Origin: Amycolatopsis thermoflava N1165
GTDB lineage: Bacteria; Actinomycetota; Actinomycetes; Mycobacteriales; Pseudonocardiaceae
Assembly (NCBI RefSeq): GCF_000473265.1
Contig: NZ_KI421511.1
Location: 2,283,731 to 2,347,730, forward strand
Reading direction: 5' to 3'
DNA length: 64,000 nucleotides
Below are positions 1-64,000 of this stretch, in pieces. Positions within the stretch are counted from its first letter, which is position 1. Each line of letters begins with the position of its first letter. Both the position numbers and the translations under genes were made by a program. The notes under the pieces were generated by a model. The model saw only the letters and a list, made by a program, of their open reading frames with translations. It made no database searches and was not told where the DNA came from.

Positions 1-651
1 CCGCGCCGGCCGTCCCGGCGTCTGCCCGCCTTCCGCGCAAGCGTCGAGGGCCACCTGGAACGAGCCGAGCCGGGCAGCCTGGCCGCGGCGATCGCGGACA
101 CGCCGGCCGGTCCGGACACCGAGCCGGGCGCGCAGGTGACGCACTGGCTGTTCGCGCTCGGCGACACCCTGGCGGCCAACGCGCTGCGGGCGCTCGCGGT
201 GCTCGGCCAGCGCCCGGCGGACGCCGAACGCGCCCTGGCGGACGCGGACCACGCGGCGGCGTGCCTGCAGGAGACGATGCGGCTGTGGCCGACCACGCCG
301 ATGCTGTCCAGGGAGACCCGCGCCGAGGTGGTGTGGGACGACGGGACGGTCCTGCCCGCCGGGACGCGGATCCTGGTGGTGAACACGTTCTTCCACCGCG
401 ACCCGGCGCGCGTGCCGGACGCGGACGCGTTCGTGCCGGGGCGGTGGCTGGACGGCCCGCCGCCGGGGGTGAACCACTTCAGCCGCGGCCCGCAGCGCTG
501 CGCCGGGGTGGACCTGGCGCTGCTCACCGGCCGCGAAGCACTGCGCGCGGCGTTGATGCGCACGCTGACCATCCGCACCCCGCGGCTGCCCGCCCAGCCA
601 CCGATGCCCTACGCGCTGGACTACTTCCGCATCGAAGCCGTCCTCGCCTAG
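1..651 (+). CDS. Cytochrome P450, C-terminal part (5' end outside the window)
   Basis: The frame is open from base 1, so the gene begins upstream of the window and only its last 216 residues are visible. They carry the two P450 signatures: the K-helix ExxR (ETMR, visible residues 91-94) and the haem loop FSRGPQRCAG, whose cysteine (bases 499-501) would be the fifth iron ligand. Between them lies the usual beta-sheet segment ending in a PGRW-type motif. P450s are haem monooxygenases that need separate electron donors; no ferredoxin or reductase gene is adjacent in the window, so the substrate cannot be guessed. A decayed copy of its haem-loop DNA lies 260 bp downstream. The family call is firm; the function beyond that is open. 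Confidence 0.93.
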   Translation, partial: PRRPSRRLPAFRASVEGHLERAEPGSLAAAIADTPAGPDTEPGAQVTHWLFALGDTLAANALRALAVLGQRPADAERALADADHAAACLQETMRLWPTTPMLSRETRAEVVWDDGTVLPAGTRILVVNTFFHRDPARVPDADAFVPGRWLDGPPPGVNHFSRGPQRCAGVDLALLTGREALRAALMRTLTIRTPRLPAQPPMPYALDYFRIEAVLA

Positions 652-690
652 CCCGGGTCACCGCCAGGCGGCCCACCGCGCCCCGGCGCT

Positions 691-770
691 ACGTGCCGGG
701 GCGGTGACTGACCGGCCCGCCACCGGGAGTGAACCACCGCAGCCGCAGCCACCCGCGCTGCGCCGGAGCC
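691..770 (+). pseudogene. Decayed second copy of a P450 haem-binding segment
   Basis: Bases 691-770 align without gaps to bases 431-510 of the preceding P450 gene at a constant offset of 260 bp, with 65 of 80 positions identical. In the matching frame the copy reads YVPGR, a stop, then LTGPPPGVNH and a degenerate RCAG haem motif, so it is not translatable as a P450. It looks like the remnant of a partial duplication or of a lost adjacent P450 paralogue. The similarity fades on both sides, upstream of about 691 and downstream of about 770. Confidence 0.7.
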
Positions 771-843
771 TGTGCGGGTAGCGGCCCAGCCCGCCGACGG
801 CCACCACCGGCCGCGCGCCGGCTGCCGGCCCGCCGCAGCCGGC

Positions 844-887
844 TCGCCGCTCGGGCAGCACAACCGATCGCCGCTCGGGCAGCACAA
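844..887. repeat. 20-bp perfect direct repeat, 24-bp period
   Basis: TCGCCGCTCGGGCAGCACAA occurs at 844-863 and again at 868-887, separated by four bases and ending one base before the stop codon of the leftward DUF2235 gene. It forms no hairpin. Its role is unknown; it may be a local slippage duplication or a regulatory repeat in the 3' region of that gene. Confidence 0.75.
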
Positions 888-888
888 T

Positions 889-2439
889 CTAGAGCCGCGT
901 CACTGTCAGGCGGACCGCGCCGGAGTTGCGGCCGTAGAAACCCCACGCGTCGTTGGCGAAGGCGTAGAAGTACCCGGGCTCGGTGACCTCGTGGGCGGTG
1001 CCCGCGCCGATCGCGATCCGTTCGTGTTCGGGGTCCGCGCCGGTGCGGTCGCTGTCGTTGGCGACGTAGCCGACGAGGTACAGCCATGGCAGGTCCACCT
1101 CGCGCGGCGCGAGCGGGGCGTGCGCGCCGCGGGCGCGGCGCACGAGCCGGTACAGTCCGACCGCCTCGCCGACCACGCTGCCGGCCAGCCGGCGCGGGCT
1201 CAGCCCGCGCAGCAGCGGGATCCCGCCTGGCCCGCACCAGTCCACGCCGTCCGACCACTGCCCGGCCGCCGTAAACGTGTACCGGCCGGGTTCCAGGTAG
1301 AGCCCGGTGCCGGTCCACAGCTCCTCCGCCGGAACCTCGATCGTCGCCTGCTGGCCGCTGCCCAGGATGCGCGTCCGCCGGTACGGGCCGCCGGTGATCG
1401 GCTGCGCCTGCTGCCGTTCCAGCGCCGACGGGTCCAGCACACCGCCCTGGCCGCCGGGCACGACGGCGGGCACCGCTCGCGGCCGGTAGTGCAGACCGAC
1501 CTCCAGCAGCGGCTGCAGCAGCGGGTCCACCAGCGGCGGCGCGACCCCGAACACGCCGCGGTCGTCGTCGTGCAGCAGCCCGGCCGGGTCCGGCGCGAGG
1601 CCGGCCAGCGCGGGTGGGTGGAAGGCGATGCCCGCGCACTTCGCCGCCTCGTCGGTCATCCACTGCAGCGAGATGTCGCTCAGCCCGGTCTCCCGGTGGC
1701 CGCCGCCGACATCCATGTGGCTGCCCGGGAACCAGCGTTCCGCCATGTCGGTGCTGCCGTTGGGCGTCCACCGCGTCGGGGTGAAGGGCCGTCGCCACTC
1801 GTCCAGCGCCAGCGCGTGCCGCGCGTACGGGATGTGCGGGTTCAGCTCGACGTCGTGGAACTGGTAACGCGAGCCCGGGGTCAGCTCGCTCAGCCCGGCG
1901 AAGTAGCCGGGCACGCCGAGCGCGCCCACGGTGTCCCACACGCCGATGAAGTCGATCGGGATGTTTGCGGCCCGCTCCGGGTCGAAGTGGAACCGCAGGC
2001 CGCCCCGCCACGTGTCGCCGGGTGAGCGGGTGCGGTAGTGCCGGTAGGCGCGGGCGGCCAGCAGCCCGCTGGTGCGCGAGTCGACCTCGCGCAGGTCGAG
2101 CAGGCCGGACTCCTTCACCAGCCCGGCGAGGCTGCGGGCGGTGAAGGCGCCGCGGCTGAACCCGAACAACGCGATCTGGTCGCCGGGGCGGTAGCTGGTG
2201 CACAGCCACAGGTAGGCGGCCACGATGTCCTTCGGCAGCCCGGCGCCGATCGCGCCCGCGGCGAGCCTGCTCAGCAGCCCGCCCCGGGTGCCGACGCCGC
2301 GCCGGTAGCTCGACAGCTGCTCGCGGCCGCTGCTGTCGGCGGCGGCGAGCGCGTTGTGCAGGCGGCGCACGTTGGTGACCGCGTCCAGTTCGGGGTCGCA
2401 CCAGGTGCCGTCGCAGCACACGATCAGCCTTCTGGACAT
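889..2439 (-). CDS. DUF2235-type alpha/beta hydrolase (phospholipase-like)
   Basis: This 516-residue protein opens with the family signature RRLIVCCDGTW and has a nucleophile-elbow sequence GFSRGAFTAR around residue 94, a later VWDTVGALG segment with a likely catalytic aspartate, and SHMDVGGGH supplying a candidate histidine. This order of Ser, Asp and His is that of DUF2235 hydrolases, the family containing the Tle1 phospholipase effectors of type VI secretion. Here there is no secretion system nearby and no signal peptide, so a cytosolic lipase or esterase role is more likely. The last 150 or so residues lie beyond the hydrolase core and resemble nothing I recognise. The ATG at 2439 is preceded by a GGAAGG ribosome site. 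Confidence 0.85.
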   Translation of the reverse strand: MSRRLIVCCDGTWCDPELDAVTNVRRLHNALAAADSSGREQLSSYRRGVGTRGGLLSRLAAGAIGAGLPKDIVAAYLWLCTSYRPGDQIALFGFSRGAFTARSLAGLVKESGLLDLREVDSRTSGLLAARAYRHYRTRSPGDTWRGGLRFHFDPERAANIPIDFIGVWDTVGALGVPGYFAGLSELTPGSRYQFHDVELNPHIPYARHALALDEWRRPFTPTRWTPNGSTDMAERWFPGSHMDVGGGHRETGLSDISLQWMTDEAAKCAGIAFHPPALAGLAPDPAGLLHDDDRGVFGVAPPLVDPLLQPLLEVGLHYRPRAVPAVVPGGQGGVLDPSALERQQAQPITGGPYRRTRILGSGQQATIEVPAEELWTGTGLYLEPGRYTFTAAGQWSDGVDWCGPGGIPLLRGLSPRRLAGSVVGEAVGLYRLVRRARGAHAPLAPREVDLPWLYLVGYVANDSDRTGADPEHERIAIGAGTAHEVTEPGYFYAFANDAWGFYGRNSGAVRLTVTRL

Positions 2440-2642
2440 TGGCCTTCCTCCCCGTCGAGGGCCTCCGCAGGGGTATAGCGAACCGTGGCCGGGGCCGCCT
2501 AGAGCCGAATGTCACGATCTGCGCGCGGGCCCTTGACCCGGCGCGCACCGGGGTGCTTGCTGCCCGGAAAGTCCGTATCGGGCCCGGAGGTGGTCATGGT
2601 CGGCGCATCCGGAAGGCCGGTGCCCCCGGCCGCGGTCGGTGA

Positions 2643-3004
2643 GCACCAGATCGGCGTCAGCAGGAGGTGCTCCGGGTCCAGCGGCTGAGGCCGGCGCAGG
2701 TCGTCCGGTTCGTGATCGGGCCGAGCCTGATCACGCTCGGCATTTCCATCGGCAGTCGGCTGGGTCATCACGGTCTCCGCGCTGCTGCAGACCTCCTACA
2801 ACGTCGAGATCTCCCGCGACGTCGTGGCCACCGGCGACCGTGCCGGGATCGGTGTGGTGGGACGCGATCCGCGGGCTCGTCACCCCCGCCGCCCCGCCGG
2901 AGGGCATCACCGCGACCCTGTTGCTGAACTTCCTGTTCTTCGGGTTCTTCTTCGTCAACTTCGTGTACGAGCTGTTCACCGGAGGCGCCTTGGTCGAGTC
3001 CTAG
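2643..3004 (+). pseudogene. Frameshifted membrane-protein gene relic
   Basis: Membrane-protein-like sequence is spread over three frames: frame 3 from about 2643 (ending FVIGPSLITLGISIG), frame 1 from about 2755 (GWVITVSALLQTSYNVEISR) and frame 2 from about 2862 to the TAG at 3002-3004 (a hydrophobic FLFFGFFFVNFVYELF helix). Joined, they give about 120 residues with two or three transmembrane helices. No start codon with a ribosome site is evident. Its stop overlaps the stop of the opposing phosphoesterase gene. Either the gene is dead or the assembly has two indels. I do not recognise the family. Confidence 0.5.
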
Positions 3005-4167
3005 CGCGACGCCAGGCGGACCACCGTGATGTCGGGCGGGGCGCCGACCCGCACCGGCGGTCCCCACGCCCCCGCGCCGCGGGTGACGTAGAGCTGCGTG
3101 CCGCCGTGGCGGGTCAGCCCGGCCAGGGTGTGCTGGATGCCGGACACCACCAGGTGCCCCGGCCAGAACTGCCCGCCGTGCGTGTGGCCGGACAGCTGGA
3201 GGTCCACGCCGTGCGCGGCCGCCTCGCCGACCAGGATCGGCTGGTGCGCCAGCAACAGCGTGGCCCGCGCAAGGTCGCGGCCGCCGAGCGCCTTCGCGAA
3301 GTCCGGGCCCTCGCCCTCGTCCGCGCTCACGTCGTTGACGCCCGCCAGGTCGAAACCGGGCAGCTCGACACGTTCGTTGGCCAGCAGCCGCATGCCGAGG
3401 TCCCGCACGTGGTCCACCCACTGCCCGGCGCCGGAGAGGTACTCGTGGTTGCCGGTCACGAAGAAGGTGCCGTGCCGCGAGCGCAGCCCGGCCAGCGGCG
3501 CCACCGCGGGGGCGAGGTCTTCGACGTCGCCGTCGACCAGGTCGCCCACGACCGCAACCAGGTCCGGCGAGGTCGCGTTGATCGTGTCCACCACGTGCCG
3601 CGTGAACCCGCGGCCCAGCAGCGGGCCGGCGTGGATGTCGCTGACCACCGCGATCCGGAACCCGTCCGCGCCGGGCGGCAGTTTCGCCAGCGGCACCGTC
3701 ACGTCCAGCACGCGGGGCCCGCTGAACAGGCTGTGCACGCCGTAGCCGACGGTGCCTGCCACCGCGGCGACGGTCGCGCCGCCCACGACGCGCGACACGA
3801 ACACCCGCCGCGTCACCGCCGTCTGCGGCGGCACCGGCCCGGTGTCCCGGCGGGCGAGCAGGCGGCGCAGCGGCGGGCGCACCACCTCGCCGGCCAGCAG
3901 GGCCGGCAGCAGGTACACGCACACCGCCATCCAGAGGAACCCGGGCCACGACACCACCCGGACCAGCCAGTACGGCGCGCCGGCGAACTCGGTCAGCGGC
4001 GCGGCCACCATGAGCAGCGGCCCGGCCACGAGCGTCCCGGTCGCGACCCGCCGCCGCACCGAGCCGTGCGGCAGCGCGTCGGCGACCAGGCGCCGCCAGG
4101 CCCACCAGTGGAACGCGGCCACCGCCGCCAGGAAGGCGGCGACGACCAGGGCGATGACCGCGACCAC
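3001..4167 (-). CDS. Membrane-anchored metallophosphoesterase (YkuE/YaeI-like)
   Basis: The protein has about 388 residues: several N-terminal transmembrane helices, a short cytosolic-type linker, then a calcineurin-like phosphoesterase domain with all metal-binding motifs visible in order, VSDIHAGP, VVGDLVDGD, TGNHEY, LLAHQP and LSGHTHGGQ. Such enzymes use two metal ions to cleave phosphomonoesters or diesters; YkuE relatives act at the cell envelope. I place the start at the GTG at 4165-4167, not the GTG 45 bases upstream, because a TACAGT -10 box (4173-4178) lies five bases before it, the spacing of a leaderless start, and because the protein then begins directly with a hydrophobic helix. 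It diverges from a sugar ABC importer. Confidence 0.88.
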   Translation of the reverse strand: MVAVIALVVAAFLAAVAAFHWWAWRRLVADALPHGSVRRRVATGTLVAGPLLMVAAPLTEFAGAPYWLVRVVSWPGFLWMAVCVYLLPALLAGEVVRPPLRRLLARRDTGPVPPQTAVTRRVFVSRVVGGATVAAVAGTVGYGVHSLFSGPRVLDVTVPLAKLPPGADGFRIAVVSDIHAGPLLGRGFTRHVVDTINATSPDLVAVVGDLVDGDVEDLAPAVAPLAGLRSRHGTFFVTGNHEYLSGAGQWVDHVRDLGMRLLANERVELPGFDLAGVNDVSADEGEGPDFAKALGGRDLARATLLLAHQPILVGEAAAHGVDLQLSGHTHGGQFWPGHLVVSGIQHTLAGLTRHGGTQLYVTRGAGAWGPPVRVGAPPDITVVRLASR

Positions 4168-4197
4168 GCCGCACTGTATCTCAGATCGGTCACAAAA

Positions 4198-4213
4198 TGT
4201 GTTGTGGATCACA
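4198..4213. promoter_or_regulatory. CRP/GlxR-like operator (TGTG-N8-CACA)
   Basis: TGTGTTGTGGATCACA at 4198-4213 has the TGTG-N8-CACA layout of actinobacterial cAMP-receptor (GlxR/Crp) sites and lies in the divergent promoter region between the phosphoesterase and the sugar-transport operon. Overlapping shorter palindromes (CACAAAATGTG at 4191-4201, TGTGGATCACA at 4203-4213) share its half-sites. Two of the four inner consensus positions differ, so this is a motif match, not a proof. Confidence 0.45.
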
Positions 4214-4263
4214 TTGGGGGATACACGCTGGGATTCGAGCCACCCCCACGGGGAGGAGTCGAG

Positions 4264-5679
4264 ATGAACGACTTCTTCGGTTCACGACACAGCAGGCGGG
4301 ACGTGCTGCGCGCGGCGGCAGCCCTGACGCTGGGGTCGGCGGCGCTCGCCGCGTGCGCCTCGGAGGAGGACACCGGCGGCGTGGGCACCGCCCCGGGGCA
4401 GGCGCCGCAGGAGGTCTTCACCGAGCCCGCCACGAAGCTGTCCGGCGACCTGCGGATCCTGCTGTGGAGCCATTTCGTGCCCAGCCACGACGAGTGGTTC
4501 GACCGGTTCGCGCGCGACTGGGGCTCGCGCGTCGGCGTCAACGTCACGGTCGACCACATCGACCAGGCCCAGATCCCGACCCGCATCGCCGCCGAGATCC
4601 AGGCCCGCCAGGGGCACGACCTGATCCAGTACATCGCGACGCTGTCCCAGTTCGAGCCGAGCGTGCTGGACATGAAGGACCTGGTCGCCGAGGCGAACCG
4701 GCGCTGGGGCCGGCAACTGCCACTGTGCGAGAAGTCCAGCCGCAACCCGGCGACCGGGAAGTTCTACGCCTACTCCCCCGGCTGGGTGCCCGACCCCGGC
4801 AACTACCGCCGCTCGCTGTGGGAGCCGGTCGGCATGCCGGGTGGTCCGTCCACCTGGGACGAGCTGCTGACCGGCGCCGCGGAGATCAAGCGCAGCAAGG
4901 GCGTCCCGCTCGGCCTCGGCATGTCGCAGGAGATCGACTCGAACATGGTGCTGCGGGCCCTGATGTGGTCCTACGGCGCCTCGGTGCAGGACGAGAACGA
5001 GCGCGTGGTGATCAACTCGCCGGAGACCATCGCGGCCATCGAGTACATGACGCGGCTCTACCAGCAGGCGATGACACCCGAGGTGTTCTCCTGGAACGCG
5101 GCCAGCAACAACCAGGGCCTGGTCGCGGGCAAGCTGTCCTACATCGTCAACTCGATCTCGGCGTGGCGCACCGCGGCGACGTCCAACCCGGACGTCGCCG
5201 ACGACACCTACTTCGTCCCGGCGCTGCGCGGACCGCGGGCGGCGCTGGCCGCGCAGCACGTGCTCTACAACTGGATCGTCCCGCAGCACGCCACCGGCGC
5301 GGACGCGGCGAAGGAGTTCCTGCTGCACTACACCGCCAACTTCAAGGCGGCGACGTACGCGTCCAAGCTGTACGACTTCTGCGCGTGGTCCGGCCTCACG
5401 CCGGAGCTGCCCGGCTGGCTCGCCACCGACCCGTTCGGGTCGAAACCGCCGGACAAGCTGAAGCTGCTGTCCGACGCGATCCCGTGGAGCGCGAACATCG
5501 GGCACCCCGGCCCGGCCAGCACCGCGATCGGCGAGGTGTTCAGCACGTTCGTGGTGCCCAACATGTTCGCCAGGGCGGCACGCGGTGAGATGACGCCGCA
5601 GCAGTCGGTGGCCGAGGCCGAGAACCAGGTCAACGCCATCTTCGCGAAGTGGCGCGCGGCCGGGCTCGTCGGCGGCTGA
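4264..5679 (+). CDS. ABC transporter extracellular sugar-binding lipoprotein (Tat-type signal)
   Basis: This 471-residue protein begins with a twin-arginine type signal (HSRRDVLRAAAALTLG) and a lipobox LAAC, so it should be exported folded and lipid-anchored. The rest has the layout of family 1 solute-binding proteins, the class serving carbohydrate importers (malE/ugpB-like). The ATG at 4264 follows a GGGGAGGAG ribosome site. It is the first gene of a four-gene importer operon (ATPase, two permeases follow with 5, 1 and -4 nt junctions). The sugar cannot be told from sequence. A CRP/GlxR-like site upstream would fit carbon control. Confidence 0.92.
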   Translation: MNDFFGSRHSRRDVLRAAAALTLGSAALAACASEEDTGGVGTAPGQAPQEVFTEPATKLSGDLRILLWSHFVPSHDEWFDRFARDWGSRVGVNVTVDHIDQAQIPTRIAAEIQARQGHDLIQYIATLSQFEPSVLDMKDLVAEANRRWGRQLPLCEKSSRNPATGKFYAYSPGWVPDPGNYRRSLWEPVGMPGGPSTWDELLTGAAEIKRSKGVPLGLGMSQEIDSNMVLRALMWSYGASVQDENERVVINSPETIAAIEYMTRLYQQAMTPEVFSWNAASNNQGLVAGKLSYIVNSISAWRTAATSNPDVADDTYFVPALRGPRAALAAQHVLYNWIVPQHATGADAAKEFLLHYTANFKAATYASKLYDFCAWSGLTPELPGWLATDPFGSKPPDKLKLLSDAIPWSANIGHPGPASTAIGEVFSTFVVPNMFARAARGEMTPQQSVAEAENQVNAIFAKWRAAGLVGG

Positions 5680-5684
5680 GTGCC

Positions 5685-6722
5685 ATGGCGGTCGTCGAGG
5701 TCCGGGAACTGGTCAAGGAGTTCGACGGCGGGCGGGTGCACGCCATCGACGGGGTGAGCCTGGCCGCCGCGGCCGGCGAGTACCTGGTGCTGCTCGGCCC
5801 GTCCGGCTGCGGCAAGACGACCCTGCTGCGGACCATCGCCGGCCTGGAGCAGCCGACCAGCGGGGACGTGCTGATCGGCGGTCACGTGGTGACCGGGCTG
5901 CCGCCGCGGGCGCGGCAGATCGCGATGGTGTTCCAGAGCTACGCGCTCTACCCGCACAAAACGGTGCTGGCCAACATCGTCTTCCCGCTGCGCGCGGCCG
6001 GCATGGATCGCGCCGAACGCGAGCGCAAGGCGCGCTGGGCGGCCGGGCTGCTGGGCATCGAGCAGCTGCTGGACCGCAAGCCGCGGCAGCTGTCCGGCGG
6101 CGAGCGGCAGCGGGTCGCGCTGGCCCGCGCGATGGTCCGCGACCCGCAGGTGTTCCTGCTCGACGAGCCGCTGTCCAACCTGGACGCCAAGCTGCGGGCC
6201 AGCGCACGGGACGAGCTGAAGCGCTTCCAGCAGGACCTGGGCACCACAACGATCTACGTGACCCACGACCAGGCCGAGGCGATGGGCCTCGGCGACCGGA
6301 TCGCGGTGCTCAACGCGGGCCGGGTGTGCCAGGCGGGCCCGCCGGTGGACGTCTACGACGACCCGGCCGACACGTTCGTCGCGACATTCATCGGCTCGCC
6401 GCCGATGAACCTCATCCCGCACGACGGCAGGCTCGTCGGGTTCCGCCCGGAGCACCTGCTGCCCGCCGAGGTGGTCAACGGCGAGCGGGTCACGGTGCCG
6501 CTGGAGGTGGACCGCATGGAGTACCTCTCCGGCGACCGGCACGTGTACGGCACGGTGTCCCGGATCGGCGAGCGCACCCGCGTCGTCGCCCGGCTTCCGG
6601 CCACTGTGGACACCCCGATCATCCCCGGGGAGACGCACTCCTTCGCCGTGTCCGCGCGGCGGCTGCGGTTCTTCGACTCCGCGACCGGGCAGCGGGCGGC
6701 CCCGGTGCGGCTGGACGGCTGA
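5685..6722 (+). CDS. ABC transporter ATP-binding protein (MalK/MsmK/UgpC type)
   Basis: All nucleotide-binding motifs are present: Walker A GPSGCGKTT, Q-loop VFQSYALYP, signature LSGGERQR, Walker B VFLLDEPLSNLD and switch histidine in THDQAEAMGLGD. A C-terminal TOBE-like region follows (about residues 240-345), as in the MalK subfamily where it contacts permeases and regulators. At 345 residues it is slightly shorter than typical MalK. The ATG at 5685 lies five bases after the binding-protein stop. In many actinobacteria one such ATPase serves several sugar importers, but here it sits within a complete set and probably energises the two permeases downstream. Confidence 0.95.
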   Translation: MAVVEVRELVKEFDGGRVHAIDGVSLAAAAGEYLVLLGPSGCGKTTLLRTIAGLEQPTSGDVLIGGHVVTGLPPRARQIAMVFQSYALYPHKTVLANIVFPLRAAGMDRAERERKARWAAGLLGIEQLLDRKPRQLSGGERQRVALARAMVRDPQVFLLDEPLSNLDAKLRASARDELKRFQQDLGTTTIYVTHDQAEAMGLGDRIAVLNAGRVCQAGPPVDVYDDPADTFVATFIGSPPMNLIPHDGRLVGFRPEHLLPAEVVNGERVTVPLEVDRMEYLSGDRHVYGTVSRIGERTRVVARLPATVDTPIIPGETHSFAVSARRLRFFDSATGQRAAPVRLDG

Positions 6723-6723
6723 C

Positions 6724-7662
6724 ATGGCCACCACCGCGGACACCGCCACCCGGCCCGGGGTGACCACCGGACGCCGCCGCATGGCCGACCGCGACGGCGT
6801 GCTGGCGTGGGCGTTCCTGGTGCCCAGCATCCTCTACATCGTCGCGCTGATCGGCGTGCCGTTCGTGCTCGCCATCGCGTTCGCGTTCTCCGACGTGAGC
6901 GCGGGCGACCCGTCGTTCGACTGGGTGGGGCTGCGCAACTTCGAGGCCGTGCTGGACGACCCGGTGTTCTGGCGGTCGCTGCGCAACACGTTCCTGTTCA
7001 CGGTCGTGTCGATGGTGCTGATCGTGCTGCTGGGCAAGGTGCTGGCCAACATCCTGGTCGCCGACTTCCGCGGCAAGTGGGTGGTGCGGTTCCTCGTGCT
7101 GCTGCCGTGGACCACGCCGGTGGCGCTGTCGTCGATCTCGTGGCTGTGGCTGCTGGACTCGATCTACTCGCCGATCGACTGGGTGTTGCGGCAGTTCGGC
7201 GCGCTCGGCCCGGCGGAGAACGTGTACTGGCTGGGCAGGCCGGACCTGGCGATGGGGTCGCTGATCGCGGTGCACGTGTGGCGGCTGGTGCCGCTGGCCG
7301 CCGTGATCATGATGGCCGGGCTGATGTCGATCCCGAAGGACATCGACGAGGCGGCCCGCGTCGACGGGGCCGGGTACTGGCGGCGGATGTTCGAGATCAC
7401 CGTGCCGCTGGTGCTGCCGGTGGCCGCGATCGCCGCGTTGTTCGGCGCGATCTTCACGTTCACCGACATGGCCGTGGTGCGGGTGCTCACCCGCGGCGGG
7501 CCGAACGACGCCACACAGGTGCTCGCGAGCTGGGCGTTCTACCGCGGCATCGACGGCGGCGACGTCGCACAGGGCGCGGTCATCGCGTTGTTCCTGTTCC
7601 CGCTGCTGCTCGCCGCCGCCGTGCTCATCCTGCGCGCGGTGCGCCGGATCGAGGTGCGATGA
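6724..7662 (+). CDS. Sugar ABC transporter permease (MalF type)
   Basis: This 312-residue membrane protein has six predicted helices and the ABC-importer EAA loop (DIDEAARVDGAGYWRRMFEI) that couples to the ATPase. The N-terminal 20 residues are cytosolic and polar. Sequence style and length match the MalF/UgpA half of carbohydrate importers. The ATG starts one base after the ATPase stop, and the gene's own stop overlaps the next start by four bases (ATGA), so the permease pair is translationally coupled. Confidence 0.94.
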   Translation: MATTADTATRPGVTTGRRRMADRDGVLAWAFLVPSILYIVALIGVPFVLAIAFAFSDVSAGDPSFDWVGLRNFEAVLDDPVFWRSLRNTFLFTVVSMVLIVLLGKVLANILVADFRGKWVVRFLVLLPWTTPVALSSISWLWLLDSIYSPIDWVLRQFGALGPAENVYWLGRPDLAMGSLIAVHVWRLVPLAAVIMMAGLMSIPKDIDEAARVDGAGYWRRMFEITVPLVLPVAAIAALFGAIFTFTDMAVVRVLTRGGPNDATQVLASWAFYRGIDGGDVAQGAVIALFLFPLLLAAAVLILRAVRRIEVR

Positions 7663-8540
7663 CCGGCGTCGAGGAGGTTTCCCGGCAGCGGCGCCGCTAC
7701 GCGCGGCGGCACGTCTCGGCACGGATCGGGCTGTACGTCGCGGCGATCCTGGCGGCCCTGATCTGCGCCGCGCCGTTCCTGTGGAGCCTGATCACCGCCT
7801 TCAAGCAGAACCGGGACCTGTACAACCCGGTCAACAACCCGTTCCTGTTCAACCGGCCGCCGACGCCCGACCACGTCACCTACCTGTTCACCGACACCGC
7901 GTTCGGCACGTTCGTGGTCAACACCCTGCTGGTCGGGGTGCTGGTCGTGCTGATCACGCTCGCGTTCGGGCTGCCCGCCGCCTACGCGCTGTCGCGGCTG
8001 GACCGGCCGTGGTCCGGGCCGATGGCGATCGGGATCTTCCTCGTCTACCTGGTGCCGCCGAGCCTGCTGTTCCTGGCGCTGTCGCGGATGGTGGTGGCGG
8101 TCGGGCTGCAGGACTCGACGTGGTCGCTGGTGCTGGTCTACCCGACGATCACGATCCCGGTGTCGACCTGGCTGCTCATGGGGTTCCTCAAGACGATCCC
8201 GAAGGACATCGAGGAACAGGCGATGGTGGACGGGTACAGCCGGGTGGGCGCGTTCCTGCGCGCGGTGGTGCCGCTGGCCTTCCCCGGCATCGTCGCGGTC
8301 GTGGTGTTCGCGTTCACCCTGACCGCGAGCGAGTTCATCTACGCGCTGGCGTTCGTCGCGCCGACGGGTCAGATGCCGGTCAGCACGGGCGTGCCGACGC
8401 AGCTCATCCGCGGCGACGTGTTCTTCTGGCAGTCCCTGCAGGCCGCGACCGTGCTCGTGGCGGTGCCGATCGCGTTCGTCTTCAACTGGTTCCTGGACCG
8501 CTTCGTCGCCGGGTTCACCATGGGCGCGGTCAAGGAGTGA
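7659..8540 (+). CDS. Sugar ABC transporter permease (MalG type)
   Basis: This 293-residue protein has six hydrophobic segments and the EAA loop DIEEQAMVDGYSRVGAFLRA, typical of the MalG/UgpE partner. The ATG at 7659 overlaps the preceding stop. It ends the importer operon: its TGA at 8538-8540 is immediately followed by the stop codon of the opposing kinase gene, leaving no intergenic base and no room for a separate terminator. No sugar hydrolase is linked, so substrate assignment would need genome context outside the window. Confidence 0.94.
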   Translation: MTGVEEVSRQRRRYARRHVSARIGLYVAAILAALICAAPFLWSLITAFKQNRDLYNPVNNPFLFNRPPTPDHVTYLFTDTAFGTFVVNTLLVGVLVVLITLAFGLPAAYALSRLDRPWSGPMAIGIFLVYLVPPSLLFLALSRMVVAVGLQDSTWSLVLVYPTITIPVSTWLLMGFLKTIPKDIEEQAMVDGYSRVGAFLRAVVPLAFPGIVAVVVFAFTLTASEFIYALAFVAPTGQMPVSTGVPTQLIRGDVFFWQSLQAATVLVAVPIAFVFNWFLDRFVAGFTMGAVKE

Positions 8541-10172
8541 TCAGCTCATCGTGCCGAGGATCTGCTCGTTCCACCAGTAGTAGAGGTGCTCCAGCCGCTC
8601 CGGGGTGACGGCGTCCGGCGAGGACAGGTTGCCCACGATCAGCGTGCGCGTGTCCACCCACCACAGCTGGCCGGCGCCCTGCGTGGTGAAGCAGGTGAGG
8701 AACTCGCCGTCGAGCGGGCCGCTGGTGTCGCGGTAGTAGAGGCCGTAGATGTTCGAGCGGCTCAGCGGGTCGCAGCCGCCGTGCCCGTCGTCGCGGCGCA
8801 GCTGGAACGTGGTGACGAGCTGCTGGAAGAAGGCGTCCTGCGCGGCGCGGTCGGCGAAGGAGTGGAAGTAGGCCTCCGCGGGCGGCCCCCAGCGCGGATT
8901 CCAGGTGTTGGACTCGGTGCACATCACCGTGGCGAGCGCGCCCTCCTGCCGGTATTCGGCGCCGGTGCGGCAGCTGGCGTTGCCGCGGTAGGCGGTGGGG
9001 ATCGCGGCGAGCAGCGCGGTTTCCGGGTCGGTCGCGGTGCGAGTTGCGCTCGTGGGTTCGCTGCTCGATGTGGTCGGCTCGGTTGTGGTGGGCTGGGTGG
9101 TGCCGGCTTGGGTCGTGGTGGTGCCCGCGCCGGCCTGGCCGCCACCGCCGCGGTTGAGCAGCACGACGGTGACCACGGCCGCGACCACCAGGACCGCCGC
9201 GACCGCGGTGATCCACACCGCCCGGTGCGGGCGTCCGGTGTGGACGGACGCGGCCGCCGGTGGCGACGGGTGCGCGCTCCACGCGGCCTGCGTCGTTCCA
9301 GCGGGTGGCGTCCCCAGCGGCGGCCCGGCGGGCGGTGTCGGGGGTGCGGCCCAGCCGGGCGCGGCGAGCGCCTGACGGGCGGCGGCGATCAGCTGCCCGG
9401 CCGTGGCGAACCGGTGCGCCGCGTCCTTGGCCATGCCGCGCAGCAGCACGTCGTCCAGCGCGGGCGGCAGGTTCGCGAGCGCGGAGGCGCGCGGCGGCGG
9501 GTCCTGCAGGTGGGCCCGCACCTGGGCGAGCGGCTCGGCCGCGGGAAACGGCCGCCGCCCGGTGAGGCACTCGAACAGCACGCACGCCAGCGCGTACACG
9601 TCGGCCCGCCCGTCGACGGGCGCGTCCCCGAACCGTTCCGGCGCCATGTAGTCGAGCGTGCCGATCACGGCGCCGGACTGCGTGATCGCGGTGGCGTCCG
9701 GACCCGCGCCGCGGGCGATGCCGAAGTCCACCAGGTACACGAAATCGGCGGGCGTCACCAGGATGTTGGACGGTTTGACGTCGCGGTGCACAAGCCCGTC
9801 GGCGTGCGCCGCGTCGAGCGCGCCTGCCACCTGGGCGAGCAACGCCAGCGCGCGAACGGGCGGCATCGGGCCCGCGGCCAGCAGGTCCTTCAGGTCGGCG
9901 CCCTCCACCAGCCGCATGTCGAGGTAGAGGCGGCCGTCGATCTCGCCGAACGCGTGGATCGGGATGACGTGCGGCTCCCGCAATCGCGCCACGATCTGCG
10001 ACTCGCGGCGGAACCGCGCGCGGTAGGCCTCGTCGCCCACGAACGGTTCGCTGAGCCGTTTCAGCGCGACGACGCGGTCGTGGGCCGTGTCGTAGGCGCG
10101 GTGCACCTCGCCCATCCCGCCCCGGCCGAGCAGATCCTCGATGCGGTACGGGCCGAAGGTCTCGGCGGACAT
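8541..10172 (-). CDS. Receptor-type serine/threonine protein kinase (PknB-like) with sensor domain
   Basis: The 543-residue protein has a complete Hanks-type kinase domain (roughly residues 8-270): glycine loop LGRGGMGEV, invariant lysine in VALKRL, catalytic loop HRDVKPSNIL and DFG in VDFGIARG. A proline-rich juxtamembrane stretch leads to one transmembrane helix near residue 325 (VWITAVAAVLVVAAVVTVVLL) and a Thr/Ser-rich stalk before a C-terminal extracytoplasmic domain of about 150 residues with paired cysteines. The external domain is not PASTA and I do not recognise it. I start at the ATG at 10172, preceded by GGGAG, not at the longer upstream frame. It is next to, and convergent with, the sugar importer. 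Confidence 0.92.
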   Translation of the reverse strand: MSAETFGPYRIEDLLGRGGMGEVHRAYDTAHDRVVALKRLSEPFVGDEAYRARFRRESQIVARLREPHVIPIHAFGEIDGRLYLDMRLVEGADLKDLLAAGPMPPVRALALLAQVAGALDAAHADGLVHRDVKPSNILVTPADFVYLVDFGIARGAGPDATAITQSGAVIGTLDYMAPERFGDAPVDGRADVYALACVLFECLTGRRPFPAAEPLAQVRAHLQDPPPRASALANLPPALDDVLLRGMAKDAAHRFATAGQLIAAARQALAAPGWAAPPTPPAGPPLGTPPAGTTQAAWSAHPSPPAAASVHTGRPHRAVWITAVAAVLVVAAVVTVVLLNRGGGGQAGAGTTTTQAGTTQPTTTEPTTSSSEPTSATRTATDPETALLAAIPTAYRGNASCRTGAEYRQEGALATVMCTESNTWNPRWGPPAEAYFHSFADRAAQDAFFQQLVTTFQLRRDDGHGGCDPLSRSNIYGLYYRDTSGPLDGEFLTCFTTQGAGQLWWVDTRTLIVGNLSSPDAVTPERLEHLYYWWNEQILGTMS

Positions 10173-10220
10173 GGCGCTCCCGGGCAAGATCGGCGGACCA
10201 GCCGATCGTAGCCAGGGCGG

Positions 10221-10261
10221 GGCGCGGGCGGGCGCGTTGCCGGGAAGCACCCGCCCGCGCC
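10221..10261 (-). terminator. Hairpin terminator of the beta-propeller gene
   Basis: GGCGCGGGCGGG (10221-10232) pairs perfectly with CCCGCCCGCGCC (10250-10261) across a 17-base loop. It lies just past the stop of the leftward gene at 10267 and ahead of the kinase start at 10172. There is no T-run, as is common in GC-rich actinobacteria. Confidence 0.6.
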
Positions 10262-10266
10262 GGGAG

Positions 10267-11184
10267 TCAGAACTTTTCGACCGCCACGGCGTTGTAGGTG
10301 GTCTCCGGCGTCGGCGGGGTGGTGAAGCGGGCGTTGACGAGGTAGAAGCGCCGGCCCCACTCGGCGACGGTGGCCGGGACGTCGAAGCGCGGGTCGCTCC
10401 GCTGTTCGGCCGGGCGCGCGCTGGTGCCGTCGGCGGACAGTTCCAGCTTGGCCAGCAGGTTCAGGCGGTTCTGCACCGCGTACAGGGTGCGGCCCGCGCG
10501 CAGCAGGCCGTCGTTGTTGGGCAGGGCGGCCGCGTCGACCCGGGTGGTGACGCCGGTGGCCGGGTCGATGCGGAACAGCAGCCCGGTGTTGGACTGCCCG
10601 GCGATCAGCGCGGCGCGGTCGGGTGTGGTGACGATGCCGTTGAGGTTGGTCTCGCCGGGCACGACCGTGAGGTCCCCGGTGAGCGGGACGTGGACCGCTT
10701 CGGCGGGCAGTTCGCCGTCGCGGCCCAGCGGCAGCTTGTAGAGAACCGCGCGGCGGGAGTCGGTGAACCACACGGCATCCTTGGTGATCACCAGGTCGTT
10801 GACGAACGTGTCGGTGGTCTGGAACCGGTAGCTCGCGAGCACCGCGCCGCTGCGGGCGTCGATCACCCGGGCATCGCCGCCCGTGCCGCCCGCGACGAAG
10901 AGCCGCCCGTGCCGCGAATCGACCTTGATGCCCAGCGAGGGCGTGCCCGGCCCTGGCGACAGGACGCTTCCCCGGCCGGTGCGGAGGTCGACCTGGTGGA
11001 TGCGGCCGTCCACGCGGGAGCCGACGTAGGCGGTGGGCCAGGCGCCGATCGCGATGCCCTCCGGCTGGAACCCGGCGGGCAGGGCCAGTTCGGCCGGGAA
11101 CGCCCCGGGCCGGGCCGTCGCCGGCGCCACCGACAGGGCGCCGATCACCAGCAGGGACAGGACCAGTGTGCAGACGCGTCTCAT
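10267..11184 (-). CDS. Secreted SMP-30/gluconolactonase-like beta-propeller protein
   Basis: This 305-residue protein starts with a cleavable signal peptide (MRRVCTLVLSLLVIGALSVA, then PATA). The mature part is built of repeated blades such as GRIHQVDLRTG and GRLFVAGGTGGDARVID, the pattern of SMP-30/LRE-type propellers. Family members include lactonases, but many actinobacterial homologues have no known activity, so a catalytic role is not claimed. The ATG at 11184 follows a strong GGAGG about eight bases upstream. It is transcribed away from the ArsR/SRPBCC pair and ends in its own hairpin. Confidence 0.82.
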   Translation of the reverse strand: MRRVCTLVLSLLVIGALSVAPATARPGAFPAELALPAGFQPEGIAIGAWPTAYVGSRVDGRIHQVDLRTGRGSVLSPGPGTPSLGIKVDSRHGRLFVAGGTGGDARVIDARSGAVLASYRFQTTDTFVNDLVITKDAVWFTDSRRAVLYKLPLGRDGELPAEAVHVPLTGDLTVVPGETNLNGIVTTPDRAALIAGQSNTGLLFRIDPATGVTTRVDAAALPNNDGLLRAGRTLYAVQNRLNLLAKLELSADGTSARPAEQRSDPRFDVPATVAEWGRRFYLVNARFTTPPTPETTYNAVAVEKF

Positions 11185-11274
11185 CCGCGGACCTCCTCCG
11201 TGGTGCTGTGCCGTCTCCGGGCATTTTGTCCGTTCTGTCGTACCAGCCGCGTGAAGCCGCGGTGAGTTTAAGAC

Positions 11275-11304
11275 TTGACTTATATAAGCTGCGACTGACA
11301 GACT
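11275..11304 (+). promoter_or_regulatory. Promoter of the ArsR-type gene with a 10-bp palindromic operator
   Basis: TTGACT (11275-11280) and CAGACT (11299-11304) are spaced by 18 bases and end six bases before the GTG at 11311, which suggests a leaderless transcript. Inside the spacer lies the perfect palindrome CTTATATAAG (11279-11288), very AT-rich for this genome and placed where a bound ArsR dimer would block RNA polymerase. Autoregulation is therefore likely but inferred. Confidence 0.55.
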
Positions 11305-11310
11305 GGCCAC

Positions 11311-11694
11311 GTGCACGCGTTCGATGTGCTCGGCGACCCGGTTCGCCGGCGGATCCTGGAGCTGCTGGCCGACGGGGAACAGCCGTCGGGGGCGATCGCC
11401 GCGGTCATCCGGGAGGAGTTCGGCATCTCCCAGCCGGGCGTCTCCCAGCACCTGCGCGTGTTGCGGGAAACCGGTTTCACCACCGTGCGTGTGGCAGGGA
11501 CGCGCCGGCTCTACGCGGTGAACTCCGAGCCGCTGCGGGAGGCCGGGGAGTGGCTGGAGCGGTTCCGCCACATCTGGGACCAGCCCCTCGACGCGCTCGC
11601 CACCGAACTGGCCCGCGGCAAGCGGGACCGACGACCCAGGCAGGAGAAGGACAATGCTCGACATCGCGAACCACCTGAAGGCGATCCACCGTGA
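11311..11694 (+). CDS. ArsR-family HTH repressor
   Basis: This 127-residue protein has the ArsR winged-helix pattern: DVLGDPVRRRILELLADG, recognition helix ISQPGVSQHLRVLRETG and wing VRVAGTRRLYAVN. It has no cysteine cluster for metal sensing, so it belongs to the metal-independent branch often paired with SRPBCC (AHSA1) proteins. The GTG start is probably leaderless. Its last 41 bases overlap the start of the next gene, so the two are co-transcribed and probably coupled. The C-terminal 25 residues are charged and probably disordered. Confidence 0.9.
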   Translation: MHAFDVLGDPVRRRILELLADGEQPSGAIAAVIREEFGISQPGVSQHLRVLRETGFTTVRVAGTRRLYAVNSEPLREAGEWLERFRHIWDQPLDALATELARGKRDRRPRQEKDNARHREPPEGDPP

Positions 11695-12283
11695 GGTCCG
11701 CCGCGGCACGACGACCGGGGGCGAGACGGTCACGGTCCTGGTGCGGCGGCGCTACGACGCCACAGCCGAGGACGTGTGGGACGCGGTCACCGACCCGGCG
11801 CGGGTGCGCCGCTGGTTCCTGCCGCTGTCCGGCGACCTGCGCGAGGGCGGCTCGTTCCAGCTGGAGGGCAACGCCGGTGGCGACATCCTCACCTGCGACC
11901 CGCCCCGGTTGCTGAAGGTGACCTTCGGCGGGCCCACCAGCGTGGTGCAGGTGCGCCTGGCCGGCGACGGCGACAGCACCGAGCTCGAGCTGGAGCACAC
12001 GGTGCCGATCGAGATCGCGCAGAGCGGCGCGGGCGCGCTGTTCGTGGGCCCCGGCTGGGACAGCGCGCTGATGGCCCTGGCGCAGTACTTCGCCGGGGAG
12101 ATCGCCGAGGACCCGGTGGCGGCCGCGAATTCCCGCGAGGTGCAGGAGTTCTGCGCCGGTTCGGTGACCGAGTGGAGCACGGTGGTCGAGGACTCCGGCA
12201 CGGCCACCGCGGAGGAAATCGCGGGCGCCGCGCAGATCTCGATGGCGCAGTTCGCACCCGACCTGACCGGCGACACCGAGTAG
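11654..12283 (+). CDS. SRPBCC/AHSA1-domain protein
   Basis: This 209-residue protein has the START-like AHSA1 pattern: VRRRYDATAEDVWDAVTDPA near the N-terminus, then WFLPLSGDLREGGSFQ and GPGWDSALMALAQYF toward the C-terminus. Such proteins form a hydrophobic pocket and occur next to ArsR regulators; the ligand or activity is usually unknown. The ATG at 11654 has a GGAGAAGG ribosome site inside the end of the arsR-like gene. A strong hairpin follows the stop. Confidence 0.88.
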   Translation: MLDIANHLKAIHREVRRGTTTGGETVTVLVRRRYDATAEDVWDAVTDPARVRRWFLPLSGDLREGGSFQLEGNAGGDILTCDPPRLLKVTFGGPTSVVQVRLAGDGDSTELELEHTVPIEIAQSGAGALFVGPGWDSALMALAQYFAGEIAEDPVAAANSREVQEFCAGSVTEWSTVVEDSGTATAEEIAGAAQISMAQFAPDLTGDTE

Positions 12284-12349
12284 CGGCGCGCACCTGGCCC
12301 AGGACCGGCTCCCCATCGCGACGCCTCGTCAGGAGCAAGACGAGCCGGA

Positions 12350-12377
12350 GGCCCGGCACCGCGCGCGGTGCCGGGCC
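12350..12377. terminator. Bidirectional hairpin terminator
   Basis: GGCCCGGCACCGC (12350-12362) is repeated inverted at 12365-12377, a near-perfect 28-bp palindrome. It sits between the convergent SRPBCC and AhpD-like genes and can end transcription from either side. Confidence 0.75.
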
Positions 12378-12386
12378 CGCGCCGCC

Positions 12387-12845
12387 TCACCACCGCGTGC
12401 CGGCCGGCTCCCGGATCGTCACGTTGATGCGGTTGAACAGGTTGGTCAGCGCGATCGTCAGGATCAGACCGGACAGCTGCCGCTCGTCGAAGTGGTCGGC
12501 GGCGTCGTCCCAGACGGGATCCGGGACGCCGTCGCCGGTGCGGTCCGCCAGGCGCGTCGCGGTTTCGGCCAGTGCCAGGGCGGCCCGCTCGGCGTCGCTG
12601 TAGAACGGGGCTTCCCGCCAGGCCGCGACGTTGTGGATGCGCTCGTCGCTCTCCCCCGACTTCCGCGCCTCCTCGACGTGCCCGTGCACGCACGCCGCGC
12701 AGCCGTTGATCTGGCTGACCCGCAGCCCGGCGAACTCCCGCACGCCCGCGGGCAGCCCGCTCGCCTCGATGGCCTTGATCAGCCCGCCGATGCCCTTCAT
12801 CGCCTCCGGCAGCACGTACGCCGGGTTCTTCATCCGTGTGGTCAT
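12387..12845 (-). CDS. Carboxymuconolactone decarboxylase/AhpD-like protein
   Basis: This 152-residue protein carries the AhpD active-site pattern INGCAACVHGHVEEA, with the CxxC redox pair and downstream histidine, in an all-helical context (residues about 50-65). Proteins of this family act as alkylhydroperoxidase-like antioxidants or are of unknown function. A second conserved helix FDERQLSGLILTIALTNLFN is typical. The ATG at 12845 is preceded by AGGGAA. The neighbour upstream on the same strand is a dead acetyltransferase gene, so it may have lost an operon partner. Confidence 0.9.
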   Translation of the reverse strand: MTTRMKNPAYVLPEAMKGIGGLIKAIEASGLPAGVREFAGLRVSQINGCAACVHGHVEEARKSGESDERIHNVAAWREAPFYSDAERAALALAETATRLADRTGDGVPDPVWDDAADHFDERQLSGLILTIALTNLFNRINVTIREPAGTRW

Positions 12846-12881
12846 GATTCCCTGACGGACCGCCGCCGGTCAGTGTGACCG

Positions 12882-13507
12882 TCACGGCCGCAGCAGCTCG
12901 TCCAGCCGTCGCACGGCGAAGTCCACCAACGGCCGCGCCGCGAGGAGACGGCACCGCGCCCGTCCCACCTCCGCCTCCCGCACCCCGTGCACGCGCTCGA
13001 ACTCGCGCCCCACCACCGGGAACAGCGTGCCGTTGTCGTTGGCCACGTCCAGCGTTTCGCACCAGATCCGCTCGCGAACGGCGAGCCCGCGGCGAGGGCG
13101 AAACCCAGCGGCTGCGCGGCGACGACCTCGCGGGCGTGCGCGCCGATCGCCGCCGCCGAAGCCTGCGGATGCCGGCCGCGCACCGCGCCGGGCCACTGCC
13201 GCACCGCCTCCGCGATCGCCCCCATCTCCGACGGCGTCCCCGCGTCGAACAACGGCACCGCGTCACGCCGGGCGCGGACCGCGGCTTCCGGCGCCCCGCG
13301 GTGGTCCGGGTCCGGGTCGGCGATCCGCGGTGTGAATGCCGGAGCGGCCACCGTTCCCGCCGGCCCGGCCGCGGCCACCAGGCTCGCGACCACGGCGCCG
13401 GCGCCGCCGGTGACCGGCCCCAGGCTGGACAGCGACGCGTGCACGATCACCGCCGTCCCCTCGGCCAGCCCGAGCTCGCGGCAGCCCGCCACCAGGTCGA
13501 GCCCCAT
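12882..13507 (-). pseudogene. Aminoglycoside 3-N-acetyltransferase (AAC(3))-like gene, internally deleted
   Basis: The N-terminal part reads from the ATG at 13507 (AEGTAVIVHASLSSLGPVTGG, GSPFA near 13090), with a GAGGAGGG ribosome site. The C-terminal part continues in another frame to the TGA at 12882-12884 (ERIWCETLDVANDNGTLFPV, then a GRARCRLL stretch and a FAVRRLDELL end). In intact AAC(3) enzymes about 55-60 residues lie between these points; here about five remain. So a deletion of roughly 170 bp plus a frame change has removed the acetyl-CoA and substrate-binding middle. It cannot encode an active enzyme. Confidence 0.75.
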
Positions 13508-13619
13508 GCGGCCACCCTCCTCGCCGCGTCAAACCTTCCCCGGCGATCATTCACCCGAAGTCGTGGAAACCGGCCGGAACCGGGCGACCGGACCGGTTCA
13601 GCACCGCTAGGGTGCGGCC

Positions 13620-14168
13620 GTGGCACCGCTCCGCTCCACTTCCTCCGGTCTTCCGCGCCAGGCCTGCTGGACCGCCCTCGCCGCGCTCGCCCTCGTCGCC
13701 GGGTGGGCCGTTCTGGAAGCCGCGCCTGCCGAGACGGCCGCCGCGCCCGCGCCCCGCCCGGTTCCGCCGCCGATGCCGCTGTCCAGCGCCGCCGCGCCCG
13801 CCCCGCGCACCGAACTCTGCCCGGACACCGCCCGCGCGTGCGTCGACGAGGAACGGCGCGTGAGCTGGCTCCAGCACGACGGCGAGATCACCCACGGCCC
13901 CGTCCCGGTCATGCCCGGCGCCGCGGACGCCCCGGACTCCGTCGCCACCCCGCACGGCGTCTTCCGCGTGGAGTGGAAGGACGCCGAGCACACCAGCGCC
14001 GAGTTCGGCGACCCGATGAACCACTCGGTGTTCTTCGCCCCGGGCGGGATCGCCCTGCACGAGGGCAGTCTCGACGCCCCGTCGCACGGCTGCGTCCACC
14101 TGTCGGCCAGGGACGCCGCCCTCTTCTACGACGCCCTGCCGGTGGGCGCCGAGATCGCCGTGTTCTGA
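13620..14168 (+). CDS. Secreted L,D-transpeptidase-like protein (YkuD domain)
   Basis: This 182-residue protein has an N-terminal membrane/signal segment (ALAALALVAGWAVLEA), an Ala/Pro-rich linker, and a C-terminal YkuD domain with the catalytic motif SHGCVHLS preceded by ALHEG. The cysteine would form the acyl-enzyme in 3-3 cross-linking of peptidoglycan or related reactions. It is short compared with the multi-domain mycobacterial enzymes, lacking Ig-like domains, which is common for the small actinobacterial class. The GTG start lies six bases after TAGGGT (13608-13613), so translation is probably leaderless. Confidence 0.85.
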   Translation: MAPLRSTSSGLPRQACWTALAALALVAGWAVLEAAPAETAAAPAPRPVPPPMPLSSAAAPAPRTELCPDTARACVDEERRVSWLQHDGEITHGPVPVMPGAADAPDSVATPHGVFRVEWKDAEHTSAEFGDPMNHSVFFAPGGIALHEGSLDAPSHGCVHLSARDAALFYDALPVGAEIAVF

Positions 14169-14205
14169 AACGACCGGATCGATTTCCCGGTGCGGCCGTG
14201 CCACC

Positions 14206-14583
14206 ATGAAGGTGATGCAGTCCCGCGGCAGCCCCCAGCCCGGCCCCGGCGCTCCCTTCGCCGTCACGGTGCAGGAGCGGGAGGCCGCCGTCGTCGTGCA
14301 CACCTCCGGCGAGCTCGACGCCTCCACCGTGCCGCGGCTGCGGGCGATCATGCGTGGCGTCCTGAGCGGCGCGCCCGCGGTGCTGGTCGTCGACCTGACC
14401 GGCGTGACCTTCCTCGGCTCGGCGGGGATGCACCTGCTGCTGGAGATCCAGAACCTCGCCGGGGACACCGAAGTGCGCGTCGTCGCGGACGCGCACAGCA
14501 CCGTCAAACCGTTGCGCCTCACCAGGCTCGTCGACGTGCTCGACCTCTACCCCACCCTCGCGCAGGCGCTGCGCCAGGCGTGA
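14206..14583 (+). CDS. STAS-domain anti-sigma factor antagonist
   Basis: This 125-residue protein is essentially one STAS domain: GELDASTVPRLRAIMRG, VVDLTGVTFLGSAGMHLLLE and a C-terminal DVLDLYPTLAQALRQ helix. The serine in FLGSAGM is the position phosphorylated in SpoIIAA/RsbV-type antagonists, which free a sigma factor by binding a kinase anti-sigma factor. No kinase or sigma gene is adjacent here; a related STAS gene at 24949 lies next to a degenerate HATPase. It ends three bases from the convergent CorA gene. Confidence 0.88.
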   Translation: MKVMQSRGSPQPGPGAPFAVTVQEREAAVVVHTSGELDASTVPRLRAIMRGVLSGAPAVLVVDLTGVTFLGSAGMHLLLEIQNLAGDTEVRVVADAHSTVKPLRLTRLVDVLDLYPTLAQALRQA

Positions 14584-14586
14584 GGA

Positions 14587-15558
14587 TCACAGCCAGTCGC
14601 GCCGCTTGAACATGGCGTACAGCGCGCCGGACAGCGCCACGATCACCGCGGTGGAGAGCCAGAACCCCCACGGCCGCTCGAATCCCGGGTAGGGCACGTT
14701 CTGCCCGTAGAAGCCGGTGATCGCCGTCGGCACCGCGATGATCGCCGCCCAGCCGGTCACCTTCTTCATGATCAGGTTGAGCCGGTTGCCCTGCAGGCTC
14801 AGCTGGGTCTCGCGGATGGTGGTGACGAGGTCCCGCAACGACTCCGTCCACTCCGACGCGCGCAGCACGTGGTCGTAGACGTCCTGGAAGTACGGCATCA
14901 GCGTCTCGTCGACCAGGTGGTGGTCGCGGCGCATCAGCGAGTTCACCACCTCACGCATCGGCAGCACGACCCGGCGCAGCGCCACCAGGCTCTTGCGCAG
15001 CCGCAGCGACCGGCGCTGCATGTCGGTGTGGTCGACGTGATCGGCGAACACCCCGTCCTCCAGCGACTCGATCTGGTCGTCCATCGCCTGCACCGCGTCG
15101 AAGTGGGTGTCCACGATGTAGTCGAGCAGGCCGTGCACGAGGTAGCCGGTCCCGCCCTTGGCGAGGTCGGCGGAGGCGTCCCAGCGCTGCACCACCGCCT
15201 CGATGTCGAAGTGCTCGTCCTTGCGGACCGTCACCAGCGCGCGGTCGGTGAGGAACGCCGCCAGCTCGCTGTCGGACAGCACGCCGGTCGCGGTGTCCAG
15301 CCGCACGGCGTAGGCGGTGAGGAACGCGTGGCTTTCGTACCGGTCGAGCTTGGGCCGCTGGTGCTCGTGCACCGCGTCCTCGACGGCGAGCCGGTGCAGG
15401 CCGAGCTCCTCGCTGATCGTCGCGAGGTCGGCTTCGGTGGGCTTGACGAAGTCGAGCCACACCACCGCCGCCGGGTCCTGCAGGTGGTCGGACAGTTCGG
15501 CCGCCGGGAAGTTCTCGGCTTCGAGAACTCCGTGGCGGTACACGCGGGTACGGGCCAT
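14587..15558 (-). CDS. corA: CorA-family divalent cation transporter
   Basis: This 323-residue protein has a large N-terminal cytosolic domain and two C-terminal transmembrane helices. The pore signature reads YGQN (in GFYGQNVPYPGF) in place of the classical YGMN; the methionine-to-glutamine change is seen in actinobacterial members and may alter selectivity, so magnesium is likely but not certain. The ATG at 15558 lies six bases after a TAGCGT -10 box (15565-15570, minus strand), which overlaps the -10 box TAGGCT (15569-15574) of the divergent oxidoreductase. Confidence 0.9.
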   Translation of the reverse strand: MARTRVYRHGVLEAENFPAAELSDHLQDPAAVVWLDFVKPTEADLATISEELGLHRLAVEDAVHEHQRPKLDRYESHAFLTAYAVRLDTATGVLSDSELAAFLTDRALVTVRKDEHFDIEAVVQRWDASADLAKGGTGYLVHGLLDYIVDTHFDAVQAMDDQIESLEDGVFADHVDHTDMQRRSLRLRKSLVALRRVVLPMREVVNSLMRRDHHLVDETLMPYFQDVYDHVLRASEWTESLRDLVTTIRETQLSLQGNRLNLIMKKVTGWAAIIAVPTAITGFYGQNVPYPGFERPWGFWLSTAVIVALSGALYAMFKRRDWL

Positions 15559-15619
15559 GCCCCAACGCTAGGCTGTGCGGCGGACGTCCGCGCAGCAGAG
15601 GATCTGGGGGCATTTCCCG

Positions 15620-16621
15620 GTGGAACCACTTCGCATCGGCATCCTGGGCGCGGCCCGCATCGCCGGGACCGCCATCGCCGCGCCCGCCCGCGAGACCGGG
15701 CACCGGCTGGTCGCCGTCGCCGCGCGGGACCGCGGCCGCGCCGAGGCGTTCGCCGCCGAGCACGGGGTGGAACGGGTTGCCGACGGCTACGCCGAGCTGC
15801 TGGCCGACGACGAGATCGACGTGGTGTACAACCCGCTGCCGAACGGGCTGCACGGGCCGTGGAACCTCGCCGCGGTGCGCGCCGGGAAGCACGTGCTGAG
15901 CGAGAAACCGTTCGCCGCCAACGCCGAGGAGGCCCGCGAGGTGGCCGCCGCGGCGGAGGCGGCCGGGGTGCGGGTCATGGAGGCCTTCCACTACCTCTAC
16001 CACCCGGTCCTGCTGCGGCTGCACGAAATCCTGGACTCCGGCGAGCTGGGCGAGCTGCGCGCCGCCGAGGCCGAACTGCTCATCCCCGCGCCCGCGGACA
16101 GCGATCCCCGGTGGTCGTTCGAGCTGGCGGGCGGGGCGCTGATGGACGTGGGCTGCTACGGGTTGCACGCGCTGCGTGGTCTCGCGCCGTGGGCGGGCGG
16201 CGCGCCGGTGCTGGAGTCGGCGACCGGGACGGCGCGGCGGCCCGGGGTGGATCAGGCGGTCGACGCGCGGCTGGCGTTCCCCGGCGGCGCGACCGGGGTG
16301 GTGCGGTGCGACATGGCCGCCGCGGAGGTCGGCTTCCGCCTGCGGCTGACCGGCACGCGCGGCGAGGCGACCGCGGTGAACTTCGTGCGCCCGGACACCG
16401 ACGACCGGGTCCTGATCGGCGACCGGGTCGAGCACCTCGGCCGCCGCCCGTCGTACTCCTACCAGCTGGAGGCCTTCGCGGCGCACGTCCGCGACGGCGC
16501 GCCGCTGCGCAACGACCTCGCCGACGCGGTCGCGACGATGGCGTTGATCGACGAGTGCTACCGCGCCGCCGGCTTCCCGGTGCGTCCCCGCTCACGTGTG
16601 GATCCGGTGACGGGCGCCTGA
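15620..16621 (+). CDS. Gfo/Idh/MocA-family NAD(P)-dependent oxidoreductase
   Basis: This 333-residue protein has the N-terminal Rossmann motif RIGILGAARIAGT, the conserved EKPFAANAEEA lysine-proline motif and the GGALMDVGCYGLHAL segment with the family's catalytic-region residues. Members oxidise or reduce sugar and inositol derivatives; the substrate is not predictable here. The GTG at 15620 has GGGGG about ten bases upstream and is preferred over a longer frame that would begin in the promoter. A GNAT gene follows 16 bases later but appears to have its own leaderless start. Confidence 0.9.
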   Translation: MEPLRIGILGAARIAGTAIAAPARETGHRLVAVAARDRGRAEAFAAEHGVERVADGYAELLADDEIDVVYNPLPNGLHGPWNLAAVRAGKHVLSEKPFAANAEEAREVAAAAEAAGVRVMEAFHYLYHPVLLRLHEILDSGELGELRAAEAELLIPAPADSDPRWSFELAGGALMDVGCYGLHALRGLAPWAGGAPVLESATGTARRPGVDQAVDARLAFPGGATGVVRCDMAAAEVGFRLRLTGTRGEATAVNFVRPDTDDRVLIGDRVEHLGRRPSYSYQLEAFAAHVRDGAPLRNDLADAVATMALIDECYRAAGFPVRPRSRVDPVTGA

Positions 16622-16637
16622 CCGGTAACGTCGGGTC

Positions 16638-17315
16638 GTGAGTTCTGTTCTGGACAACCCGGCCTTCGCGTCGCTGACCGGTCCGCACGCCCGGTTCGCC
16701 GAGTCGCACGGGACCGCCGTGCGGTACGACCCGGAGGTCTCGCCGTGGGCGGGCATGCCGGACGATGCGGACGAAACGGCGTGGAAGGACCTGGCGGAGC
16801 TGGCCGGGCCGGGCGGGGTGCTGGCGCTGCCGGGGCCGCCGCTGCCGCCGCCCGCGGACTGGGCCGTGGAGTTCGGCGTGCCGGGCGTGCAGATGGTCGC
16901 CGAATCGGCAGACACGGCACCGGATCCGGAGGCGGTGCGGCTGACCGCGGCCGACGTGCCCGAGATGCTCGCGCTGGCCGAGCGGACCCGGCCGGGCCCG
17001 TTCCTGCCGCGCACCGTCGAACTGGGCACCTACCTCGGGTTCCGCCACGAGGGGCGGCTGGTCGCGATGGCCGGGGAGCGCATGCACCCGCCCGGGTACA
17101 CCGAGATCAGCGCGGTCTGCACGGACGCGGAGTTCCGCGGGCAGGGGCTGGGCACGCGGCTGGTGCTCGCGGTGGCGCACGGGATCCGCGAGCGCGGCGA
17201 AACGCCGTTCCTGCACGCGGCGGCGGACAACACCAGCGCCATCCGCCTCTACACCGCACTGGGTTTCCGGCTGCGCCGCGAGATCGACTTCGTCGGGGTG
17301 CGGGTGCCCGCCTGA
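16638..17315 (+). CDS. GNAT-family N-acetyltransferase
   Basis: The 225-residue protein has a divergent N-terminal half and a clear GNAT domain in the C-terminal half: TEISAVCTDAEFRGQGLGTR with the acetyl-CoA-binding R-x-x-G-x-G/A pattern, then HAAADNTSAIRLYTALGF. The substrate is unknown. The GTG lies six bases after TAACGT (16626-16631), suggesting a leaderless transcript. It ends two bases from the convergent metallophore operon. Confidence 0.88.
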   Translation: MSSVLDNPAFASLTGPHARFAESHGTAVRYDPEVSPWAGMPDDADETAWKDLAELAGPGGVLALPGPPLPPPADWAVEFGVPGVQMVAESADTAPDPEAVRLTAADVPEMLALAERTRPGPFLPRTVELGTYLGFRHEGRLVAMAGERMHPPGYTEISAVCTDAEFRGQGLGTRLVLAVAHGIRERGETPFLHAAADNTSAIRLYTALGFRLRREIDFVGVRVPA

Positions 17316-17317
17316 TC

Positions 17318-18301
17318 TCAGGGCGCCGGCCACGGCATCCGGGACCACGGCAAGGCCAGGCCCGCGCGGGTCGCCGGCTCGACGGGCGCCAGGGACGTCA
17401 CCGGGACCGCTTCGCCGTGGCGCGCGAACACCGTGTCCACGTACCGGTGCCCGGTGTCCGCGGCGATGAACAGCACGGTGCGGTCGGACCGGTCCCGTTC
17501 CCAGCGCGCGGCGAGGTAGGCGGCTCCGGTGGACAGCCCGGCGAAGATCGCGTGCCTGCGCAGCAGGTCGACGCTGCCGGACAGCGCCGCGCCGAACCCG
17601 ACCCAGTGGACCGTGTCGTACAGCTCGTGCGCGACGTTGCCGAACGGGATGGAGCTGCCGATCCCGGCGATGATGATGTCCGGATCGGCGACGTGCTCGC
17701 TGCCGAAGGTGACGCTGCCGAACGGCTGCACCCCGACCAGCCCGACCCCGGGCGCGGTGGACCGCAGCCACGTCGCGAGCGCCCCGGTGGAGGCGCCCGA
17801 TCCGACGCCGCCCACCACGATCAGCCGGGACGGGTCCAGCTCCCGCGTGATCTGCCGGGCCACCGCCCGGTACCCGAGGTAGTGGACGCGGTCGTGGTAC
17901 TGCCGCATCCAGTGCCAGTCCGGGTGCGCGCGCAGGATCTCCCCGATCCGCCGCACCCGCCGGTTCTGGTCGAGCTTGAGGTCGGCCTCCGGCGGCATCT
18001 GCTCGAGCGTCGCGCCCAGCACCGCCAGCTGTGTGCGCAGCGTGTGGTCCACTGTGGTCGAACCGACGATGTGGCAGCGCAGGCCGAACCGGTGGCACGC
18101 CAGCGCGAGCGCGTAGGCGTAGATCCCGCTGGAGCTGTCCACCAGGGTGTCGCCGGGGGCGATCACGCCGGTGCGCAGCAGGTGCCGCACGGCCTCCAGC
18201 GCGGAGACCACCTTCATCGTCTCAAACCGCAGGCAGACCAGCCGGTCGCCGGTCCGGACCAGGTCCGGCCGCGCGATCGCCTCCGCGATGTGGTCGTGCA
18301 T
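17318..18301 (-). CDS. SbnA/cysteine-synthase-like PLP enzyme (fold type II)
   Basis: This 327-residue protein follows the cysteine-synthase plan but diverges at key loops. The PLP lysine is probably K30 in LRFETMKVVSALEAV; the substrate loop reads SSSGIYAYALALA where CysK has SGNTG; the phosphate-binding loop is GGVGSGASTGAL; a GLSTGAAYLAA segment matches the late GISSGAA motif. SbnA enzymes replace the phosphate of O-phosphoserine with an amine in metallophore synthesis, which would suit the kinase encoded just upstream. It is the last gene of the operon behind the Zur/Fur-type operator. The ATG at 18301 has GGAAGGG before it and lies 80 bases inside the kinase gene. Beta-replacement chemistry is inferred. 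Confidence 0.8.
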   Translation of the reverse strand: MHDHIAEAIARPDLVRTGDRLVCLRFETMKVVSALEAVRHLLRTGVIAPGDTLVDSSSGIYAYALALACHRFGLRCHIVGSTTVDHTLRTQLAVLGATLEQMPPEADLKLDQNRRVRRIGEILRAHPDWHWMRQYHDRVHYLGYRAVARQITRELDPSRLIVVGGVGSGASTGALATWLRSTAPGVGLVGVQPFGSVTFGSEHVADPDIIIAGIGSSIPFGNVAHELYDTVHWVGFGAALSGSVDLLRRHAIFAGLSTGAAYLAARWERDRSDRTVLFIAADTGHRYVDTVFARHGEAVPVTSLAPVEPATRAGLALPWSRMPWPAP

Positions 18302-19157
18302 CCGTCCCTTCCGTGGTGAACAGGCGGGTCGCGGGCAGTCCGGCGGCCCGCAGCGCGCGGACGCACCGGCGCACGCGATCGGGGTCGCCGCCGAGGTCGA
18401 ACAGCAGGCCGGCCACGTTGCCGCTGTGCGCGACCTGCACGCCGGCCGCGCCGGTGACGGCCGCGATCCGTTCCAGTTCCGGCAGTTCGTCCTTGGCGAG
18501 CACGCGCTGGTTCAGCCGGGCGCTTTCGGTGCTCACGCGGCCGAGCAGCGCGACGTCACCGGTCACGATCGCCAGCCGCAGCATCCGCCGCAGCCGCTCG
18601 AAGGCGGCCACGTCGGCGACGGCGCCCAGCGCGAGCGTGTCCACCGGCGCCCCGCCGCCGGTCACGCACCCGATCACGACGACGGGCGGGAGCCGCGGGC
18701 CGAGCCGTTCCAGCACCCGGCCTTCCCGCTGCGCGAAGAGCACCGCGCCGCCGCCGAGCATGATGGGGTCGCAGGCGCGCTCGGCCCGCACCGCGATCCG
18801 CGCTACGGCCTCCGGCGCGAGCACCACGCCGAACGCGGCCGACACGGCGTGCACGGTCGCCAGGATGTCGCTGGTGGACGATCCCAGCCCGAGCCCGACC
18901 GGCAGACCGCTGTCCAGCCGGAGCGATCCGCCCGCCGGGCGGCCGCACGCGGCGGCGGCCAGTTCGGCGGCGCGCCGCGCCTTCGCGCGGTCCGGCGGGG
19001 TCACCGTCAGCGGACCCGGCCCCGGCACGAACTCGGCACGCGTCGCCGCGCCGGGCACCGGCAGCGTGACCAGCCCGCGGCACCGGCGGCCGCGGTCGCG
19101 GAAGACGCCCTGCAGGATCTCGCCGTGGTGCCCTGGCGCGTGCCCCACACCGGTCAC
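18222..19157 (-). CDS. GHMP kinase, PduX-like (small-molecule kinase)
   Basis: This 311-residue protein begins with HAPGHHGEILQG, the PduX-type substrate loop, and has the GHMP ATP loop GLPVGLGLGSSTSDILA near residue 90. PduX phosphorylates L-threonine for cobalamin synthesis; here no cobalamin gene is present, and an amino-acid hydroxyl such as serine is a reasonable alternative substrate. The GTG at 19157 overlaps the upstream stop (GTGA). Its last 80 bases overlap the next gene, an unusually long overlap for this operon; residues beyond about 285 are unlike the family and may be an addition. Role and substrate are inference. Confidence 0.82.
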   Translation of the reverse strand: MTGVGHAPGHHGEILQGVFRDRGRRCRGLVTLPVPGAATRAEFVPGPGPLTVTPPDRAKARRAAELAAAACGRPAGGSLRLDSGLPVGLGLGSSTSDILATVHAVSAAFGVVLAPEAVARIAVRAERACDPIMLGGGAVLFAQREGRVLERLGPRLPPVVVIGCVTGGGAPVDTLALGAVADVAAFERLRRMLRLAIVTGDVALLGRVSTESARLNQRVLAKDELPELERIAAVTGAAGVQVAHSGNVAGLLFDLGGDPDRVRRCVRALRAAGLPATRLFTTEGTDARPHRGGDRAAGPGPDRRPAGLPAV

Positions 19158-19957
19158 GCCGCCGCCCGGTACCGGTACAGCGCGGTGGGCGCCGCGCTGA
19201 ACTGCGAGAACGGGAACGGCTCCGCGGACAGCGCGGTGACCCCGTCGCCGAGGAACGCGCGGGCCACCGCGCTGCCGGTCTGCGCGTAGACGACCAGCGG
19301 CACGGACCGCTCCCGGCACCGGCGGACGATCTCGTCGAAGGTCCCGTTGCCCAGAGTCATCCCGGTCGCCACGACCGCGTCCGCCACGCCGAGCACCTCC
19401 CCCATCTCCGGCGTCACCGGATCGCCCCACTGGGTGCGGCGCAGGTTGAGGTCGCACGGCAGGCAGGTCCCGCCACGGTCGCGGATCGCCGCGACGAGCG
19501 GGTTCACCACGCCGATGAGGGCGACCCGCGCGCCCGGGGCGATTTCCAGCAGCCCGGCGATCGCCGCGTCCCTGGCGTGTGCCCGGGCCTCGGGGGTGCC
19601 GGCGGGCAGGACGACCGGCTCCGCCGCGGGCTGCGCCTCGTGCGGCGCGGCCGCCGACAGGTAGGCGTCCAGCGCGGCGATCCGCAGCGGCACGGAGTCC
19701 TGACGCAGCAACTCCTCCAGCGGCGCCCCGGAGAACTCGGCACACACCTCCGGCGTCAGCTGCCCGGTCTCGAAGGCGCACGCGCCGAACGCGGCGCCCA
19801 GCCGCACCAGGACGTAGGAGTTGCGGTAGGTCACGTCCCCGCCGGCCAGCCGGGTGCCGTGGTGCAGCCAGAAGACGCTGGTGGCGGTCAGCTCCGCCGG
19901 ATCCGGGCCGTGCTTCCCGGCGAGGACTTCGGCGGTCAGGTCGGCGACGGTGGTCAC
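19154..19957 (-). CDS. DUF364 Rossmann-like protein (putative metal-chelation family)
   Basis: This 267-residue protein has the DUF364 pattern in its C-terminal half: VALIGVVNPLVAAIRDRGGT, a cysteine in TCLPCDLNL, and VADAVVATGMTLGNGTFDEI, followed by LVVYAQTGSAVARAFLGDG. The N-terminal half resembles the associated DUF4213-type domain. The family is annotated as putative heavy-metal chelation on structural grounds; no reaction is established. Start and stop overlap the flanking genes by four bases each (GTGA), so it is tightly coupled to the methyltransferase and kinase genes. It could act as a scaffold, a ligase-like enzyme or a metal-loading factor; I cannot choose. Confidence 0.8.
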   Translation of the reverse strand: MTTVADLTAEVLAGKHGPDPAELTATSVFWLHHGTRLAGGDVTYRNSYVLVRLGAAFGACAFETGQLTPEVCAEFSGAPLEELLRQDSVPLRIAALDAYLSAAAPHEAQPAAEPVVLPAGTPEARAHARDAAIAGLLEIAPGARVALIGVVNPLVAAIRDRGGTCLPCDLNLRRTQWGDPVTPEMGEVLGVADAVVATGMTLGNGTFDEIVRRCRERSVPLVVYAQTGSAVARAFLGDGVTALSAEPFPFSQFSAAPTALYRYRAAA

Positions 19958-20676
19958 GCCGCCTCCAGCCGGAACAGGTAGGTGAGCACGCCGTCGCCCC
20001 AGTCGTGGCGGTGGGCCACGTCGGCGGCGAACCCGTGCCCGGCGGCGTCCCGCACGATCGTGCGCAGGTCCGCGGTGTTGGACACGATGAGGAACACCTC
20101 GCCGCCGGGCGCGAGCAGGTTCCGTCCGGCCAGCTGCGCGAAGAACCGCTCCAGCAGCGGGGCGCCCACGCACACGTTGCGCACGACGTCCGGGTCGTCG
20201 CTCACCATCTGGCTCACCGCGGGCGGATTGAAGGTGATCACGTCCAGCCGCACGCCGTCCGGGAACCCGTCGAAGAGGTCGGCGACCACCGGCACGAACC
20301 GGGTGCCCGGCCGGGCGCCCACGATGCGTTCGTAGTGCCGCCGCGTGGTTTCGACGCTGTCCGGGTGCACGTCGATCGCGTGGATCTCGCGTGCCCCGCG
20401 CAGCCCGGCGGCGACGGCTTCGACGCCGAGCCCGCTGCCCATCGCGGCGTAGACGCGGTCGCGCACCTCGATGGTCCCGTCCAGGACCCGTTCGTGAATC
20501 ATCCGGCTGGTCGCGCCGGGCAGGAACACACCCGGCGGCGCGGTGAACTCCCATCCGCGCCAGGTGTAGGGGCGGGTGGTGCGCAGGTCGCCCTTCGGCT
20601 GGTTGAGCGCGATGATCCGGTCGGCGGGCAGGGGCGGCGGGAGCCGGTCGATCAGGGCGTTGTCCACAGTGTCCAT
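19954..20676 (-). CDS. Class I SAM-dependent methyltransferase (HemK-like, NPP motif)
   Basis: This 240-residue protein has the SAM-binding sequence VYAAMGSGLGVEAVAAGL, an acidic loop IHAIDVHPDS, and the motif DVITFNPPAVSQ. NPP(Y/F/A) motifs mark enzymes that methylate planar or amine nitrogens (HemK, RsmC, DNA amino methylases); this one is fused to no other domain. Inside a metabolite operon it more likely modifies a small molecule than a protein. The gene starts 11 bases after the binding-protein gene and overlaps the DUF364 gene by four bases. Confidence 0.85.
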   Translation of the reverse strand: MDTVDNALIDRLPPPLPADRIIALNQPKGDLRTTRPYTWRGWEFTAPPGVFLPGATSRMIHERVLDGTIEVRDRVYAAMGSGLGVEAVAAGLRGAREIHAIDVHPDSVETTRRHYERIVGARPGTRFVPVVADLFDGFPDGVRLDVITFNPPAVSQMVSDDPDVVRNVCVGAPLLERFFAQLAGRNLLAPGGEVFLIVSNTADLRTIVRDAAGHGFAADVAHRHDWGDGVLTYLFRLEAA

Positions 20677-20687
20677 TCCGGTCTCCG

Positions 20688-21674
20688 TCAGCGTCCGAGC
20701 GATCGCAGGTAGCCGGCCAGTTTCTCGGCGGCGTCGAGGTTGCGCGGGCCGCTGACGGCCTCGCCGTAGTCCAGCACGTGGAAGCGGTTCTCCCGCACCG
20801 CGGGGCTGTCCGCGAGCGGTGGGAAGGACTTCAGGAACGCGATCTTGTCGGCGACCGGCCGGTCGCCGTAGTCGACGACGGCGATCACCTCGGGCTGGGC
20901 CCGCACGACCGGTTCCCAGCCGATCGTGGTCCAGCGGGCGTCCAGGTTGCCGGCGATGTTGCGGCCGCCCGCCAGCGACACGATGGTGTCCGGCGCGGCC
21001 TGGTTGCCGGAGGTGAACGGCTGATCGGTGCCGGAGTCGTAGACGAACACCCGCGCGGGCTCCCCCGCCGGCGCGTTCGCCCGCAGCGCCGCGGCGCGGG
21101 CCTGCAGGTCCGCGACGAGCGCTTCGGCCCGGTCGGGGACGTGGAAGATCTGCCCGATCTGCCGCAGGTCGGTGTAGAGCGCCTCCAGCGGCGGCACCTT
21201 GACCGGCCGGTCGCCGTAGTTGAAGCAGCTCTCGGTGTGCTGGTAGCTGCGGATGCCCACACCGTCCAGTTTGGCCGGTGTGATGCCGCGAGCCTCGCTG
21301 AAGCCGGAGTTCCAGCCCGCCAGAACCCAGTCGGCCTGCGCGCCGACGACGGTTTCGAAGCTGAGCACGTCGGTGCTCAGCGTCTCCACCGAGCGGTAGT
21401 CGGCGACGTACGGCGAGCGCGCCACGGCGGGTTCGGCCGTGCGCGGCATGACGATGCCGCGCACCCGGCCGGCCAGCCCGAGCGCGAACATCTTCTCGGT
21501 GCTGCTCATGTCGTAGGCGACCGCGCGCCGCGGCAGCGGGTAGGTGATCGCGTGCCCGCAGTTCTCGACGGTCACCGGCGTCGGGCCGGTGTCACCGCCG
21601 GGCCGCACCTCGGCGCCGCACGCGGTGAGACCCAGCGCGACTGTCACGAGCACGGCTGTCCAACGCCCTCTCAC
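20688..21674 (-). CDS. Metal-complex ABC transporter substrate-binding lipoprotein (FepB/BtuF type)
   Basis: This 328-residue protein has a lipoprotein signal ending LGLTAC and the two-lobed pattern of cluster A-II binding proteins (ITYPLPRRAVAYDMSSTEKM near the start, FETVVGAQADWVLAGW in the middle). Such proteins bind metal-chelate complexes: ferric siderophores, cobalamin or zincophores. The GTG at 21674 overlaps the ATPase stop (GTGA). Operon position between the importer and the enzyme genes argues that the ligand is the product made by this cluster. Confidence 0.9.
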   Translation of the reverse strand: MRGRWTAVLVTVALGLTACGAEVRPGGDTGPTPVTVENCGHAITYPLPRRAVAYDMSSTEKMFALGLAGRVRGIVMPRTAEPAVARSPYVADYRSVETLSTDVLSFETVVGAQADWVLAGWNSGFSEARGITPAKLDGVGIRSYQHTESCFNYGDRPVKVPPLEALYTDLRQIGQIFHVPDRAEALVADLQARAAALRANAPAGEPARVFVYDSGTDQPFTSGNQAAPDTIVSLAGGRNIAGNLDARWTTIGWEPVVRAQPEVIAVVDYGDRPVADKIAFLKSFPPLADSPAVRENRFHVLDYGEAVSGPRNLDAAEKLAGYLRSLGR

Positions 21675-22453
21675 GGGCTTCCTCCTCGATCGGTGAACGT
21701 CCAGAGCAGTTGCGGGGCCCCGGTGACCGGGTGGGTCACCACGACCGGGGTCACGCCGAAGACCCGGCGCACGAGGTCCGGGGTGAGCACCTCGCCGGGC
21801 GGGCCCGCGGCCGCGAGCCGCCCGTCGTGCAGCACCGCCACGCGGTCGCAGGTGGCTGCGGCGAGGTTGAGGTCGTGCAGGGCGACCAGCACGGTCAGCC
21901 CGCAGGAACGCAGGAACGACAGCAGTTCGACCTGGTGCCGCACGTCGAGGTGGTTGGTCGGCTCGTCGAGGACGAGGATCCGCGGCTCCTGCGCGAGGGC
22001 GCGGGCGATGAGCACGCGCTGCCGTTCGCCGCCGGACAGCGACAGGATGCCGCGCCCGGCCAGGTGCGCGACGCCGGTCCGCTCCAGGCAGCGATGGACG
22101 AGGTCGCGTTCGCGCTCGCTCAGCGCCCGGTTGCCGGGGTGGTGCGGGAACCGGCCCATCGCGACCACGTCGGCGACGGTGAAGTCCAGATCGGCGCCCG
22201 CCTCCTGGGTGACCGCGGCGACCAGCCGGGCGCTGTCCCGGTTGGACAGTCCACTCAGGTCGGTCCCGCCGGCGAGGACGGCCCCGGCGCTGGGGGTCAG
22301 CGCCCGGTAGACGCAGCGCAGCGCCGTGGACTTGCCGCTGCCGTTCGGGCCGACCAGCCCGACCACCTCGCCGTCGCCCACCTTGAGGCTGAGCGCGTCG
22401 ACCAGCTTGCGTCCGGCGGCCTCGACGGTGACCGCATCGAGGGCGAGGTCCAT
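21671..22453 (-). CDS. FecE/BtuD-type ABC transporter ATP-binding protein
   Basis: This 260-residue ATPase has Walker A GPNGSGKST, signature LSLSGGERQRVLIAR, Walker B RILVLDEPTNHLD and a switch histidine in VALHDLNLAA. This is the subtype that drives siderophore and cobalamin importers. The ATG overlaps the permease stop (ATGA), and its own stop overlaps the binding-protein start. Confidence 0.95.
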   Translation of the reverse strand: MDLALDAVTVEAAGRKLVDALSLKVGDGEVVGLVGPNGSGKSTALRCVYRALTPSAGAVLAGGTDLSGLSNRDSARLVAAVTQEAGADLDFTVADVVAMGRFPHHPGNRALSERERDLVHRCLERTGVAHLAGRGILSLSGGERQRVLIARALAQEPRILVLDEPTNHLDVRHQVELLSFLRSCGLTVLVALHDLNLAAATCDRVAVLHDGRLAAAGPPGEVLTPDLVRRVFGVTPVVVTHPVTGAPQLLWTFTDRGGSP

Positions 22454-23520
22454 CAGCGGCCCCCGAACAGGTAGCCGCGGCCGCGCAGCAGGCCGACGAA
22501 CACCGGCACCCCGATCAGCGCGGTGATCACCCCGAGCGGCAGCTCGCGCGGCGCGAACAGGGTGCGGGAGGCGAGGTCGACCCAGATCAGGAAGATCGCC
22601 CCGGCCGGCGGCGCGAGCACGAGCACCCGCCGGTGCCCCGGTCCGGCCACCATCCGCACCAGGTGCGGCAGGACCAGGCCGACGAAGCCGACCGCGCCGC
22701 TGACCGCGACCAGCGCGCCGGTCACGACGGCGGTGAGCAGGAACAGCTCCCGCCGCAGGGCGTCGGCGTCGAGCCCGAGGCTCGCGGCGGACTCGTCGCC
22801 CAGCGTCAGCACGTCGAGCGCCCGGCTGCGCCGCAGCAGCACCACCACGGCCACCGCGACCGCGGCCACCGCGACCGGCAACGCGCCCCAGGTGGCGCCC
22901 CCGAGGCTGCCGAGCAGCCAGAACAGCACCGAGCGGGCGGCCTCGCCGAACGGCGCGAAGAACACGATCACGCTCATCACCGCCTGGAACCCGTAGGCGA
23001 GCGCGACACCGGTGAGCACGAGCCGCAGCGGGGTGAGCCCGGCGCGGCCGCGGGCGGCCACGTACACCAGGACCGACGCGGCGAGCGCGCCGAGGAACGC
23101 GGCCGCCGACAACGCGTACACGCCGAGCGCCCCGAACAACCCGAAGGACACCACCGCGCTGGCGCCGACCGACGCGCCCGAGGAAACGCCCAGCACGAAC
23201 GGATCGGCGAGCGCGTTGCGGACCATCGCCTGCACCGCGACCCCGATCACGGACAGCCCGGCCCCGACGACGGCGGCCAGCAGCACGCGCGGCGTGCGCA
23301 CCTGCCACACGATCGAGTAGCCGGTGACCTCGTCCGCGCCGATCTCGCCCCCGGTCAGCGCCGCCGCGAGGTACCGCAGCGTGTCCGGCAGCGGCACCAC
23401 GGTCGGTCCGAACGCGACTCCGGCCACGACGGACACCACCAGCACGGCGACGAGCACGGGCACCGCGAGCGCACCCGTCACGGCTCGGGCCGGTGGCGAA
23501 CCGGTCACGGTCACCGTCAC
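22453..23520 (-). CDS. FecCD-type metal-chelate ABC transporter permease
   Basis: This 355-residue membrane protein has the FecCD/BtuC fold, with about ten helices and signatures such as FVLGVSSGASVGASAVV and GFVGLVLPHLVRMVAGPGHR. Only one permease gene is present, so it should act as a homodimer. I start at the GTG at 23520, which has GGGGG six bases upstream; the longer open frame runs through the operator and promoter. It is the first gene of the seven-gene operon, 82 bases downstream of the Zur/Fur-type palindrome. Confidence 0.93.
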   Translation of the reverse strand: MTVTVTGSPPARAVTGALAVPVLVAVLVVSVVAGVAFGPTVVPLPDTLRYLAAALTGGEIGADEVTGYSIVWQVRTPRVLLAAVVGAGLSVIGVAVQAMVRNALADPFVLGVSSGASVGASAVVSFGLFGALGVYALSAAAFLGALAASVLVYVAARGRAGLTPLRLVLTGVALAYGFQAVMSVIVFFAPFGEAARSVLFWLLGSLGGATWGALPVAVAAVAVAVVVLLRRSRALDVLTLGDESAASLGLDADALRRELFLLTAVVTGALVAVSGAVGFVGLVLPHLVRMVAGPGHRRVLVLAPPAGAIFLIWVDLASRTLFAPRELPLGVITALIGVPVFVGLLRGRGYLFGGR

Positions 23521-23601
23521 GAGTACCCCCTTGTCGTTACCACTGGCGAAGGACGGAGGCCCGGCCAGCTGACTCTCCGTGAACCGGACCCGATAGTACA
23601 A

Positions 23602-23618
23602 ACGATAATCATTTTCGT
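23602..23618. promoter_or_regulatory. Zur/Fur-family operator in the divergent metallophore promoter
   Basis: ACGATAATCATTTTCGT is a 17-bp imperfect palindrome (ACGA-AAT arms, one mismatched pair) with the GAnAATnATTnTC core typical of actinobacterial Zur boxes and close to a Fur box. It stands out as the most AT-rich stretch of the region and lies midway between the divergent starts at 23520 and 23670, so one repressor could control both. It does not resemble the TTAGGTTAGG-type IdeR/DmdR iron box. Confidence 0.72.
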
Positions 23619-23669
23619 CTAGAGTCCGATGCCGGACATCCACCGCGACCGAGGAGGAACTCCCCCGCC

Positions 23670-24872
23670 GTGACCACTCCCGTCCTGCGTGACCCCGCGT
23701 TCCTGCGCCTGTGGTGCGGCACCACGGCCTCCGGGCTGGCGACCTGGGCGCTGCCGTTCGTCCTCGGCCTGGCCGTCCTGGACTCCTCGCTCACCCCGGC
23801 CGGACTGGGCGTGCTCCTCGCCGCGCGCACGATCGGGTTCCTCGCGGCCGTGCCGGTCGGCGGTGTACTGGCGGACCGGTTCCCGCGACGCCGGGTGGTC
23901 GCCGTCGCCGGAGCGGCGGCGGCCGTGGCGAGCCCGGTCATCGGGGCCGGGCTGCACGGTTCCCTCGCCGTGGCCGTCGTGGCGGCCGCCGTCGCGGGAG
24001 CCGGGCAGGGCGCGTGCCGCCCGGCCTTCCAGGCGCTCACCGCCGAAGTGGTCGCCGAGGCCGGGCGGCAGCGCGCCAACGCCGCGATCACACTGTCGGT
24101 GCGCGTGACCACCCTGGTCGCACCGAGCCTGACCGCGCTGCTGGCGACGGTGCTGCCCGTTCCGGCCCTGCTGTGGGGCACCGGGCTGCTGTGGCTGGCC
24201 GCGGCGCTCGTCCCGCCCGCCGGGCGCCCGCTCACGGCCCTGCCCGCGGCCCGCGCGTCGTTCGCCGCCGAGTTCGCCGACGGGCTCCGCGAAGCCCGCC
24301 GCCACCCCTGGTTCGTCGCCGGGCTGTTCGCGCTCACCGCGGTGATCGCGACCGGCTACTCGGCCACCGGGGTCGCGCTGCCGTTGGTCAGCCGTGACCG
24401 GTACGGCTCGGAAGCCGTGCTCGCCGCCGCCACGACCGCCTACACGGTCGGCGCGCTGGCCGGCGCGCTGCTGCTCGCGCGGTGGACGCCCCGGGCGGCG
24501 GGCCGGACGGCGCTGGCGGGACTGGCCGCCTACGCCGTCGCCCCGCTGAGCCTGCTGCTGCCCGTGCACCCGGCGGTGGTCGTCGCCGCGTACGCGGTCG
24601 CCGGCGTGGGCATCGAACTGTTCAACGTCCCGTGGTTCACCGCGATCCAGCGCGAGGTCGAGCCCGGCAAGCTCGCCCGGGTGTCCGCTTTGGACTTCCT
24701 GCTGTCCTACGGACTGGCGCCGGCCGGGCTCGCGCTCATCGCGCCCGCGATGGCGGAATTCGGCGCCGGACCGGTGCTCGGCGCGTGCGCGCTGGTGTGC
24801 CTGCTCGCGCCCGCGGCGGCCGCGCTGGCGCCCGGGACGCGACATTTCGCCCAGCCGCGTGACCGTCTCTGA
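23670..24872 (+). CDS. MFS efflux transporter, likely metallophore exporter
   Basis: This 400-residue protein has about twelve hydrophobic segments and the MFS loop motif in GGVLADRFPRRRVV between helices 2 and 3. It resembles the EntS/enterobactin-exporter group that secretes siderophores. The GTG at 23670 follows GAGGAGGAA. It is divergent from the importer/biosynthesis operon and shares the Zur/Fur-type operator, which fits a make-export-reimport cycle. The substrate assignment rests on context only. Confidence 0.88.
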   Translation: MTTPVLRDPAFLRLWCGTTASGLATWALPFVLGLAVLDSSLTPAGLGVLLAARTIGFLAAVPVGGVLADRFPRRRVVAVAGAAAAVASPVIGAGLHGSLAVAVVAAAVAGAGQGACRPAFQALTAEVVAEAGRQRANAAITLSVRVTTLVAPSLTALLATVLPVPALLWGTGLLWLAAALVPPAGRPLTALPAARASFAAEFADGLREARRHPWFVAGLFALTAVIATGYSATGVALPLVSRDRYGSEAVLAAATTAYTVGALAGALLLARWTPRAAGRTALAGLAAYAVAPLSLLLPVHPAVVVAAYAVAGVGIELFNVPWFTAIQREVEPGKLARVSALDFLLSYGLAPAGLALIAPAMAEFGAGPVLGACALVCLLAPAAAALAPGTRHFAQPRDRL

Positions 24873-24948
24873 ACTGGTGCTCGTCGTGCGGGCGTGATTA
24901 CCCTACGAGAAGAAGCCAGGCCAGACAGGGCTGACGGGGAGGAGAGTC

Positions 24949-25362
24949 ATGAGCCACCCGGCGCGCAACTCCACCGGTGCCGTGAGCACGGCCGTTCGCA
25001 GCGGGGCCCGTGTCCCCGCGCAACGGGCCGCGCCCGGAGCCCTGCGGCTGCAGGTGTTCTGGCCCCTGCCGGGGATCGCCGTGCTGAAGGTCGCCGGCGA
25101 CATCGACGTGGCCACCGCCGCCCCGCTCGACCGCGCGCTGGACGAACTGACCGCGCACCGGCCGCGCGTCGTGGTGGTCGACCTCGGCGGGGTGGACTTC
25201 CTCGGCTCCGCCGGCCTGGCCGCGCTCGCCCAGGCGAGTGAACACGCCGATATCCGCGTGGTGGCCCCGACGCGGCAGACCGCCCGGCCGCTGGCGATCA
25301 CCGGTCTGGACCAGCGGCTGCCGGTCTACACCACTCGCGACGAGGCGCTCACCGGCTGCTGA
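24949..25362 (+). CDS. STAS-domain anti-sigma factor antagonist
   Basis: This 137-residue protein has a short basic N-terminus then a STAS domain: LKVAGDIDVATAAPLDRALDE, VVVDLGGVDFLGSAGLAALA with the phospho-acceptor serine in FLGSAGL. It is a paralogue of the STAS gene at 14206. A GGGGAGGAGAG ribosome site precedes the ATG, and a TACCCT -10 box lies at 24899-24904. Its 3' end overlaps the convergent HATPase-like gene by 14 bases, so the two are probably a partner pair read from opposite strands. Confidence 0.9.
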   Translation: MSHPARNSTGAVSTAVRSGARVPAQRAAPGALRLQVFWPLPGIAVLKVAGDIDVATAAPLDRALDELTAHRPRVVVVDLGGVDFLGSAGLAALAQASEHADIRVVAPTRQTARPLAITGLDQRLPVYTTRDEALTGC

Positions 25363-25735
25363 ACCGCGTGCGGGCGCGCAGTTCGCGCTCGGCCCACAGC
25401 ACTCCGCGCGGCCCGGTGCCCCACCGGGTGCTGATCGCGTCGAGCACCCCGGTGCCGATGCCCGGCTCCGGCGCCCCGCCCACACCGTCGACCTCCACCC
25501 GCAGCACGTCCCCGGCGCGGCTCAGCCGGACCTCGAACGGTGGGAACCCGGTGGCGCACGCCGACGCGGCCAGCTCGTCGACGAGGAGCACCACGTCGAT
25601 CACGACCGGCGACAGGCAGTCCGCGAGCATCGCGCGCACTCGCCTGCGCAGCGGCGCCAGCCCCTCCGGGCCGTCGAGGCGCACCGCCGTGACCGGCGTG
25701 CGCTCGTCCAGTGAGTCGGTCAAGGACCCGGACAC
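25349..25735 (-). CDS. Degenerate HATPase-like anti-sigma protein (RsbW-like)
   Basis: The 128-residue protein has the layout of small actinobacterial anti-sigma HATPases (PLRRRVRAMLADCLSPVVID, then LLVDELAASACATG, then LRVEVDGVGG). The N-box that should read ExxxNA has serine where asparagine binds magnesium, and the later G-box (DxGxG) is weak, so ATP binding is doubtful. It may be a non-catalytic binding partner. Convergent overlap with the STAS gene supports a regulatory link. The start at 25735 (GTG) is uncertain; the gene could begin a few codons later. Confidence 0.65.
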   Translation of the reverse strand: MSGSLTDSLDERTPVTAVRLDGPEGLAPLRRRVRAMLADCLSPVVIDVVLLVDELAASACATGFPPFEVRLSRAGDVLRVEVDGVGGAPEPGIGTGVLDAISTRWGTGPRGVLWAERELRARTRFSSR

Positions 25736-25888
25736 CTCCGCTGTCTCGTCAACGGCCGCCGTCGCTACCCACGCGCGGATTCATCAAACCTTGGACGAAT
25801 GAAATCACGCGGCAGGGCCGCGCGCACCACACGGACGGGCGCACTCGGCCACCCGGTCGGCGGATCGGGGCTCTACGAACGGTGGGTG

Positions 25889-27910
25889 TCAGGCCGGCGC
25901 GGGCGGCTCCGGGTCGGGCGGTCCGAGGGCGTCGTCGATGGCCTGTTCCACGATCGTGTCCATGGTGCCGAGGTAGGTCGCGCCGACATGGTTGTCGTCG
26001 AGGTAGACCAGCACGTTGCCGATCACCGGCGGGCAGACGGCCTCGTCGCAGTAGTAGTCGCTGAAGTCCAGGAACGACACGTTCGGGGGAACGTCGTCCA
26101 GGAACAGCCAGGGCGGCTCGTCGGCGTAGAAGTCGGCGCGCGGCGGGTTGCACTCGGGGGCGTCCGCGCCGCGCAGCTCCACGCACTCCGACGGCGCGTA
26201 GTCGTAGCGCGGGTTGTCCCGCACCGCGAGCACCGGGATCCCGGCGGCCTCGATCTTCCGCCACTGCGCGACGAACCCGGGCGGCGTCCACTCGGTCAGG
26301 CCGGCCCGCACGTCCCGGGTGGCGGTGGTGAACACGGCGTCCGGCCGCAGGTCCAGGATCTCGTCGGCGGCCGCGGCGTTCCACTCCCGGCAGGCCTGGT
26401 CGTCCGGGTCGATCTCGGACTCGGTGGAGAACGGGCACCCGCCCCGCGACATCACCACCAGCTGCCAGTTCCGCCGCTGCGCCACCGGCTCCAGCGCCGC
26501 GATGAACTGGGTGGGGTGCGAGTCACCGACGATGACCAGGGTCTTCTCCGGCGGGCCGTCCGGCGTCGTGGCACACACCAGCAGTTCGCTGCCGCGCGGC
26601 GATTCGGTGCAGTCGTCGATCCAGGCCCAGTCGCCGGGCAGCTCGACCGGCGACGGCACCGGCGCGACGTCGGCGGCGCCGCGGTAGACGAACCCGGGCG
26701 TGCGGGCCAGCGCGCCGGGGTGGTCCAGGCCACCGGCGGCGGGCGTCCCGGACCGGGCGAGCCCGGCGATCTGCCAGGCGCCCGCGGCGGCCAGCACGGG
26801 GATCATCGCCAGCACGGCGAACCGGTAGGCGCCGCGGACGGCCAGCTGCGACCGGCGCACCGGCGTCTCGACCAGGTGGTGGGTCGCCACCGCGAGCGCG
26901 AGCGACAGAGCGATGACGAACGCGCCGCCGAGCAGGCCGACCTCGGTCCGCCCGCGGTACACCAGGTAGAGCACCAGCACCGGCCAGTGCCACAGGTAGA
27001 GCGGGAAGCTGAGCCTGCCGAGCCAGGTCAGCGGGCGGGCCGTCAGCAGCCGGTCCGCGCCGGCGGGGCTGCCGGTGGCGCCGGCGAGCAGCACGAACGC
27101 CGCCGAGGCGACCGGCCACAGCGCGGCGAAGCCCGGGAACACGGTGCCGACCTGCAGCACGAGCCCGCAGGCGACGAGCCCGGCGACACCGAGCCAGCCG
27201 AGCGCGATCCGCAGCGCGCGGGGCAGCGTGACCGCGTCGATGACCAGCGCGAGCAGCCCGCCGAGCGCGAACTCCCAGATCCTGGTGAGCGCGGAGAAGT
27301 AGGCCAGCGGCTGGTTCGCCGCGGTCAGCCACACCGAGTACGCCAGCGACGCGGCGGTCAGGACCAGCAGCGTGCCGGTCAGGGCGGTGCGCAGGCGTCC
27401 CCGCGCGGCGTAGGCGAGCGCGGCCACCAGCAGCGGCCACATGAGGTAGAACTGGCCCTGGATGGACAGCGACCAGAAGTGCTGCACCACGCTGGCGTCG
27501 CTGTGCCGGGCGAAGTAGTCGGCCGAGTTCGCGGCGAGCTGCCAGTTCTCCAGGTACAGCGTGGCGGCGACGACCTCGCGGACGGTGGCGAACCAGCGGG
27601 CCTGCGGCAGCACCAGCGCGGCGGCGGCGATCACCACGAGCAGCACGGTGAGCGCGGCCGGGAACAGCCGCGTGATCGTGCGGCCCCACAGCGCGCGGAC
27701 GTCGATGCGGCCGCGCTGCCCGGCGCGGAACAGCTGGCCGGTGATCAGGAAGCCGGTCAGGAAGAAGAACACGTCGACGCCGCCGGAGATCCGGCCCAGC
27801 CACACGTGGTAGACGACCACGAGGACGCAGGCGAGCGCGCGCAGGCCTTCGATCTCGGGGCGATACCGCTTCTCGGGGACGGACCGGGTGCGCGGGTGGG
27901 GCGGGGTCAT
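25889..27910 (-). CDS. OafA/YrhL-type acyltransferase with C-terminal SGNH domain
   Basis: This 673-residue protein has an N-terminal acyltransferase-3 domain with about ten to eleven membrane helices (opening YRPEIEGLRALACVLVVVYH, catalytic histidine in VYHVW) and a C-terminal extracytoplasmic SGNH hydrolase domain with the serine block VGDSHPTQF and the late DDNHVGATYL block. Such fusions O-acetylate cell-surface polysaccharides or peptidoglycan. The ATG at 27910 follows GAGGAAAGG; a GTG two codons upstream is less likely. It stands alone. Confidence 0.93.
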   Translation of the reverse strand: MTPPHPRTRSVPEKRYRPEIEGLRALACVLVVVYHVWLGRISGGVDVFFFLTGFLITGQLFRAGQRGRIDVRALWGRTITRLFPAALTVLLVVIAAAALVLPQARWFATVREVVAATLYLENWQLAANSADYFARHSDASVVQHFWSLSIQGQFYLMWPLLVAALAYAARGRLRTALTGTLLVLTAASLAYSVWLTAANQPLAYFSALTRIWEFALGGLLALVIDAVTLPRALRIALGWLGVAGLVACGLVLQVGTVFPGFAALWPVASAAFVLLAGATGSPAGADRLLTARPLTWLGRLSFPLYLWHWPVLVLYLVYRGRTEVGLLGGAFVIALSLALAVATHHLVETPVRRSQLAVRGAYRFAVLAMIPVLAAAGAWQIAGLARSGTPAAGGLDHPGALARTPGFVYRGAADVAPVPSPVELPGDWAWIDDCTESPRGSELLVCATTPDGPPEKTLVIVGDSHPTQFIAALEPVAQRRNWQLVVMSRGGCPFSTESEIDPDDQACREWNAAAADEILDLRPDAVFTTATRDVRAGLTEWTPPGFVAQWRKIEAAGIPVLAVRDNPRYDYAPSECVELRGADAPECNPPRADFYADEPPWLFLDDVPPNVSFLDFSDYYCDEAVCPPVIGNVLVYLDDNHVGATYLGTMDTIVEQAIDDALGPPDPEPPAPA

Positions 27911-27990
27911 CGGCACCTTTCCTCACTCGGCGTCCCGGGCGAGACCGAGGTTACCCATGGCCGTTCCCGGCTCCGGCTAGGGTCGGCAGG

Positions 27991-28566
27991 ATGCGGACCG
28001 ACGTGATCGAGACCTTCCCGCGGGTGGCCGTGCCGCTGGACGGGCGGCGCGCGGCGGCGGTCGCGATCGTCGTGTCGGGCGAGGAACCGGTGATCTGGCT
28101 GACGCGGCGCGCGACCGGGATGCGCGCCCACCCCGGCCAGTTCGCGCTGCCGGGCGGCCGGGTCGACCCGGGCGAGGACGCGATCGGCGCGGCGCTGCGG
28201 GAGCTGGAGGAGGAACTCGGCGTCACCGCGACCCGCGCGGCCTGCGTGGGCCTGCTCGACGACTACCCGACCCGCTCGGGTTACGTGATCACGCCGGTGG
28301 TCGTGCGGCTGTCCGGCGAGGTGCCGCTGCGGCCGAACCCGGACGAGGTGGCGCACGTGCACGTGATCCCCGTGCCGGACCTCGCGGTCGAGCCGCGGTT
28401 CCTGACGATCCCCGAGTCGGACCGGCCGGTGATCCAGCTTCCGCTGGCCGGGCACCTCGTGCACGCCCCAACGGCCGCGGTGCTCTACCAGTTCCGGGAG
28501 GCCGCGCTGCACGGCCGCACCACGCGCGTCGCCCACTTCGAGCAACCCGTGTTCGCCTGGCGGTGA
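27991..28566 (+). CDS. Nudix hydrolase, CoA-pyrophosphatase-like
   Basis: The 191-residue protein has an intact Nudix box GGRVDPGEDAIGAALRELEEE followed by LGV, preceded by LTRRATGMRAHPGQFALP, the motif of the CoA-pyrophosphatase (NudL) group. It would cleave a nucleoside diphosphate derivative, plausibly CoA, using Mg or Mn held by the REx2EE glutamates. The ATG lies seven bases after TAGGGT (27978-27983), indicating a leaderless transcript. The next gene is 57 bases downstream on the same strand. Confidence 0.9.
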   Translation: MRTDVIETFPRVAVPLDGRRAAAVAIVVSGEEPVIWLTRRATGMRAHPGQFALPGGRVDPGEDAIGAALRELEEELGVTATRAACVGLLDDYPTRSGYVITPVVVRLSGEVPLRPNPDEVAHVHVIPVPDLAVEPRFLTIPESDRPVIQLPLAGHLVHAPTAAVLYQFREAALHGRTTRVAHFEQPVFAWR

Positions 28567-28623
28567 CGTCCCGTTTCCGCGCGCCGCGGCCGGGTACGCC
28601 GCGGGGGACGGAGGGAGATCGAC

Positions 28624-29592
28624 GTGCGGATCGGGTACAAGCTGGCCGCCGAGGCGTTCGGGCCCAAGGAGCTGGTCCGGCAGGCGGTGGCCGCGGAGCA
28701 GGCGGGCTTCGACTTCGTGGAGATCAGCGACCACTTCCACCCGTGGCTGGACAACCAGGGGCACTCGCCGTTCGCGTGGACGGTGCTGGGCACGATCGCG
28801 GCGAAGACCGAGCGGATCGGCCTGGCCACCGGGGTGACCTGCCCGACGGTGCGCTACCACCCGGCGATCATCGCGCAGGCCGCGGCGACGCTCGCGCTGG
28901 TGTCCGACGGCCGGTTCACGCTCGGCGTCGGCGCCGGCGAGCGGCTCAACGAGCACGTGGTGGGACCGGGTTTCCCGGAAACGGTGCCCGGGCGCCACGA
29001 GCGGCTGCGGGAGGCGCTGGAGATCATCCGGCTGCTGTGGCGCGGCGGCTACCAGTCCTACGAGGGCAAGCACCTCACGCTGGCCGACGCGCGGGTGTTC
29101 GACCTGCCGGACGACCTGCCGCCGATCGCGGTCGCCGCGAGCGGCAAGGCGTCGGCCGAGCTGGCGGGCGAGCTGGGTGACGGGCTGTTCGCGACCGAGC
29201 CGAAGGCGCACGTCGTCTCGCACTACACCGCGGCGGGCGGCGACGGCCCGCGGTACGCGGAGGTGCCGATGGCGTGGGCGGAGGACCCGCACCCGGCCGC
29301 GCAAGCGGCGCTGGAGACGTCGCGGTGGGCGCTGACCGGGTGGAAGGTGATGAGCGAGCTGCCGAACCCGGTGAACTTCGCGGCCGCCTCGGCGACCGTG
29401 CGCGAGGAGGACGTGCTGGGCAAGTTCGCGTGCGGTTCCGACGTGGACCGGTACGTGGAGGTGGCGCAGCCGTTCGCCGACGCCGGGTTCGACCACCTGG
29501 TGATGCAGAACGCGGGGCCCGATCCGGACGGGTTCCTGGAGTTCTTCCAGCGTGAGCTGGGCAAGCGGATCCGGTCGCTGGCGCCGGGTTGA
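28624..29592 (+). CDS. F420-dependent luciferase-like oxidoreductase
   Basis: This 322-residue protein has the LLM TIM-barrel pattern of the F420-dependent glucose-6-phosphate-dehydrogenase-like group: QAGFDFVEISDHFHPWLDNQ, IGLATGVTCPTVRYHPAIIA and LGVGAGERLNEHVVG. It uses deazaflavin F420 as hydride carrier; the substrate is unknown. The GTG at 28624 has GGAGGGAG before it. It ends at a strong hairpin shared with the convergent small gene. Confidence 0.92.
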   Translation: MRIGYKLAAEAFGPKELVRQAVAAEQAGFDFVEISDHFHPWLDNQGHSPFAWTVLGTIAAKTERIGLATGVTCPTVRYHPAIIAQAAATLALVSDGRFTLGVGAGERLNEHVVGPGFPETVPGRHERLREALEIIRLLWRGGYQSYEGKHLTLADARVFDLPDDLPPIAVAASGKASAELAGELGDGLFATEPKAHVVSHYTAAGGDGPRYAEVPMAWAEDPHPAAQAALETSRWALTGWKVMSELPNPVNFAAASATVREEDVLGKFACGSDVDRYVEVAQPFADAGFDHLVMQNAGPDPDGFLEFFQRELGKRIRSLAPG

Positions 29593-29598
29593 CCGGCG

Positions 29599-29628
29599 TC
29601 CGGTGGGGGCTGCTCGGCCCCCACCGGA
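29599..29628. terminator. Bidirectional hairpin terminator
   Basis: TCCGGTGGGGGC (29599-29610) pairs perfectly with GCCCCCACCGGA (29617-29628) over a six-base loop, between the F420 enzyme gene and the convergent small gene. Confidence 0.8.
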
Positions 29629-29634
29629 TGTGCC

Positions 29635-29811
29635 TCAGTTCCGGTTCGCGGGCTCCACGACGCTCACCGGGCCCGGCGCCTCGGCGCCTGCCTCGCGGAC
29701 CTGCCACTTGTCCAGCCCGCCGCCGAGCCGGTCGGCGTAGTGCTCCGCCGCGGCCTGGGTCGGGAACCGGATCTCCTGTGCGCGTGACACGTGCGTGATC
29801 TTGTAGGCCAT
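29635..29811 (-). CDS. Small conserved-type protein of unknown function, 58 aa
   Basis: The ATG at 29811 has GGGGAG eight bases upstream and opens a 58-residue frame beginning MAYKITHVSRAQEIRFPT. The predicted fold is a short beta-strand pair and one helix (TQAAAEHYADRLGG), with an acidic/proline tail. I do not recognise a family. The ribosome site, codon use and terminator placement support it as a real gene. Confidence 0.65.
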   Translation of the reverse strand: MAYKITHVSRAQEIRFPTQAAAEHYADRLGGGLDKWQVREAGAEAPGPVSVVEPANRN

Positions 29812-29958
29812 CGCTACTCCCCTGCCCCTGTCGTCCTGGTGCGGCCCGTCACTCCCCGACCGGCCGCGTCGAACACTAGAACACCTGTTCGAGTGCGCGC
29901 AAGCCGACACGCCGGGGAGCGGGCCGGAAAATTCGATCGTCCATTGCGGACAGTGGCA

Positions 29959-30972
29959 TCAGCGGAATAGTGGCTGGCCAACGGCATCGCGCCCGGCGAA
30001 CTCCCGCAGAGACTCACCCGTGGGGGTCATCACCCTGGCGGTGAGGGCGTCGCGGTAGTGCCGCTCGAGGGCCAGCTCCTTGCGCGCCGCGGCGAAGCCG
30101 CACAGCCGGAGCAGCCGGTCGCCGACCTCGGTGGCGGTCTCCGCCCCGGCGAGCCTCGCCTGCGCCGCGCGCACCCGCGCGTCCGCCCGGCCCCCGGCGA
30201 CCGCCGCGACGGTGTCGTCGCAGAACACGCGCAACAGGTCCGTCCTGGCCCGCAGCGCGGCGAACTCCCGGCGCTCCGCCACGCGCCCGGCGGTGTCGGC
30301 GAGCATCGCCTCGGTCAGGCCGAGCGAGAACACGGCGCCGAGCGCGAGGAAAACCGGGAGCGCGTGGTCCAGGCCCTCGGCTGCCACGGCGTCGGCGGGG
30401 ACCTCGACGCGGTCCGCGGTCACCGGCGTGGCCGCGCAGCCCCGCAGGCCGAGACCGTCGAACGGGGCGCTGACCCGCAGGCCCGGCGCGTCGCCGGCGA
30501 CCAGCGCGGCTGCCGAGCCGCAGCACCACACGTAGCTGTCCGCCTCGCCCGCCGCCGTGACCCAGCTCCTGGCCCCGTCCAGCACGACGCTGCCGTCGGT
30601 GGTCGTCAGCGCGCACCGGTCGCCTGGCTCGCCGAGCGCGAGCGTCGCGAGGTGTTCGCCGCGGGCGATGGCGCCACGCACCGACGGCGGGCCGTGCGCC
30701 TCCACGACGGCCGTGGCCGCGTAGTGCGTCAGCAGGACCATGGCGGTCGAGCCGCATACGCCGGCCAGCCGCTCGACCACACGCGCGGTCTCCGCGAGAC
30801 CCGCTCCCCCGCCGCCGACCGCGGTCGCGCTGGCCAGTCCCAGCAGCCCGATCTCGCCGAGCGCGGTCACCCCGGACCGCGGGAACCGCCCGGCGCGGTC
30901 CACCTGGTCGGCCTGCGGGGCGATCGTGGACTCGATGACCGAGCCGAGCAGGACGGTGTGGTCGAGCGCCAC
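29959..30972 (-). CDS. Acyl-CoA dehydrogenase-like flavoprotein
   Basis: This 337-residue protein has the ACAD order: helical N-domain (GEIGLLGLASATAVGGGGAG), a middle beta-domain with a substrate-loop-like DGARSWVTAAGEADSYVW, and a C-terminal helical bundle. It is about 40 residues shorter than standard enzymes, and I do not find the glutamate base in the usual position with confidence, so the activity could be that of a dibenzothiophene-monooxygenase-like or thioester-independent relative. The GTG at 30972 is chosen because sequence upstream loses family resemblance; AGGTGG lies near it. The neighbour is a phosphoribosyltransferase fusion 80 bases upstream. Confidence 0.78.
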   Translation of the reverse strand: MALDHTVLLGSVIESTIAPQADQVDRAGRFPRSGVTALGEIGLLGLASATAVGGGGAGLAETARVVERLAGVCGSTAMVLLTHYAATAVVEAHGPPSVRGAIARGEHLATLALGEPGDRCALTTTDGSVVLDGARSWVTAAGEADSYVWCCGSAAALVAGDAPGLRVSAPFDGLGLRGCAATPVTADRVEVPADAVAAEGLDHALPVFLALGAVFSLGLTEAMLADTAGRVAERREFAALRARTDLLRVFCDDTVAAVAGGRADARVRAAQARLAGAETATEVGDRLLRLCGFAAARKELALERHYRDALTARVMTPTGESLREFAGRDAVGQPLFR

Positions 30973-31052
30973 CGGCCACCACCTAGCGTGCGGAATCGGG
31001 AACAGCGCGTTACTACCCGCTCGGCCGGGCCGGAAACGCCGCGCGTGGACCG

Positions 31053-32345
31053 TCAGCCGCCGTCGACGGTGACCGGCGTGAGGTGCCGCCGGAACCAGTC
31101 CGTGGCCAGGGTGGCGGCCTCCTCCAGGGCGCCGGGCTCCTCGAACAGGTGCGTGGCGCCGGGCACGACCGCGAGGTGCGCCTCGCCGCGGAGCTGGGCG
31201 CGCGCCTTCCGGTGCAGCTCCAGCACGCCGGTGTCGAAGGCGCCCGCGATGAGCATGGTCGGGGTCCGGACCCAGCCGAGCCGCTTCGCGGCGAGGTCGG
31301 GCCGCCCGCCACGCGCGACGACCGCCGTCACCTCGACCCGGTAGTCGGTGGCCGCCAGCAGCGCCGCCGCGGCGCCGGTGCCCGTGCCGAAGTAGCCGAC
31401 CGGCAGCCCGGTCCGCGCGCGCACCCATCGCGTCACCTCCACCAGCCTGCTGGCCAGCAGCTCGACGGCGAACACCCGCGCGCGGTCCGACTCCTCGCTC
31501 GGGGTCAGCAGGTCGACCAGCAGGGTCGCGATCCCCGCGCGGTGCAGGCGTTCCGCGGCCGTGCGCGCCCGCGGGCTGTACCGGCCGCTGCCGCTGCCGT
31601 GCGCGAACACGACGATCCCGGCCGCCCGCTCCGGCACCGTCAGCCGTCCGCCGAGCGGCACCGCCCCGACGAAGACCGTGACCTCCTCGTCGCCCGTCAC
31701 CGGATCCGGTTCCCCGGTTTCGCCTGCCAGCAGCCGCGCGACCTCCTCGTCCGGGGTCTGCGTGAAGTCCTCGTACCACTGCCCCACCGCGGTGAACGCC
31801 GCCGGGCACTCCAGGCACACCACGTCGTCGGCGTCCTCGCGCAGGGCCTCCACCGCCTGCCGGGCCCCGACCGGCACCGCGACCACGACCCACGCCGCGC
31901 CCGCCGCCCGCGCGGCCGACACCGCGACCCGCGCGGTCGAGCCGGTGGCCACCCCGTCGTCGACGACGATCGCGGTGCGGCCCGCCAACGGTGTCCGCGT
32001 CCGCCCGGAGCGGAAGCGGGCGGCGCGGCGGTCCAGTTCGGACCGTTCCGCGGCCTCGACCGCGGCCAGTTCCGCCTCGCTGATCCCGAACCGCCCCAGC
32101 AGCACGGGATTCACCAGGCGCAGCCCGCCCTCGCCGATCGCGCCCAGCGCCAGCTCCGGCTGGAACGGCAGGCCGAGCTTGCGGACCAGGAGCACGTCGA
32201 GCGGCGCGCCGAGCGCCCGCGCCACCTCCGCCGCGACCGGCACACCCCCGCGCGGGAGCCCGAGCACCACCACGTCACTGCCTCGCCACCGGACCAGCCG
32301 CGCCCCGAGGCGACGACCGGCGTCCCTCCGGTCGGTGAACGGCAT
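31053..32345 (-). CDS. Phosphoribosyltransferase fused to a dienelactone-hydrolase-like domain
   Basis: This 430-residue protein joins an N-terminal type I PRTase domain (about residues 1-210, PRPP loop VVDDGVATGSTA, preceded by RKLGLPFQPELALGAIGEGG) to a C-terminal alpha/beta hydrolase domain (VVFAHGSGSGRYSPR, VGYFGTGTGAAAALLAA, VPGATHLFEEPGALEEA). In the elbow the nucleophile position reads GTGTG, with threonine where serine or cysteine is expected, so the hydrolase half may be inactive or use another residue. Similar fusions occur in mycobacteria (Rv0571c, in the dormancy regulon). The ATG at 32345 has GGAGGAGG upstream. Confidence 0.88.
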   Translation of the reverse strand: MPFTDRRDAGRRLGARLVRWRGSDVVVLGLPRGGVPVAAEVARALGAPLDVLLVRKLGLPFQPELALGAIGEGGLRLVNPVLLGRFGISEAELAAVEAAERSELDRRAARFRSGRTRTPLAGRTAIVVDDGVATGSTARVAVSAARAAGAAWVVVAVPVGARQAVEALREDADDVVCLECPAAFTAVGQWYEDFTQTPDEEVARLLAGETGEPDPVTGDEEVTVFVGAVPLGGRLTVPERAAGIVVFAHGSGSGRYSPRARTAAERLHRAGIATLLVDLLTPSEESDRARVFAVELLASRLVEVTRWVRARTGLPVGYFGTGTGAAAALLAATDYRVEVTAVVARGGRPDLAAKRLGWVRTPTMLIAGAFDTGVLELHRKARAQLRGEAHLAVVPGATHLFEEPGALEEAATLATDWFRRHLTPVTVDGG

Positions 32346-32832
32346 CGGAGCACCTCCTCCGCGAAGTTCTCCGGCGACCGTAGCGGCGGCACCGCCCCAC
32401 GGCGAGAGTCCTAGGGCCTCACTGAGCCGAACGGCGGTGCACGAAGCGGCCGGGCACGTTCCGTGGTGAGCCGGTGGGCTCCCGCCGGGCCCTGTGCAGC
32501 GGACTGCTCGCGCCGGTAGCCACGCGGCGCCCGGCCGGGCGCAACGGCGGTGCGCGGCACCCTTCCAGCGGCGACCGTCCGCGGTCCAGCGGACCCGCGC
32601 GGGTAGCCACGCGGCGCTCCACCGGGCGCCATGCCGGTGCGGGGCGGAAGGGGCAGATCCGGCAGCCATGCCCCACCGGTCGCCGCGCCGCGCGAATGCC
32701 CCGGACCGGTGGCACCATCGAGCAGCCCGCCGCAGACGACCGTCCGCGATCCCGCTGAGCAGCCGTCCTGAGGTGCTCGCGGCGAAATCCGCTCCACGAT
32801 CATCCACGGGGGGCCGCGGTTACAGTTGTGGT
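32346..32832. other. 487-bp non-coding interval with a degenerate 40-bp direct repeat
   Basis: The interval separates the divergent fusion gene and carboxylesterase. Within it, 32515-32554 and 32602-32641 match at 34 of 40 positions (87-bp period). Open frames through it lack start sites and family resemblance. The right edge holds a TACAGT -10 box (32821-32826) for the leaderless esterase start. I see no RNA gene. Confidence 0.5.
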
Positions 32833-34164
32833 GTGGACACGGTGGTGGCCGCCGGTGGCGGCAAGCTTCGCGGGTTCGTCACGGCCGACGGCCTCGCCGA
32901 GTTCCGCGGCATCCCGTTCGCGCGCGCGGCCCGGTTCGCCCCGCCGGAGCCCGTCGAACCGTGGACCGGCATCCGCGACGCAACCCGCCACGGCCCGGTC
33001 AGCCCGCAGCCGCCGGTGCGGCCGGACGGCGTCATGGGCGTCCCGGCGGACGTGCCTGCTCAGGACGAGGACTGCCTCAACCTGACGGTCCTCACCCCCG
33101 CCGCCGACGACCGCAAGCGGCCGGTCATGGTGTGGCTGCACGGCGGCGCCTACGTGACCGGGGCGAACTCGTTCGGGTTCTACGGTGGACACCGGCTCGT
33201 CACCGAGGGCGACGTCGTGTTCGTGGCGCCCAACTACCGGCTCGGCGCGCTCGGCTACCTGCGCCTGCCCGGCGTCTCGCCGGGCAACCTCGGCCTGCTG
33301 GACCAGCTCGCCGCGCTGCGGTGGGTGCGGGAGAACGCGGCGGCGTTCGGCGGGGACCCGGACGACGTCACCGTGTTCGGGCAGTCCGCGGGCGCGCACT
33401 CGATCGCGTGCCTGATGGCGCTGCCGGAGTCCCGCGGCCTGTTCCGGCGGGCGATTCTGCAGAGCGCGCCGCTGGGCCTGCGGCTGGCGGGCGCCCGGAC
33501 CGCCGCGCGCACCGCGCGGTTGTTCACCGCGGCGCTGGGCGCCGATCCGCGGACGGCCCCGGTGACGGAGGTCCTGCGCGCGCAGAACGAGACGATCGTG
33601 AAGGCCGCCGGCCCCGGCGGGCTGTACTCGGTGCCGCCGTTCTGCCCGGTCGCCGACGCGCCGCCGCTGCCGAGCGTCGCCCACTGGATGTCGCAACGGG
33701 CGCGGTTCGCCCCGGACGTCGACGTGCTGATCGGCACCACGGCGGCGGAGATGAACTCGTTCCTCACTGGCAAGCCGGGAATCGCGCAGCTGGAACGGTT
33801 CCCGGTCACCGCGCGCGGGGTGGCCGCGCTGAAGGCCGGTGTGACGCGGTGGATGTTCGCGGCGCCGTCGCGGGCGTTCGCCGATCAGCTCGCCGCGCGC
33901 GGCGGCCGCGTGTACAGCTACGTGTTCGACTGGGGCGCGCCGTCCTCGCCGTACGGGGCCGGGCACTGCGTGGACCTGCCGTTCCTGCTGGGCGACGAGC
34001 CGGCGTGGCGGAACGCGCCCATGCTGGCCGGCGCCGAGTGGAGCGCGCTGACCGAGCTGGGCCGCGACCTGAGGGCGGCGTGGCTGTCGTTCGCCAAGAC
34101 CGGCACGCCGTCCCCGGGATGGGCGCGGCACACGCCGAAGCAGGCGCCGCACCGCCTCCCCTGA
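32833..34164 (+). CDS. Type B carboxylesterase (COesterase family)
   Basis: This 443-residue protein has the type B esterase pattern: LAEFRGIPFARA, the oxyanion segment WLHGGAYVTG, EDCLNLTV, the nucleophile elbow VTVFGQSAGAHSIACL (serine near residue 190), and a late GAGHCVDLPFLLG supplying the catalytic histidine. It has no signal peptide and is somewhat shorter than the usual 480-520 residues, ending shortly after the C-terminal helix. It would hydrolyse carboxylic esters; the substrate is unknown. The GTG at 32833 lies six bases after TACAGT, consistent with a leaderless transcript. Confidence 0.92.
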   Translation: MDTVVAAGGGKLRGFVTADGLAEFRGIPFARAARFAPPEPVEPWTGIRDATRHGPVSPQPPVRPDGVMGVPADVPAQDEDCLNLTVLTPAADDRKRPVMVWLHGGAYVTGANSFGFYGGHRLVTEGDVVFVAPNYRLGALGYLRLPGVSPGNLGLLDQLAALRWVRENAAAFGGDPDDVTVFGQSAGAHSIACLMALPESRGLFRRAILQSAPLGLRLAGARTAARTARLFTAALGADPRTAPVTEVLRAQNETIVKAAGPGGLYSVPPFCPVADAPPLPSVAHWMSQRARFAPDVDVLIGTTAAEMNSFLTGKPGIAQLERFPVTARGVAALKAGVTRWMFAAPSRAFADQLAARGGRVYSYVFDWGAPSSPYGAGHCVDLPFLLGDEPAWRNAPMLAGAEWSALTELGRDLRAAWLSFAKTGTPSPGWARHTPKQAPHRLP

Positions 34165-34307
34165 GGACCAGGCACGAGCTCCCCTGAGGCCCCGGCACGA
34201 GCGGCCGGGCGCGGAACTCGCCCCGCCGCACGTGGGACTCGCCAGAGCCGAGGGGCGGGGGCGGGCGGGTTCCGGCCCGGGAAGGCGGAGCTGGATCTCC
34301 GACCGGG

Positions 34308-35213
34308 TCAGTCCCGGCGGTCCTGTTCGGCCAGGAAGCGTTCGAACTCCGCGCCCAGCTCCTCCGCGGTCGGCATCGCGGTCTCGTCGGCCAGCAGCGT
34401 CTTCTTCTCGTCCATCGCCTCGACGAACAGGTCGTACTGCCGCTCCAGCGCGTGCACCACGTCGGCGACCTCGTCGGATTCGGCCACCTGCCGGGCGATC
34501 TCCGCGTCGGTGCGGCGGGAGGCCGCGCGCAGCGCCTCGTCCGGCAGGGACAGTCCCGCGAGCCGCGTGATCGAGCCGAGCACGGTCAGCGCCGCCGCCG
34601 GGTAGCGGGACTGGGCGAGGTAGTGCGGCACGTGCGCGGCGAACCCGACGGCGTCGTGCCCGGCCTCGCCGAGCCGGAACTCGGTCAGGTTGAGGGCGCT
34701 GCCCGGCACCTCCAGCCGGTTGAGCACCGGGTCGTAGTCGCCGATCAGCTCGCGCCGGGTCGCGTGCGCGGTCACCCCGAGCGGGCGCGTGTGCGGCGCG
34801 CCCATCGGGATCCCGTGGAACGACACGGTCATCCGCACGTCCCACCGCTCCACGAGGGTCCGCACCGCGGCCGCGTAGCGCTCCCACAGCCCGTCCGGCT
34901 CGGGCCCGCTGAGCAACAGGAACGGCGTGCCGACCTCGTCGTGGAACAGCCGCACCGCCAGCTCGGGTGTGTCGTAGCTCTCCCAGTGGTCGGTGTCGAA
35001 CGTCATCACCGGCCGCCGCGCGCGGTAGTCGATCAGCCGGTCCACATCGAATCGGGCCACCACCCGGTTGTCCCAGTTCGCCTTGAGGTGCTCGCTCACC
35101 AGCGCGCCGGCCTGGCCGGCGTCCATGAAGCCGTCGAGCTGGTGCAACAGCACCGCCCCGCTCAACTCCGGGAGCTCCGAGTCCACCTCGTAGAGATCCG
35201 TCGGATCGAACAC
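34308..35213 (-). CDS. PAC2-family protein (proteasome-assembly-chaperone-like)
   Basis: This protein of about 301 residues has the actinobacterial PAC2 pattern: FDPTDLYEVDSELPELSG, LLHQLDGFMDAGQAG, DVDRLIDYRARRP and SFHGIPMGAPHTRP. Proteins of this family resemble eukaryotic proteasome chaperones in fold; their bacterial role is not settled. The start is chosen as the GTG at 35213 with GGAGG five bases upstream: a TACGTT -10 box at 35257-35262 (minus strand) would place transcription start near 35250, which rules out the longer frame. The C-terminal 60 residues form a charged, probably coiled helix. Confidence 0.88.
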   Translation of the reverse strand: MFDPTDLYEVDSELPELSGAVLLHQLDGFMDAGQAGALVSEHLKANWDNRVVARFDVDRLIDYRARRPVMTFDTDHWESYDTPELAVRLFHDEVGTPFLLLSGPEPDGLWERYAAAVRTLVERWDVRMTVSFHGIPMGAPHTRPLGVTAHATRRELIGDYDPVLNRLEVPGSALNLTEFRLGEAGHDAVGFAAHVPHYLAQSRYPAAALTVLGSITRLAGLSLPDEALRAASRRTDAEIARQVAESDEVADVVHALERQYDLFVEAMDEKKTLLADETAMPTAEELGAEFERFLAEQDRRD

Positions 35214-35333
35214 CACAGCCTCCAGCCTGTTCCGGGCACCTCTCTCCTCGACACTCAACGTAGCGAGGGCCGCGATCCATCCCGTCGAAGGGCTTACTTC
35301 CACCGGGTTACTGCGCCACTCGGGCGAAAGCGG

Positions 35334-35362
35334 TTAAGAACAATGTTCAGGAGTGCTAGGTT
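35334..35362 (+). promoter_or_regulatory. Promoter of the terpenoid cluster with a GAAC-AAT-GTTC palindrome
   Basis: TTAAGA (35334-35339) and TAGGTT (35357-35362) are spaced by 17 bases, the classical sigma-70-type arrangement. The palindrome GAACAATGTTC (35338-35348) overlaps the -35 element and could bind a repressor. The expected transcription start is near 35369, giving a leader of about 60 bases before the ATG at 35431. Confidence 0.55.
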
Positions 35363-35430
35363 GGATCTCTCCGTCACGGCCGGTACACCGAGCGTGATCA
35401 ACGTCGCCGCTGGACCACGAGGACCGCCCC

Positions 35431-36960
35431 ATGACCACCGACCTGGCCGAGCACGCGCACCACCTGCTGCGCGCCATGGTCACCGACCCCTACGGGGACT
35501 TCTCCCCGTCGGTTTACGAAACCGCCCGCGTCGTCGCGCTCCTGCCCGATCTGGCCGGGCACGCCAACCGGATCGCCTACCTGCTGGACCAGCAGGCGCC
35601 CGACGGCGGCTGGGGCGGGCCGGACGGCTACGGCCTGCTCCCGACGCTCAGCGCCACGGAGGCGCTGCTGACGGAGTTCCGCCGCACCGGCGCGCCGTCC
35701 ATCGCGGCCGCCGCGGAGCACGGGCTGCAGGCGCTGACCACGCGGTGGGGCCGGGATCTGCGGGTCGGGCTGCCGGACACGGTCGCGGTCGAGATCCTGG
35801 TGCCGTCGCTGGTGTCGGCGCTCAACGCGCACCTGGACGCGCTCGAGGCCGAGGACATCGTGCCGGCCCGCGGCCGCCTGCCGCACCCCGAGGGCACCCA
35901 CCCGGCGCTGCTGCACGGGATGCGCCGCCTGGTCGAAGACGGCCAGGCGCTGCCGGACAAGATCCTGCACTCGCTGGAGGCGCTGGGCCCGGCCGCGCGC
36001 GGGGTGGGCTTCGCCCGTCCCGGGGAAAACGGGCTCGGCTGCTCCCCTGCCGCCACCGCCGCCTGGTTCGGCGCGGACGGCGCCCGCGGCCACCCCGGCG
36101 TGCGGTACCTGGAGAACATCCAGGCACGCCACGGCGGAGCGGTGCCGGTGGCCGCGCCGCTCACGGTGTTCGAACGGTCCTGGGTGGTGTCCACGTTCGC
36201 CGACGCCGGCCTGGCCGTCGACGTCCCGGGCGAGGTGCTGGACGGGCTGGCCGCGGAGATCGGCCCGCACGGCGCGTCCGGCGGCGCCGGGCTGCCGCCG
36301 GACGCCGACGACACCTCCACCGCGCTCTACGCGCTGGCCGCGCAGGGCCGCCCGCACCCGCTGGACTGCCTGCGGGAGTACCACGTGGACGGTCACTTCT
36401 GCACGTACCCGGACGAGCGCACCCCGTCGGTCACCACCAACGCCCACGTGCTGCAGGCGCTGTGCGCGCACGGACAGTCCGAAGTGGCCGGACGGGTGGC
36501 CGCGTGGATCGCGGCCCAGCAGCACCCGGACGGCAGCTGGACCGACAAGTGGCACGCCTCCCCGTACTACGCGACGGCGCGGTGCTTCCTGGCGCTGGCA
36601 GGCAGCGGGCACGGCGCCGCCGCCCGCGCGCGGGCGCTGCGGTGGATCGCGCGGACGCAGAACCCGGACGGTTCGTGGGGCCGGTGGCAGGGCACGTTCG
36701 AGGAAACCGCCTACGCCGTGCAGGTCCTGGCGCGCGCCGGGGAACCGTGGGCGGACGAGGCCGCCGCTCGCGGCTGTGCGTTCCTGCTGTCCTGGGCGGA
36801 CGCCGGGCACCCCCCGCTGTGGCACGACAAGGACCTCTACACACCGGGCCGGATCGTGCGCGCGGAGGGGATCGCCGCGTTGCACCTGGCCGGCGCCCGG
36901 CCTCGGGTCGCGGCATTGCTGACGCGGCTGGAGCCGGCGCCCGCCGAGCGGACGGGCTGA
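35431..36960 (+). CDS. Class II (DxDD) terpene cyclase
   Basis: This 509-residue protein has the protonation motif of class II cyclases, DADD in LPPDADDTSTALYALA (about residue 290), and QW-type repeats such as QQAPDGGWGG and QQHPDGSWTD. It lacks a DDxxD class I motif, so it should protonate and cyclise a polyprenyl substrate (GGPP-type diphosphate or a longer prenyl chain) without ionising the diphosphate. Length is that of bacterial ent-copalyl-diphosphate-synthase-like enzymes, shorter than squalene-hopene cyclases. GAGGA lies before the ATG. It is followed directly by a P450 and a UbiA-type gene, forming a small terpenoid cluster. Confidence 0.88.
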   Translation: MTTDLAEHAHHLLRAMVTDPYGDFSPSVYETARVVALLPDLAGHANRIAYLLDQQAPDGGWGGPDGYGLLPTLSATEALLTEFRRTGAPSIAAAAEHGLQALTTRWGRDLRVGLPDTVAVEILVPSLVSALNAHLDALEAEDIVPARGRLPHPEGTHPALLHGMRRLVEDGQALPDKILHSLEALGPAARGVGFARPGENGLGCSPAATAAWFGADGARGHPGVRYLENIQARHGGAVPVAAPLTVFERSWVVSTFADAGLAVDVPGEVLDGLAAEIGPHGASGGAGLPPDADDTSTALYALAAQGRPHPLDCLREYHVDGHFCTYPDERTPSVTTNAHVLQALCAHGQSEVAGRVAAWIAAQQHPDGSWTDKWHASPYYATARCFLALAGSGHGAAARARALRWIARTQNPDGSWGRWQGTFEETAYAVQVLARAGEPWADEAAARGCAFLLSWADAGHPPLWHDKDLYTPGRIVRAEGIAALHLAGARPRVAALLTRLEPAPAERTG

Positions 36961-38199
36961 ATGAACCGGGTCGAACTGGCGCTCGCCGTCGCCCCGCTGC
37001 CGTTCCTCGATGCGCACGCGGACTACCCCGGCGCGATGCTCGACGTGCGCGGCGGGCCGGCGCCGAAGATCCTGGTGTGGCACCACGAGACGCTCGCTTC
37101 GCTGTTCCGGCAGGATTCGCGCCTGCGGCACCCGGGCAGCCGCTCGCTCGGCCCGCTGCTCGGGCCGAAGTCGATGCTGTGGGCCGACGGGGCGCGCCAC
37201 GCGGCGTACCGGAAGCTGCTCGGCCAACCGCTGCGCGGGCGGCGGCTGGCGGCCTACCACAGTCTCATCGCGCAGGCGACCGCGTCGGCGATCGACGAGC
37301 TGGGCCCGGGCGCGGTGTTCGGGCTGGCGGCGTGGACGCGGCGGCTGGCACTGGACATCGTCGCGCGGATCGTCCTCGGCGACGCGGATCCGGTGCTGCT
37401 GCGGGACGTCACGGTGTGGCTGGACCGCGCGCTGGGGTCGCGCCACCGCACGCTCGCCTACCGGCTCCTGCGCGGCGGGCTGCCCTCCTCGGGCGCGGAT
37501 CTGGACGCGCGGCTGGTCGCCGCCGCGAAGTCGGGCCGGGAGCCGCGGAGCCTGGTTTCGCCTCTGCTGACCGGGAACGGCCCGCTCGGCCCGGTGCCGG
37601 ACGACGAGCTGCGCGACCAGGTGGTGTCGCTGCTGTTCGCCGGCCACGAGACCACCGCGTCGGCCACCGCGTGGACCCTGTACTGGCTGACCACGCGCGC
37701 CGATCTGCGGGACGCCGTGCTGTCCGAACTGGACGCCACCACCGACGACGGCTCCGATCCGGCGGAGGTCCCCGTGCTGCAGGCGGTGATCGCCGAGGCG
37801 CTGCGGCTGCACCCGCCGGTCGAGGTCGCGGGCAACCGGGCCCTGCCGGAAGCGGTGGACCTGCACGGCCGCACGCTGCCCGCCGGGACGGTGCTCACCC
37901 CCGCGATCTACCTGGCACACCACCGGTCCGAGTACTTCCCGTCCCCGCACGCCTTCGACCCCGGCCGGTTCCTGGGCCGCCGCGGCGTGCCCGAGGGGTA
38001 CCTGCCCTTCGGGGGTGGCTCCCGGTTCTGCCTCGGAAGCCAGCTGGGGCAGCTGGAGATCCGCATGATCACCGCGGCCGTGCTGCGCCGCCGGGTCCTG
38101 CGGTGCGTCAACCCGCGGGCCGGGGTGGCGAAGCTGCGCGGGCACGCGATGGCGCCGTCGGCCCGGCTGCGCCTGGAAGTGGTGGCGTGCCGGGACTGA
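36961..38199 (+). CDS. Cytochrome P450 of the terpenoid cluster
   Basis: This 412-residue protein has the I-helix oxygen motif FAGHETTASA, ExxR in EALR, and haem loop FGGGSRFCLGSQ with the ligating cysteine. The ATG follows the cyclase stop with no gap, so the two are coupled. It probably oxidises the cyclised terpene; the position of oxidation cannot be told. No ferredoxin gene is in the cluster, so redox partners come from elsewhere. Confidence 0.93.
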   Translation: MNRVELALAVAPLPFLDAHADYPGAMLDVRGGPAPKILVWHHETLASLFRQDSRLRHPGSRSLGPLLGPKSMLWADGARHAAYRKLLGQPLRGRRLAAYHSLIAQATASAIDELGPGAVFGLAAWTRRLALDIVARIVLGDADPVLLRDVTVWLDRALGSRHRTLAYRLLRGGLPSSGADLDARLVAAAKSGREPRSLVSPLLTGNGPLGPVPDDELRDQVVSLLFAGHETTASATAWTLYWLTTRADLRDAVLSELDATTDDGSDPAEVPVLQAVIAEALRLHPPVEVAGNRALPEAVDLHGRTLPAGTVLTPAIYLAHHRSEYFPSPHAFDPGRFLGRRGVPEGYLPFGGGSRFCLGSQLGQLEIRMITAAVLRRRVLRCVNPRAGVAKLRGHAMAPSARLRLEVVACRD

Positions 38200-39074
38200 C
38201 CGGGTGGCGCGACGTGGTCGTCGTGCACCGCCTGCGCTTCCCGCTGCCGTTGAGCTACCTGGCCTACGCGTGGTGGGGCGCGGCGTTCGCGGATCCGCGG
38301 CACCTGCTCAGCGGCCCGGTGCTGGTGACCGTGGCGGCCACGCTGCTGGCGCTGCTGGCCGCGCTGGCGCTGAACACCGCGGCCGATCTGCGCACCGACG
38401 AGCAGGACCGGGACAAGGTGGACCTGGCGGGCGCGGCGCGGCGCCTGGGCAGCAGGCGGATCTTCGGCTGGGCGGTGGCCGAGGCGGCCGGGGCGCTCGC
38501 GCTGGCCGCGGTCGTGGCGGTGTGGCTGGGCCGCTGGGCGGCGCTGCTGGTGATCGCCTCGGCGTTGTGCGCGCACCTGCTGTACAACCTGGAGCCGGTG
38601 CGGCTGAAGCGGCGCGGGTTCGCCGGCCCGGCCGTGTTCGGGGCCGGTTTCCTCGCGGTGCCGGGGCTGGCGTCGTACTTCGCGGTGCGTCCGGCGCTGG
38701 AGCGGTCGATGGTGCCGGTGCTGGCGGGGCTGTGCGTGCTCGCGTTCGGCCGCACGGCCTGGTTCTCCGCGCCGGACCACGCCGCGGACGCCCGGTCGGG
38801 TGTCCGCACCCCGGGCGCGCGGTACGGTCCACGACGGACGCTGGCCGTCTCGTGCGGCGTCGTCGCGGCCGGGCTCACGTTGCTGGGCGCCGGGTTGTGG
38901 TGGCGGTACGGACCGGGCTGGGCCGTCGCGGGGGTGCTCGCGGAAGGCGCTTTCCTCACCGGGATGATCGCCCTGATCGGCCCTGGCGGATCGTTGTCGC
39001 GCATGCGGAAGCTCGCCACCCCGGTGGTGCTGGCGGGCGACCTCACCCTCGTGGCGATCCCGCTCCTGGCTTGA
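38187..39074 (+). CDS. UbiA-superfamily membrane prenyltransferase or terpene cyclase
   Basis: This 295-residue protein has about eight to nine membrane helices and the first UbiA aspartate motif in modified form, NTAADLRTDEQDRDK, where the classical enzymes read NDxxDxxxD; a second acidic motif lies near APDHAADARSG. UbiA proteins transfer prenyl groups to aromatic acceptors, and some are terpene cyclases. With a class II cyclase as partner it may act on the diphosphate of the cyclised intermediate. The GTG at 38187 overlaps the P450 stop by 13 bases. Its 3' end overlaps the convergent homocysteine methyltransferase gene by 32 bases. Confidence 0.8.
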   Translation: MPGLTGWRDVVVVHRLRFPLPLSYLAYAWWGAAFADPRHLLSGPVLVTVAATLLALLAALALNTAADLRTDEQDRDKVDLAGAARRLGSRRIFGWAVAEAAGALALAAVVAVWLGRWAALLVIASALCAHLLYNLEPVRLKRRGFAGPAVFGAGFLAVPGLASYFAVRPALERSMVPVLAGLCVLAFGRTAWFSAPDHAADARSGVRTPGARYGPRRTLAVSCGVVAAGLTLLGAGLWWRYGPGWAVAGVLAEGAFLTGMIALIGPGGSLSRMRKLATPVVLAGDLTLVAIPLLA

Positions 39075-39921
39075 CCGCCGCGGCGAGCGCGGCGATGTCG
39101 TCCGGGCTCACCCGGCAGCACCCGCCCACGTACGCGACACCGGCGGCGAGCCAGTCCCGGACCAGGTCCGGCGAGAACCGCGGCTCGCCGGTCCAGCCAC
39201 GTGCTCGCGCGTCCCAGGTCTCGCCGCTGTTGGGGTAGGCGATCACCGGCTTCCCGCTCGCCTCGCGGGCGATCTCCGCGGCGGCCGCGACGTCGCGGGG
39301 GTCGCAGCAGTTCACGCCCACCGCCACGATCTGGTCGTTGCCGCGCGCCACGGCGAAGGCTTCGGTCAGGGGCTGCCCGGCGCGGGTGCTCTCGCCGTCC
39401 ACCGTGTAGGACAGCCACGCCGGGACGTCCAGTCCTTCGATGGCGAGCAGCATCGCCTCGGCTTCGTCCACATCGGGCACCGTCTCGCAGGCGAGCAGGT
39501 CCGGCCCGGCCGCGGCGAGGATCTCCGCGCGGGGCCGGTGGAACGCGGCCAGTTCCGCGACGGTGAGCCCGTAGTGGCCGCGGTACTCCGACCCGTCGGC
39601 GAGGGTGGCGCCGTACGGCCCGATCGAGGCGGCGATCAGTTCGTCGCCGGTCACGCGCGCCTCACGGGCGAGCGCGACGCTCAGCTCCAGCAACCGCACG
39701 GCCTCGTCCCGGTCCAGGCCCAGTTCGGCGAACCCGGCCAGGCTCGCCTGGTAGCTCGCGGTGGTGGCGACCGTCGCCCCGGCGCGGAAGAACGCCCGGT
39801 GCGCGGCGACGATCGCGGCCGGGTCGTCGGCGAGCAGCCGCGCCGACCACAGCTCGCCGGACAGGTCGTGCCCGCGCGCCTCCAGTTCGGTGGCCAGGCC
39901 ACCGTCCAGCACGACGGTCAC
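39043..39921 (-). CDS. Homocysteine S-methyltransferase family protein
   Basis: This 292-residue TIM-barrel protein has the zinc-binding cysteines in VGVNCCDP and VGGCCRVSPDD, with DGGLATELEARG at the N-terminus and ETVPDVDEAEAM midway. Members (MmuM, BHMT-like) transfer a methyl group from S-methylmethionine or betaine to homocysteine. The GTG at 39921 overlaps the stop of a TetR gene upstream (GTGA), suggesting that the regulator controls this gene. The 3' end overlaps the UbiA-type gene on the other strand. Confidence 0.9.
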   Translation of the reverse strand: MTVVLDGGLATELEARGHDLSGELWSARLLADDPAAIVAAHRAFFRAGATVATTASYQASLAGFAELGLDRDEAVRLLELSVALAREARVTGDELIAASIGPYGATLADGSEYRGHYGLTVAELAAFHRPRAEILAAAGPDLLACETVPDVDEAEAMLLAIEGLDVPAWLSYTVDGESTRAGQPLTEAFAVARGNDQIVAVGVNCCDPRDVAAAAEIAREASGKPVIAYPNSGETWDARARGWTGEPRFSPDLVRDWLAAGVAYVGGCCRVSPDDIAALAAAVKPGAGSPRG

Positions 39922-40541
39922 GGGCCGGCGCGCAGGAAGGTCAGCTCGCGCCACCACACGTCGGCGAGCACGTCCAGCGCCAGCTCGCGGTCGTGCCCGA
40001 CGCCGCGGATCAGCCAGTGGTAGCAGGCCTGTTCCAGTTGCAGCACCAGCAACAGCGCGCGGGTCAGCCCGGCCTGCTCGTGCTCGCCGGTCCACTGTGC
40101 CAGGTACGGCGACAACTCGCGGGCGGCGTCCACACCCCACTGGTAGTGCCGCGCCGCGACGCGCGGGTCGTCGGCGACCGCCTGTGTCAGGACGTCGATC
40201 TCCACCGCGTAGCGCGCCCAGAACGCCAGCACGTGCTCGTCCAGCCAGGCGCGCACGCGGTCGCGCGTCAGCTCCGGGAACCGGGCGAGCATGCGGTAGA
40301 GCGCTGCGGTGTCCGGCAGGATCCGCTCGAACAACGCCGCCGCGATGTCGGCCTTGTCGCGGAAGTGCGCGTAGAAGGTGGCCCGGCTGCCGTTGGCGGC
40401 CGCCACGATGTCGGCGACCGTGGCGGCGTGGTAGCCGAGACGGGCGAAGACCTCGCGGGCGCACTCGAGGTAACGGTCGTGCGCTTCCCGCCACTGCTGC
40501 TCGCGGAACGTGTTCCGGGCAGGCGTGGAGATGCCGGTCAT
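39918..40541 (-). CDS. TetR-family transcriptional regulator
   Basis: This 207-residue protein has the TetR HTH: AREVFARLGYHAATVADIVA followed by ANGSRATFYAHFRDKADI (residues about 27-65), and a helical ligand-binding domain. The ATG at 40541 lies six bases after TACGAT (40548-40553, minus strand), indicating leaderless translation. Its stop overlaps the start of the homocysteine methyltransferase gene, so both form one operon. The ligand is unknown. Confidence 0.9.
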   Translation of the reverse strand: MTGISTPARNTFREQQWREAHDRYLECAREVFARLGYHAATVADIVAAANGSRATFYAHFRDKADIAAALFERILPDTAALYRMLARFPELTRDRVRAWLDEHVLAFWARYAVEIDVLTQAVADDPRVAARHYQWGVDAARELSPYLAQWTGEHEQAGLTRALLLVLQLEQACYHWLIRGVGHDRELALDVLADVWWRELTFLRAGP

Positions 40542-40846
40542 CACCCCATCGTAGTGCGCCCGCCGGGGGACGACACCTCCGCGCGTGCGGTTTCCCCTGC
40601 GGCTGCGCGGGATCCGCCTCGGGAGGCCGGGGCGGGCGCGCGTCCCGCGGGCACGTGGAGCGCGCCTGCCCCGGCGGGCGGGGCGGGTTGGAGCGGCACC
40701 CGGCGCCGGGGATCGGCCCGGGACAAAGGAGTCATCCCGGCGACGAGTGCCTCGCTCTAGACTGAACGAGCGAACTCGTGACGGAAACGAACCACCGTTG
40801 CACTTTCGGTGTACTTGCCGGGCCACGATGTGGTTACCCTGATCGT
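40542..40846. other. 305-bp divergent promoter region
   Basis: The interval lies between the TetR gene and the HTH/TPR-like gene. It has a leaderless-type -10 box at each edge (TACGAT 40548-40553 minus strand; TACCCT 40835-40840 plus strand) and a short inverted repeat ACGAG-cgaa-CTCGT at 40766-40779. Frames running through it lack starts and family signal. I see no RNA gene. Confidence 0.5.
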
Positions 40847-41938
40847 GTGGCCGCCGGGACGAACTCTCCGGGAGCCGCGACCGCCCACCAGTGGACGGGG
40901 CGGGAGGCGCGGCTGCTGCGGCACGCCCTCCGCCTGTCCGTGCGGGGGTTCGCGGCCTACCTCGGCGTCGCGGCGCGCACCGTCGCCAAGTGGGAGAGCG
41001 GCGGGACCGCCACGGTGCCGCGGCCGGACACGCAGGCGATCCTCGACACCGCGCTGGCCAGGGCCGACGACGGCGCCCGCACCCGGTTCGAAGTGCTGGT
41101 GACCGAGGCGCGCGAATCGGACCGCAGGCCGGATCCGGCCCCCCGCTACGACTACGAGGCCTGGACCGACGACCTGGACCGCACGGTGGCGTGCCTGGGA
41201 CGCCAGGAGTTCCGGCTCGCGCACACGCTGCTGGACCGGTGGCTGGGCCGCTTCGAGCCGAACAGCTCGGACCGGCAGGGCATGTACCTCTACGGCCGGT
41301 CGCTGCGGCTGCTCGGCGAGGTGCGGCAGGACCAGGGCGCACTGCGCGGGCCGCTGTCGGCCGAGCACGTCTACCGGCAGGCGCTGCGGGTGTTCACCGA
41401 GCTGGAGTCGCCGCGCCGGGTGGCCCAGCTGGAACTGCAGCTGGTCGTGATCGACGAGATGTCCGGCCGGCTGGAGTCGGCCGCGGCCCGCTACCAGAGC
41501 CTGACCGACGACGAGCGGCTCAGCCCGCACGACCGGACGCGCGCGCGGCTGTGGGTGGGCACGGCGCTGAGCAAGCGCGGCCTGCACCAGACGGCGACCG
41601 ACCACATCGTGCCCGCGATCCGCGAGTTCGAAGCGCTGGAGGAGCCGGCGGACTGGTCGATCGCGCACCAGAAACTGGCGCTGGCCCACCGCGGCGCAGG
41701 CGATCTCACCGCCGCGGGCCGGGCCATCGATGTGGCACTGTCCAACCGCGTCGACGACACGCCGCTGCAGCAGGTTCGGCTGGACACCGCGCACGCGCAC
41801 ATCCTGCTCTCCGACACGGCCACCGCGGATTCCGGGCTCGCCATTCTGGAGCGGACCGCGCGCATTTCCACCCGCTACGGGCTCATGCACCAATTGCGCA
41901 GCATCGACGGCATTCGCCGCGGTTTCGAGTCCCGGTAA
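40847..41938 (+). CDS. XRE-type HTH protein with a helical-repeat (TPR-like) C-terminal part
   Basis: This 363-residue protein has an N-terminal HTH (ALRLSVRGFAAYLGVAARTV followed by AKWE, residues about 25-50) of the XRE type found in streptomycete regulators, and a C-terminal array of paired helices resembling TPR repeats (for example RQALRVFTELESPRRVAQLE). The GTG at 40847 is preferred to a start 69 bases upstream because TACCCT lies six bases before it (leaderless). It is followed by YdcF and WbqC genes on the same strand at 7 and 13 bases, so the three are probably one operon. Confidence 0.85.
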   Translation: MAAGTNSPGAATAHQWTGREARLLRHALRLSVRGFAAYLGVAARTVAKWESGGTATVPRPDTQAILDTALARADDGARTRFEVLVTEARESDRRPDPAPRYDYEAWTDDLDRTVACLGRQEFRLAHTLLDRWLGRFEPNSSDRQGMYLYGRSLRLLGEVRQDQGALRGPLSAEHVYRQALRVFTELESPRRVAQLELQLVVIDEMSGRLESAAARYQSLTDDERLSPHDRTRARLWVGTALSKRGLHQTATDHIVPAIREFEALEEPADWSIAHQKLALAHRGAGDLTAAGRAIDVALSNRVDDTPLQQVRLDTAHAHILLSDTATADSGLAILERTARISTRYGLMHQLRSIDGIRRGFESR

Positions 41939-41945
41939 GAAGCCG

Positions 41946-42599
41946 ATGCGGAAAGTGCTGCTCGACCGGGTGTGGGCCGACGCCGAACTGGTCTGGGAGT
42001 TCCACCGGCTGCGCCACCGCCCGAAGCCGTGCTCGGCCGCCGTCGCGCTGGGCTGCAACGACCTCGGCGTCGCCGCGCACGCGGCCGAACTGTACCACCG
42101 CGGCCTGTTCCCGGTCGTGGTGTTCACCGGTGGCAACAGCCGCGAGACCGCGCGCGCCTTCCCGCGCGGCGAAGGCGTGCACTACCGGGAGCGGGCGCTG
42201 GAACTCGGGGTGCCCGACGACGCGATCCTCGTGGAGCCGAACGCGACCAACACCGGCGAGAACATCGCGCTGTCGCGGGAGGTTCTCACCGCCGCGGGGG
42301 TCGAGGTGTCGTCGTTGATGCTGGTCTCGATGCCGTACATGGAGCGGCGGGCGTTCGCCACGACGCGGAAGGTGTGGCCAGAGGTGGAACCGGTGTGCGC
42401 GTCGGCCCCGGTGTCGCTCACCGAGTACGCGCTGCGGACCAAGCACGGCACGGAACTCATCGACATGATCGTCGGGGATTTCCAGCGACTGATCGAGTAT
42501 CCCCGAAAGGGTTTCGCGATTCCGCAGAAAATTCCTCCGATCGTGTATTCGGCGTATCGGCGACTGGTGGCCGCCGGATTCCGCAGCCGCATGCTGTGA
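41946..42599 (+). CDS. YdcF/DUF218-family protein
   Basis: This 217-residue protein has the DUF218 Rossmann-like pattern: AAVALGCNDLGVAAHAAELY, VVFTGGNSRETAR and the hallmark EPNATNTGENIALSREVL. Relatives (SanA, ElyC, YdcF) affect envelope or bind SAM in structural studies; no reaction is proven. It lacks the usual N-terminal membrane helices, so it is cytosolic. The ATG is seven bases after the HTH gene's stop. Confidence 0.88.
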   Translation: MRKVLLDRVWADAELVWEFHRLRHRPKPCSAAVALGCNDLGVAAHAAELYHRGLFPVVVFTGGNSRETARAFPRGEGVHYRERALELGVPDDAILVEPNATNTGENIALSREVLTAAGVEVSSLMLVSMPYMERRAFATTRKVWPEVEPVCASAPVSLTEYALRTKHGTELIDMIVGDFQRLIEYPRKGFAIPQKIPPIVYSAYRRLVAAGFRSRML

Positions 42600-42612
42600 T
42601 TCCATACGGGCC

Positions 42613-43329
42613 GTGCCCGAGACGCTTTCCTGCGCCGTCCATCAACCGAATCTCTTCCCCCGACTGTCCACACTGGCCAAACTGGCGCGCGCCGACGTGT
42701 GGGTCGTGCTCGACGACGTCCAGTTCAACGCCCGCGACTACCAGCACCGCGCCCGCCTCGCCGCGGCCGCCGACCCGGAGGCCCAGCGCTGGCTGACCGT
42801 GCCGGTGCACCGGCCGCGCGGCCGGGACAGCCGGATCGGTGAACTGCGCCTCGCCGACCCGTCCGCGACGCACCGCACGATGTCCCGTCTGGTGCGGCAG
42901 TACTACGGCCGCTGCGCGCACTGGGCGGAGACCGGCGAGATCGTCGAGGAGGTGCTCGCCGCGCTGGCGCTGAACGAGCACCTGGCGGTCGTGGCCGAGG
43001 TGTCGGTGCGCGCCATGCTGCACCGCCTCGGCTGGCGGGGCGACGTGCTGCGCAGCAGCGAGCTGCCCGCGCGCGACGGGCGGTCCGAACGGCTGGCCGA
43101 CCTGACCGCCGCGGTCGGCGCGAGCACCTACCTGTGCGGGCCGGGCGGCGCGAAGTACCTGTCGGAACGCCCGTTCCTGGAACGGGGGCTCCAGGTGCGC
43201 TACCCGCCGCCGCCCCCGCTGAGCCGCGAACCCGGGATGCGCACCGCGAGCGCGCTGTGGGCGTTCGCCGCGCGCGGCACCGCCGGCGTCCGGGACGCGC
43301 TCGCGACCGACTGCGTGCCGGCGCGCTGA
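42613..43329 (+). CDS. WbqC-like family protein
   Basis: This 238-residue protein matches WbqC-family opening features: CAVHQPNLFPRLSTLAKLAR then ADVWVVLDDVQFNARDYQHR, and a later STYLCGPGGAKYL. WbqC proteins occur in O-antigen and other glycan clusters and are predicted transferases acting on sugar nucleotides, without a proven reaction. It follows the YdcF gene by 13 bases. No other glycan genes are near, so the operon's product is unknown. Confidence 0.85.
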   Translation: MPETLSCAVHQPNLFPRLSTLAKLARADVWVVLDDVQFNARDYQHRARLAAAADPEAQRWLTVPVHRPRGRDSRIGELRLADPSATHRTMSRLVRQYYGRCAHWAETGEIVEEVLAALALNEHLAVVAEVSVRAMLHRLGWRGDVLRSSELPARDGRSERLADLTAAVGASTYLCGPGGAKYLSERPFLERGLQVRYPPPPPLSREPGMRTASALWAFAARGTAGVRDALATDCVPAR

Positions 43330-43407
43330 CCCAAGAACCCTTCTACACGAGGTAAAGACCATTCCGGCAACCGGGCCTTCACGGCGGCCCGGTTACCCTC
43401 GCCTCCC

Positions 43408-45513
43408 GTGCGCCCGTCTCGTGCCCTCCCCCGGTTCCTCGCCTTCTGCGCCGTCGCGGGGGTTCTCGTCGCCGGGGTCGTCGCGCCCGTCGCCCTGGGC
43501 GCCGGTGTGCTGTCCAACCAGGTCGCCGACGCGGTGGACGGGATTTCCGCGACGCTGGCGAACAGCGAGCAGCCACTGGTGACCACGGTGACCGACCGCG
43601 ACGGCACGCCGATCGCGACGCTGTTCGACCAGTACCGCCTCCCGGTCACCGCGGACGAGATCGCGCCCGCGATGAAGGCCGCGATCGTGTCGATCGAGGA
43701 CCGCCGCTTCTACGACGAGGGCGGTGTCGACGTGAAGGGCATGGTGCGCGCGGCGCTGCACGACTCCTCCGGCGGCAGCACGCAGGGCGGGTCGACGATC
43801 ACCCAGCAGTACGTCAAGAACTACCTCATCAACGTGGTCGACCGGAACGACAGGGCGGCGCAGCTGGCCGACCAGGCCGACACGATCGCCCGCAAGCTGC
43901 GCGAAGCCAAGATCGCCGTCCAGCTCGGACAGACGGTGTCCAAGGAGGACATCCTCACCGGCTACCTCGACGTCGTGGAGTTCACCGGCAACGTCTACGG
44001 GGTGGGCGCCGCCGCGCACGCCTACTTCGGCACCACGCCGGACAAGCTGACCGTGCCGCAGGCCGCGCTGCTCGCCGGGATGGTGAACAACCCCAACCTC
44101 TACAACCCCTACACCCACCCGGACCAGGCCCGGCAGCGGCGCAACCTGGTGATCGACGCGATGGTCAGCACGAAGACCCTCACCCCGGCCGACGGCGCCG
44201 CGGCGAAGGCCGCGCCGCTCGGCGTGCTGCCGGACGGCCCGGACGTCCCGTCCAGCACCTGCTTCGGCGCGGCGCCGGACGCCGGGTTCTTCTGCCAGTA
44301 CGCGGAGAGCTACCTCATCCAGGCCGGGTTCACCGCCGACCAGCTGGAGACCGGCGGTTACACGATCCGCACGACGCTGGACCCGGTGGTGAGCCGGATC
44401 GCGAAGAACGCCGTGGACGCCAACGTGCCGACCACGCAGGACGGCGTGGCGAACACGTTCGCGGTCGTCCGGCCGGGTCAGGCAGGCCACGAGGTGCTCG
44501 CGATGGTCGCCAACCGCGACTACGGCACCGACCCGGCGCGAGGCGAGACGTCGACCAACATCGTCGCGGGCGCCGGCAACGTGTTCGGCGCCGGCTCGTC
44601 GTTCAAGATCTTCACCTCGGCCGCGGCGCTGGAGAGCGGGAAGGCGGGCCTGGACACCCCGCTGCCCAACCAGGCCGGGCAGTGCTTCACCCAGCCCGGC
44701 GCGAACCGGTACACACAGCCGTACTGCGTGCAGAACGACGGGGTGGGCTACCCGGACCCGATCTCGCTGCGGGACGGACTGGCCACCTCGCCGAACGTCG
44801 CCTTCGTCAACCTGGAGCAGCAGGTGGGCATGCCTGCCGTGCTGGACATGGCGCGGCGGCTGGGCCTGCGCAACACGCTGGCGACGAACGACGCGGGCGC
44901 GAAGCCCGACCCGTCGTCGGCCAACCCGCAGTACAGCCTGCCGCAGTCGCAGTACTTCCAGGACAAGCTGTCGTTCACGCTCGGCAACAGCCCGGTGAGC
45001 CCGCTGGAGATGGCGAACGTGTCGGCGACGCTGATGAGCGGCGGCACGTGGTGCCCGCCGAACCCGGTCCTGTCGGTCACCGACCGGTACGGGCACGACG
45101 TGCCGGTGCGGCAGCAGGCGTGCGAGCAGGTGGTGCCGCCGGGGCTGGCGGACTCGCTGCTGAACGGGCTGAGCCAGGACACGGTGTCGGGCACCTCCGC
45201 GGCGGCGGCCGCCGCGGCCGGCTGGCACCACGCGGACTTCGGCAAGACCGGCACGACGCAGCAGAGCGAGTCGGTCGCGTTCGTCGGCGGGGTCGACGAC
45301 TACGCCGTGTCGTCCATGGTCTTCGCCGACGGCCCGCACCCGGCCGAAATCTGCCCCGGCACGCCGGTGCACCTGGGCTCGTGCGGACACGGCGCGTTCG
45401 GCGGCACGGTGGCCGCGCCGCCGTACTTCCACGCGATGAGCCAGATCCTGGGCAACCGCCCGGACATCCCGATCCCGCCCGCCGATCCGGCCTACCTGCA
45501 GACCCGCTCGTAG
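43408..45513 (+). CDS. Bifunctional class A penicillin-binding protein
   Basis: The 701-residue protein has one N-terminal transmembrane helix, a GT51 glycosyltransferase domain (catalytic EDRRFYDEGGVD near residue 95, GGSTITQQYVKN) and a transpeptidase domain with all three motifs: SSFK with the nucleophile at S397, SPN in TSPNVAFVN, and KTG in FGKTGTTQ near residue 613. It polymerises and cross-links peptidoglycan. It lacks C-terminal PASTA domains. The GTG lies eight bases after TACCCT (43394-43399), suggesting a leaderless transcript. An IS remnant begins directly after its stop. Confidence 0.95.
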   Translation: MRPSRALPRFLAFCAVAGVLVAGVVAPVALGAGVLSNQVADAVDGISATLANSEQPLVTTVTDRDGTPIATLFDQYRLPVTADEIAPAMKAAIVSIEDRRFYDEGGVDVKGMVRAALHDSSGGSTQGGSTITQQYVKNYLINVVDRNDRAAQLADQADTIARKLREAKIAVQLGQTVSKEDILTGYLDVVEFTGNVYGVGAAAHAYFGTTPDKLTVPQAALLAGMVNNPNLYNPYTHPDQARQRRNLVIDAMVSTKTLTPADGAAAKAAPLGVLPDGPDVPSSTCFGAAPDAGFFCQYAESYLIQAGFTADQLETGGYTIRTTLDPVVSRIAKNAVDANVPTTQDGVANTFAVVRPGQAGHEVLAMVANRDYGTDPARGETSTNIVAGAGNVFGAGSSFKIFTSAAALESGKAGLDTPLPNQAGQCFTQPGANRYTQPYCVQNDGVGYPDPISLRDGLATSPNVAFVNLEQQVGMPAVLDMARRLGLRNTLATNDAGAKPDPSSANPQYSLPQSQYFQDKLSFTLGNSPVSPLEMANVSATLMSGGTWCPPNPVLSVTDRYGHDVPVRQQACEQVVPPGLADSLLNGLSQDTVSGTSAAAAAAAGWHHADFGKTGTTQQSESVAFVGGVDDYAVSSMVFADGPHPAEICPGTPVHLGSCGHGAFGGTVAAPPYFHAMSQILGNRPDIPIPPADPAYLQTRS

Positions 45514-45514
45514 C

Positions 45515-45950
45515 TGTAGTGCCCAGTGAGGTTGTCGACGCGGGTGATGGTGGTTGGCCCCTGCGGGGGTGTGGGCGCGGTGGTGGTTGTCGATGGCTGG
45601 CCCCGATGTCGGCCGGCGCGGTGCGCGTGCGCCCACCCGCTGCCACTCACATCGACATGCACCAGCTCGCCCGGCCCGCCCCGCCCATCATGGCGAATCG
45701 GCTCGCAGATGGGGCGGTCCGGCCAGGCCGGCGTGGGCATGCCGTGCCGCACCAGGATGCGGTCCACCGGCAAGGCAACCATGCCGAGAATTCCCGCGGT
45801 CCGCGTGGGACCGAGCCGGCGGTCTTGCCGCAGCCGCAGGACCTCCTGCTCCACCTCGGCAGAAACCCGAGTGGGCGAGGTGTGCGGCCGACTGGTTCGA
45901 TCGGCCAGCCCGGCCTGGCCGTCTGCGCGGAAGCGGCGTCTTCGCCTTGA
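45515..45950 (-). pseudogene. IS481-family insertion sequence remnant (truncated transposase)
   Basis: On the minus strand the frame reads DGQAGLADRTSRPHTSPTRV, EVEQEVLRLRQDRRLGPTRT and GGPGELVHVDV, which is the N-terminal HTH and start of the DDE domain of IS481-type transposases. The DDE core is missing after about 45630, and upstream the frame meets a stop near 45940. A TGT-starting sequence TGTAGTGCCCAGTGAGG begins two bases after the PBP gene's stop and may be the surviving terminal inverted repeat. The other end is not recognisable. The element is inactive. Confidence 0.65.
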
Positions 45951-46016
45951 TCAACCCGACGTGCCGACTCTGCGGAGCCTAGCCACGCACCGGGGCCGTG
46001 TCGTAACCTCGCGTGA

Positions 46017-47840
46017 GTGGGCTTCGCGGAGGAGGCGCCGTCCGGCGGTGGGCTCGAGCCGGGTGAGCTGGTCGCCGGGCAGTACGAGGTCGACAGGTGC
46101 TTCGCCCGCGGCGCGTTCGGCTTCGTCTACCTCGCCCGCGACCGCAACCTGCAGGGCAAGCAGGTGGTGCTCAAGGGCCTGACCCGGCCGCACGACACCG
46201 CCGCGATCAAGCTGGCCGCCCAGGAGAGCCGCGTGCTCACCGCGCTCGAACACCCCAACATCGTGCGGATCGTCAACGTCGTCACCCACCGCGGACTGCG
46301 GTACCTGGTGATGGACCACATCGACGGGCCGTCGCTGCGGAGTGTGCGCGACGCGGGCGGCATGAGGATCGCCGACGCGCTCGCGTGTGCGGTCGACGTG
46401 CTGGGCGCGCTGGCCTACCTGCACGGCAAGGGCCTGCTGTACTGCGACATGAAGCCGGACAACGTGATCCGCACGCGGCGGTCGGCGAAGCTGATCGACT
46501 TCGGCGCGATCCGCCGCACCGGCGACCGGGAGAGCCCGGTCCTGGGCACCCCGCCGTACCTGGTCGGCCACACCGAGATCCGCGAGCACGGGCTGACCGA
46601 GCGGGCCGACATCCACGCCGCCGGCGTCATGCTCGACGAGCTCGTCGAGTGCGACGCCGGCGAACCGGGCGCGGAGTCCTTCCGCCGCCTGGTCGCGCGC
46701 GCGACCGCGGACTTCGACCGGCGGTTCGCCGACGTGCCGGAGATGCTGAACCAGGTGCGCGGCGTGCTGCGCGAGGTGCGCTGCCTCGCCGACGGCAAGC
46801 CGCGGCCCGCCCGCTCGGCGGTGTTCGCCGAATCCGCGGCGCTGCTGGACGACGGGCTCAGCCTGGCCCCGCCGCTGACCGCGTGGACCGGCGACGGCGG
46901 CGGCGCACTGGCCGACGGGCGGCCCTCCCCCGCGGACGTGGCGGCCGGCCTGCCCGTGCCGTTCCCCGACCCGGCCGATCCGCGGACCCCGCTGCTGCAC
47001 ACGGTGCGGGCGCCGGACCCGCGGCGGCTGCTCACCAAACTCGCGAGCGTCCCGGCATCGGTCGAAGTGGACTTCCACCGGGCCCGCGCGAACCTGGAGG
47101 CGGGCGACCTGACCGCGGCCGGGCACTGCCTGCGGTCGGCGGAGCGGCAGCTGGGCTGGCGGGCACACCACGACTGGCGGGCGAGCTGGCACCGCGGGCT
47201 CCTCGCACTGGCCGAGGGCCGGGTGGGCGCGGCCGCCGAGCTGTTCGACGACGTCTACCGGTCCGTGCCCGGGGAGCCGGCGCCGAAGCTGGCGCTCGGG
47301 TTCTGCGCCGAACACCGGTCGCGGCCGGACACCGCGGCCCGGTTCTACGAGGCGGTGTGGGCGTGCGACCGGTCCCACGCCGGCGCCGCGTTCGGGCTCG
47401 CGCGCATCCGGTTGCGGGCCGGGGAGCGCGGCGCCGCGGTCGCGATCCTCGACGAGGTGCCGGAGATCTCGCTGCACCGGCACGGCGCCGCCGTCGCCGC
47501 GGTCCGGATCCTCGCCGGTCACCTGCCCGGCGGCGGGTGCCCGGCCGCAGCCGACCTCGCCGCGGCCGCGGACCGGCTGCACACCCTCACGCTGGACAGC
47601 GAGGAGTCGTGGCTGCGGCTGGCCACCGCGGTGCTGGAGAGCGCTTTCTCGTTCGTGCTCGACCACGGCGACGGGTCGCTGCCGCCGGGCCCGGTGCTCG
47701 GGGATCCGGTGTCGGAGAAGGGATTGCGGGACCGGCTCGAACGCTCCTACCGGGAGCTGTCCCGCCAGGCCCGCACCGCGGACGAGCACGGCGTGCTGAT
47801 CGACCGGGCCAACGCCGTGCGGGCGAGGTCCCTGTGGTGA
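46017..47840 (+). CDS. pknG: Serine/threonine protein kinase PknG-like, with C-terminal helical (TPR) domain
   Basis: This 607-residue cytosolic kinase has the glycine loop FARGAFGFVYLARD, lysine in VVLKGL, a PknG-type catalytic loop LLYCDMKPDNVI in place of HRD, and DFG in KLIDFGAI; a long helical-repeat C-terminal half follows from about residue 340. In mycobacteria PknG controls central metabolism through GarA phosphorylation. Two features differ: there is no N-terminal rubredoxin domain (only about 22 residues precede the kinase core), and no CxxC pairs are seen. The GTG lies seven bases after TAACCT. Its stop overlaps the next gene (GTGA), matching the mycobacterial pknG-glnX-glnH operon. 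Confidence 0.9.
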   Translation: MGFAEEAPSGGGLEPGELVAGQYEVDRCFARGAFGFVYLARDRNLQGKQVVLKGLTRPHDTAAIKLAAQESRVLTALEHPNIVRIVNVVTHRGLRYLVMDHIDGPSLRSVRDAGGMRIADALACAVDVLGALAYLHGKGLLYCDMKPDNVIRTRRSAKLIDFGAIRRTGDRESPVLGTPPYLVGHTEIREHGLTERADIHAAGVMLDELVECDAGEPGAESFRRLVARATADFDRRFADVPEMLNQVRGVLREVRCLADGKPRPARSAVFAESAALLDDGLSLAPPLTAWTGDGGGALADGRPSPADVAAGLPVPFPDPADPRTPLLHTVRAPDPRRLLTKLASVPASVEVDFHRARANLEAGDLTAAGHCLRSAERQLGWRAHHDWRASWHRGLLALAEGRVGAAAELFDDVYRSVPGEPAPKLALGFCAEHRSRPDTAARFYEAVWACDRSHAGAAFGLARIRLRAGERGAAVAILDEVPEISLHRHGAAVAAVRILAGHLPGGGCPAAADLAAAADRLHTLTLDSEESWLRLATAVLESAFSFVLDHGDGSLPPGPVLGDPVSEKGLRDRLERSYRELSRQARTADEHGVLIDRANAVRARSLW

Positions 47841-48922
47841 GCACGACCCGGCGCAGGCTGGTCCGGCTGCGGCTGGCGCTGCTGGTGACCACCGCGGCCG
47901 TGCTGGTCACCGGGTTCGCCACGGTGCGCGGCGTGCAGTCGGCGGCGGAGACCGTGCGGGACCGGACCGCGCAGGCGGTCGTCGAGGTCGCGGCGGCGAA
48001 GTCGGCGCTGATCCGCGCGGACCGGGCGGCGGTGCGCAGCTTCTCCTCCGGCGAGGTGCGCCTCGCCGGGGCGGGCACCGAGTACGCCACGCAGACCGCG
48101 CTGGCGAGCCAGAGCCTCGCCCGCGCCGCCGAGCTCAACGAGGCCGGGGACGCGGGCAGCCAGATCCTGCGGCTGGTCGAGGGGCTGCTCGCCGCCTACC
48201 GGGCGGCGGTCGCGCAGGCCGACGCGCACTACCGGCAGGGCGGCGGCGAAGTCGTCGGCACGGCCGACCTGTGGGACGCCTCGTCGCAGCTGCTGCGCTC
48301 CCCCGACGGCGTGCTGAAACAGCTCGACGACCTGCGGTCGGTGCAGGAGCAGGCCCTGGCGCGGCAGCTCACGACCGGCTGGCTGCACCCGGCCACGCCC
48401 GCGCTGTGGGCGGTGCCGGTCGCGTTGCTGCTCGGGCTGCTCTGCGTCACGCAGCTGTACCTGGGGAAGCGCTTCCAGCGGCTGCTGAACCCGCAGTTGC
48501 TGGCGGCGACGCTGCTGCTGCTCGGGTTGTGCGCCAGCATGATGTTCACCCTCGTCGCGGCGCACCGGCTGGCCACCGCGCAGGACCGGCTGACCGGCGT
48601 GCTGGCCGGGTGGGACCGGCGGATGGCGCTGACCGACGCCGACGGCCAGGACAAGCTGATCCGGCTGGTCACCGCGCACTGCCGGGCCGGGGACTGCGGC
48701 CTGACGGTGGCCGCCGCCGGCCCGGCGCCGACGAGCGTGGCGGGGGCCATCCCGGACGAGGCGACCACCGCGGCGGGCACCCGGGACGTCAACGACCGGC
48801 TGGACGCGGCCGCGGCGAGCAACCAGCTGCCGCTGGTGGTGCCCGCGGTGACGCTGGCGATCGCCGTGCTCGCCGGGTGGGGCCTGCACGCCCGGCTCGA
48901 CGAATACCGGTTCCGCTCATGA
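47837..48922 (+). CDS. GlnX-like membrane protein coupled to PknG
   Basis: This 361-residue protein has one N-terminal helix, an extracytoplasmic helical segment of about 150 residues, then two hydrophobic stretches (WAVPVALLLGLLCVTQLYLG and LLAATLLLLGLCASMMFTLV), a second external region and a C-terminal helix. This four-helix layout and gene order fit GlnX, the membrane sensor that links extracellular amino-acid binding to PknG in mycobacteria. It has no catalytic motif. The GTG at 47837 and stop at 48922 overlap both neighbours by four bases. The sensor role is inferred by synteny. Confidence 0.78.
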   Translation: MSTTRRRLVRLRLALLVTTAAVLVTGFATVRGVQSAAETVRDRTAQAVVEVAAAKSALIRADRAAVRSFSSGEVRLAGAGTEYATQTALASQSLARAAELNEAGDAGSQILRLVEGLLAAYRAAVAQADAHYRQGGGEVVGTADLWDASSQLLRSPDGVLKQLDDLRSVQEQALARQLTTGWLHPATPALWAVPVALLLGLLCVTQLYLGKRFQRLLNPQLLAATLLLLGLCASMMFTLVAAHRLATAQDRLTGVLAGWDRRMALTDADGQDKLIRLVTAHCRAGDCGLTVAAAGPAPTSVAGAIPDEATTAAGTRDVNDRLDAAAASNQLPLVVPAVTLAIAVLAGWGLHARLDEYRFRS

Positions 48923-50178
48923 GGGGCGTGGTGGGGGTGCTGCTCCTGGTCGCCGCGTGCCTGACCGGCTGCGGCGCCGGCGCGGGCACGCGCACGATCA
49001 CCGTGCTCGCGTCGTGGACCGGCGCCGAGGGCGTGGCGTTCGAGCAGGTGCTGGCCGGGTTCACCGCGCAGACCGGGATCCGGGTGCGGTACCAGGGCAC
49101 CCGCGCGGTGTCGCAGGTGCTCGCCTCGGACGTGCAGAACGGCAACCCGCCGGACGTCGCGGTCGTGCCGAACCCGGGCGAGCTGGTCACCTACGTGCGC
49201 TCGCACAACCTGTACTCGCTGGACGACGTGCTCGGCGCGCCGCCCGCGGAGATCTACGGTCCACAGTGGCTCCAGCTACAGGTGGCCGGGCAGGCGCACC
49301 TGTACGGGATCGCGGTGAAGGTGGACCTGAAGAGCATCGTGTGGTTCAACCCGGCCCTGCACGGCCTGGCGCAGCCGTCCACTTGGGACGAGTTCACCGC
49401 GGCGACCGGCGCGCTCCCCTGGTGCCTCGGGCTGAGCGCGCCGCCGGTGTCCGGGTGGCCGGGCACGGACTGGGTCGAGGACGTGCTGCTGCACCAGGCG
49501 GGCCCGGACGTGTACCGGCAGTGGGCGGCCGGGCAGCTGGCGTGGACGGCGCCCGCGGTGCGGCGGGCATGGCAGACGTGGGGCGCGATGATGGCGGGCA
49601 CCGTCGGGGACAACCCGGGGCGGGTGCTGCTGACCGACTTCGCCGACGCCGGCAAGGGGATGCTGGCGTCGCCGCAGAGCTGCGCGTACGAGCACAACGG
49701 GTCGTTCATGCTCGCGCGGTACCCGGACGCCGGGCGCGGCCTGGACTTCGTGGCCGTCCCGCCTGCCGGGCCGGATGTGGCCCCGGAGACCTACGAGGTG
49801 TCGGCCGACCTGGCGGGCATGTTCACGGACACGCCGGCGTCGCGGGCGCTGATCCGGTACCTCGCCTCCCCGGCGGCGCAGGAGATCTGGCCGCGGGTCA
49901 GCGGCGGGAGCGCGTTCTCCGCCACGCGCTCGATGGACCTGCGGGCCTACGACGGCAACCCGGCGGCCCGCAAGGTCGCCGAGGCGCTCCGCTCGGGCGC
50001 CACGCTCTGCTTCGACGCGTCGGACCTGATGCCGGCGACCATGGCGAACGCCTTCTACCGGGCGGCGCTGGAGTACCTCGACGACCCCGGGCGCCTGGAC
50101 ACATTGCTGGAGCAGCTGGACCGCATCCGGCTGGGCGTGCCGCCGCAGGAGTGGCTGTCCGTCCCGTGTGGACGATGA
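48919..50178 (+). CDS. Solute-binding lipoprotein of the PknG operon
   Basis: This 419-residue protein has a lipoprotein signal ending LTGC and the family 1 binding-protein fold pattern (TITVLASWTGAEGVAFEQVL, FNPALHGLAQPSTWDEF, ADLAGMFTDTPASRALIRYL), as for sugar-type importers. It occupies the place of GlnH in the mycobacterial operon, although GlnH belongs to another (amino-acid) class. No permease or ATPase is adjacent, so it probably reports ligand to the membrane protein before it. ATG at 48919 overlaps the previous stop. Confidence 0.87.
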   Translation: MRGVVGVLLLVAACLTGCGAGAGTRTITVLASWTGAEGVAFEQVLAGFTAQTGIRVRYQGTRAVSQVLASDVQNGNPPDVAVVPNPGELVTYVRSHNLYSLDDVLGAPPAEIYGPQWLQLQVAGQAHLYGIAVKVDLKSIVWFNPALHGLAQPSTWDEFTAATGALPWCLGLSAPPVSGWPGTDWVEDVLLHQAGPDVYRQWAAGQLAWTAPAVRRAWQTWGAMMAGTVGDNPGRVLLTDFADAGKGMLASPQSCAYEHNGSFMLARYPDAGRGLDFVAVPPAGPDVAPETYEVSADLAGMFTDTPASRALIRYLASPAAQEIWPRVSGGSAFSATRSMDLRAYDGNPAARKVAEALRSGATLCFDASDLMPATMANAFYRAALEYLDDPGRLDTLLEQLDRIRLGVPPQEWLSVPCGR

Positions 50179-50841
50179 GGGGAGACGTGGTGCGCGGACT
50201 GGCGAACCACGAACCGGTGCCGGTGGCGCTCGGGGCGCTGACCGTCCTCAGCGGCGTGATCGACGCGGTCAGCTTCCTGGCCCTGGGCCGGGTCTTCACC
50301 GCCAACATGACCGGCAACCTGGTGTTCCTCGGGTTCGCGGCGGCCGGGGAGCCCGGGTTCGACGTCGCGGCGGCGGGGACCGCGCTCGTCGCGTTCGTGG
50401 CCGGCGCCGCGGGCGCCGCGTGGCTGGCGTCCTCGATCGCCGCGCCGCACCGGCGTTCCTCGGCGCGCTCGCGGCGGAGGCCGCCCTGACCACGGTCGCG
50501 ACGGCCGGGGCGTTCGCCGCTACCTCGCCGCCGCGCTGGCCCTGGCGATGGGCGTCCGCAACGGCACGGTGAACCGGCTGGCCGTGCCGGACATGACGAC
50601 GACCGTGCTCACCCGCACGCTGGCCGCCCTCGCCGGAGACCTCGCCGGCCCGTCCGGCGGCCGCGGCGCCACTACCCGGCGCGTGGTGTCGGTGGGCGGC
50701 CTCGTGGCCGGTGCGGTGGCCGGGGCGTTCCTGGTCCGCCACCTCGGCGCCGGGTGGGTGCTCGTCGTCATCTGCGGGGCGCAGGTCCTCGTCGCCGCCG
50801 GGCACCACGCCCACGTGATGCTGCGCCGGCGCGCCGGCTAA
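50175..50841 (+). pseudogene. DUF1275/YoaK-family membrane protein, two frame breaks
   Basis: DUF1275 sequence runs in frame 3 from the ATG at 50175 (VIDAVSFLALGRVFTANMTG), changes to frame 2 near 50450 (FLGALAAEAALTTVATAGAF) and to frame 1 near 50520 (YLAAALALAMGVRNGTVNRL), ending at 50841. Joined it would be about 222 residues, a normal length for the family. The ATG overlaps the lipoprotein stop, so the gene belonged to the pknG operon. Two single-base changes within about 80 bp suggest either recent inactivation or base-call errors. Its end overlaps the convergent glycosidase stop by four bases. Confidence 0.72.
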
Positions 50842-52019
50842 CGCACGAACACGCCGATCCCGTTGGCGACCGCACGTTCCGCGCCGTCCGAGGGGGTGTT
50901 GCGCACCGTCGCGGGGGCGCCGCGGCCGGCCGTCACCAGGGTCGTCGACCCGCCACCGTCGAGGTTCACGGCCTCGCTCGCGCCCAGCGACGCCAGCAGC
51001 GCGGCGACCTCGCCGACCCCCATCCCGGTGCTGGCTGCGCTGCGGCCGTCGACCGCGAGCAGGTACAGGGTCCGCCCGTCCGCGCTCGCCCCGGCCGCCG
51101 TGCGCGGTGCGAGCGAGGCGTCCAGCCTGGGCAGCGCGGCCCCGTCGTCCAGGATGGGGAACCCGCCGACCGCGAACTCGAACGGCGGCACGCCGCGGGC
51201 GACGAGCCGGTCGGTCACCAGCACCCGGTCACCCACCCCGAGCCCGGCCAGCTCGGCCGCCCCGCGCTCGCGGCCGAGCAGCACGACACTGCCGGGCTCG
51301 ATCGGCCCCGCGCCCGCGCCCGCGGACTCGGCGACCACGACCCCGTGCCGCACCACGACCTCCTCGACCTGCGAGGTGCACGGCGCCGAGCGGCTGGTGT
51401 CGGTGCCGCAGGCCGCGCGGGCCCGCGACATCGAGCCCCACTCCGGGGTGTAGACGCCGATGCCGTTCACCGGCAGCGCGTACTGGTTGAGCCCTTCCAG
51501 GTCGAACTCGCCCGCCCGGGAGCGCAGCGTGCCCGCGAACTCCAGCCGCGCGGTGCGCAACCGGTGGTCGGCGCCGAAGCCGAACACGTCGCTGGTGGTG
51601 ACGCCGGACGGCATCGCGGGCCCGAACCGCTGCCCGTCCGGCACGGCGTACTTGAGGTCGTCGCCGTCGGCGATCTCCGGCCCGACCGAGGACCCGGTGG
51701 GCGTGATCCCGGCGTGGGTCTCGCTGAGGTTGAAGAAGTCGCCGTTGATCCCCGCGACCGCGTGCTGCGTGGTGACCAGGGCGGAGACGGTGGCCCGCCC
51801 GGCGACCGACGCGGGGTGCAGCAGGTCGACGTCCACGCGAGGATCGGTCAGGTCGGCCGTGACGAGGTGCGCGACGACCGGTCCGTGCGCGGTGGACAAG
51901 GTCAGGGTCCGGTAGGCGACGCCGCGGGCGAGCGCGGTGTCGGCGGCCGCCGCGGGAGCGGTGACGAGGAGGAGCAGGAGGGCGGCCACCGCCGCCGTGG
52001 CGCGCGTGAGCAGGCTCAT
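50838..52019 (-). CDS. Secreted phosphodiester glycosidase family protein (NAGPA/DUF2233-like)
   Basis: This 393-residue protein has a signal peptide (TRATAAVAALLLLLVTAPAA, cut near AAA-DT) and the NAGPA domain with AVAGINGDFFN early and AVNLDGGGSTTLVTAG late. The family removes N-acetylglucosamine from phosphodiesters in eukaryotes and acts on envelope glycans in bacteria. Length and domain are complete. The ATG at 52019 has no clear ribosome site. Confidence 0.88.
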   Translation of the reverse strand: MSLLTRATAAVAALLLLLVTAPAAAADTALARGVAYRTLTLSTAHGPVVAHLVTADLTDPRVDVDLLHPASVAGRATVSALVTTQHAVAGINGDFFNLSETHAGITPTGSSVGPEIADGDDLKYAVPDGQRFGPAMPSGVTTSDVFGFGADHRLRTARLEFAGTLRSRAGEFDLEGLNQYALPVNGIGVYTPEWGSMSRARAACGTDTSRSAPCTSQVEEVVVRHGVVVAESAGAGAGPIEPGSVVLLGRERGAAELAGLGVGDRVLVTDRLVARGVPPFEFAVGGFPILDDGAALPRLDASLAPRTAAGASADGRTLYLLAVDGRSAASTGMGVGEVAALLASLGASEAVNLDGGGSTTLVTAGRGAPATVRNTPSDGAERAVANGIGVFVR

Positions 52020-52074
52020 CCGCGGAGTCGATCACGGCGTGGTGAACGCCGTTCGCCGCCGCGGGGAACGGGGC

Positions 52075-52479
52075 TCAGACCTTGGTGATCTCCGCGATGA
52101 ACCCGTCCACGTCGACCAGGGGGCCCTCCGCGCCGAGCGGCACGAGCGCGTGGGTGGAGGCGATGAAGCGGGCCGCGCCCTCGCGGCTGAACTCGACGAT
52201 CGCGTACCCGTCCGGCGACTCCAGCTCCATCATCAGCTGGTCCGGGCCGGCCATGACGTCGGGCCGGATCCGCACGTCGCCCTCGCCCGCCGGCCCGTTC
52301 AGACCCTCCACGAGCAGGTCGCGCGCGAAGCACCACTCGACCCACCGGCCGCGGTCGGCGCGGAAGGACAGCGTGACGGCGTAGGGGTCGGCGGTGGTGT
52401 AGCTCCACCGCGAAAAGACCGGGATGTCGTAGCCGTCCAGGCTGACGAACTGGTGTTCTTCGACCGTTTCGGCGTGCAC
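52075..52479 (-). CDS. SsgA-family sporulation/cell-division regulator
   Basis: This 134-residue protein matches SsgA-like proteins: YTTADPYAVTLSFRADRGRW, VEWCFARDLLVEGLNGPAGE and GDVRIRPDVM. Members are found in mycelial actinobacteria, where SsgA/SsgB place division septa. It is a useful marker for the host group. The GTG at 52479 has AGGAGG eight bases upstream, so the longer frame to 52587 is rejected. It is divergent from the YibE/F gene. Confidence 0.92.
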   Translation of the reverse strand: MHAETVEEHQFVSLDGYDIPVFSRWSYTTADPYAVTLSFRADRGRWVEWCFARDLLVEGLNGPAGEGDVRIRPDVMAGPDQLMMELESPDGYAIVEFSREGAARFIASTHALVPLGAEGPLVDVDGFIAEITKV

Positions 52480-52609
52480 GATGGGCCTCCTGTCCTCCCG
52501 CTGCTCTACGCCAGTAGGACGGAACTGCGCCGCCGTCGTTACGCCGTTTCGCGGAGGAATTTCACGACCCACCCGCTGGAGTGACACGGGCGGGCGGGAC
52601 GATGGACCG

Positions 52610-54562
52610 GTGCAGCACGACGACGACCCCGCGGCGGAGACCGGTCCGATCCGCCGCGTCCCCGGCCCGCCTGCTGCCGACCCGGGACAACGCCGCGCCC
52701 GGCGAGCCCGGGGCTACGCCGACGACGACGCACCGGCCGCAGGCCCCCGCCCCGCCGACGCTCGCCGGGCCGGGCGCCTGGACCTCGGGACCGGGAATGC
52801 TGCTCGCCGAAGCCACCACGCCACCGGCCCCGCCGAGGAGAGCCACCCCCGCGGCCGCCACCACCCCGGCGCTTCCCGGCGCGGGCGCGCCGGCGCCGAC
52901 GGCACCGCAACCCCCCGCACCAGCCCCGACCCGGACCCCACCGACCTCCCCGCCGCAGCACACCGCGCCACCGGCACTCGGCGCGGAACCATCCCCGCCG
53001 CCGACGGCACCGCAACCCCCCGCACCAGCCCCGAGCCAGACCCCACCGACCTCCCCGCCGCAGCACACCGCGCCACCACCACCCGGCGCGGAACCATCCC
53101 CGGCGCCGACCGCACCGCAACCCCCCGCACCAGCCCCGAGCCAAACCCCACCGACCTCCCCGCCGCAGCACACCGCGCCGCCGGCACCCGCCGCGCCGCG
53201 GGGGCGGACGGGCACCACCCCAGCGCCGAGCCGGCAGCAGACCAGGCCGAACGCCCCCGGAGCGCGGGCCGCACCGGCGTCGCCGGCAGCACCGCCGCCC
53301 CCACCCGCCGGCGCCGGGCCGCCGCGCCGCCCGTCACCCCACCCACCGGGCACGGCCACGGGCACGGCCACTCCCCCGCGCCCCCGGCCTCCCGGCGCGT
53401 CAAGCTCCTCCTCATCTGGCTGCTCGCGCCCATCGCGGCCCTCACCGTCGCCGGGCTGCTCCTGCTCTACCCCTGGGGCCAGGACAAGCCCACCTCGGCG
53501 ATCTCCCAGGGCACCCCGGTCCACGGCACCATCACCACCGCCACCTCCGGCCCCTGCCTGGCCGACGGTCAGGTGCAGGTCGGCGACCAGCCGGACGCCA
53601 AGCCCTGCCTCGCCGCCACGATCGCCCTCACCGACGGCCCGGGCAGCGGGCACAGCGTCGAGCTGACCGTGCCCATCGAGCCGAGCACGCCACGCTTCAC
53701 CGCCGGGGACGACGTCGTACTGGCCTACAACGGCGGGGACGCCACCGATCCCGCCTCCTACCAGCTGGTCGACTTCCAGCGCGGCTTCCCGCTCGCGGTG
53801 CTCGCCGCGCTGTTCGCGGTCGCCGTGGTCGTGCTCGGGCGCTGGCACGGCGTGGCCGCGCTCGGCGCGCTGGTCCTCAGCTTCGTCGTGCTCGTGGCGT
53901 TCGTGCTGCCCGCGATCCTCGCCGGGGAGAACCCACTGCTGGTCGCGATCGTGGGCGCCGGGCTGATCATGTTCATCGCCCTGTACCTGACCCACGGCGT
54001 GTCCGCCCGCACGTCGGTCGCGGTGCTGGGCACGCTGGTGAGCCTCGCGCTGATCGGCGCGCTGTCGGCGATCTTCTCCGCGGCCGCGTCCCTCACCGGC
54101 CTGGACGACAGCACCTCCACGCTCATCGCCGCGCTCGGTCACGGCATCGACGCGCGCGGCCTGCTGCTGGCCGGCATCGTCATCGGCGCGCTCGGCGTGC
54201 TCGACGACGTCACGGTCACCCAGACCAGCGCGGTGTGGGAGCTGCGCCGCGCCAACCCGTCGCTGAGCTGGCGCGAGCTGTACTCCGCCGGGCTGCGCAT
54301 CGGCCGCGACCACGTCGGCTCCGCGGTGAACACACTGGTGATGGCGTACGCGGGCGCCGCGCTGCCGGTGATGCTGTACTCGTCGATCTCCGGCGTCGGG
54401 CTCGGCGCGATCCTCGGCTCGCAGGACATCGCGCAGGAGATCGTCCGGACGCTGGCAGGCAGCGTCGGCATCGTCGCGGCCGTGCCGGTCACCACCGTCC
54501 TGGCCGCGGTGATCGCCAGCCGGGAACCCATGAGTCACATCGGCCACACCAGCGCCCACTAG
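52610..54562 (+). CDS. YibE/F-family membrane protein with disordered repeat-rich N-terminus
   Basis: The 650-residue protein has a hydrophilic N-terminal region of about 260 residues rich in Pro, Ala, Thr and Arg, including three tandem copies of a 35-residue unit (residues 96-200). One helix follows (near residue 264-285), then an extracytoplasmic domain and about eight membrane helices with the YibE/F segments VVVLGRWHGVAALGALVLSF and LGVLDDVTVTQTSAVWELRR. Function in the family is unknown; transport is assumed. Third-position G/C is highest in this frame, which supports it over the overlapping proline-rich frame. The GTG start at 52610 is uncertain, with no strong ribosome site. Confidence 0.8.
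   Translation: MQHDDDPAAETGPIRRVPGPPAADPGQRRARRARGYADDDAPAAGPRPADARRAGRLDLGTGNAARRSHHATGPAEESHPRGRHHPGASRRGRAGADGTATPRTSPDPDPTDLPAAAHRATGTRRGTIPAADGTATPRTSPEPDPTDLPAAAHRATTTRRGTIPGADRTATPRTSPEPNPTDLPAAAHRAAGTRRAAGADGHHPSAEPAADQAERPRSAGRTGVAGSTAAPTRRRRAAAPPVTPPTGHGHGHGHSPAPPASRRVKLLLIWLLAPIAALTVAGLLLLYPWGQDKPTSAISQGTPVHGTITTATSGPCLADGQVQVGDQPDAKPCLAATIALTDGPGSGHSVELTVPIEPSTPRFTAGDDVVLAYNGGDATDPASYQLVDFQRGFPLAVLAALFAVAVVVLGRWHGVAALGALVLSFVVLVAFVLPAILAGENPLLVAIVGAGLIMFIALYLTHGVSARTSVAVLGTLVSLALIGALSAIFSAAASLTGLDDSTSTLIAALGHGIDARGLLLAGIVIGALGVLDDVTVTQTSAVWELRRANPSLSWRELYSAGLRIGRDHVGSAVNTLVMAYAGAALPVMLYSSISGVGLGAILGSQDIAQEIVRTLAGSVGIVAAVPVTTVLAAVIASREPMSHIGHTSAH
52895..53209 (+). repeat. Three in-frame tandem 105-bp repeats
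   Basis: Units at 52895-52999, 53000-53104 and 53105-53209 each encode a 35-residue block such as ADGTATPRTSPEPDPTDLPA. The first two are nearly identical; the third diverges in its last 10 codons. They lie in the disordered N-terminal part of the YibE/F protein. Copy number could vary by slippage. Confidence 0.85.
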
Positions 54563-54647
54563 CCACAGCCGGGCACCCCGCCCTGGTCACGGCCCCCGTC
54601 ATGGGGTACGAAGGCCGGGCACAGTTCCCGTCCGGCGGGGAGGGGTC

Positions 54648-54920
54648 ATGGTCGTTCACGCACTGCCGCGGCGCCTGACGAAAGCCGTGGCCGGCACGTT
54701 CACGAGCCTGCCGCGGATCGCCACCGCCCTCACCGAGCTGCGCGACGCGGCCAAGCACCTGGAGCGGCTCGCGACCTTCGCGGCGGAGGAGCTGCCGGAG
54801 ATCGTCTACCAGCTGGAAGGCATCCGCGAGCAGCTGGTCCGGATCGAGGACCGGCTCGGCGGCCGCAACGGCGAGGTCAGCCCAGCTGCGCGACGAACCG
54901 GCTCACGGCCTCCATCGTGA
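54648..54920 (+). CDS. Small helical protein of unknown function, 90 aa
   Basis: The ATG at 54648 has a GGGGAGGGG site before it and encodes 90 residues with an N-terminal amphipathic part and a predicted coiled coil (ELRDAAKHLERLATFAAEEL, then IREQLVRIEDRLGG). Proteins of this size and pattern near membrane-protein genes in actinobacteria are often called hypothetical. Its last 44 bases overlap the convergent gene. Confidence 0.65.
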   Translation: MVVHALPRRLTKAVAGTFTSLPRIATALTELRDAAKHLERLATFAAEELPEIVYQLEGIREQLVRIEDRLGGRNGEVSPAARRTGSRPPS

Positions 54921-55530
54921 ACCGCTGGGCGATCTTGCCCGACGGCGCCGCGGACGCCAGCTGGTAGAGCGGCCGGTCCGGCACGCCCGCGCCCCGCGCT
55001 TCGGCACGCAGCTGCGCGACCAGCAGCTCGGCAAAGACCAGCCCGTTGGCCTCGATGTTGTTCGCCACCGCGTCGGCGAGCCGCCGCAGCGTGAGGATGG
55101 GCAGCTCGCGCCCGCCGGTGCCGGCATAGACGGCCAGGTCGATCTTGACGACCTGCCCGCGCTGCCCGGAGTTGAACAGCAGGCTGACCGTGCGCGCGCC
55201 GCGCACGTCGGTCACCAGCAGGTCGATGCGCCGCGCCTGCGCCAGGTCCACCCGGCGGGTGCGCCACGTGCGCACCAGCACGGCGGTGCCCTCCAGCCAC
55301 AGCTTGCGCCGCACGTTCCACAGCACCACATACAGCAGCGGCAGGCCGACCACCGCCGCGGCGACCAGGCCCGCGACCTGCCCGCCGATCAGGCCCGCGA
55401 TCCCGCCGAACGCGGCGGCCATGATCAGCACGCCCGCCAGTCCGGAGATCAGCCTGCGGCGCGTCAGCCCCCGGTCCTCCTGGTGCAGCGGCAGCCGCTG
55501 CGGTTCCACCGGCTTCTTCGGCTCGGTCAC
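54877..55530 (-). CDS. Membrane protein of unknown function, 217 aa
   Basis: The 217-residue protein has a charged N-terminus, two close transmembrane helices (LISGLAGVLIMAAAFGGIAG and VAGLVAAAVVGLPLLYVVLW), then a soluble C-terminal domain of mixed alpha/beta type beginning VRRKLWLEGTAVLVRTWRTR. I do not recognise a family. The GTG at 55530 has GGGGGAGAA upstream, and the gene lies ten bases after the metallo-beta-lactamase gene on the same strand, which suggests co-transcription. Confidence 0.72.
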   Translation of the reverse strand: MTEPKKPVEPQRLPLHQEDRGLTRRRLISGLAGVLIMAAAFGGIAGLIGGQVAGLVAAAVVGLPLLYVVLWNVRRKLWLEGTAVLVRTWRTRRVDLAQARRIDLLVTDVRGARTVSLLFNSGQRGQVVKIDLAVYAGTGGRELPILTLRRLADAVANNIEANGLVFAELLVAQLRAEARGAGVPDRPLYQLASAAPSGKIAQRFTMEAVSRFVAQLG

Positions 55531-55540
55531 TTCTCCCCCA

Positions 55541-56149
55541 TCACCGCACCGGGACGACGCTGCGCGCCCCGCTCAGGAACGGATTGCCGGCCCGCTCGCG
55601 GCCGATCGTCGTGGCCGGGCCGTGCCCGGGCAGCACCACCGTGTCGTCGGGCAGCGGCAGCAGCGCGTCGCGCAGGGACTCCCCGAGCCGCCGCTGGTCG
55701 CCGCGGCCGACCGAGCCGGCGAAGAGCGTGTCGCCGGTCAGGGCGAGCCTGCCGCCCTCCGGCGTGGTCACGCGGAACACCACCGAGCCGTCGGTGTGGC
55801 CGGGCACGAGGTCGACGTCGATCGCCAGGCCGGCCAGCTCCAGCGGCGCCCCGGTCAGGTCGCGGACGTCGGCGGGCTCGGCGCCCTCGTGCAGGCCGCG
55901 GTCGGCAGGGTGGATCCACATCGGAACGTCGTGGGCCGCGGTCAACACCGGAGCGTCTCCGACGTGGTCGGGGTGGCCGTGGGTGGCCAGCACGGCCACC
56001 GGAGTGAGCCGGTGCTCGGCGAGGGCCTCGGCGACGCGGCCCGCGGAGTCCTCGCCCGGGTCGACCACCACGCAGGCGGTGTCCGGGCCGGGCGCGAGCA
56101 GGTAACAGTTGGCCCGCAACGCGCCTGCCGGAAACCCGACGACGAGCAC
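55541..56149 (-). CDS. Metallo-beta-lactamase-fold hydrolase (glyoxalase II-like)
   Basis: This 202-residue protein has the metal motif THGHPDHVGD (HxHxDH), a later histidine in VPGHTDGSVVF, an aspartate in LTGDTLFAGSVG and a final PGHGPATTIG. It is the length of glyoxalase II-like hydrolases that cleave thioesters. The GTG at 56149 has GGAGGTGG before it. In mycobacteria the equivalent gene (Rv2581c) lies beside the cyclophilin and relA genes, as here. Confidence 0.9.
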   Translation of the reverse strand: MLVVGFPAGALRANCYLLAPGPDTACVVVDPGEDSAGRVAEALAEHRLTPVAVLATHGHPDHVGDAPVLTAAHDVPMWIHPADRGLHEGAEPADVRDLTGAPLELAGLAIDVDLVPGHTDGSVVFRVTTPEGGRLALTGDTLFAGSVGRGDQRRLGESLRDALLPLPDDTVVLPGHGPATTIGRERAGNPFLSGARSVVPVR

Positions 56150-56294
56150 GAAAACCCACCTCCGCGTCGACCCGTCCACCCGTGCCCGGGATGCCCGGCA
56201 CCCACCCTAACCGGGGCTGTACAGGGTCCTCACAGGCTGTGCCCATAGACTGCCGCCACCCGATCGGTGACGTCGAGTGGATTCTGGAGGGCAG

Positions 56295-57146
56295 GTGGCG
56301 ACCAACCAGCAGCGCCGTGAGGCCGCGAAGCGCAAGCTCGAGCGGCAGATGGCCCGCCGGGCGGAGCAGGCGCGACGGCGCAAGATCGTCGGCGTCGGCG
56401 CGACCGTCGGCGCGGTGGTCGTGGTCGCCGGGCTGGTGGTGTTCTTCGCTACCCGCGGCGGCGACGGCGGCGACGCGGCGGCCTCCCCGACGACCTCGCC
56501 CTCGGCGAGCGAGCTGAACATCCCGACGCAGCGCGCCGCGGTGCCGCACCGGCCGACGCCGCTGGCGAACCCCGTGCAGTGCGAGTACCCGGCCACGCCG
56601 AGCGAGCCCGCCGCGAAGCCGAACAACCCGCCGCAGACCAAGGACATCCCGTCGACCGGGACGGTGAACGTCACGCTGAAGACCACCGCCGGCGACATCC
56701 CGCTGACGCTGGACCGCGCGCTCGCGCCGTGCACCGTGAACAGCTTCCTGAGCCTGGCGCAGCAGGGGTACTACACCGACACCTCGTGCGCGCGGCTGGG
56801 CACCGACGCGAGCCTGATGATGCTGCAGTGCGGTGACCCGAGCGGCACCGGCAGCGGCGGTCCCGGCTACTCGTTCGCCGACGAGACGTTCCCCGAGCTG
56901 ACCTACGGCCGCGGCCTGCTGGCGATGGCCAACGCGGGCCCGAACACCAACGGCAGCCAGTTCTTCATGGTGTACGGCCCGGCCGAGCTGAGCCCGGACT
57001 ACACGGTGTTCGGCTCGATCGGCGACGCCGGCCTGGAGGTGCTCGACAAGGTGGCGCGCGCCGGCCACGACGGCAGCTTCGACCCGAGCCCGGGTGGCGG
57101 CAAGCCGAACATGGAGGTCAAGTTCACCGCGGTGACGATCGGCTGA
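56295..57146 (+). CDS. Membrane-anchored cyclophilin-type peptidyl-prolyl isomerase
   Basis: This 283-residue protein has a very basic N-terminus (RREAAKRKLERQMARRAEQA), one transmembrane helix near residues 35-55 (VGAVVVVAGLVVF), a Ser/Thr/Pro linker and a C-terminal cyclophilin domain (GPGYSFADETFPEL, GLLAMANAGPNTNGSQFFM). It would assist folding at the membrane. The GTG at 56295 follows TGGAGGG. Divergent from the metallo-beta-lactamase gene; ends in a strong hairpin. Equivalent to Rv2582 by position. Confidence 0.92.
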   Translation: MATNQQRREAAKRKLERQMARRAEQARRRKIVGVGATVGAVVVVAGLVVFFATRGGDGGDAAASPTTSPSASELNIPTQRAAVPHRPTPLANPVQCEYPATPSEPAAKPNNPPQTKDIPSTGTVNVTLKTTAGDIPLTLDRALAPCTVNSFLSLAQQGYYTDTSCARLGTDASLMMLQCGDPSGTGSGGPGYSFADETFPELTYGRGLLAMANAGPNTNGSQFFMVYGPAELSPDYTVFGSIGDAGLEVLDKVARAGHDGSFDPSPGGGKPNMEVKFTAVTIG

Positions 57147-57159
57147 GTTCTTCTCGCGG

Positions 57160-57192
57160 AGCGGCCTCCGTCCGGTTCGGACGGAGGCCGCT
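57160..57192. terminator. Strong bidirectional hairpin terminator
   Basis: AGCGGCCTCCGTCCG (57160-57174) pairs perfectly with CGGACGGAGGCCGCT (57178-57192) over a three-base loop, between the convergent isomerase and enoyl-CoA hydratase genes. It is the strongest hairpin I found in the window. Confidence 0.88.
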
Positions 57193-57198
57193 TCGTCG

Positions 57199-57972
57199 TC
57201 AGGAGGCGGTGAACTTCGGCGGGCGGCGGCCGAGGAAGGCCGCCACGCCCTCGGCGTAGTCCTCGCCGTGGATGGCGGCCGAGCGGATCCGCTCGACCTC
57301 GCTGTCGCTTTCGGACTGTCCGTCGAGGATCTTGCCGATGATCCGGTTCATGCCGCGGACCGAGGTCTGCGACCGGGAGCAGAGGGTGGCCGCGAAGTCG
57401 GACACGCCGGCGTCGAGGTCGGTGAACACGTCGTTGAGGAGGCCGATCTCGCGGGCGCGGGCGGCGTCGATGAGCTGGCCGGAGAGCAGGAAGTACCGCG
57501 CGTGGGCCGGCCCGATGAGGGACACCAGCTGGCGCGTGGAGCGGAAGTCGTACACGATGCCGAGTTTCGCCGGGGTGATCCCGAAGCGGGCGGTGGCGTC
57601 GGCGAAGCGGAAGTCGCAGGCGACGGAGATCTGGCAGCCGCCGCCGATGCAGTTGCCGCGGATCTTCGCCACGGTCGGCTTCGTCATCCCGGCCAGCGCG
57701 GTGACCGCGCCCTCGACGACCTGGTCGTAGGCGGCGGCGCCGTCGGCGGTGGAGCGCAGGCTGCCGAACTCGGAAATGTCCGCCCCCGCCGAGAAGTCCG
57801 GCCCGGCACCGGTCAGGACGAGCACCTTGAGCCCCGGATCACCCTCCACCTCGGCGACGACGTCCGGAATGGCCGCCCACATGTCGTGGGAAATCGCGTT
57901 CTTCTTCTCCGGCCGCGCGAAGGTGAGGGTGCCCACTTCCCCGTCGCGCGCGAACTCCAGCCCAGCTGCCAT
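57199..57972 (-). CDS. Enoyl-CoA hydratase/isomerase family protein
   Basis: This 257-residue crotonase-fold protein has the oxyanion-hole motifs SAGADISEFGS and RGNCIGGGCQISVACDFRFA. At the first catalytic position the family glutamate is not clear (IVYDFRST region), so it may be an isomerase or another crotonase-type enzyme. The ATG lies six bases after TAGGGT (57979-57984, minus strand), another leaderless start. It is inserted between the cyclophilin and rel genes that are adjacent in mycobacteria. Confidence 0.9.
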   Translation of the reverse strand: MAAGLEFARDGEVGTLTFARPEKKNAISHDMWAAIPDVVAEVEGDPGLKVLVLTGAGPDFSAGADISEFGSLRSTADGAAAYDQVVEGAVTALAGMTKPTVAKIRGNCIGGGCQISVACDFRFADATARFGITPAKLGIVYDFRSTRQLVSLIGPAHARYFLLSGQLIDAARAREIGLLNDVFTDLDAGVSDFAATLCSRSQTSVRGMNRIIGKILDGQSESDSEVERIRSAAIHGEDYAEGVAAFLGRRPPKFTAS

Positions 57973-58099
57973 GAGCCGACCCTAGAGGGCACGCCCAGGC
58001 GGGCGCCGTGAGCCACACCACCGCGGGGCACCCACCAGCACCGCCACGAGGTCCGAACTTGACTCAGCCGCCCCAGGCCGCACGCCAAGCCGGGCTTCG

Positions 58100-60430
58100 T
58101 CAGGACGCCGACGTCACGCGGTACACGTCGTAGACGCCCTCCACGCCGCGCACCACCTTGAGCACGTGCCCGAGGTGCTTGGGGTCGCCCATTTCGAACG
58201 TGAACCGGCTGACCGCGACCCGGTCGCGCGACGTCTGCACCGACGCGGACAGGATGTTCACCTTCTCGTCGGCCAGCACCTTCGTCACGTCGGACAGCAG
58301 CCGGTGCCGGTCGAGGGCCTCGACCTGGATGGACACCAGGAAGACCGAGTTCGCGGACGGCGCCCACTCCACCTCGACCAGCCGCTCGGGCTGGGCGCGC
58401 AGGTCCTCGGCGTTCGTGCAGTCCGTGCGGTGCACGCTGACGCCGCCGCCGCGGGTGACGAAACCGAGGATCTCGTCGCCGGGCACCGGGGTGCAGCAGC
58501 GCGCCAGCTTGGTCCACACGTCGGTGGCGTCCTTGACCACGACACCCACGTCGTTGGCCGCGCGGCGCCGGGTGACCGTGGACGGCGTGGACCGGGCCGC
58601 GAGCTCGTCCTCGGCCTCCTCGACGCCACCGATCAGCGCCACCAGCCGCTGCACGACGTGCTTCGCGCTGACGTGGCCCTCACCTACCGCCGCGTACAGC
58701 GAGCTGATGTCCGGGTGGTGCAGCTCGGCCGCCAGCGCGCCCATCGCCTCCGCGGACACCAGGCGCTGCAACGGGAGGCCGACCTTGCGGACCTCCTTGG
58801 TGATCGCGTCCTTGCCGGCGTCGATCGCCTCGTCGCGGCGTTCCTTGGCGAACCACTGGCGGATCTTGGCGCGCGCCTTGGGCGACTTGGCGAACGTCAG
58901 CCAGTCGCGGCTCGGCCCGGAGTTCTCCGCCTTCGAGGTGAAGATCTCGACGACGTCGCCGTTCTCCAGCTTGCGTTCCAGCGCCACCAGACGGCCGTTG
59001 ACGCGCGCGCCGATGCACCGGTGCCCGACCTCGGTGTGCACGGCGTAGGCGAAGTCCACCGGCGTGCCGCCGACGGGCAGCGTCACCACGTCGCCCTTGG
59101 GGGTGAACACGAAGATCTCGCGGGCGGCGAGCTCGTAGCGCAGCGAGTCGAGGAACTCGCCGGGGTCCGCGGCCTCCCGCTGCCAGTCGAGCAGCTGCCG
59201 CATCCACGCCATCTCGTCGATGTCGACGGCGGTGCCGTGGTGGGTGCCCTTGGTTTCCTTGTACCGCCAGTGCGCCGCGATGCCGTACTCGGCCGTGTGG
59301 TGCATCTCGTAGGTGCGGATCTGCACCTCGAGGGGCTTGCCGTCGGGGCCGATCACCGTGGTGTGCAGCGACTGGTACACGCCGAACCGCGGCTGGGCGA
59401 TGTAGTCCTTGAACCGGCCCGGCATCGGCTGCCACAGCGCGTGCACGACACCCATGGCGGCGTAGCAGTCGCGCACGTCCTCGACGAGGATCCGCACGCC
59501 CACCAGGTCGTGGATGTCGTCGAGGTCCCGGCCGCGGACGATCATCTTCTGGTGGATCGAGTAGTAGTGCTTGGGCCGCCCCTCGACCTTCGCGGTGATG
59601 CGGGAGCCGCCGAGCGCGCCGGTCAGCTCGTCGATCACCTTGCGCAGGTAGATGTCCCGGGACGGGGCCCGGTCGGCGACCAGGCGGACGATCTCGTCGT
59701 ACTTCTTGGGCTGCAGGATCGCGAACGCGAGGTCCTCCAGCTCCCACTTGACGGTGGCCATGCCCAGCCGGTGCGCCAGCGGGGCCAGCACCTCCAGGGT
59801 CTCCTTGGCCTTGCGGACCTGCTTCTCCGGCGGCAGGAACCGCATGGTGCGCATGTTGTGCAGCCGGTCGGCGAGCTTGATGACCAGCACGCGCGGGTCG
59901 CGGGCCATCGCGATGACCATCTTGCGGATGGTCTCGGCCTCGGCCGCCGTGCCGAGTTTCACCTTGTCCAGCTTGGTGACGCCGTCGACGAGCTGGGCGA
60001 CCTTGTCGCCGAAGTCGGCGGTCAGCTGCTCCACCGAGTAGCCGGTGTCCTCGACCGTGTCGTGCAGCAGCGCGGCGACCAGCGTGGTGGTGTCCATGCC
60101 CAGCTCGGCGAGGATGGTCGCCACCGCGAGCGGGTGCGTGATGTACGGGTCGCCGGACTTGCGCCGCTGGTGGCGGTGCAGCTCCTCGGCGACGTCGTAG
60201 GCGCGCTGCAGGAGGCTCAGGTCGGCGTTGGGGTGCAGGTCGCGGTGAATCGCGGCGAGCGGCTCCAGCACCTGCTTGACCGGCGCGGCGCGCTGGGCGG
60301 TGATCCGCCGCGCGAGCCGGGCGCGGACGCGCCGCGTGGCGGACGGTGCCCTGGTGACGCCCTGCGGCTGCGTGCCGCGGTTGTCGGCGGTCTCCCGGGC
60401 GGGCGCCGGGCTTTCGAGCTCCTGGCTCAA
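58100..60430 (-). CDS. rel: Bifunctional (p)ppGpp synthetase/hydrolase (Rel)
   Basis: This 776-residue protein has the HD hydrolase domain ([10 protein letters not shown] near residue 110), the synthetase domain ([20 protein letters not shown], then [11 protein letters not shown]), a TGS domain and a C-terminal ACT domain. The RFKD form marks the bifunctional class. It makes and breaks the stringent-response alarmone. I favour a TTG start at 60430, because AGGAGG lies five bases before it; the GTG two codons upstream sits inside that ribosome site. It follows apt, secF and secD on the same strand, the actinobacterial order. Confidence 0.96.
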
Positions 60431-60536
60431 GCCCACCTCCTGCTGATCGCGCGGCCTTCAGAGCACCAAGCGTAACCCCGGCGGGCCACCTCGTTGTTCC
60501 CAGCCGCGCCGACCGCCGCGCTCGCGCGCCGAACGG

Positions 60537-61055
60537 TCAGGTGACCAGGAGCGAGCTGACCTTCCGGCCGCTCAGCGCCGACCGCCCGTCGAGGGCGGCC
60601 AGCTCCATCACCACGGACACGCCGGTGACCGTCGCGCCGGCCTGCTCCAGCAGCTCACAGGCCGCGGCGACGGTGCCGCCGGTGGCGAGCACGTCGTCGA
60701 CCACCACCGCCCGCTGCCCCGGCCGCACCACGCCGGACGGCAGCTCCAGGGTCGCGGAGCCGTACTCCAGGGCGTAGTCCACCCGCCCAGCCACGCTGGG
60801 CAGCTTGCCGGGCTTGCGCACCAGGACGACACCCATGCCGCGGGCGTAGCCGACGGCCGCGGCGAGCAGGAACCCGCGCGCCTCGACCGCGGCCAGCACG
60901 TCGGTGCCCGGGTCGACCGTCGCCGCCAGCGCGTCGATCACCGCCGCGAACCCGTCGGCGTCGGCGAACAGCGGCGACAGGTCCCGGAACAGCACACCGG
61001 GCTCCGGGAAGTCCGGCACCTCGGCGATCAGGCCGAGCGCACGCTCCAGGTCCAC
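60537..61055 (-). CDS. apt: Adenine phosphoribosyltransferase
   Basis: This 172-residue protein has FPEPGVLFRDLSPLFADADG at the N-terminus and the PRPP loop AVVVDDVLATGGTVAAA, as in Apt. It salvages adenine to AMP. The GTG at 61055 lies one base after the secF stop codon. Its place between secF and rel is conserved in actinobacteria. Confidence 0.95.
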   Translation of the reverse strand: MDLERALGLIAEVPDFPEPGVLFRDLSPLFADADGFAAVIDALAATVDPGTDVLAAVEARGFLLAAAVGYARGMGVVLVRKPGKLPSVAGRVDYALEYGSATLELPSGVVRPGQRAVVVDDVLATGGTVAAACELLEQAGATVTGVSVVMELAALDGRSALSGRKVSSLLVT

Positions 61056-61056
61056 G

Positions 61057-62286
61057 TCAGCGCTTCCGCTTGCCCGACGGCCGCCCGCGCCGCGGCTGCG
61101 ACTTCGGGGTGCGGGCGGGGACGCTCGCGGCCGCCGCGTACGCCTTCTCCTTGCGCAGCTCGGCGTCCAGCGCCTCGTCGTCGCTCGCGTCGAAGTCGGC
61201 CTCGCGCTCGGCGGCCTTGCGGGCCTGGTTGGCGCGGCGCGCCCGGACCCGCTCGGCCTGCTGCTTGTACCTCGGGTCGCGCATCTTGAAGTCCACTAGC
61301 AGCGGGGTCGCCAGGAACAGCGACGACAGCACGCCGGCGAGCATGCCGCTCAGCTGCACCAGCGCGAGGTCCTGCAGCGTGCCGGACCCGAGCAGGATGT
61401 AGCCGACGACCAGCAGGCCCAGCACCGGCAGCAGCGCGATGACCGAGGTGTTGATCGAGCGCATCAGCGTCTGGTTCAGCGCCAGGTTGGCGGTCTCGGC
61501 GTAGGTGCGGCGGGTCAGGCCGAGGATGCCGCGGGTGTTCTCCTTGACCTTGTCGAACACCACCACGGTGTCGTAGAGGGAGAACCCGAGGATGGTCAGC
61601 AGGCCGATCACCGTCGCCGGGGTGACCTCGAACCCGACGAGCGAGTAGATGCCCGCGGTGACGACGATGTCGTGCACCAGCGCGATGAGCGCGGTGACCG
61701 CCATCCAGCGCTCGAAGTAGACCGCGAGGAACACGGTCACCAGGACCATGAACACGGCGAGCGCGATCAGCGCCTGCTGCGAGATCTCCTGGCCCCAGGA
61801 CGCGCTGACCGCGCTGTCGCTGATGGCCTGCACGCTCGGCTGGCCGTTGCCGCCGATCGGCTGGAGCTGGTCGAACAGGGTCTGCTTGACCTTGGCGACC
61901 TGGTCGGCGTCGAGGGTGTCCGACCGCAGCTCGACGGTGGCCGCGTCGCCGACGCCGACCGTCTGCGCCGAGTCGGCCTGCTCGCCGATGGCGTCGGCGA
62001 ACGCCTGCTTGGCCTCGTCGGCGGTGATCGGGCCATTCGCGCCGCGCGCCGGCATCTGGATCTGGGTGCCGCCCTCGAACTCGATGCCGAGGTTGAAGCC
62101 CTTGATGCCGATGGAGGCGATGCACACCAGGACCAGGACCGCGAAGAAGATGTACCAGCGCTTGCGCTTGCCGACGATGTCGAAGGCGCCGGTGCCGACG
62201 TAGAGGCGGTGGAAGACGCTCTCCCGCCCGGCCTTCTTCGTGGCCGGCGCGGCGTCCGTGCTCTCGGTGTTCAGCTCGTCTGCCAC
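61057..62286 (-). CDS. secF: Protein translocase subunit SecF
   Basis: This 409-residue protein has the first helix, the D1 motif FNLGIEFEGGTQIQM, a periplasmic domain, and five further helices with VIGLLTILGFSLYDTVVVFD and a late INTSVIALLPVLGLL. SecD and SecF use the proton gradient to finish export by SecYEG. It has a charged C-terminal extension of about 70 residues, typical in actinobacteria. The GTG at 62286 follows the secD stop by one base. Confidence 0.96.
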   Translation of the reverse strand: MADELNTESTDAAPATKKAGRESVFHRLYVGTGAFDIVGKRKRWYIFFAVLVLVCIASIGIKGFNLGIEFEGGTQIQMPARGANGPITADEAKQAFADAIGEQADSAQTVGVGDAATVELRSDTLDADQVAKVKQTLFDQLQPIGGNGQPSVQAISDSAVSASWGQEISQQALIALAVFMVLVTVFLAVYFERWMAVTALIALVHDIVVTAGIYSLVGFEVTPATVIGLLTILGFSLYDTVVVFDKVKENTRGILGLTRRTYAETANLALNQTLMRSINTSVIALLPVLGLLVVGYILLGSGTLQDLALVQLSGMLAGVLSSLFLATPLLVDFKMRDPRYKQQAERVRARRANQARKAAEREADFDASDDEALDAELRKEKAYAAAASVPARTPKSQPRRGRPSGKRKR

Positions 62287-62287
62287 G

Positions 62288-63862
62288 TCAGGACTCCTTC
62301 GCGCCCGCGCCGGCGGGCACCTTGCGCGCGGACCGGCGCTCCGCGGCCAGCGTCTGCACGCCGCCGAGGCCGGTGAGCTTCGGCTGGGACAGGAACTTCG
62401 ACTTCGACGCCAGCGCGACCAGCGGGTGCGTCACGAGGAACACCACGATCAGGTCGAGCACGGTCGACATGCCGAGGGTGAACGCGAAGCCCTGGACGTC
62501 GCCGACCGCGATGGCGTACAGCACCGCGGAGGCGAGGAACATGACCGCGTCCGAGGCCAGGATCGTGCGGCGGGCGCGCACCCAGCCGCGCGGCACCGCG
62601 GAGCGGAAGCTGCGGCCGCCCTCGCGGATCTCGTCCTTGAGCCGTTCGAAGAACACCACGAACGAGTCCGCGGTGACACCGATCGCGATGATGAACCCGG
62701 CGACGCCGGCCAGGTCGAGCGTGAAGTTGATCCACCGCCCGAGCAGGACCAGCACCGCGTAGACGATCAGGCCGGACAACGCCAGCGAGACGACCGTGAG
62801 CACCCCGAGCAGGCGGTAGTAGACCAGGCAGTAGACGAACACCAGCGCGAGGCCGATGCCGCCGGCGATCAGGCCCGCCTCGAGCGAGGCGAGGCCGAGC
62901 GTCGCCGACACGGTGGTGGCGTCGGAGGAGGTGAACGACAGCGGCAGCGAGCCGTACTTCAGGACGTCGGCGAGGTCCTTGGTCTGCGCCTGCGTGAAGT
63001 TGCCGCTGATCTGGGTGTTGCCGTCGAGGATCGCGCTCTGGATGGTCGGCGCGGACACGACCTGCGTGTCGAGCACGAACGCGGCGCGCTGGCCGATGTT
63101 GGCCGTGGTGAAGTCGGCCCAGACCTGGCGGCCCTCGGACTTGAAGGTGAGGTCCACGGTCCACTGCGGCTTGTTCTGCGCCGGCGACGAGGACACCGCG
63201 TTGTCGATCTCAGTGCCCTTCAGGAACACCGGGCCGAGCAGGTACTTCTCGGTGCCGGTCTGGTCGCAGGTGAGCAGCGGCAGGTTCGGATCGTCGTTGC
63301 CGCGCAGCGGGTCCTGGGTGGAGCAGGTGAACGCGGTCAGCGCGGCGGACGCGTTCGGCCCGGCGGCGAGCGAGTCGCCGGTGCCGGTGACCAGGTCGGC
63401 GGCCTGGCGGGTGGCCTTGGCCTGCTGGATCGCGGCCGGGTCGTCGGCCTGTCCCGGCGGCGGCGCGACCGGCGGGGTGGTCACCGTCTGCGCGTCGATC
63501 ACCTTGCGGAAGCCGAGCTGGGCGGTCTGGCCGAGCTTCTTGGCCTGGTCGCCCTGCTCGCCGGGAACGGTGATCACGATGTTGTCGCCGTCGAGGACCA
63601 CCTCGGTGCCGCTGACCCCGATCCCGTTCACGCGGGTCTCGATGATCTGGCGCGCCTGGTTGAGGGACTCGCGCGAGGGCGCGGAGCCGTCCGGGGTGCG
63701 CGCGCTCAGCGTCACCCGGGTGCCGCCCTGCAGGTCGATGCCCAGCTTCGGCGTGGGCTTCCCGCCGCCGGTGAAGAACACCAGGGCGTAGAGCACGACC
63801 ACGATCAGGACGAAGAAGCCGAGATAGCGTCCCGGGCGGATCCGCCCGGCCGGTGGTGCCAC
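62288..63862 (-). CDS. secD: Protein translocase subunit SecD
   Basis: This 524-residue protein has helix 1, the motif PKLGIDLQGGTRVTLSAR, a large periplasmic region with P1 and P2 parts, and five C-terminal helices (GLIAGGIGLALVFVYCLVYY, GFIIAIGVTADSFVVFFERL). Between the P1 parts is an insert of about 100 residues with Pro/Ala stretches common to actinobacterial SecD. The GTG at 63862 has GAGGAGAA upstream. It begins the secD-secF-apt-rel series. Confidence 0.96.
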   Translation of the reverse strand: MAPPAGRIRPGRYLGFFVLIVVVLYALVFFTGGGKPTPKLGIDLQGGTRVTLSARTPDGSAPSRESLNQARQIIETRVNGIGVSGTEVVLDGDNIVITVPGEQGDQAKKLGQTAQLGFRKVIDAQTVTTPPVAPPPGQADDPAAIQQAKATRQAADLVTGTGDSLAAGPNASAALTAFTCSTQDPLRGNDDPNLPLLTCDQTGTEKYLLGPVFLKGTEIDNAVSSSPAQNKPQWTVDLTFKSEGRQVWADFTTANIGQRAAFVLDTQVVSAPTIQSAILDGNTQISGNFTQAQTKDLADVLKYGSLPLSFTSSDATTVSATLGLASLEAGLIAGGIGLALVFVYCLVYYRLLGVLTVVSLALSGLIVYAVLVLLGRWINFTLDLAGVAGFIIAIGVTADSFVVFFERLKDEIREGGRSFRSAVPRGWVRARRTILASDAVMFLASAVLYAIAVGDVQGFAFTLGMSTVLDLIVVFLVTHPLVALASKSKFLSQPKLTGLGGVQTLAAERRSARKVPAGAGAKES

Positions 63863-63956
63863 GGTGGTCGTTCTCCTCGACGGTCAGCTGCGGGGTTCGT
63901 GCCGCCTACGCGGCGGTACGCAGACACTACTCGCCGCGTTGTGAACGCGGCGTTGA

Positions 63957-63983
63957 CCCCGGCGTCACCACCGGACGCCGGGG
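63957..63983. terminator. Hairpin upstream of secD
   Basis: CCCCGGCGTC (63957-63966) pairs perfectly with GACGCCGGGG (63974-63983) over a seven-base loop. A smaller hairpin, CCGCGTT-gtg-AACGCGG, lies nearby at 63935-63951. It may end the gene that lies further upstream on the minus strand (yajC in related genomes), which is outside the window. Confidence 0.55.
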
Positions 63984-64000
63984 TGTTGCCCTTCGTCGGG

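What the first reader, a model, noticed from the sequence alone, without database searches (positions are those of the whole stretch)
17318..24872. Candidate new metallophore pathway without NRPS or NIS synthetase
Seven overlapping minus-strand genes (FecCD permease, ATPase, binding lipoprotein, NPP-motif methyltransferase, DUF364 protein, PduX-like kinase, SbnA-like PLP enzyme) and a divergent MFS exporter share one Zur/Fur-type operator. Known zincophore routes (coelibactin NRPS; staphylopine; EDDS; EDHA) contain an NRPS, an opine dehydrogenase, a SbnB-like enzyme or an ATP-grasp ligase. None of those is present here. The set implies make, export and reimport of a small ligand assembled by a chemistry I do not recognise.
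Basis: partly seen in the sequence, partly recalled or inferred. Interest (0 to 1): 0.88.

Follow-up and report, generated by a model that had tools for sequence, protein, structure and literature searches.

The report
Zinc-controlled metal-scavenger cassette, DUF364 type
This is a compact set of eight bacterial genes with a zinc-sensor DNA site between them that probably makes, exports and takes back a small metal-catching molecule by a route without the usual assembly enzymes; the product itself has not been seen.

Summary
They behave as one block: four congeners with the same flanks lack it, apart from the last 31-53 bases of the MFS frame, and a fifth keeps only scraps. A match to the actinobacterial Zur box lies at 23603-23617. 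Of the 80 nearest DUF364 loci fetched, I counted the 65 with at least 19 kb: PLP enzyme in 65, MFS in 65, importer in 64 (62 FecCD, 2 Opp-type), kinase in 48, methyltransferase in 29. The Zur-box core is perfect in 24 of 65 (0.23 expected from shuffles) and within one mismatch in 54 (6.4 expected). Best reading: a Zur-controlled metallophore cassette, probably for zinc, with DUF364 plus an SbnA-like PLP enzyme as core and an aminopolycarboxylate as inferred product. No NRPS, NIS, opine-dehydrogenase, SbnB-type or ATP-grasp gene was found in the 19 genes scanned. Product, metal, transport direction and the DUF364 reaction are untested.

The parts
17318..18301 (-). SbnA-like fold-type-II PLP enzyme (327 aa); Lys29 aligns with the lysine of SMKDRPA in SbnA, taken to be the PLP lysine
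   Evidence: PF00291 111 bits; TIGR03945 134 bits, below its cut-off; Lys29 invariant in 26 of 26 aligned sequences; alignment to SbnA chains 5d84 and 5d87
18222..19157 (-). GHMP-family small-molecule kinase (311 aa), probably phosphorylates a beta-hydroxy amino acid (inferred)
   Evidence: PF00288 45.6 bits against cut-off 22.3; GE..QG and G.G..SS..D conserved in at least 97% of 55 sequences
19154..19957 (-). DUF364 (PF04016) protein, 267 aa; constant partner of the PLP enzyme, reaction unknown
   Evidence: PF04016 45.3 bits against cut-off 23; profile match to DUF364 structure 3npg at E 2.4e-4; with the PLP gene in 65 of 65 loci
19954..20676 (-). PrmC/HemK-like NPPA-motif methyltransferase (240 aa), optional tailoring enzyme
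   Evidence: MTS 22.6 bits, just under cut-off; NPPA conserved in 35 sequences; found in 29 of 65 loci
20688..21674 (-). substrate-binding lipoprotein of the FecCD-type importer
   Evidence: PF01497 71.8 bits
21671..22453 (-). importer ATPase
   Evidence: PF00005 105.6 bits
22453..23520 (-). FecCD-type importer permease; GTG start with AAGGGGG upstream
   Evidence: PF01032 273 bits; start context
23603..23617 (.). Zur box CGATAATCATTTTCG between the divergent FecCD and MFS genes
   Evidence: 2 mismatches of 11 defined positions to tGaNNatSatNNtCa, both outermost; core enriched in homologous clusters
23670..24872 (+). MFS protein, probably the exporter (direction inferred), divergent from the operon
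   Evidence: PF07690 126.8 bits; TIGR00900 119.8 bits, below cut-off; an MFS gene in 65 of 65 homologous loci

Best explanation
The cassette is a Zur-repressed make-export-reimport system for a small metallophore, most likely a zincophore. When zinc is low, Zur leaves the shared operator and both divergent transcripts are made. Inferred chemistry: the GHMP kinase phosphorylates the side-chain hydroxyl of an amino acid (serine or threonine). The SbnA-like PLP enzyme eliminates the phosphate and adds the amino group of a second amino acid, giving an N-substituted 2,3-diamino acid. DUF364 performs a further, unknown, constant step and the NPPA methyltransferase decorates the product. The MFS protein exports the ligand, and the lipoprotein, FecCD permease and ATPase take the metal complex back. 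Shown here: gene content, block inheritance, conserved co-occurrence, Zur-box enrichment. Inferred: every chemical step, the zinc specificity, the repression itself and the direction of transport.
For: DUF364 and the PLP enzyme co-occur in 65 of 65 loci, an MFS gene in 65 of 65, FecCD in 62 of 65 and Opp-type binding proteins in 2 more, counted anywhere in the locus. Importers are exchanged (two SBP groups on FecCD systems, or Opp-type) while the enzyme core stays, much as described for opine zincophores (PMC7438024, passages). The Zur core GANNATSATNNTC is perfect in 24 of 65 loci (30 shuffles: mean 0.23, maximum 2) and within one mismatch in 54 of 65 (mean 6.4, maximum 10). Perfect cores are 17.6 per 100 kb there and 1.0 elsewhere in the same loci. 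The same genome holds znuA, a possible Zur-like box before it and three Fur-family regulators. The cassette is absent as a block in four congeners with the same flanks and reduced to scraps in a fifth. GHMP-kinase plus PLP pairs lie beside ArgH-like and ATP-grasp genes in two loci and beside ATP-grasp in a third, which fits diamino-acid synthesis. SbnI generating the SbnA substrate is a precedent (PMC9598555, passages; that SbnI is a serine kinase is recalled). The DUF364 structure paper proposed from fold and context a role in chelator synthesis (PMC2954201, passages).
Against: No metabolite, expression or binding data exist. Eleven of 65 loci have no core within one mismatch, and about six of the 54 that do are expected by chance; positions relative to gene starts were not checked for every locus. 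Within one mismatch the enrichment over the rest of the loci is only twofold (49 against 24 per 100 kb). L016 has no convincing site, and four of seven cousin or variant loci checked upstream have only sites with two or three mismatches of 11. The znuA site of the same genome fits the 172-region consensus worse (4 of 11 mismatches) than the cluster box; by the 17-genome consensus both have 2 of 10. The kinase was not found in 17 of 65 clusters, and 12 of 16 such genomes searched have no homologue at E 0.001, so phosphorylation cannot be universal. One Mesorhizobium kinase plus PLP pair has neither ArgH-like nor ATP-grasp neighbours. Loci are related, so counts are not independent events. Transport direction and cargo cannot be read from sequence.
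Confidence: 0.68

Rival explanations
1. A member of the known aminopolycarboxylate metallophores (EDDS, EDHA or close kin): the same SbnA-type condensation with different accessory genes, so the product would be an EDDS-like compound already known.
For: SbnA-like enzyme, MFS exporter and Zur control are shared with [S,S]-EDDS as I recall it; finding the EDDS genes through Zur sites is cited in PMC12161575 (passages). The genus includes Amycolatopsis tucumanensis and A. thermalba, whose contigs have the lengths of contigs in same-genus genomes G002 and G005.
Against: No SbnB/ornithine-cyclodeaminase-like, ArgH-like or ATP-grasp gene among the 19 genes scanned. The constant DUF364 is not part of the EDDS or EDHA gene sets as I recall them. 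The PLP enzyme is below the SbnA equivalog cut-off.
Confidence: 0.1
2. Uptake and internal processing: the importer brings in a foreign metal chelate under zinc starvation and the enzymes modify or degrade it to release the metal; the MFS protein expels the spent ligand.
For: The gene order, import genes first, would also suit this; transport direction is not shown.
Against: SbnA-like enzymes with a kinase are known from anabolic beta-replacement, and such pairs sit beside an NRPS, ATP-grasp and ArgH-like genes in two other loci. The enzyme core stays while importers of different families are exchanged.
Confidence: 0.12
3. A metallophore system as in the best explanation, but whose real cargo is another metal (iron, nickel, cobalt, copper) or several metals. 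This overlaps the best explanation and differs in the metal.
For: FecCD importers commonly carry iron chelates or cobalamin (general knowledge); staphylopine binds several metals in vitro (PMC9598555, passages). A related PLP cluster without DUF364 lies near an FhuF_C-domain protein.
Against: The operator fits the Zur consensus; IdeR-type boxes (up to 4 mismatches) turned up in only 2 of 90 loci scanned.
Confidence: 0.2
4. A cobalamin or F420-precursor uptake and salvage operon: BtuCDF-like transporter with a PduX-like threonine kinase.
For: The best NCBIfam matches of the three importer proteins are the putative F420-0 ABC transporter models.
Against: Those matches are below the curated cut-offs (163 of 392, 283 of 372, 287 of 437 bits). 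No Rfam family reaches its gathering score in 16000-26000. The kinase was not found in 17 of 65 clusters. Zur boxes are not expected.
Confidence: 0.03

Closest known systems
Opine-type zincophores (staphylopine, pseudopaline, bacillopaline, yersinopine)
   Same: Small cluster with few enzymes, MFS (or EamA) exporter, FecCD- or Opp-type importer and zinc-linked control (PMC7438024 and PMC9598555, passages).
   Different: No nicotianamine-synthase-like or opine-dehydrogenase gene among the 19 genes scanned; core is DUF364 plus SbnA-like PLP enzyme.
[S,S]-EDDS and EDHA aminopolycarboxylate metallophores
   Same: SbnA-like enzyme, no NRPS, Zur control of EDDS (mostly recalled; the EDDS and EDHA papers were seen only as entries in reference lists).
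   Different: Accessory genes of those pathways (SbnB-like, lyase-like, ATP-grasp; recalled) were not found here; DUF364 and the GHMP kinase are extra.
SbnA/SbnI module of staphyloferrin B
   Same: A second protein generates the SbnA substrate (SbnI; PMC9598555, passages).
   Different: The kinase here is of the GHMP family, there is no SbnB and no NIS synthetase among the 19 genes scanned, and the substrate loop differs (SSGIY against TSGN).
Kinase + PLP + ArgH-like modules (Azospirillum oryzae plasmid, Streptomyces NBC_01707 NRPS cluster; pacidamycin-type diaminobutyrate pathway recalled)
   Same: GHMP kinase next to a PLP enzyme with the same FxxMK form as here.
   Different: ArgH-like lyase and ATP-grasp are absent; DUF364, MFS gene and importer are present. 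A product that keeps the donor amino acid is therefore expected (inference).
DUF364 family (PF04016; structures 3l5o and 3npg)
   Same: Above the family cut-off; the family's context was already noted as metal transport (PMC2954201, passages).
   Different: No demonstrated DUF364 reaction appeared in the listings I saw; this clade has its own set of invariant residues.

Membership tests
DUF364 (PF04016) | Score above the curated Pfam cut-off | tested here: met
   45.3 against 23 bits; profile match to 3npg, E 2.4e-4
SbnA equivalog (TIGR03945) | Score above the curated cut-off | tested here: not met
   134.1 against 349.95 bits
Fold-type-II PLP enzymes | Lysine aligned with that of SbnA | tested here: met
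   Lys29 aligns with K of SMKDRPA in SbnA; invariant in 26 of 26
Zur regulon (actinobacterial) | 7-1-7 Zur box in the promoter region | tested here: met
   2 of 11 mismatches in the window; core enriched across 65 loci
Zur regulon (actinobacterial) | Zinc- and Zur-dependent expression | not testable with these tools
   needs RNA or reporter assay
Opine zincophore | Opine (staphylopine-type) dehydrogenase in the cluster | tested here: not met
   None among the 19 genes scanned; a whole-genome search with PF10100 found none, but its control set did not ring, so a copy elsewhere is not excluded
NRPS or NIS metallophore | NRPS modules or IucA/IucC synthetase in the cluster | tested here: not met
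   No such Pfam match in the 19 genes scanned; the rest of the genome was not searched for them
EDDS/EDHA aminopolycarboxylates | SbnB-like/lyase-like enzymes (EDDS) or ATP-grasp ligase (EDHA); features recalled | tested here: not met
   None among the 19 genes scanned
Putative F420-0 ABC transporter (TIGR03868/03869/03873) | Scores above curated cut-offs | tested here: not met
   163 of 392, 287 of 437, 283 of 372 bits
PduX L-threonine kinase | Recognised by a specific family model or assay | tested here: inconclusive
   Only generic GHMP matches; the GE..QG motif resembles PduX by recall only
Metallophore biosynthesis | Cassette-dependent secreted metal-binding product | not testable with these tools
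   needs metabolomics

The most novel reading that the evidence does not exclude
DUF364 plus a divergent SbnA-like enzyme is the core of a widespread, so far undescribed class of Zur-controlled zincophores in Actinomycetota. DUF364 would be a new condensing or bond-forming enzyme standing where opine dehydrogenases, NRPSs or ATP-grasp ligases stand in known pathways. Around it, kinase, methyltransferase, 2OG oxygenases and at least three kinds of importer are exchanged to diversify the ligand and its private uptake.
Probability: 0.42. Interest if true: 0.85.

Novelty: new variant of a known kind. Interest (0 to 1): 0.7.

Why it matters
If right, a common soil-bacterial zinc-scavenging pathway may have been overlooked because it lacks the enzymes by which metallophore clusters are usually found. 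It would also give the DUF364 family, whose first structure came out in 2010 without a known reaction (PMC2954201), a direct test: an operon with two constant enzymes, a zinc-type operator and a secreted product to look for.

Tried and rejected
Rejected: a cobalamin or F420 salvage operon (no Rfam match; importer scores below cut-offs); control by IdeR; loss of the PLP lysine, which I first suspected from the altered motif and which the alignment to SbnA refuted. I also first thought the loop before that lysine was shortened; the alignment shows changed residues of equal length there, so that claim is dropped. Led nowhere: a simple sigma-70 promoter scan of 23400-23800, no site; a solved-structure search with the methyltransferase, no match; an annotated region that held no features. 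Paper searches gave nothing on this gene set by title and abstract start. DUF364 is named in seven papers of the held library; none of their titles or abstract starts points to this cluster and only PMC2954201 was opened (passages). Subscription papers and preprints are not held, so a description elsewhere is not excluded. Alignment A1 mixed wrong strands for three loci and was replaced by A2.
Full report
What is there. The window holds eight intact genes between 17318 and 24872. Seven run on the minus strand; five of their six junctions overlap and one has an 11-bp gap. The eighth, an MFS gene, diverges. Pfam and NCBIfam identify a fold-type-II PLP enzyme, a GHMP-family kinase, a DUF364 protein, an NPPA-motif methyltransferase (just below its Pfam cut-off), a Peripla_BP_2 lipoprotein, an ABC ATPase, a FecCD permease and an MFS protein. 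The PLP enzyme is similar to SbnA but far below the SbnA equivalog cut-off (134 against 350 bits). 'PduX-like' for the kinase could not be verified; the GE..QG motif conserved in 55 sequences resembles PduX only by my recall.

It is one block. In the genus, 9 of 19 genomes keep the GNAT gene (16638-17315) and the acyltransferase gene (25889-27910) close together on one contig. In four (the own genome, G002, G014, G005) they are about 8.6-8.9 kb apart, with the cassette between. In five they are 0.56-1.44 kb apart. In four of those (G001, G003, G010, G013) homology jumps from window 17308-17315 to 24820-24842, so that only the last 31-53 bases of the MFS frame are matched. In the fifth (G011) pieces matching 17874-18008 and 18041-18086 of the PLP gene remain before homology resumes at 24800, which looks like a deletion scar. 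The GNAT gene and the CorA and oxidoreductase genes to the left and the STAS and acyltransferase genes to the right lie outside it.

It is common and conserved. The DUF364 protein has relatives in 4 of 19 genomes of its genus, own genome included, and in 11 of 61 relatives overall, one of these weak. It matches in 7 of 396 genomes drawn evenly over the phylum, own included. I counted only the 65 of those 80 with at least 19 kb of DNA (presence anywhere in the locus, by bit-score thresholds). DUF364 (the query) and the PLP enzyme are in 65 of 65. An MFS gene is in 65 of 65 (54 of one kind, 11 of another). FecCD permease is in 62, an Opp-type binding protein in 2 others; L092 showed neither. The kinase is in 48, the methyltransferase in 29, both in 20, a TauD-type oxygenase in 20 and a PhyH-type oxygenase in 3 (families). 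Binding proteins fall into two groups. So the constant part is DUF364 plus PLP enzyme plus an MFS gene plus, nearly always, an importer; the rest is exchangeable. The 80 loci were chosen by DUF364 similarity, so they are near relatives, not a sample of all DUF364 genes.

Zinc control. The S. coelicolor Zur motif from 172 ChIP regions is tGaNNatSatNNtCa (PMC5472717, passages). The window site CGATAATCATTTTCG at 23603-23617 departs from it only at the two end positions. It is the only place within one mismatch of GAWAATSATTWTC in the genome, a pattern drawn from the site itself. In the 65 loci I scanned DNA not covered by a recognised cluster gene, with 500-bp flanks. It holds a perfect core GANNATSATNNTC in 24 loci and a core within one mismatch in 54; 30 dinucleotide-preserving shuffles gave means of 0.23 (maximum 2) and 6.4 (maximum 10). 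Perfect cores are 17.6 per 100 kb there against 1.0 in the rest of the same loci, coding DNA included; within one mismatch the difference is only twofold, 49 against 24. Twelve of 14 genera have at least one locus within one mismatch. Against: 11 of 65 have no such site, one variant locus (L016) has none convincing, positions relative to gene starts were not checked one by one, and the loci are related. The own genome has znuA with CGAAAACCGTTTCCA 46 bp before its likely start. By the 17-genome consensus quoted in the same paper this site and the cluster site fit equally (2 of 10 mismatches); by the 172-region one the znuA site is worse (4 of 11). Three Fur-family genes exist; which one is Zur I infer from a small ArsR-like gene before the first, as in M. 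tuberculosis by recall. IdeR-type boxes appeared in 2 of 90 loci, with 2 and 3 mismatches.

A sister architecture. Loci L019, L020, L021, L128 and L129, whose DUF364 proteins are about 39-44% identical to the window's, carry an ATP-grasp gene, DUF364, a PLP enzyme, a dipeptide-epimerase-type gene, MFS, a methyltransferase and an ABC importer. I checked the families by Pfam in L019 only, where the ligase is of the LAL type and the binding protein is SBP_bac_5; L020 and L021 follow by clustering (in L021 the epimerase was not called by my gene finder) and L128 and L129 by their annotation. Within 400 bp before the first gene the best Zur-like site has 1 mismatch of 11 in L020 and L128, 2 in L019 and L021 and 3 in L129; three-mismatch sites are frequent by chance, so L129 is no evidence. 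DUF364 thus stays with a PLP enzyme, an MFS gene and an importer even when the other enzymes change.

The chemistry, as far as it can be inferred. The lysine is kept (Lys29, invariant in 26 of 26; aligned with SMKDRPA of SbnA), but the residues before it read FETMK where the sister enzymes have AGGMK, and the substrate loop reads SSGIY where SbnA has TSGN. The FxxMK form also occurs in PLP enzymes that sit beside a GHMP kinase in an Azospirillum plasmid (kinase, PLP, ATP-grasp, ArgH-like), a Streptomyces NRPS cluster (kinase, PLP, ATP-grasp, ArgH-like, aldolase), a Streptomyces clavifer cluster (kinase, PLP, ATP-grasp, MFS, methyltransferase) and a Mesorhizobium plasmid (kinase, PLP, with neither ligase nor lyase beside them). 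Kinase, PLP and ArgH-like enzymes together are the recalled route to 2,3-diaminobutyrate in pacidamycin: phosphorylate threonine, replace the phosphate by aspartate, release fumarate. Without the lyase the added amino acid would stay, giving an aminopolycarboxylate. In staphyloferrin B, SbnI generates the substrate of SbnA (PMC9598555, passages; its kinase activity is recalled). The kinase cannot be universal: it was not found in 17 of 65 clusters, and of 16 of these 17 genomes searched, 12 had no homologue, 2 a weak one and 2 a clear one elsewhere, one of those with an internal stop. Those lineages may use a phosphorylated amino acid of primary metabolism; that is a guess. The DUF364 reaction is unknown. 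Its structure paper proposed condensation or hydrolysis in chelator synthesis from fold and context (PMC2954201, passages).

What is known and what is not. Opine zincophores are the closest functional parallel: few enzymes, MFS or EamA export, FecCD or Opp import (PMC7438024, passages). None of the defining enzymes of opine, NRPS, NIS or (as recalled) EDDS/EDHA metallophores was found in the 19 genes scanned, that is the eight cassette genes and eleven neighbours. A genome-wide search for opine dehydrogenase was negative, but its control did not ring. Ten paper searches showed no title or abstract start that describes this gene set; four of the listings were capped (20 of 350, 20 of 40, 25 of 229 and 15 of 157 papers shown), and I opened passages of eight papers, none as a whole. 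Subscription papers are not held, so prior publication cannot be excluded.

Verdict. I rate a Zur-controlled metallophore cassette at 0.68, with zinc the likeliest metal. The product, the metal, transport direction and the DUF364 reaction remain untested.

Noticed in passing
L019, L020, L021, L128 (8670-20667), L129 (8688-19887): A second DUF364 architecture with ATP-grasp gene, dipeptide-epimerase-type gene, methyltransferase and Opp-type or similar importer; Zur-like sites upstream are good in two, fair in two and no better than chance in L129.
   Followed up: partly
L123 (8962-14760), L124 (7953-9958), L126 (7950-12700): A GHMP kinase plus PLP-enzyme pair on Azospirillum and Mesorhizobium plasmids and in a Streptomyces NRPS cluster, in two of the three with ArgH-like and ATP-grasp genes.
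   Followed up: partly
L131 (4871-13245): GHMP kinase, PLP enzyme (63% identical), ATP-grasp, MFS and methyltransferase near an FhuF_C-domain protein and a ferric-reductase-like protein; no DUF364 annotated there and no Zur or IdeR box found.
   Followed up: partly
L138 (914-1100), matching window 17874-18086: A congener that lacks the cassette keeps scraps of the PLP gene, which suggests loss by deletion.
   Followed up: yes
window 14206-14583 and 24949-25362: Two separate STAS-domain genes lie either side of the region, the second directly after the cassette.
   Followed up: no
L127 (6176-12858): A version of the cassette, with a GHMP kinase and without a methyltransferase gene in the listed features, sits on a 121-kb plasmid of Tsukamurella tyrosinosolvens.
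   Followed up: no
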